DNA from: Gloeophyllum trabeum ATCC 11539
Lineage: Eukaryota > Basidiomycota > Agaricomycetes > Gloeophyllales > Gloeophyllaceae
NCBI RefSeq assembly: GCF_000344685.1
Contig: NW_006920415.1
Location: 595,526 to 618,827, forward strand
DNA: 23,302 bases
Direction of reading: 5' to 3'
In this document: piece after piece, positions 1 to 23,302 of the stretch
How the letters are laid out: each line of letters starts with the position of its first letter
Numbering within the stretch: position 1 is the first letter of the stretch
Program-made: the position numbers and the translations under genes
Notes under the pieces: generated by a model
Database searches by the model: none
Told to the model about the DNA's origin: nothing
Seen by the model: only the letters and a program-made list of their open reading frames with translations

Positions 1-985
1 AATGATGGGTTGCTTTCTATGGTCTTGAACTCATGTGCTTAGCTAAGGTTTTTCACCGTATATGGTAGTGGGTGGGAAAGTTCATCTCCGTGGGCAGGTT
101 GACGAAAAGTCAACGGTTCCTAAACTTTGTAGAACTAGTTGCTTAGTTGACGAAACAACTAAACTAACTGGCGTCAACCGGCCCAACACTGCCGAAGGGA
201 GCCGAGCGTCTGCTCCCTCGAGCGGCTCGAACTTCAAAGTTTTGCAACGTCTCCTATTCACTGGCAATAAGCTCATTACATGGTGGTAACATAGTAACAG
301 AACAGACGTTTAGTGCCTGTCATCATTACTTTAATCCCCATCCTACGGCGCAGGCCCAGTAGTACATTCCTAACCATATATTGTATTTGGGTTACTTACA
401 CAGAGAGCTTGAGCGAGCCAAACCAGCGCGGAGGAGAAAGTCACATGATTATTCGGCCATCTCCCGCATCACTTCTTGAGCTATTCCTGGCGCGAACGAA
501 AGCGCGAACGATTGCTCGAGCTGAATTGTAGAATTGAGCACGCCTACTGACGCCGGTCACAGCTCCCGGACGTCTGACTTGTGCGGATAATCTCCTTTGG
601 TTTCTGCTCTCTGCCTGGAAAACTGGATTGGCCTTCCGACTTACCCAGGAAGCGCAAGGAAGATCCTGAAAAAGACACTGGCATTACCGAACATAGTACT
701 CGAACTTCAGCACTGAAGGGCGTGTCTAGTCCTGTTTAGAGCTCGAACATGACTCTTGATCCTCCTTGAGACTGAATGCGAGTGCTCTCGTGAATATGAT
801 GTGTGTATCACAGCGCGTCTCTCATTCTGTAGGTTCATTATCCCATGTAATGAGCTTACAGAGCTAGAGACCGATGGCGTAGGAGTGAGTCATCGGATGA
901 AACTCCCCACTTCGTTAAGAGGAGGAACATCTGCGGCCCTTCTTTGCTTTCATATCATATCTGTGTCTAAATGTACATCCACTCC
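1..985. other. Intergenic region downstream of the permease gene
   Basis: No convincing gene is seen on either strand; the open frames are short and of mixed composition. Visible structure is minor. A perfect hairpin at 98-114 has arms GTTGAC and GTCAAC around GAAAA, and GTTGACGAAA is repeated near 147. A 12-bp near-direct repeat, GCGCGAACGAAA then GCGCGAACGATT, lies near 490-513. The stretch should include the 3' UTR of the permease gene, whose stop codon is at 986-988. Confidence 0.5.
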
Positions 986-3216
986 TCAAGCAATATACAC
1001 CCCGGACCCCTCCTCACTCTTCCGCTCGTCCGCCTTCTCTTTCTCCTCAACACTGCGAGTCTCTATCGCGTTGCCCTCCTCGTCGTGAGTTGCATCCCAC
1101 TCCGCGAGCTCCCCCTTGGGAACCTTCACCAGATGGTGCGCGCGCGCCCCGTTCTCCAGCGCGATCACCTCCTGCCGGATCTCGTACCCACCGAAATACG
1201 GCAGCACCTTCGCCCACACGGCGTAGTACCCCGCGCACGCCGCGATGATCCCGAGACCCACCACGCAATACGTAGCGTACCAGAACGACACCTACAGGCA
1301 CGCAAGCTGAGTCGCGAGTCCACGCGTGGATAATGTTATTGATACTCACGTCGCCCCCGTTGGCCCCGCCCGCGGGCGGGTACCACGGCATCACAAGCAG
1401 GAAGATATTCACGAGGATCGAGAACACGGCGGCGACGTTCCATACTTGGAACTCCACGCGCCGGATGCCCTGCCGCTGGCGCTTCCGCCGCAGGATGAAC
1501 AGGCCCGTTGTCGTCGCCAGCGAAAATATCTGCAGTGCGTCAGTTCAGCACATAGTGACGTGGGTGATGCGTACTTGGGAGGGGTAGGACTGCAGGTCGA
1601 CGACAAAGTTGAACGCGTCGCCCGCGGGGCACGCGACGATGACGATGCACGTCAGCGCCCATTTGAGGAGCAGCGGTGCGAGCGGCGTCCCGAACGGGCG
1701 CGTCGAGCTCCAGAACGCCGTGTACTACACCCACCCACCCACATAGACCCAGCCCCACATCCGTCCGTCAGCCTAGTCTGGTAACTGAATGTTATAGGTG
1801 GACGCACCGGGAGGATCCCCTGCCGCGCACATTCCCTGATCACGCGCGACCCGCCGATCATGTCCGCGAGGAGGTGCCCGAACGCGCTGACGGCAATGAG
1901 CGCGGGGAGCGCGCGTGCGCCCGCGGAAAAGCCGAACACCTTCTTGAAGAACAGCGCCGCGGTGAGCTCGGCCGAGGACGCCATCTGCGCTTTCGGGATC
2001 GCGGCGAGGTATGCGACGTTCGCGAGGTTGTACAGCACCGCGACGATCGCGAGCGACACGGGCGCGGCGACCTTGATCGTCTTGATTGGTTTCTGCATTT
2101 TTTGGTCGTGTCAGCTTGCGTGCCGCAGGCGAAGGGGAGAGGAGTGAGGATTGACCTTGATCTCCGCCATGACGTTGAACGCGTTCGTCGAGCCGAAGAA
2201 GGAAAAGTTGATCTTGACGAGTGCGTTTGCGAGGTTGTAACCATTGCTCGACGTGCCTTGCCATATGTTATGGAAGTTCGCACGCGGCTCCTCGACCTTC
2301 GTGTGCCCACCCAGCACCACCAGGCCCGTGATCGCGATGAAGACCAGGATGACCACCTTTGCGGCGGCGATTACGTTGGACAGGCGCATCGCGAACTTGT
2401 TCGAGATCAAGGTGACTGCGGGCGGTATGACCTTGTGCTCAGAAGTGCTGGGGAGAGAGAGGGATGACCGGAGCTGCGCACTCACTCAAGAGGATAACGG
2501 TCATCCCCGCGACTGCGAGACCTTTCTCTTGCCAGTTCGTGGGCTCCACCCCACCTGCATACCAGAGATACTGGCCAAGCACTGCAGACGTCGGTCGCTC
2601 AACAAGCAGTCAATGTCACTGGCAGGGACGCGTACCTATCGCACTGCTGCTAGAGAACGAGAGTATGACCGACTGCACGGCGAACGCCGCCGGGAAGAAG
2701 TACTTGGGCCGCGGGTACGCCTGTTCGAGGTAGACGACCTCCGCCCCCGAGCGGTTCGGGAACATGCAGGCGAGCTCCATGTATATTGCCAACCCGGCTG
2801 TATTGGGTTCACCGGCTCAGAAAGACACACCCCGGATGCACAGCAAAGGTCTGCTCACCAGCAGCGATCGGGAGCCCGATCACCCAGTACATCAGGCTCA
2901 GACCCACTGAGCCCGTGAGTCTCAATATTGTTCCCGCTGCGACGCACTCCAAGGTTCAGTCGCAGGCAAGAAACGGATGCAGAGACGACTCACGCGTGGA
3001 GAAGACGCCCGTGCCGACCATCATGGACACGTTCAGGAAGAGGATACCGAGCCACCCAACGTCGTACCCCAGCGGGCTGACGCTCTCCACGGGCGCGCCC
3101 GTCTGGTCCTGCTTGAACTCGGGTGTGTCCTCATAGCCATGGTCAGTGTCCAAGCCCTCGAGAGACTTGTCCGTCACGATCGTCGTGTCAGCTTCGGCCT
3201 TGTAGTCGCTGCCCAT
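986..3216 (-). CDS. Amino-acid permease, Mup1/LAT-like (high-affinity methionine permease type)
   Basis: Predicted plasma-membrane proton-coupled amino-acid importer of the APC superfamily, 579 aa, about 12 membrane segments. Nine exons join in frame: 2994-3216, 2859-2936, 2636-2797, 2486-2581, 2156-2415, 1808-2092, 1575-1724, 1350-1529 and 986-1291, with introns of 45-83 bp. The start at 3216 is in strong context (ACC ATG G); an in-frame upstream ATG at 3261 is possible. After a hydrophilic acidic N-terminus comes the first membrane helix with MMVGTGVFSTPGTIL, the substrate-binding unwound helix of the family. Other family-like blocks are GLPIAAAGLAIYMELA, VLGQYLWYAGG, a conserved FFGSTNAFNVMAEIK, and SRVIRECARQGILP followed by STRPFGTPLAPLL. 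The C-tail is charged and rich in Glu/Lys. The intron at 2093-2155 has a weak donor (GTCAAT). Methionine specificity is inferred from the Mup1-like layout. A general LAT-type transporter is the alternative. Confidence 0.88.
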
Positions 3217-3954
3217 GGTTCCGAGCAAAAGCGCAGGAGGGTGGCCCGCGCTCGCTTGCACCTGTTCATATGATATCTACGTTATCTGCCTTCGGAAGGA
3301 AAGAAGACGATGTGCGTGAGCGAGTCGTCTGAATGCGTGCTTCTTCTGACGCGATATACTACCATTCTATCGTTATCCGTGTAAGAGGGACGTTCTATAG
3401 AGCAGATTTAGAGGTTCCGCATAGAGCAGCATCTATCGGCGGTTGATCGCGTGCGTTGGGCGTTAAGATATGGCAGTCGCATCCATAGCTGGTTCGGGGG
3501 TACCTACGATGGCATCATATCAGGTCCGTATTATATGCGTCGGCCTTCAAGAGCATGAGTGAGGGGCGGACTATGGAGGGTGTGTCTGAGCATTGGCAAC
3601 AGCTGTCAATGACTAATGATGTGCGCATTGGTGTTAATCAAGGAGGGACAGTGCGATCTATATGCGTCGATTTTCATAGCCAGAGGTACCGGGCCCGGCG
3701 TGTCTGAGGAACGATCACAACGTCAATTTCCTCGCATCCAATTTCAAGCTAGCATACAATACGCAATTCTTCTTCATTAACCCGTTCAGCAACTCCAGGA
3801 ACCTGCGTATTTTTTCCGAGAGTCTACGCAAGCGCCAAACCCGCTGCCAGGGACCCTGCACACGATCTAGAATCCGTGTCAATCAATCGGCCAGACCTTG
3901 GAGTATACGGGCCAACTGCAAACTGACCATGAACGCGTCCTTAGGGCCGCGAAC
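3217..3954. other. Intergenic region: permease promoter and eIF2D 3' side
   Basis: No gene is supported. Both neighbours are on the minus strand, so the region holds the upstream region of the permease gene (starting at 3217) and the 3' end of the eIF2D gene. ATATGCGTCG occurs twice, near 3533 and 3660, once in each half. No clear TATA box or other regulatory site can be assigned. Confidence 0.45.
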
Positions 3955-6195
3955 TTACTTCGTCAAATTCACCACCTCGATCCACCGCTTCGGCACCCCC
4001 TTCGCGAGCAACAGGTCCATCACCACTTTCTGCTGCTTCCCCTGTACCAGGATCTCGTACGTATTCGGCTTATTCGGTATCGCGCTCACTGTTCTCCGCA
4101 ACGCACATGTCAGTACTTAGACGAGGAACCGTGGGCAGCGGGGTGAGATGAAGAAAGGACACTGACCGCTCGCCCCGAACCCCGACCGCCGCACCCCCTC
4201 CGCGACCTCCTCCGGCGAGCCTACCACCGCCGCGAACGGTTCGAGGCCCGTCACGATCGTCACCGTCTTGCGCTTGTTCTGGCGGGACTTGAGGGTGAGC
4301 GTGATGGGCGGGAGGGCGCCTTTCCTGTGCACCAAAGCAATAAACTCAGCACCGCAGACATAAGAACAGGGTAAAACAGAGCGCGCACTTTACCTCCCCC
4401 TCCCTCCCGTCCACCCGAATCTCGTACCACGCCTGCATTCTTTCCACCAAGCGTTTCATTATCTCCTCACGCTTCAGAAACTCCACCACCTCCGCCTGCC
4501 CTTTGGGTTTTCCGGGGAGCGGGCCGGTGACCGCGGCGAGGAGCAGCGGGTCGGCCGAGACGTTGACGAACTGCTGCTCGTGCGGGTTGACGAGGTTGTG
4601 CGACGCGATGTACGCGTTGAGGAGCGCGCGCAGATCCGGGAGGAGGAAGAGCGTGCCGGGCCTATATACAACCTGTCAGCTTAATTTGTAGGCTGGTGCA
4701 GAGGGACGGAAGCTAGACGCACTGCTGCCCCGCCGCCGCGAACCACGCCAGCGTCTGCCCGAACGGCTTGTAATACTCGCGCACCTCGACCTCCTTCTCC
4801 GCCCTCCCCCGCTCCGCCTCGGCCTCCCGCTCCCGCTTCTTCCTCTCCCACTCCTCCACGTCCTTCACCGTCTTGTACTTCCCCACGCCCAGTACCTCTT
4901 CGTGCCGGCTGTTCACGCTAGTAACTACGATATCACCCTTCTGGTTCTTCAGCGTGACCAAGCCGGCCTTTTCGCAGCTTTTGAGGAAGGCGGAGAGGGA
5001 CTTCAGGGAGGAGTGTTTGACGTCGACTGGCGTGGGGGAGGAGGCGAGGTGGGCGGGGCGGTAGGGCAGGACGTGCGAGGTGTAGAAGGTACTTGCGGGC
5101 ATGGGGAAAGCGCCGGGCGGGGGCGGGGAGGTGAGCGAGAGGAGGAGGGCTGTGCGCAGGCTCTGTGTGATTTCTGGGGAATTAGGGGGGTTAGTGGGGT
5201 GTATATTGGGAGGGAGAGGGGAGTACCGTCTGGGGTGAGGGTGCACGCGGGCTCGGTGGGATTGGGTTCGGTATTGGTTGGGTCGTGGGTAGCCTGGGTA
5301 GGAGATTCGGGGGAATGCGTCGCGCTAGCCGGGGGAGGGTTGGCTTCGCTTGCCTTCTCCCCTCCCTCACCACCCTGCCCGTCCACTACTTCCACGTCCG
5401 GCGGCATCTCCCCGCCATGCCCGACACTCCACAAGCCATCCTTCCACGCATGCAGCACGCCCACCGCCTTCCCCTTCGCGCCCTCCTCCCCCAGTTTCTT
5501 CTCATCCACACCTTCCTCGACCCTCCCCACCGCAAACGGCGGTGCGCGCTTGCCCTTATCGCCGACATATTTTGAGATGGACACCAGCTGGTTAGGCGAG
5601 AGCGGGGACGGCCAGGAGACCACTGACTACAAGCGTTAGTCAGGTTTTGCTTCGTTTCGATGGGTAAAGGGGGAGGGGATAGGACGCACCGCCTGGGATC
5701 ATTAGGTCCGCGCCGTCCTGAATGCGCGGCATGACGGCCTGTGGCGTCGTGAGTGTTGGCAGGAGGTCGTATTTCTTCCACAGAGAGTATACTGTTTCAG
5801 ATGAACGTGAGATTACGGGCGTCCTTTGCGCGAGACTTGCCTGTGGGGATGAGGTCGTCAGACCCCTTGCCCAATGTGAACCAGAGCGGGTCGCCGTCGT
5901 GCGAGAGGTAGGCTACCTGTGATGTCGTGCTGTAAGCGGTGCGAATTGAGAAGAAGACAGGCCACGCACCCCCGGCTTTCCCTGATGATTCTCGAACTTG
6001 ACGCTCTTCAGCCCCTCGGGGACGAGGAGTTGTGCGTCCTCAGGCGACAATCCGAACGTGTCCGCGATGCGCTGCTTGAGCTTGCGTCGGTCGCTCGAGC
6101 GGAGCGGTGCTGCCACGCAGCTAGTACCGCGATATCGGCAGGACTGCGTATGACATACCAGATGTTTTGAGATCTCCCAGGGGTTTCTTGAACAT
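3955..6195 (-). CDS. TMA64: Translation factor eIF2D / Tma64 (ligatin-type)
   Basis: eIF2D-family protein, which in other eukaryotes binds the 40S subunit, delivers tRNA without GTP and recycles post-termination subunits. Nine exons give 593 aa: 6159-6195, 5970-6109, 5841-5916, 5690-5791, 5227-5622, 4723-5173, 4394-4661, 4167-4344 and 3955-4088. The N-terminus reads MFKKPLGDLKTSAPLRSSDR, the typical family start, followed by the pre-PUA/PUA region (LSHDGDPLWFTLGKG and QDGADLMIPG). A Pro/Glu-rich linker follows at about residues 150-235. The middle winged-helix/SWIB-like part includes AYIASHNLVNPHEQQFVNV. The C-terminal SUI1/eIF1 domain spans about 495-585 (TVTIVTGLEPF, YEILVQGKQQKVV, LLLAKGVPKRWIE). 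The third intron uses a GC donor. The acceptor at 4345 (CTGAG) was chosen because only it keeps the frame. The stop TAA lies inside a GTAAGT motif. Confidence 0.9.
5792..5840 (-). other. GC-AG intron in the eIF2D gene
   Basis: The 49-bp intron begins GCAAGT and ends ACAG on the minus strand. Its removal joins DLIPT to VYSLWKKYD in frame, as expected for the PUA region of eIF2D. No GT donor that keeps the frame is available here. The rest of the donor (GCAAGT after ACAG) fits the minor GC-AG class well. Confidence 0.8.
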
Positions 6196-6387
6196 ATCCA
6201 AGGGCCTTGGGTTTGTTTTGGATGCAAAGGCGAGTCGAGTCGAAGACGGAGATCTTATCTATCACGAGAGAGGATCTAAACATATGACGTAAGCCTGTGA
6301 CCAAATATGGCTTTGTCCTCACCTATTAGACAGCCCAGCATCCAGTCGCGCGGCACTTGGCACATTAGGCATATTCGGTACTTTTAC

Positions 6388-6431
6388 AATCACGTGATGC
6401 CCATAATGAGGCGACGCGTCTGAGACGCGTC
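6388..6431. promoter_or_regulatory. E-box and paired ACGCGT (MCB-like) palindromes upstream of eIF2D
   Basis: An 8-bp palindrome TCACGTGA (near 6389) is followed by two perfect copies of GACGCGTC at 6413-6420 and 6424-6431, three bases apart. ACGCGT is the core of the MluI cell-cycle box bound by Mbp1/Swi4-type factors, and CACGTG is an E-box. They lie about 195-235 bp upstream of the eIF2D start codon. Binding is inferred only from the motifs; they could equally regulate nothing, or belong to the relic on the right. Confidence 0.4.
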
Positions 6432-6432
6432 G

Positions 6433-7100
6433 GTGTTGATACAGCGAGTCTGTGCTTCTCCTACGCTCGTTTGCATGCGAAACCCTCCTGAACCGCCGAA
6501 ATTCATCCTCTCATCTCCTGAGGGCCTACTATGGACTCGCCGCGTCCTTCAACAACTTCTTCCTTTTGATCCTCACGACTACCAGCTCGAAGGGGTATGC
6601 AAGTCACTTGACGGTGTTGATCTCTTCGCGATAACTGCTACGGGCGATGGCAAGACCGGTTATCTATATATGTATATTTTGGTGGTTCTTTACATCAGTT
6701 GTAATCCATCACTCTCTCCGAATGGCATTAAGTTTCCAAAAGACCCTATAATAATTGTAGTGTGCCCTACGAATGGCTTAGAAGAACAGATGGTATGTGA
6801 TGAGCTGTCACAGATCTCCTTCTGCCTGACTTGCGAGTTTCAGGCCTCCAATATGAGCAAATATGGTATCAAGACATTAGCAATTAATTCCAATACAATG
6901 CATGAAGGTGTAAAACGGCACGCGCCGGCGTGTCAATGCTTATGCTGTCACCGGAGCAGCTTTGCCTGAGAGGCTTCAAGACACTTCTCGAACACAGACC
7001 GTTCTGGGAACGGATCGTGGCATTTGGCGTGGGCTTCTGCCCGACAGTCTTTCGCTCAGTGTAGGACCGCTTCTTGGTGCCGGAGTCTTCTCCTGAGGCT
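6433..7100 (+). pseudogene. RecQ-like DEAD/H helicase relic
   Basis: Fragment of the multi-copy RecQ-type helicases common in Agaricomycetes. The first frame holds a Q-motif-like DYQLEGVCKSLDGVDLF, a Walker A variant ATGDGKTGYLYMY and motif Ia VVCPTNGLEEQM. A good 51-bp intron (6793-6843, GTATGT to TTTCAG) then joins QM to ASNMSKYGIKTLAINSNT. Homology continues from 6942 in another frame with LSPEQLCLRGFKTLLEHRPF and ERIVAFGV. The expected DEVH motif II is missing: the text jumps to a diverged FCPTVFRS and a stop. The C-terminal helicase lobe is absent. The frameshift near 6925-6940, the loss of motif II and the truncation mark it as dead. A link to telomere-associated RecQ helicases is only a possibility. 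Confidence 0.72.
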
Positions 7101-8090
7101 GCTTGCATGATGGATAGTAGTGCTATAGTACCTTTGAAACACAAGCTTTAAACCATAAAAAATTATATTTGGGTATTTACATCTGTATTGATCTTATCGT
7201 AGCCCCTCAAGAGCACCACGTTCCCTAGGACAAGTGGTGTACACCATGCAACAGCATCGAGAGCAGGGGAGGAGGCCGTGCGAAGTATCACGTGAAACTG
7301 AAATCCGTGAGCCAGCCAAGGCAGGCGCGACTGGAAGCAGACCGTCACTGGGTACAATACCCATACTGAGCCACCGAGAAAGTGTGAAAGGAACCGGACA
7401 AAGGTCAAATTTTGTTCATAGTGTTGCCTTGCAAAACAAATGAAAGTTCAATGAACAGTGCTGAACAAAGATCATATCCTGTGTCACAATCAAATTTTTG
7501 CGCACTCAAAAGTAGTATTATTCTAATTCATTTCATTCACTGACTGTGCAATGGACAATCATGAAAGAAGTTTGACCTTTGACTGATTATTTTCAAAGTT
7601 TTGTGCATGCTCAATATGGGTGATGTACCCAGTGCATTATATGCCGACTGCCCCCACCTGCCTTATAAGGGAGGCAATATGGTCTGACTTCGGGAGACTA
7701 CCCAGGTCCCAGGCCTAATTAGGCTGGCTCATCTGAACCCCCGGTCAAGCCTAACAAGGCTCAGGATTGCTCGCTGATTGACACCAGCGGTCGTACCGGG
7801 GATCGCGGCAGTCTTACTACAACTAGTATACTATCTATAATACAAAAGACAGTTCCCTGTCCCACAGTGTCATTTGACTTTTGCGGTGATATGCACTGAC
7901 ACACAACAATCACCAAGGACCAAAAGAAATGCACCTAAACCCCGTGATGTGGGTGAAGGCGGTCCGAGACAACTGAGGGGTATTTAATAGTTCGAGGGGG
8001 AAAGGAGGAGTTAAGACGCTATAGGGTAGTCCGTAGGAAGACCTAGAAAAATAAAACAAACGCTTTGACGCCTAAAACAAATGCTAGTTG
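7101..8090. other. Gene-poor stretch with no recognised feature
   Basis: No coding region is supported. A GC-rich block at about 7640-7800 stands out from AT-rich flanks. It contains a perfect 12-bp palindrome, GCCTAATTAGGC (7713-7724), and may be the remains of a repeat whose identity I cannot assign. The rest is of low information to the eye. Confidence 0.4.
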
Positions 8091-8935
8091 ACGCTCCGGA
8101 ATATTTATCTCCGAAGAGTCACAATCAAAGTCGCAAGCAACTACACCTGTCGTAGGATCATGCTCGCGGGGTTAGAAATTGCTAGAGAGACTTGGTTAAT
8201 TTTACTTCGCTATGTAGAACGCACCGGAGATAATTAAACTGACGGCGGAGATAAATCACTCGACGAGTCAGGCCTATTGGCAAAGCTAGGATCGGTTATA
8301 ATTCGCTAAGTTCGACGCTTTCGAACTTCGAGGGTCGCTGAGATTGTAACATTAATTCTCTGAGATGGTGAAGTGCAAAACTTGTTTTTCTGTATGCTAC
8401 TTTGTACAATTTATATGACAGGAATGGCTTTGCAACAGTCCGGAGATAAATAACAAATAAACGCCGCTACCCACAGGATTGCTCAGCACTTGCCGCTGTT
8501 ATACCATACACCGTACGACTCTCTTGCACTCCCACTTGCTCGTCTCAGCCCCTAGAGGTCGCCTCGATGCTCTGCCACCTGGCCCAAGCGGTCCCATCAC
8601 TCCGTGCGACGCGCCGGTCACGTGCTAATTACCTCCGGCCACTTGCTGACTGATGCTGGCCTCATGGTGACTCGTATGCGTCCGCACCTTCGGTATTTTG
8701 ATGGAAACGAGAGGGGGAGTGTGCTGGAGGGTGGGCATGAGGATGACGCCCCTCGATAGAAGCATCCGCGGGCCCCGGAGCTAATTCATCTAAAAGTTGC
8801 ATAGGTTAAGTCACCCCGGAGCTCACGTTTACGGAGATAAATCTCGGAATGGGTCCGTGTACGTCTCGGGATGCTAGGAAGTCCGGAGCTAAATAGAAAA
8901 ATTCTTTTAGAGCCCATAGAAGCCTAGAGGCGTGT
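8091..8935. repeat. Cluster of the short motif CGGAG(A/C)TAA(A/T)T
   Basis: At least seven copies of an 11-bp motif occur in about 800 bp. On the plus strand they are CGGAGATAATT 8225-8235, CGGAGATAAAT 8246-8256, 8441-8451 and 8832-8842, CGGAGCTAATT 8776-8786 and CGGAGCTAAAT 8884-8894. On the minus strand there is one at 8103-8113. A partial copy starts at 8817, and the adjoining inverted repeat carries the related CCGGAGCTTATT (minus, 8949-8960). Clustered short motifs close to a terminus are typical of transposase-binding subterminal repeats in cut-and-paste DNA transposons. No gene is seen here. Confidence 0.65.
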
Positions 8936-9024
8936 GAGTGCTGTGTCGAATAAGCTCCGGGGGGCTTGTACAATGTGCTGAGTCCGCGTTTTCAGGGGTC
9001 AGACGATCCTGAGGCTTATCAGCG
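8936..9024 (+). repeat. Long inverted repeat, left copy
   Basis: This 89-bp segment is the reverse complement of 23214-23302, with 83 of 89 positions identical and no gaps. It includes the stretch GGCTTGTACAATGTGCTGAG. Similarity stops sharply at the inner end after ATCAGCG. The outer end cannot be fixed because the right copy runs off the window. It looks like one arm of the terminal inverted repeats of a large element. Confidence 0.85.
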
Positions 9025-9300
9025 GTAAAGCTTACTGTAAATGGCAAGCTGTGGCATCTCGCGACAGGTAGCTTTACTGCGCCCCCATGCAAACACGTAC
9101 AAATGTACCATATCAAGAAGAATGTCACGTGATGCCGGCAAACGCGGGCTTCCCGCCGCGCGCGTGTGCGGCCGGTTAGAGCATCTTCAAGTCTGGAGGG
9201 TCATATAGATGGGGCAAAATAAATTTTCATTGAAATCTATATAGCTGTGATAATGTGGCTGACAAGGTAGATATAAAAGCCAACAGTAAGGAAAGTTAAT
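9025..9300. other. Short spacer inside the left inverted repeat
   Basis: No gene is seen. It contains the palindrome TCACGTGA near 9125 and an AT-rich stretch. An antisense frame across the repeat (8907-9128) has no recognisable protein content and is not annotated. Confidence 0.35.
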
Positions 9301-9303
9301 AAA

Positions 9304-9315
9304 CCCTAACCCTAA
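9304..9315. repeat. Two telomere-type CCCTAA units
   Basis: CCCTAACCCTAA followed by AAA matches two units of the common fungal telomere repeat (TTAGGG on the minus strand). It lies just past the pol III-type terminator of the tRNA-like relic. Two units can easily arise by chance. Confidence 0.4.
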
Positions 9316-9326
9316 AAGCACAAATC

Positions 9327-9407
9327 AAAAAAAATGCACAGGAAGGAATTGAACTCCAGACATCCTGCACTCAATACATGCCGCATAACCACTACACTAA
9401 GAAAGCG
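9327..9407 (-). ncRNA. tRNA-like pol III relic or SINE head
   Basis: On the minus strand an A box (TAGTGTAGTGG, 9399-9389) and a B box (GAGTTCAATTCC, 9356-9345) have tRNA-like spacing, followed by a run of eight T (9334-9327) that would terminate RNA polymerase III. The A-box region, with a following GTTA, resembles tRNA-Asp/Glu/His genes. Acceptor and T stems pair poorly and no anticodon can be assigned, so it is not a working tRNA. A tRNA-derived SINE or decayed tRNA copy is the best reading. Confidence 0.55.
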
Positions 9408-9409
9408 AT

Positions 9410-10402
9410 ACAAATTTGACGCATCAAAACAATATGATGGCAATGTAATTGGCGTTTACTTAATACGGCTGGGTCCAGTTATTTTTAGTGACGCGGCCGG
9501 AGGGGTCGGAGGTCACATGATATTCTTCTCGAAAAGGTAATATTTGGTCGTGTTTACGCGGGGGTGCAATAGCAAAGACGTCTCATGACTTCGGACACGG
9601 CGGATGGCCTGAGGCCGGTGCTCAACGCTGCTCCTCATGCCAGACTGCGATGATTCGAGCTACAGCCCACCATAAATGTGTCACTACAGACCCAGTGGCT
9701 TATACAACTTGCCTGTAGTTAGTAAACAATGGTATGTCTCCTGGCATAATCCAAGGCTGGAGCCGTTGTCTCGGAATTGACTCTGATGCTGGGCCAGTCT
9801 AAGTGCAGTTCAGGCAGTGGAAACATAACAAAGGTCTTCTTGCTATTTCTTTAGTTACAAAATGGGGAGATACTGTCTCACATGGAGACTCCAAGGTGAC
9901 CACATAGCAGCCTTGAATTGTGGCACATGATACCCTCATCCTCTATAGAGAAGTACCAGGAAACTGAAGGTAGATATGGGAATACCAAGATCCTATTAGC
10001 TGAATCCGGGTATGGTGACTTGCTCCAGATGCCACTTTTGTTCCTCAGTCCATGGCTCTTCATTGAGCTCTCTTATTGTTGCTCACAGCCTGGTGGCCAC
10101 TCTGGACTGCTACTGTAGCCCAACTTACATACACATGGGCATTATAGAACTTACACGGGGGATGATAGCATCCTATAGTCATGTGACACCAAGGGAGCTG
10201 GGGTGGGGGATGTCAGACACTGAGATTAAATATTCTGAGGCTTGCTACAGTCAATGAAGTATGACGGTCCATTTTCCCTAAAAATGGAAATGCTTATACA
10301 ACACAACCAAATATGCACACATTCACTGAACACGCACATAACTTGTTGACTGCACATATCTAGGCTCCTACAGCGAACACAGCTACTCTTGGGGTACCAT
10401 CG
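9410..10402. other. Non-coding stretch between the tRNA-like relic and the BTB gene
   Basis: No recognisable gene on either strand; open frames are under 70 codons with no family resemblance. A small hairpin near 10269-10287 has arms CCATTTT and AAAATGG. The right end should hold the 3' UTR of the BTB gene. Confidence 0.4.
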
Positions 10403-10534
10403 CTAGGCCTCATCATCCTCAAGAGCAGTTGTTGCTGCCTTACCCTTGTCCCTGCTCCCATATGCTGCCACGATCTGCTCCACTGCCCCCTCAAAGTACT
10501 CGTCGGCCTTCGTCATCACTCCTGTCTGCTTCAC

Positions 10535-11412
10535 CTAGTCAACATTCTCCTTCTGACAATTCCGACACATCCCTGGGATCGATACCTCTTCCAGCATCCC
10601 CAAGATCTCTCTACCTGACTTTCCTGAGTCAGGGTGAAGCAGGTGCTTTGCGACTCCCTGCCACCACTTCCAAATCCAGGCTTCAGTGCATCTGCCTGGC
10701 CGGAAGCAGTGGACGCTCTCGATAGGATTGGAAGGATAGAAGGTGAGGATGTTCAGGTGGTCTCTGATCGCAGTGTGGGCTTGAGAGAGGATGTAAAAGG
10801 CGTCAGGTCCCATGAGGTGAGCGATCTCCCTCGAGATATCTTTGAATGGTATTTTCATCAACGCCCGAAAGGCAGGCTCCACCCATTCAGTAACATGGTG
10901 TGCACATCCGAGGTGAAACTGAAGAGCTGAGGTCAGGTCTGCCCTCTTCGACAGCTGGTCGATGGCATAGGTTCTTCCATCATCGATTTCTAGCATTGTT
11001 GACAGCTTCAGGATCACAATCAGGTTGTCCAGGCTTGGAGGAGCAGCTGTACGTCTTGTTTTTCCATTAACTGTGATTTTCTGCTGGAACGACTAACACG
11101 TACCCCCTAAACATGTACTCAAGCAGGATGTCAAACTCCTTCTGCTCTATTGTTGCTGGCAGCACCATCAGATTCTCATCCGAGCTTCCCTCAACTTCTA
11201 TTCCAACCGGTGATGGCATCATCAGCATATTTCTGAAGACTGTAGAGCGTTCGGCGAGAAGGCTAAGATGCAGGTTATATAGAGTGTTCCCCAGCTACAC
11301 TACGTCTTTAGTATATGTCCAATGGTTAATAAAAAATCCCAGTAGACTCTACCTGCATTCTGAATGACCCGTCCTTGTAATAAAAGTATGGGTGGTGAGT
11401 TTTAGCCGACAT
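10535..11412 (-). CDS. BTB/POZ-domain protein of the Agaricomycete type
   Basis: Three exons (11353-11412, 11104-11294, 10535-11054) give 256 aa. The N-terminus, MSAKTHHPYFYYKDGSFRMQ, runs into the BTB fold (TLYNLHLSLLAERSTVFRNM, then LPATIEQKEFDILLEYMF). The helical region LDNLIVILKLSTMLEIDDGR, AIDQLSKR and WVEPAFRALMKIPFKDIS follows. This layout is common in large Agaricomycete BTB families, whose function is mostly unknown (protein-protein interaction). Introns are 58 and 49 bp; the second acceptor (AACAAG) was chosen to keep the frame. Its start codon lies 100 bp from the divergent integrase start. The stop TAG at 10535-10537 is followed in the same frame by 43 more protein-like codons ending at TAG 10403-10405, so the C-terminus may have been lost to a nonsense change. 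Confidence 0.78.
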
Positions 11413-11512
11413 AGCAGGAATGAGCAGTGTCACAGTTTCTCAGCCACTGCCCAATCTGGTATGTCACACTTCCAATCTGTCCTGAATCCAACAAACATCT
11501 TATGTGCACTCT
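11413..11512. promoter_or_regulatory. 100-bp divergent promoter between the BTB and integrase genes
   Basis: The BTB start (ATG at 11410-11412, minus) and integrase start (ATG at 11513-11515, plus) are separated by only 100 bp. Both must use overlapping upstream sequence if both are transcribed from here. No clear TATA box is seen. Confidence 0.4.
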
Positions 11513-12628
11513 ATGGATACACCCCATCCTGCTGTCTTCCCTCCTCTGCCTCCTTCTGTTGATGGCACAGTCTGGTCTGCTAATGTTCTTCGGGCCCATC
11601 AAATTCTTCACGATGCGTATGCCCGTGCCTCGGACTGTTACGACAGGAAGATGGAGACCCTCTACAGCTCTGTATCCACTCGGAACGGATTCTGAAAAGG
11701 ATGATCCCTATTCTAGAGGCTTTAGATCAAGAGGTCACTGATGAGCATTGGAGCTCTGGATGTGCTCACGCGCTGGCGAAGATTACTGTAGACTTGGAAT
11801 GGGCAGCTTTCGCAGCGGATGGCGTGTACGTGTATCACCATATAGCTGCTAGAGTTCATGCTTACCCTAGTCAGTGAGCAAGCCAAGGTCCACCACTTCA
11901 ATCCTGTCACCATCATCCGGACTGGGTGCCATGGGCGTCCTCGGAAGGTTATCAATCCCACCTGGCTCAATGAAGCAATGTCTACACACCATAAAAACAG
12001 CATCCAGAAGTTTGCTGATCTCCTTGGCATGCATCGAAATGCTGTGAGAAAGCAGCTGAAGCTCTATGGTGTCTACCAGCGATTCTCTGACATCTCGGAC
12101 AATGACATTGATCTGCTTGTTCGACTCTACAAGAAACATCGACCGATGTCTGGTTTGCGCTATGTAATTGGCTTCCTGAAGAGTCATGGGCTGAGAGTCC
12201 AGAAGCATTGTGTATGTACTTCACTCCGACGTATTGATGGATTGGGTCAAGTGCTCCGTAACCATGAAGCTATTGATCGGCGAGAGTACAATGTCCCTCG
12301 TCCTAACTATCTGTGGCATATGGATGGCTACCATAAGCTCATACAGTGGGGTGTTGTTGTTCATGGCATTGTGGATGGATTCTGTCGGAGTGTGAGTGCC
12401 CTTTGACTGATCGGGTTTTACTAGAGCTGAGATTTGCCCCAAGGTTGTCGGAATACAGGTCAACACAAATAATCGTGCCTCCACAGTTCTCAACCTGTTT
12501 CTCGATGCAGTTGCAGAGTATGGGCTACCATCCAGGGTTCGAGGAGATCGTGGAGGCGAGAATTTAGAGGTCTGTGTATGGATGATCAAGTATCGTGGAC
12601 CAAACCGGGCATCATTCATGTGGGGTAG
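11513..12628 (+). pseudogene. DDE integrase-core protein, 5' half (split gene)
   Basis: First half of an rve/RNase H-fold integrase-core protein found in Basidiomycota and some animals, probably a transposase. Segments: N-terminal helical part from ATG 11513 (VLRAHQILHDAYARASDCYD); frame change near 11665-11685, after which ERILKRMIPILEALDQEV continues to 11825; intron 11826-11874; exon 11875-12391 with a DNA-binding-like part (GRPRKVINPTWLNEAM, LLGMHRNAVRKQLKLYGV) and the first catalytic Asp in LWHMDGYHKLIQW; intron 12392-12443; exon 12444-12628 with [14 protein letters not shown] and the second Asp in VRGDRGGEN. It stops at a GTAAGT donor, and the next exon lies 7.7 kb downstream at 20348. 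The frameshift and the insertion make it a pseudogene, although the intron insertion alone might still be spliced out. Confidence 0.82.
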
Positions 12629-12629
12629 G

Positions 12630-12634
12630 TAAGT
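12630..12634. repeat. Left TAAGT direct repeat at the insertion junction
   Basis: TAAGT forms part of the intron donor GTAAGT and recurs at 20306-20310 where native intron sequence resumes. Joining the flanks over one copy gives a 43-bp intron (GTAAGTAGTC...CCAAG) that restores the integrase frame (phase 2 to phase 2). It is either a target-site duplication or a recombination core. Confidence 0.65.
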
Positions 12635-14600
12635 CACTTTAATCGCGAACATTTAAGTTACCAGTTTAGCGCCCTAAATTGAGGGTCAAGTGCTGTCAAG
12701 GTCGCGCTTGGCGTGACCCCGGGATCCCGGCACGATGCGACCGTGCCTGCCTCTGAGACGAAAATAGCGACACGTCCTGCGAGCTTGTCAGCCGGCGTTC
12801 GTCGGTCTGGTTCATGCTCTTCACGTCGTCGCTGTCGTTCCCGAGGAGCCCTAACCCTATCGCGGCTGGTCGTCCTTCGTACGTGGTTGGGCTTTCTGCG
12901 AGACTGAGAAGATGCTATGCACAATGTGTTGCATGCATCTGTGATTAGATGAGTTTATATTCGTGTCTCTACACCCTTCTGATCTTGAATTCTCCGTTAG
13001 ACAGCAACTCAGATGCAGATTGCTCGCGCGTCTTGCAGAACGTGCGGTGCGTAGACCCGCGTTATTGACATTCGTCGCCGCCCCCCCCCTCCCGCCCGCT
13101 CCTCCTCGAATGCACCTTCTTCCAGTCCGCGAGGAATCACTCCCTCCCCTTCTCGTTCCCCTGGCGCACATGCCCCCTTCACCCACAGAATGAAGTAGCA
13201 AATACGTTCTGTCCAGTACCACCATCCATAACTCCCGCAAATGCTGCATACAGAGAACGGGTCGCGCGCTAAATCAGTGCGCCTGTCTCCTCCGCGTCTG
13301 ACAAGTCGCAGCGCGCCGACGGGGCAAGCTGAGAATATCTCGGATCCACCCAGCCCAAGTCATTCACAGGCTCCAGTTGCTTAGGTGAGCATATTCAGAA
13401 GATTGTGAGTTAAGACCCGGCGGCTGAAGTTGTACAGCGAGTTAGGCCCTTTGCTGGACACAGCGGCAAGATGCATGACCACGGGTTCACAGACGTTCGG
13501 GGGCGGTTCGTCAACGGGAGGCGGCGGTGCGTTCAGCACGCAAACAGCTTCTCCTGCGTAGCGTGCTGGTGGCGTTCACGATACTGTGAGGTAAGTCTGT
13601 ACAACGCTCTACTGTCTTGCTGCTGCTGACATCTGGATGCATAACTGATGGCAAACGTGCCATCTTGCTACGAGGGGCGTCTGGAGGTGCAAGGGATATC
13701 CCCATTGGCGACACCCCATTTCCTGTCGGGCCCTTGGACACAGGACGTGAGTAATGCATTGTCAGTTAGTCGGAGATTTCCGGGGACTGCCCATGTTTAA
13801 GGGACATGTTTACCGATGCGACGTGTCATGTACTATTTCGTAGATGCTGCATACTAGCAGTAGCATTGCTCAATACAGTGAATGTTGCCTTGAGATACAG
13901 CACCTGCTGCGCGCCGCTAACTGCATAATAAAGCATCTACTATAATAATAATGAACTGAACACATATGTATGCGCGTTGCTGTGCGCCTCCGCGTTTGCA
14001 TAAATCAGGCTCACGTGCATCTTAAATTCACGTGGATTTAAGTTAAATGTAAGTGTCTGCCAGTTTTACCCCCTCTTACTGGCTCTTACCGCTTAAATTG
14101 CAAGCCGGCAACGCTAGGATGCACTGAGAAATCAATCCATGGGGTAGATATCTTGGTAGAACTGTAGCACATCAATAAATACACCTGATGAATGCATTCC
14201 GAAATATCCACAGTCATAATCAGCTTTCTTGCAAGCCACAAAAGCATGCGAAATCAAGTTCCAGCCACCGGGAGCGGAGTACCGAGACACGATTTGAGTC
14301 GGAGTTTGAAATCAGGTTGAACCTGGTCTCGTCGCCGACTGCAACACTAGTGTCGACGGATATGCTCGCGAGCTGAACACCTTGATGTACCAGTTCACAT
14401 TCTCCCTGTCAACCATCTCTGCATATACCCTGGCTACTGGAATCCTAGCGCCCTTGCAGAACCATTCATTTGATATGTCGACTAATATGATACTGATATT
14501 ATTTTCGAAGCTCTTAAAAGCCACTCCCTCCTGCTATCCACCAGCACGCCAGATTAGATCATACCGGATTCACAGGTGAAGTTTTCTGCAGGCTTTGCAC
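12635..14600. other. Left part of the insertion, no recognised gene
   Basis: Open frames on both strands are short and unlike known families. Visible features are the palindrome CCGGGATCCCGG at 12719-12730, a C-rich tract near 13080, and a foldback CTTAAAT...ATTTAAG near 14020-14041. A minus frame at 14312-14524 has a protein-like look but no recognised motif. A plus-strand stretch near 13650-13745 looks somewhat protein-like (GGARDIPIGDTPFPVGPLDTG), also without a match. Confidence 0.4.
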
Positions 14601-15771
14601 TACGCACATGTCACTGAACTCTACGTTGTTTTCTCGCGAACCGTGGGAACCCTATCTTAGGGTTACACACATGCAGAACTTGATTGCACAGAGGATTTGC
14701 GAGGAGGCGAGGAGGGCGCTGGGGGCGACATGTAGGAAAATGATAGCTGGTACGTTGCTCGAGTGCCCTCGCGACCCGGCTGGCCTGGTCCCTGGAACCC
14801 CGAACTTGGGGATCCGCTTCCATAGCCAGCTTACCCGCGCCGGGCTTATCGCGCCATACGCATGCTAACAATTCCTAGGTTGCAACCCTACTCCCCGCTA
14901 AACGCGGCCGCTAAGCGCAGACATCCACCCCCACACATTGAGCCGTATCAGCCACCTGTCGAACATTCCCGCCCAAATTCACCCAGGTATGTGAAGCCTA
15001 AGCCCTCTTCAATGCCGTTCGCTGACCGTGACGTAGCGCCCCTGCAGGCCCATTTCACGAGCGCTAGTCGCGCTCGACGCCATCTTCCCCGCTAACAGAT
15101 TGTACATCTTACGACATCCGCCGCACGCAACTTCATACCTCCGCCACGTTCGCCGCCCTCTACCTGCTTCAATGCCGCAACGTTTGCTTCCCCGGCCCGG
15201 CCAGGGCTGGCTTGAAGGGCTCAGTCCAGTGATACAGATTCGGTTCACGAGGTTGGTAAGGAGCACGACGCGACGCCAACCCGTCAGCGACGTCCGATGC
15301 GTCGACGCGTCCGTCGGAGCCCGATTTAACGCGCGACTTGCGCTCACGTCCGCAATCACTTGGCGATGATAAGATCACCTAGCTATGCCGCGCTATCCAC
15401 GCAATGCTTCGGGGCCTTCTGCTTCGCCAACACATCCTTACTCTGCGTATACACTCGCTGAATCGCCGTGCCACAGCCCTCTATTGACGCCTTCCCACCC
15501 CGTTTCCCAACCAAGTCCTCCCCTAGAACATGGCTGCCGTCCACGGTTCCGTCATCGCAGCCCATCTGTCCCTGTTCAGGATGTCCCACCCGATGCTCTT
15601 CCGCTCGACGTCTGCCGCCATTAAGGTGAACCGGCCAGCCACGCGTCAGCGAGCATCAGCCGCCCGTCGGGCCCACCAGCACAAACTAACCCGAGCGGTA
15701 GCAAGGTAAGCAGAAAATGAACTGTTGATTGAAGGCTGACCGCTGACCGTGGCGTAGCCCACCCCTGCAGA
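14601..15771 (+). other. Proline-rich region, possibly upstream exons of the cyclin pseudogene
   Basis: Several plus-strand frames are proline/serine-rich, for example HIEPYQPPVEHSRPNSPRY near 14930 and SPLLTPSHPVSQPSPP near 15470, as in the disordered N-termini of Pcl-type cyclins. A segment near 15018-15085, beginning CGCTGACCGTGACGTAGC, is repeated with about 75-80% identity near 15740-15805, just before the cyclin box, showing an old segmental duplication about 720 bp apart. No single frame or convincing splice chain connects them. Confidence 0.4.
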
Positions 15772-16457
15772 CCCTTTTACAGGCACGAGTCGACCGCGAC
15801 GCTATGTGCGCGGTTCATCACCCACCTGTTTGTGTGCCCCGACTACCCGCCACCCTCGACGACGTCGTCGCCTTCGGCGCCCTCGCCCCTGTTGGCGATT
15901 CATCGCCTACACCCTCCATTGCGCCGGACTACACTCAGCCATCATATTTGCGGGGATCTACCTTCTCCAACGCCTAAAAGCCCGCTTTCCCACCGCGCGC
16001 GGCTCGTCGGGCGACCGACTCTTCATTTCTGCTTCCATGATTGTGTCGAAGGTCATCTGCGACGATACGTACTCGAACAAGTCGTGGTGCATCATGGGTC
16101 AGGGTATGTTTGTGTTGCGGGAGATCAATCAAATGGCGGGTGATGCGCAGCTGCCTCGATTGGGAGTTGAACATCGAGCCGTTGCTCTTGAAGGAGTTCA
16201 AAGCAAAGGTGAAGAAGGACTTTGCCGGCCCGGGACCCTACCCGACGTACACCGTGCCGCGACCGTTGTTGTCGCAGCCCGCCCAGCCTGTCATCCCCGA
16301 TGTCAACCCACCACCACTCCCGCCCTTCATCCACGCCACCCGGAAAGCCGCCTCAAGCTCTCGTCAAACCCTCTCCCGCCGCCACCCGTCCCCGTCCTCA
16401 TCCCCTATGCTCCTCGCCCATGTCCTCTTCACCGCCAATGCCGCCAGATGGGGGTGA
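15772..16457 (+). pseudogene. Pho85-type (Pcl/Pho80-like) cyclin pseudogene, copy 1
   Basis: Cyclin-box homology runs through three frames. Segment 1 (15772-15897) has FYRHESTATLCARFITHLF. Segment 2, from 15899, has FIAYTLHCAGLHSAIIFAGI, LKARFPTARGSSGDRLFISA and SKVICDDTYSNKSW. Segment 3 (16143-16457) has CLDWELNIEPLLLKEFKAKV and GPGPYPTYTVP. A two-base loss separates segments 1 and 2 and a second frame change near 16138 separates 2 and 3, so it cannot make a full cyclin. Intact relatives bind Pho85-type cyclin-dependent kinases. It lies inside the recombinase-bearing insertion, 1 kb upstream of the recombinase gene on the same strand, and may be captured host DNA. Confidence 0.78.
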
Positions 16458-16484
16458 TATCATCATCAACTAGACGCTTGAGCT

Positions 16485-16964
16485 CTCAACGTTGAGCTGT
16501 CGTTCCTGAAGGAGTATGAGGCCAAGGTCAAGATGGATTCCGATGGCCCGTGGCCCTATCCGACCTACACTGTGCCACCATCACTGTCATCGCAGCCCGC
16601 CTGGTGTGTTGTCCCCAACGTCAACGTGCCGCCGCTTCCCCGTTCACTCAAATTCCTCATCAAATCCCTTGGCACCACCGCCCATCCCCACCTCCCTATG
16701 AGAAACTGTATCCCATCTGCTGCCGCTCACTCCCGATACCCTGTCTTGTATTCCGAATCCTCCGCGCCCGCGTATTCCTTGCCGCCGATGCCTCCCAATA
16801 CAGGTAATATCTTCATGTTTGACGCCAAGGAGAAGATTCGCACCGTTGTGGTTGAGAAAACACTCCCGAAGTCAAAGATCGCGCGCGATGCATTCACGTT
16901 CGCGTCCGCTGCTTCAGCGGTCTTGAGGGGTCGATTGTTGTGTTTTAACATGAGCATGCATTGA
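16485..16964 (+). pseudogene. Cyclin pseudogene, tandem copy 2 of the C-terminal part
   Basis: The C-terminal cyclin segment is repeated 318 bp downstream in one open frame. LNVELSFLKEYEAKVKMDSD and GPWPYPTYTVPPSLSSQPAW parallel LNIEPLLLKEFKAKVKKDF and GPGPYPTYTVPRPLLSQPAQ of copy 1. This copy continues further, with SLPPMPPNTGNIFMFDAKEK and RTVVVEKTLPKSKI, to a stop at 16962-16964. The divergence shows that the duplication is not recent. It lacks the cyclin box itself. Confidence 0.7.
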
Positions 16965-17181
16965 TATATATAAATGATGTATAGTACATGTTCTACTATG
17001 TCAAGATGCAATATATGTTCTAGGAAGTGAAGGGGTAATACAGCTACTGTCACGAAGGTATCGAGATCGCGGCATATGTCAGTGATCGGACAGCCATGTT
17101 TCACATTACAGTGGGTGGCTCTGCAGGCAAAAATGGCATGGGTCTCCTGCCCTTCATCTCCGTCCCCTCCCCTTTATTGCT

Positions 17182-19604
17182 ATGGCTGCCGCTAAGGCAA
17201 AAGCTGCTGGAAAGAAGGCAAAATCCAACTTGCCGTCCACACCTGCAACCCTTGCCAAACTTCAGGTTCTGGGGAAAGAGAAAACAGATGAGTATTTACA
17301 TGCTCGGAATACGACCATAAAGTATCAGCAGCAGGCAAACAATGCACAGAAATGGCTTGCAAGCTTCTTCGCTGAGGAGAAGGCGGCAGAGAGGGAAGGG
17401 CTGGTTGCCGGGCTTGTGCAACCGGGGAAAGGGGAGTCCCTGGCAGGTCTAGAGAAAACAGAATCAGCTTCGCTCTTTAGGGACCCTGAGTTCCAGAGAG
17501 CATTAGACGGACCACCAGGACAATATACACCGACAGCGATCTCAATGTACCTTGTGTATAAATGCTTTGAGCAAGATCTGAAGAACTCTACAGCAGTGCA
17601 GATACACGCCGCACTGATCCGTGAATATGACCAGATGTACGTTTACGCCCTGCTTTGAAGTACTATCGATTGTATCAGCTGATGTGTACCCCAGGGACGC
17701 AGATACGTACCGGGGGAGATGGCGCTATGACGAGTCCCGCCGCATGTGGGTAGGGAATCCGGTGCGATCTGCTAAAGTCGAAGACGTGATGCTATCAATC
17801 AAGCATAAAGATGGGATTGATGGCGGCGATCGAAAGCACTCACTTGCCATGTCGAAGAAATGCATAGAGCAGCTGTATGCATGGTCAAGCGCACTCTGCC
17901 CACCACAGACATGGTCGCATCTGCCGGAAGACCTCGTGGTAGTGGAAAGGCAGGCCATCCACTTGCGGTTTCGTGCACGTGCATCTCTGGGCTTCACGCT
18001 CTGGACAAGGTAGTACTGAGATCCTGAGCTTTGCAAAGCTATCACGTACTCACCGGGATATCCAGGAACTGCGAGACAACACGCTTACAGTATCAGCACT
18101 TCGAGTTCAACGACGCGCGTCGGAAGGGAGGGTCTCCGCTCGACCCTCCCCATTTCGAAGTCAATCTGACGAATCGGAAGAACTGGCAACGCAAGCAGGA
18201 TAAGAATCAGTCGGTGTGCGGTGCGTCTGGCCTTCGCAATGGTGTGAATGGGCTGACTCACATTGAACCTCGCGAATAGGACATAACTACAAAATCTACC
18301 CCCAGCCAAAGACCCCCACGACCGATATGTATACGCACCTGCTTGATTGGTTCGACTTCTACGAGCTGCTGCTGGGAAGAGCGCTGCAGCCCGAGGACTA
18401 CGCCTTCCCATTCATCGGCACTGATTGCAAAGTCCACCCTCATCGCGCGATGTCCTCCGACTTGGTACAGAAGGAGTTGAACGAGTTTGCTATGCTAGCT
18501 GGGGTGCGCGGGGCGGGATCATTCACGACACACTGTTATCGGAGAGGTGGTGCGCAGTACAGATTCATGTTCGCGCCGATTGGAGAGCGATGGACGCTTG
18601 CTCGTATTCGATGGTGGGGTGGCTGGGCCGAGAAAGAGCATGTGCGTCGAGACTTCTCTGATCATGCTTCTGATCATATCTAACCGGCGGCTTTGTTCCA
18701 GCGCGATACATTGATCAGATACCTACTTGATGAGTTGTACAATTATGAAGAGGATCATTCAGACGCTCTATGTCCGATATCGCGCGAAGCCGAGCACTCG
18801 CTGATGGGTGAGGCTGCACTGCAACGCCCTGCCTCTGTCGCTGAGCTGGGCGAATTCCTCACACGCATCAAAGAGGAGAATCCGGTACTGATCCAACAGG
18901 CGGTTGCTTCATCACTAGCTGCCGTTATCCCTCTGTTTGCAGCACCTCCTACTACTCCGGCACCTCAAATGGTATCAGCACCGGTGCAGAGCCTTGCGGG
19001 CAGGTGTGGCATGGCAATTCAAACATTGCCTTTTGCACCAACCTGTGCTAGTTCTGCGAGTCAGCTGCCCACCCCTCGACGTGATGCGCTGGTCTCGCAT
19101 CCCCTAAATCTTCACTTCCCAACCGTGCCTCTAGCCTCACCACAGGTCACCTCCTACCAGCCATTGCCGCCGCCGGCACCCACTCGCACAAATCCCGCCT
19201 GGATAATCCCCGCCGTATCTGGTAAAGAGGCCTGGCGCAAGATCATCCAGGACTGGGAGACCGCAGACGCTTCGCGCTCTCTTTCGATCCCTTTGCGCGA
19301 TTGGACGACGGAACAAATCAAGCAGGGTGGTGCGTCGATTTACAAGCAGCGAGCGTTAATTGCAACCGAGTTCATCGATACGTGAGTGCTATATTCACCG
19401 GTACGGTCACACGTTTTGATGAACGGACACAGCTACGATCGTGACGAAGCAAAGTTCATCGCCGCATACCCTGAGCATACGCAGGGTGTGGTACGCTTGC
19501 TGCACGCCATCCGAATAGCGCGTGCAGTCCGCGGTCAGTGCAAGCAACGGCGCAGCAAGAACGGTACGCCGGATGAAAGGGCAAGACGTTTCGGGTCGGC
19601 GTGA
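17182..19604 (+). CDS. Crypton-like tyrosine recombinase with GCR1_C-like C-terminus
   Basis: Six exons (17182-17636, 17695-18009, 18066-18220, 18280-18641, 18702-19381, 19433-19604) join in frame to 712 aa with introns of 51-60 bp. The start ATG follows a C/T-rich promoter-like tract. A basic N-terminus and a helical core-binding part (about 40-235) precede the catalytic domain. Catalytic residues are Arg257 (LWTRNCE, split by an intron), H393-x-x-R396 (TTHCYRRGG), a Trp-rich block RWWGGWAE at the third-His/Trp position, and Tyr436 (DTLIRYLLDEL); a Lys in TNRKNWQRKQ suits the beta-hairpin lysine. A Pro-rich linker follows (about 500-605). The C-terminal region, with WRKIIQDWE, RALIATEFIDTYDRDEAKF and AAYPEHTQG, resembles the GCR1_C DNA-binding domain reported in fungal Cryptons. 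No frameshift or stop is seen, so it may be active. It is the likely integrase/excisionase of the surrounding insertion. Confidence 0.85.
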
Positions 19605-20305
19605 AGCCATGCAAGGGGGGTTTGATGCTATTATGATGCTATTATGCTACTCATGGGCTAATGCATGTAACATACGATTTGCATAGTTTATTCAATAACT
19701 CCATAGTTTATACAGTAAAATACATGCTCCTATACAATATATGATGTGCCCAACGAAAGGGTGGGTCGAGAGCGGCAAGCAGCAACACAAGATGTCTGCG
19801 AGAAGCAAGAGAAGAGAGTAATATCATGGACAGACATCGCACCTTTACAACAATGCAATGCAATACACACAGAAATATAAAACCCATTCCGCGCAGCATA
19901 TTGAAGCAGGCATCCGGGGATAGTGGAGGGGAGCGGCTTCGCGACCTAGGACTCGAAGTAAAGCAGACAACACGTCCGCAGCTGCAGGCGTTACGAACGA
20001 ACAACCACTCAGCGAGAACGATAAGTCCCTAGCGCAAGCCGGTTGGGGCGATCGTTCGAACCAGTGACGAGCGAGACAGCGGGTGGACGTCGAAAGGGAC
20101 GGATGAGGCGGACGGGACGCCCAGAGCCCAAACCGATCGAGCAAGACCGCACGCGGCGGCAAGTCGACATCTCGACATCCGCGCACGCATGACCGCTCAG
20201 GCACGAGGGGGCGCCTAAACCCCGGCGGGTGCCGGTCCCACGCCTGCCACGCGCGCCTGCCGCCTAAGGCAGGACCGTGGGAGGAACGCCTTAATTTCCT
20301 CAGGA
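19605..20305. other. Right part of the insertion, 3' of the recombinase
   Basis: No gene is recognised. Just after the recombinase stop are two abutting 11-mers GATGCTATTAT (19624-19645) and a direct repeat CATAGTTTAT (19682-19691, 19702-19711), in an AT-rich stretch likely to hold the polyadenylation region. From about 20040 the sequence becomes strongly GC-rich up to the hairpins at the end. Confidence 0.45.
20222..20282. repeat. Two consecutive hairpins near the right end of the insertion
   Basis: The first hairpin has CCGGC (20222-20226) paired with GCCGG (20231-20235) around GGGT. The second is compound: outer arms TCCCACG (20236-20242) and CGTGGGA (20276-20282) enclose an inner hairpin CCTGCC (20256-20261) and GGCAGG (20268-20273) with loop GCCTAA. 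They end 23 bp before the TAAGT junction. They could form part of the recombinase binding site. Confidence 0.6.
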
Positions 20306-20310
20306 TAAGT
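20306..20310. repeat. Right TAAGT direct repeat at the insertion junction
   Basis: Second copy of TAAGT. It is followed by AGTCTTCC..., a TTTGAC branch-like sequence and the CCAAG acceptor of the interrupted integrase intron, whose next exon begins at 20348. Confidence 0.65.
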
Positions 20311-20347
20311 AGTCTTCCTTTGACTCTCATCCAAAGAAGTGACCAAG

Positions 20348-21186
20348 AGTATACAGCTCAACTTGGAACACTCGCATTGAATGTCTTTGGGTTGAAGTCG
20401 GATCTCAATTTGGCAGGTAATGTCGGGCTTTCTTTACTTGATTAGAACATCTTCATCGGCTGAATCCAAAAGACCCTGGTCATCTGTGGCTACTGCACAC
20501 CCTATTTCTTCACAATATCCGTGACGACTGTGCGAAATTTCAACAAGACTGGAACCACCACCCGATATCGGGAGAAGCAGACCAAACCCCTTTGGTGAGT
20601 GGCTATGAGTATTCCAAGATCACTTTATATATGTTCTTGCTCTAGGATCTATGGTTTCTTGGTCAATTGGAGCATGGAGTCTACGACGATTTCCAGGATG
20701 TCCATCCTGATATCTTAAATTCAGTACTATGGTGCCGACTCTGCCCATGAAGTTGTCCATGATGGTCAGACTGGAGCTGGTCACTCGGACGATGAAGATG
20801 ACTCCGATGAAGACCTTGACAGCCACATTGCCCATGAGCAAGTGCACCATATACGTCATGACCCTGTTGCCGTTCCCGCAGCTGATAGTCCTTTCACTCC
20901 CAAAGTCACAACTGCCTTCTTGGCTGCCTTACAGGAGCTCCGAGACAAGCAAGTTGTTCCTGAGGGATTTGGGGTTCATGATGCTGAGTGGGATGGAGAT
21001 GGGTATCCTGAGTTCCAGTCCATCCGGAGTGGTCATAAGTACATAGATATCCCTCTCCCATTTGCAGTTTGGCAGCCTCGAGCAGTCTCATGGTCACAGG
21101 GACTTAGTCTGTACGCTCACTTTATGGACTTGTATGGAGAGGGTAGCCAGGTGCGGTTAGATGAGAATAGTGGCTCTGAAGCTTAA
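20348..21186 (+). pseudogene. DDE integrase-core protein, 3' half (split gene)
   Basis: Continuation of the gene at 11513-12628. Exon 20348-20594 starts with VYSSTWNTRIECLWVEVGSQ, supplying the catalytic Glu (NTRIE; relatives usually have Arg where Cys stands). Reading on in frame meets TAA (20418-20420) and TGA (20439-20441) within a block whose other codons still read RAFFT and LEHLHRLNPKDPGHLWLLHT. The stops replace a Gln and an Arg expected in relatives. Intron 20595-20645 leads to LWFLGQLEHGVYDDF and HPDILN. One extra T at about 20721 then shifts the frame to YYGADSAHE, an acidic linker, and the C-terminal FLAALQELRDKQVVPEGFGV to the stop at 21184-21186. Two nonsense codons and a frameshift show that the gene is dead. 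Confidence 0.82.
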
Positions 21187-21222
21187 GTGCAATAGTGATC
21201 CTTCAATTAATATACTGAACTA

Positions 21223-22635
21223 CTATGACGTTGAAGAGACTTCGGACAATCGAGGCAGTAAGTTAAGACCTTCCTGCCACCGAGCCTTGTTGGCTTCATC
21301 AGCCGCCTTCTTGCCAACTTCCTTGGCAAATGTCCCAGCAGGCTTGAACCCAAAGTCCACCCACCGAAATAATCCTCCAGCCGTCCATTGCACAAAAGAT
21401 AGCCTTTCCTCTCCAGGCTGTACAGGTATGTTTGAGTGGTGTAGGAGAGCTGATGGTAAAAATATGGTAGAACCGGGAGGAAACTCAATCACCAGCTTAA
21501 GGTCCCACAGTACTAAGTGGCCACCTTTCTTTGGATCAAAATTACCCAAGGCTGTAACACTACACCATCCGAAAGCAAGGTTCAAATGGTCAGTATGAAC
21601 CCACGATCGAACCTTGCCTCCCAAATTGAAAGCATAACATGCAAACACAGACTTTGCAAAGTGTCGCTCAAGCCTGGGGTCAGTTTCACATAGGTAGTTG
21701 AGTATGTTGACATAGTAGCTGAATAGACGGGGGGCATAGAGATCAAAGGCCTCTGCAGGGTCTCTGTTAGCAAGGCGTTAAAGGGAGCATGAAGGCACAA
21801 TGTACGGTTCGCAAAACCTACAATCGATTGGATGAAAGAGTTGTCAAGCAGTGAGCGGATGATGAGGAGATTGATCACACCATTGATTCGGATATTGCCT
21901 GGTGCCTTTTATTGCATCAATACCAGTTCACGGCAATAGAGAAGATGTGACTGACCTTTCGTCCACCTCCATATGATATACCTGTGGTGGCCACAGGGAA
22001 AACTCCCCAGCGGTGAGCCTTCTTCTTGTCCGAGCAGTTGAACTTCTTGCCAGCAGTGAGCATGGCCTCGGAAGCTCCTTGACAAACTTCATCCCAGCCC
22101 TCACGGGGAGCACCAGCAAGGACTACCAGGACCCGGCCATCACAATCTGGGTCAGCAATGGCCTTGGGTGTTCTACAGGGCTCACGTCAAAGGTCAGTAA
22201 TAGCTGAAACTATAGATAGACTTACACTCCATCCCATTCAACGTACTGCATGCCCTTGATCACAGGATCATCCAGCCTGTATTCCCAGCCTGCATCCGGG
22301 GTTGCCTTCTGGTTAACACCCTGGTAGCCGGACTTCCATCTGTGAAACACCTGCTGGTCGCCTTTCATGGGAACAGCATGCACGCCAGCCTTGCTCTTCA
22401 GCGAGACCTCTTTCTGTTTAAGACTATGCATGCCTTGTGACCCAAGTAGAGTCGACTTGGCTTCATCCTCCCTCTTCCGGCACTTCTTCTTCTGCTGGAG
22501 GCGATGATATTCTTGATGCCGCGCAGTGCCCGGGAGGCTAGAAAGACTATTTACCTACTTGTAGAACCCTTGCCACTCGTTTACCTTACGAGGAATCAGA
22601 CCTGGCGTGCCGCGCAGCGCCGAATACTTCCCAAG
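21223..22635 (-). CDS. TET/JBP-like 2-oxoglutarate/Fe(II) dioxygenase (5' end unresolved)
   Basis: Fungal TET/JBP family (Tet_JBP domain), enzymes that oxidise 5-methylcytosine or thymine in DNA. Exons: 22226 up to the 5' end, 21956-22172, 21806-21905 and 21223-21752; introns of 50-53 bp fit perfectly. Upstream text includes MQYVEWDGVTPKAIADPDCD, RVLVVLAGAPREGWDEV and TTGISYGGGRKAPGNIRING. The double-stranded beta-helix has the Fe-binding His and Asp in SWVHTDHLNLAFGW, then FDPKKGGHLVLWDLKLVIEF, PPGSTIFLPSALLHHSN (distal His) and the 2-oxoglutarate-binding Arg in EERLSFVQWTAGGLFRW. All catalytic residues are present. The 5' part is doubtful: an in-frame TAG at 22555-22557 separates VNEWQGFYK from LPGTARHQEYHRLQQ, and no start codon is evident before a TAA at 22636-22638. 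Related genes are linked to KDZ transposons in basidiomycetes; here the neighbour is an rve-type integrase. Confidence 0.75.
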
Positions 22636-22638
22636 TTA

Positions 22639-23213
22639 TAGCACTAATATGTGGAGTCCGGGTCCCACCAATATATTCTGATTTTATCCGACTTTTTGCG
22701 CATTTTTTGGAGCCACCCAGTGCCTGGATGATCAGCCAGCCTATTCTTAGCCCCCCAGGCTATTCCCGGGGCACCAGATCTAGCCCCGATCCCTGCCTGC
22801 CTGCCGGGATGCCGGGGCAGGCCATTCAAGCTCAGCCCGGCTCATGGCAGGCAGCTTGCCACCTGAAATCCCATTACATTAGGCCTGGACAATTGTCCCG
22901 AAACATTGTAAAGGAGCACACGAGTGTTGTCCAGGTTTAATGTAATACTACTACAGCATCAGGTGGAGTGCTCACCATGCATCTTTGAGAAAGCGCCGTC
23001 AAAGGCACAACCCTTGGGACCAAGGATGAGAGACAGCAGGTACAGTGTTTTATACAGGGAACTGTTGGTCTGTGCGTGGGTGGGTGCAGCGAGGCAAAAG
23101 CGTCAGGAAACACGGAGCAGACATGTCAACAAACACGTCAGTGAGAGCGCCACAGGCGTGAGTCCACGTCATGTGCCACTGAGGCATCCGTTTCTCCTAA
23201 GTCCGCACTTCCG
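22639..23213. other. Right flank of the dioxygenase gene up to the inverted repeat
   Basis: No gene is supported. The stretch 22730-22860 is rich in CCCGG/GCAGG words with small overlapping palindromes. The 74-bp foldback element lies at 22873-22946. Possible 5' exons of the dioxygenase gene may be here but cannot be identified. Confidence 0.4.
22873..22946. repeat. Short foldback (MITE-like) element
   Basis: Arms at 22873-22892 and 22927-22946 are inverted repeats of 20 bp (ATTACATTAGGCCTGGACAA against the reverse complement ATTACATTAAACCTGGACAA), 18 of 20 identical. The two differences are transitions. The loop is 34 bp. No target duplication is evident. Confidence 0.65.
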
Positions 23214-23302
23214 CGCTGATAAGCCTCAGGATTGTCTGACCCCTGAAAACGCAGACTCAGCACATTGTACAAGCCCTCTGGAGCTTATTCGACACGGCGC
23301 TC
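23214..23302 (-). repeat. Long inverted repeat, right copy (cut by the window end)
   Basis: Reverse complement of 8936-9024, with six mismatches in 89 bp, all transitions. The match still holds at the last base of the window, so the repeat probably continues outside. It carries the related motif TGGAGCTTATT near 23280. Confidence 0.85.

Follow-up and report, generated by a model that had tools for sequence, protein, structure and literature searches.

A probable damaged copy of an IS3EU-type transposon with a TET/JBP-like dioxygenase gene in Gloeophyllum trabeum

The stretch of Gloeophyllum trabeum DNA analysed here as a whole, called the window (23,302 nucleotides, C6:595526-618827), raises the question of which mobile unit joins a transposase gene, a TET/JBP-like dioxygenase gene and a BTB-like gene that lie between two inverted repeats. 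An earlier note on this DNA took the repeats as the boundaries of one unit. The window very probably contains a damaged copy of an IS3EU-type transposon, whose intact relatives have the arrangement TIR-BTB-transposase-TET-Z-TIR within a 6-bp duplication, and whose TET protein would counter silencing. According to this explanation, the transposase would bind ends resembling TATGNNGGTCC and integrate the element at cuts staggered by 6 bp, by analogy with related rve enzymes. The putative TET protein would oxidise 5-methylcytosine (5mC) on the element, and such oxidation may counter its silencing by methylation. The genome searched comprises 35.5 Mb in 34 contigs, and the assembly reads N on both sides of the window (3.97 kb examined on the right).

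Genes of the window copy and the putative dioxygenase

The left terminus of the transposon lies at 10260..10292 (forward strand), where TATGACGGTCCATTTTCCC... matches the ends of the other copies. The BTB-like gene follows on the reverse strand (10412..11290), with a C-terminal part at 10412-11092 and a BTB-like N-terminal exon, read by eye, at about 11100-11290. The 5′ part of the transposase gene (11513..12629, forward), recognised by rva_4 (PF24764) and by tblastn with the C6 transposase, contains an HTH-like region and the first and second catalytic Asp. Its 3′ part (20355..21165, forward) covers the region of the catalytic Glu and the C-terminus, and contains internal stops. The intervening 12632..20353 is a nested 7.7-kb insertion, since the element on contig C4 aligns across it with a jump from window position 12631 to 20354, and with 44 bases between C4-element positions 2455 and 2499. 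The insertion carries a gene at 17086-19385 (forward) that is tyrosine recombinase-like by eye; no terminal repeats were seen in it, only short internal direct repeats. Because the insertion splits the transposase, the window copy is presumably non-autonomous. The TET/JBP-like dioxygenase gene (21229..22542, reverse) matches residues 128-516 of the C4 model. Neither its first exon and N-terminus nor the Z gene, the fourth gene of the intact relatives, was found in the window. The right terminus likewise gave no end-motif match with up to 2 mismatches in window 20001-23302, except a chance-like one at 22370.

The transposase model of the C6 element (593 aa) matches rva_4 (2.6e-63) and, with bits below the cut-off, rve (8.4e-07). 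D254, D311 and E347 form the catalytic triad, the last two being separated by 35 residues (DD35E). The partner of the dioxygenase is of the rve type and not a KDZ transposase, as the earlier note had read it. Among the best 120 of 524 transposase relatives, the recognised source names are nearly all Agaricomycetes, with exceptions that include P0226 (Rhizophagus) and P0189 (filed under Salix). Six hand-picked long relatives (P0140, P0142, P0143, P0163, P0193 and P0197) extend by eye into a Z-like part, which was also found by BLAST in P0142, P0143, P0193 and P0197; P0140 and P0163, used as queries, match the Z region of the element on contig C7. A TET or BTB part fused to the transposase was found in none of the 240 proteins compared. 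For the BTB-like part of the C4 element, a homologue 100% identical over 94% of the length has a UniRef name beginning with 'BTB domain-cont'. Pfam returned no match for this homologue or for the BTB-like ORF of the window, and for the C6 model it returned BTB at an E of 0.077, below the cut-off. The BTB-like gene and Z are genes of the element.

The 5mC chemistry of the putative TET protein is supported by its catalytic residues, its fold and an asparagine expected to contact 5mC. Within the HxD...H...R motif, which is present in the window copy, H173 and H226 are invariant among 61 aligned homologues, and D175 and R237 occur in at least 90% of them. An Asn at H+5 (N178) and a Cys at H+11 (C184) are invariant in all 61 and are shared by the window, C4 and C6 copies, where the +11 position assumes no gap before it. 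In a set of 120 homologues, five are without the motif, and the remaining 115 all have the H+5 Asn and HxD. The equivalent residue of TET2, Asn1387, is described as bonding 5mC (PMC11040006). In a fold comparison on the homologue P0007, CcTet, NgTET1 and TET2 take the first places, clearly ahead of the rest, and CcTet is the best match. The AG type is defined by Gly or Ser at H+5 and Asp at H+11, where Asn and Cys stand here, and the PE type by HxE in place of HxD. Judged from its sequence, the predicted protein is unlike both types and keeps the TET2-like Asn.

Results from sequence profiles count against the main explanation. Pfam Tet_JBP (PF12851) matches 17 of the 61 homologues at E<=0.01, does not match the C4 protein and is found at 0 of 10 loci in the genome search. 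The C4 protein has no Pfam match at all and no PDB sequence match, the window exon yields only a sub-threshold match to 2OG-FeII_Oxy_3 (E 0.00041), and a TET profile compared with PDB sequences gave three weak hits, to proteins other than TET, FTO or AlkB. The dioxygenase could act on another substrate (6mA, RNA or protein) instead of erasing 5mC. Such a reading draws on the low identity to CcTet (11-15% in structural alignments), on the Cys at the position of CcTet Asp337, and on the like scores of FTO/AlkB and of CMD1, a TET relative with a different product. It is weakened by the leading rank of the three TET proteins in the fold comparison and by the constancy of the 5mC-contact Asn in both homologue sets, and is considered rather unlikely.

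The transposon family in the genome

The search of the genome with the window TET exon gave 14 matches, representing 10 TET loci. The window transposase exon gave 8 matches, of which five are loci of the present family and three belong to a second one; a search with PF24764 gave 22 matches, among them one further match, isolated and partial, at C20:319098. The second rva_4 family, present twice on C11 and once at C7:1.795 Mb, has TET fragments adjoining one of its three copies, in convergent orientation, and no TIRs were found in it. A KDZ transposase as a hidden partner was considered and rejected, as no TET locus has any of the 11 PF18758 matches within 100 kb on its own contig. Rfam returned no match at gathering thresholds.

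The ends of the elements were found by self-comparison and a motif scan. The complete elements on C4 (C4:2444553-2453908, 9356 bp) and C6 (C6:873515-883280, 9766 bp), of 9.4 and 9.8 kb, have the inverted termini TATGACGG. Inside the TIRs, both contain the BTB-like gene (reverse), the transposase (forward), the TET/JBP-like gene (reverse) and Z (forward). At one base of the 11-base motif, the right end of the C4 element departs from the left one, and CCATTA stands on both sides of this element; the C6 element has a perfect 30-bp TIR and the duplication AAAGCC/ATAGCC. The third element, at C7:1.64 Mb (C7:1636614-1642563, 5950 bp), has a 21-bp TIR between two copies of GGGCGA and contains the BTB and transposase genes and a weak Z-like match, with no TET gene. 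The 6-bp target duplication is exact in two of these three elements (C4 and C7) and holds for five of six bases in C6, both ends being known for two TET-carrying copies and one TET-less copy only. The element on C32, a contig of 10,541 bases, has a left end at 561 with one mismatch; no properly facing right end was found on the contig, and an end-like motif at 10249 shares the orientation of the left end. A search by TIR pattern gave 25 hits compared with 14 in a reversed control, so that single hits mean little.

The termini of the form TATG...CATA at C4, C6 and C7 show the TA..TA ends with TIRs of IS3EU, and the 6-bp duplications and the IS3/rve-type DDE transposase are those of this superfamily. 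Termini, duplication and transposase fit IS3EU, the assignment resting on these features.

The C32 element contains the same four genes, with TET on the opposite strand. In the full-length transposase tree, the window copy groups with C32 (100/99) and C6 with C4 (96/93), and a clade of C6, C4 and the window copy without C32 is rejected (0.0079). By plain transposase identity, C32 is nearest to C6, with 72% vs 68% to the window copy (long branch). The BTB tree of five rows, including one very long outgroup branch, also joins the window copy and C32 (92/95). The TET tree instead unites C32 with a solo copy, C1 (100/99), which fills 49% of the columns. For TET, the grouping of window and C32 is rejected (p-AU 3.2e-07), as are C6 with C32 (9.2e-06) and the four elements as one clade (0.0022). 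Two preliminary results were superseded by the full-length transposase tree, namely the placement of C32 nearest to C6 on a 173-codon exon (85%) and a short-piece tree that left the four elements unresolved. The TET gene of C32 may have a history unlike that of the adjoining transposase and BTB genes. Its flipped orientation and its phylogenetic conflict with the transposase suggest an exchange, and replacement of the gene in C32 explains the data most simply. Hidden paralogy, an inversion with another history or a misassembly of the short contig could also lie behind the conflict.

Pairwise comparison gave pN/pS values of 0.25-0.48 among TET genes, 0.11-0.43 among transposase genes and 0.36-0.50 in three BTB comparisons; saturation of pS in most pairs makes the estimate of selection a rough one. 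The window BTB row was left out, as no frame is open over the stretch taken.

The genes could be neighbours only through nesting of transposons in a TE-rich island, with TET not being cargo. TET genes do sit elsewhere, with no rva_4 transposase in the examined flanks of five of the 10 TET loci, and insertions are nested within the window as well. The nesting reading becomes quite improbable when the C4 and C6 elements are compared: order and strands are identical within TIRs and target duplications, and the proteins are 54% (TET) and 72% (transposase) identical, as expected of old copies. Moreover, the BTB gene, the transposase and the Z-like part stay together in C7 without TET. The association proposed in the earlier note is borne out at this level, as the rve-type transposase, TET/JBP-like and BTB-like genes travel together in one transposon bounded by TIRs and target duplications (C4 and C6).

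The 89-bp arms and a dispersed repeat

The inverted repeats described in the earlier note are present: the arms at 8936-9024 and 23214-23302, of 89 nt, are 93% complementary (self-BLAST E 3.3e-32), and the rve-type transposase, the TET/JBP-like dioxygenase and the BTB-like gene lie between them, along with the nested 7.7-kb insertion, which the earlier note leaves unmentioned. Their role as unit boundaries was not sustained. A first look through the genome gave 131 arm candidates; 40 were scored, and 41 matches are listed. The window's left arm was compared with 38 records (37 loci, oriented by the arm, and the window's right arm without outward flank) at positions sampled every 50 nt. Outward homology extends for about 285 nt in 35 of the 38 records and for about 1 kb in 26-27 of them. 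Inward homology has ceased at 27 nt in all records (0/38), with one matching again about 530 nt inward. Six repeat copies align with window 7881/7884-9021/9026 at 87-91% identity. The arm thus represents the inner edge of a dispersed repeat of 1.14 kb, one copy of which occupies 7883..9024 (forward) outside the transposon, its last 89 bp forming the left arm. The right arm (23214..23302, reverse) is interpreted as the terminus of a second copy in opposite orientation, the remainder of which would fall in the N sequence.

With the 131 first-look copies scattered at random, some 1.7 pairs of arms would face each other suitably within 14.4 kb. The earlier note had asked for the genes to recur between arms: the cassette genes do recur at three further loci, but the arm is absent from the examined DNA of all four other loci of the family. 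It had also named short elements between arms as evidence against its reading; a convergent second arm lies within 2.5 kb in four of 37 loci (L044, L050, L059 and L064), too close for the cassette, a second arm in other orientations was seen at L033 and L049, and the other 31 loci show a single arm in the DNA examined. Despite their inverted, complementary placement around the genes, it is scarcely credible that the arms serve as TIRs for a single transposon of 14.4 kb, given the outward extent of their homology, the cassette copies without arms, and the cassette's own TIRs and target duplications, with the window's left terminus 1.2 kb inside the left arm. The dispersed repeat from which the arms derive is unrelated to the transposon.

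Comparison with known transposon-borne TET genes

The IS3EU-type transposon read here extends the capture of TET by such elements to Gloeophyllales. The TET-carrying (C4 and C6) and TET-less (C7) relatives within one genome offer a natural test of the effect of TET on transposon methylation and activity, and the C32 element suggests exchange of TET genes between elements of one family. More tentatively, and with somewhat less than even confidence, transposons of Agaricomycetes may carry TET genes of an additional class, perhaps the fourth, whose 5mC pocket resembles that of TET2 (HxDxxN) and which would form a swappable anti-silencing cassette of IS3EU. On this reading, the cassette is missing from some members of the family (C7), and in the C32 element it is inverted and differs in history from the transposase and BTB genes next to it.

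Several TET-carrying lineages are reported from Agaricomycotina, namely Kyakuja, Zisupton, EnSpm, Plavaka and Helitron2, in five orders (Kojima 2025, PMC12730594). The KDZ elements (Kyakuja/Zisupton) of mushrooms with AG-type TET, including CcTet (PMC12730594, PMC11040006), share with the present family a transposon-borne TET/JBP gene in Agaricomycetes. They differ in the transposase superfamily and in their ends, as Laccaria Kyakuja is described with no TIR and a 7-bp duplication, whereas TIRs and a 6-bp duplication occur here; CcTet has Gly331 and Asp337 where Asn and Cys are found here. IS3EU/GingerRoot elements in general (Kojima 2023, PMC10045372) have the same TA..TA ends, usually 6-bp duplication and IS3-like DDE transposase, and the available text of that paper mentions no TET, BTB or Z.

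The closest systems are the TET-carrying IS3EU elements reported from seven species of Pucciniales and from Tuber indicum (Kojima 2025, PMC12730594). Their publication in 2025 overtakes the suggestion of the earlier note that the unit may be undescribed; the part that stands is that the main text lists none from Agaricomycotina and contains no word beginning with Gloeophyll, while its supplements or Repbase may hold a Gloeophyllum entry. A 2026 review cites this work for transposon-borne TET, its main text being without the word IS3EU (PMC13297926). The rust and Tuber elements resemble the present ones in the rve/IS3-like transposase, the TA..TA ends, the 6-bp duplication and the position of TET next to the transposase (PMC12730594). 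The ends of the rust type are reported as TAYGG, whereas TATGNNGG is found here, and the TAYGG..CCRTA pattern is replaced by TATGACGG or TATGCTGG. In all of those elements, TET is reported to lie between the transposase and an alpha-kinase gene; the companions in the present family are the BTB-like gene and Z, apparently in place of an alpha-kinase gene. The hosts belong to a different class or order, and the TET protein here has HxD and is not of the PE type (HxE). The TET-carrying IS3EU kind is already known, and what is new here lies in the order of the host, in the accessory genes and in a TET that resembles neither the AG nor the PE type.

TET genes beyond the main element

The convergent arrangement of TET and transposase genes recurs at a locus on contig C7 (C7:1792420-1795998), where two TET fragments in tandem converge with an rva_4 transposase of the second family; a search of this locus for TIRs found none. 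Five TET loci lack an rva_4 transposase in their fetched flanks (C12:947232-948777, C1:4653-5481, C15:19684-20570, C4:482862-484390 and C19:338106-339131), and the first of these is enclosed by a 32-bp inverted repeat with a width of 10.8 kb. In the genome-wide search with Pfam Tet_JBP, none of the ten studied TET loci was matched, the sole match being C26:13566-13778 (E 5.5e-5, below the cut-off).

A possible sister family

At C13:327072-333875, two ends TATGRCGTTCCGTYTGCAC lie in inverted orientation with 6.8 kb between them. This pair possibly represents a sister element family.

The left side of the window and the insert

Upstream of the 1.14-kb dispersed repeat lies a DEAD-helicase-like open frame (6424-6969; E 0.0032, below the cut-off). 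A second dispersed repeat, shorter at about 130 bp, occupies 9066-9197, with 24 genomic matches listed at 82–97% identity.

The insert splitting the window transposase (12632-20353) carries a plus-strand gene at 17086-19385, for which Pfam returned DUF3435 alone (E 0.043, below the cut-off). By eye, this gene looks like a tyrosine recombinase of the Crypton-like type.
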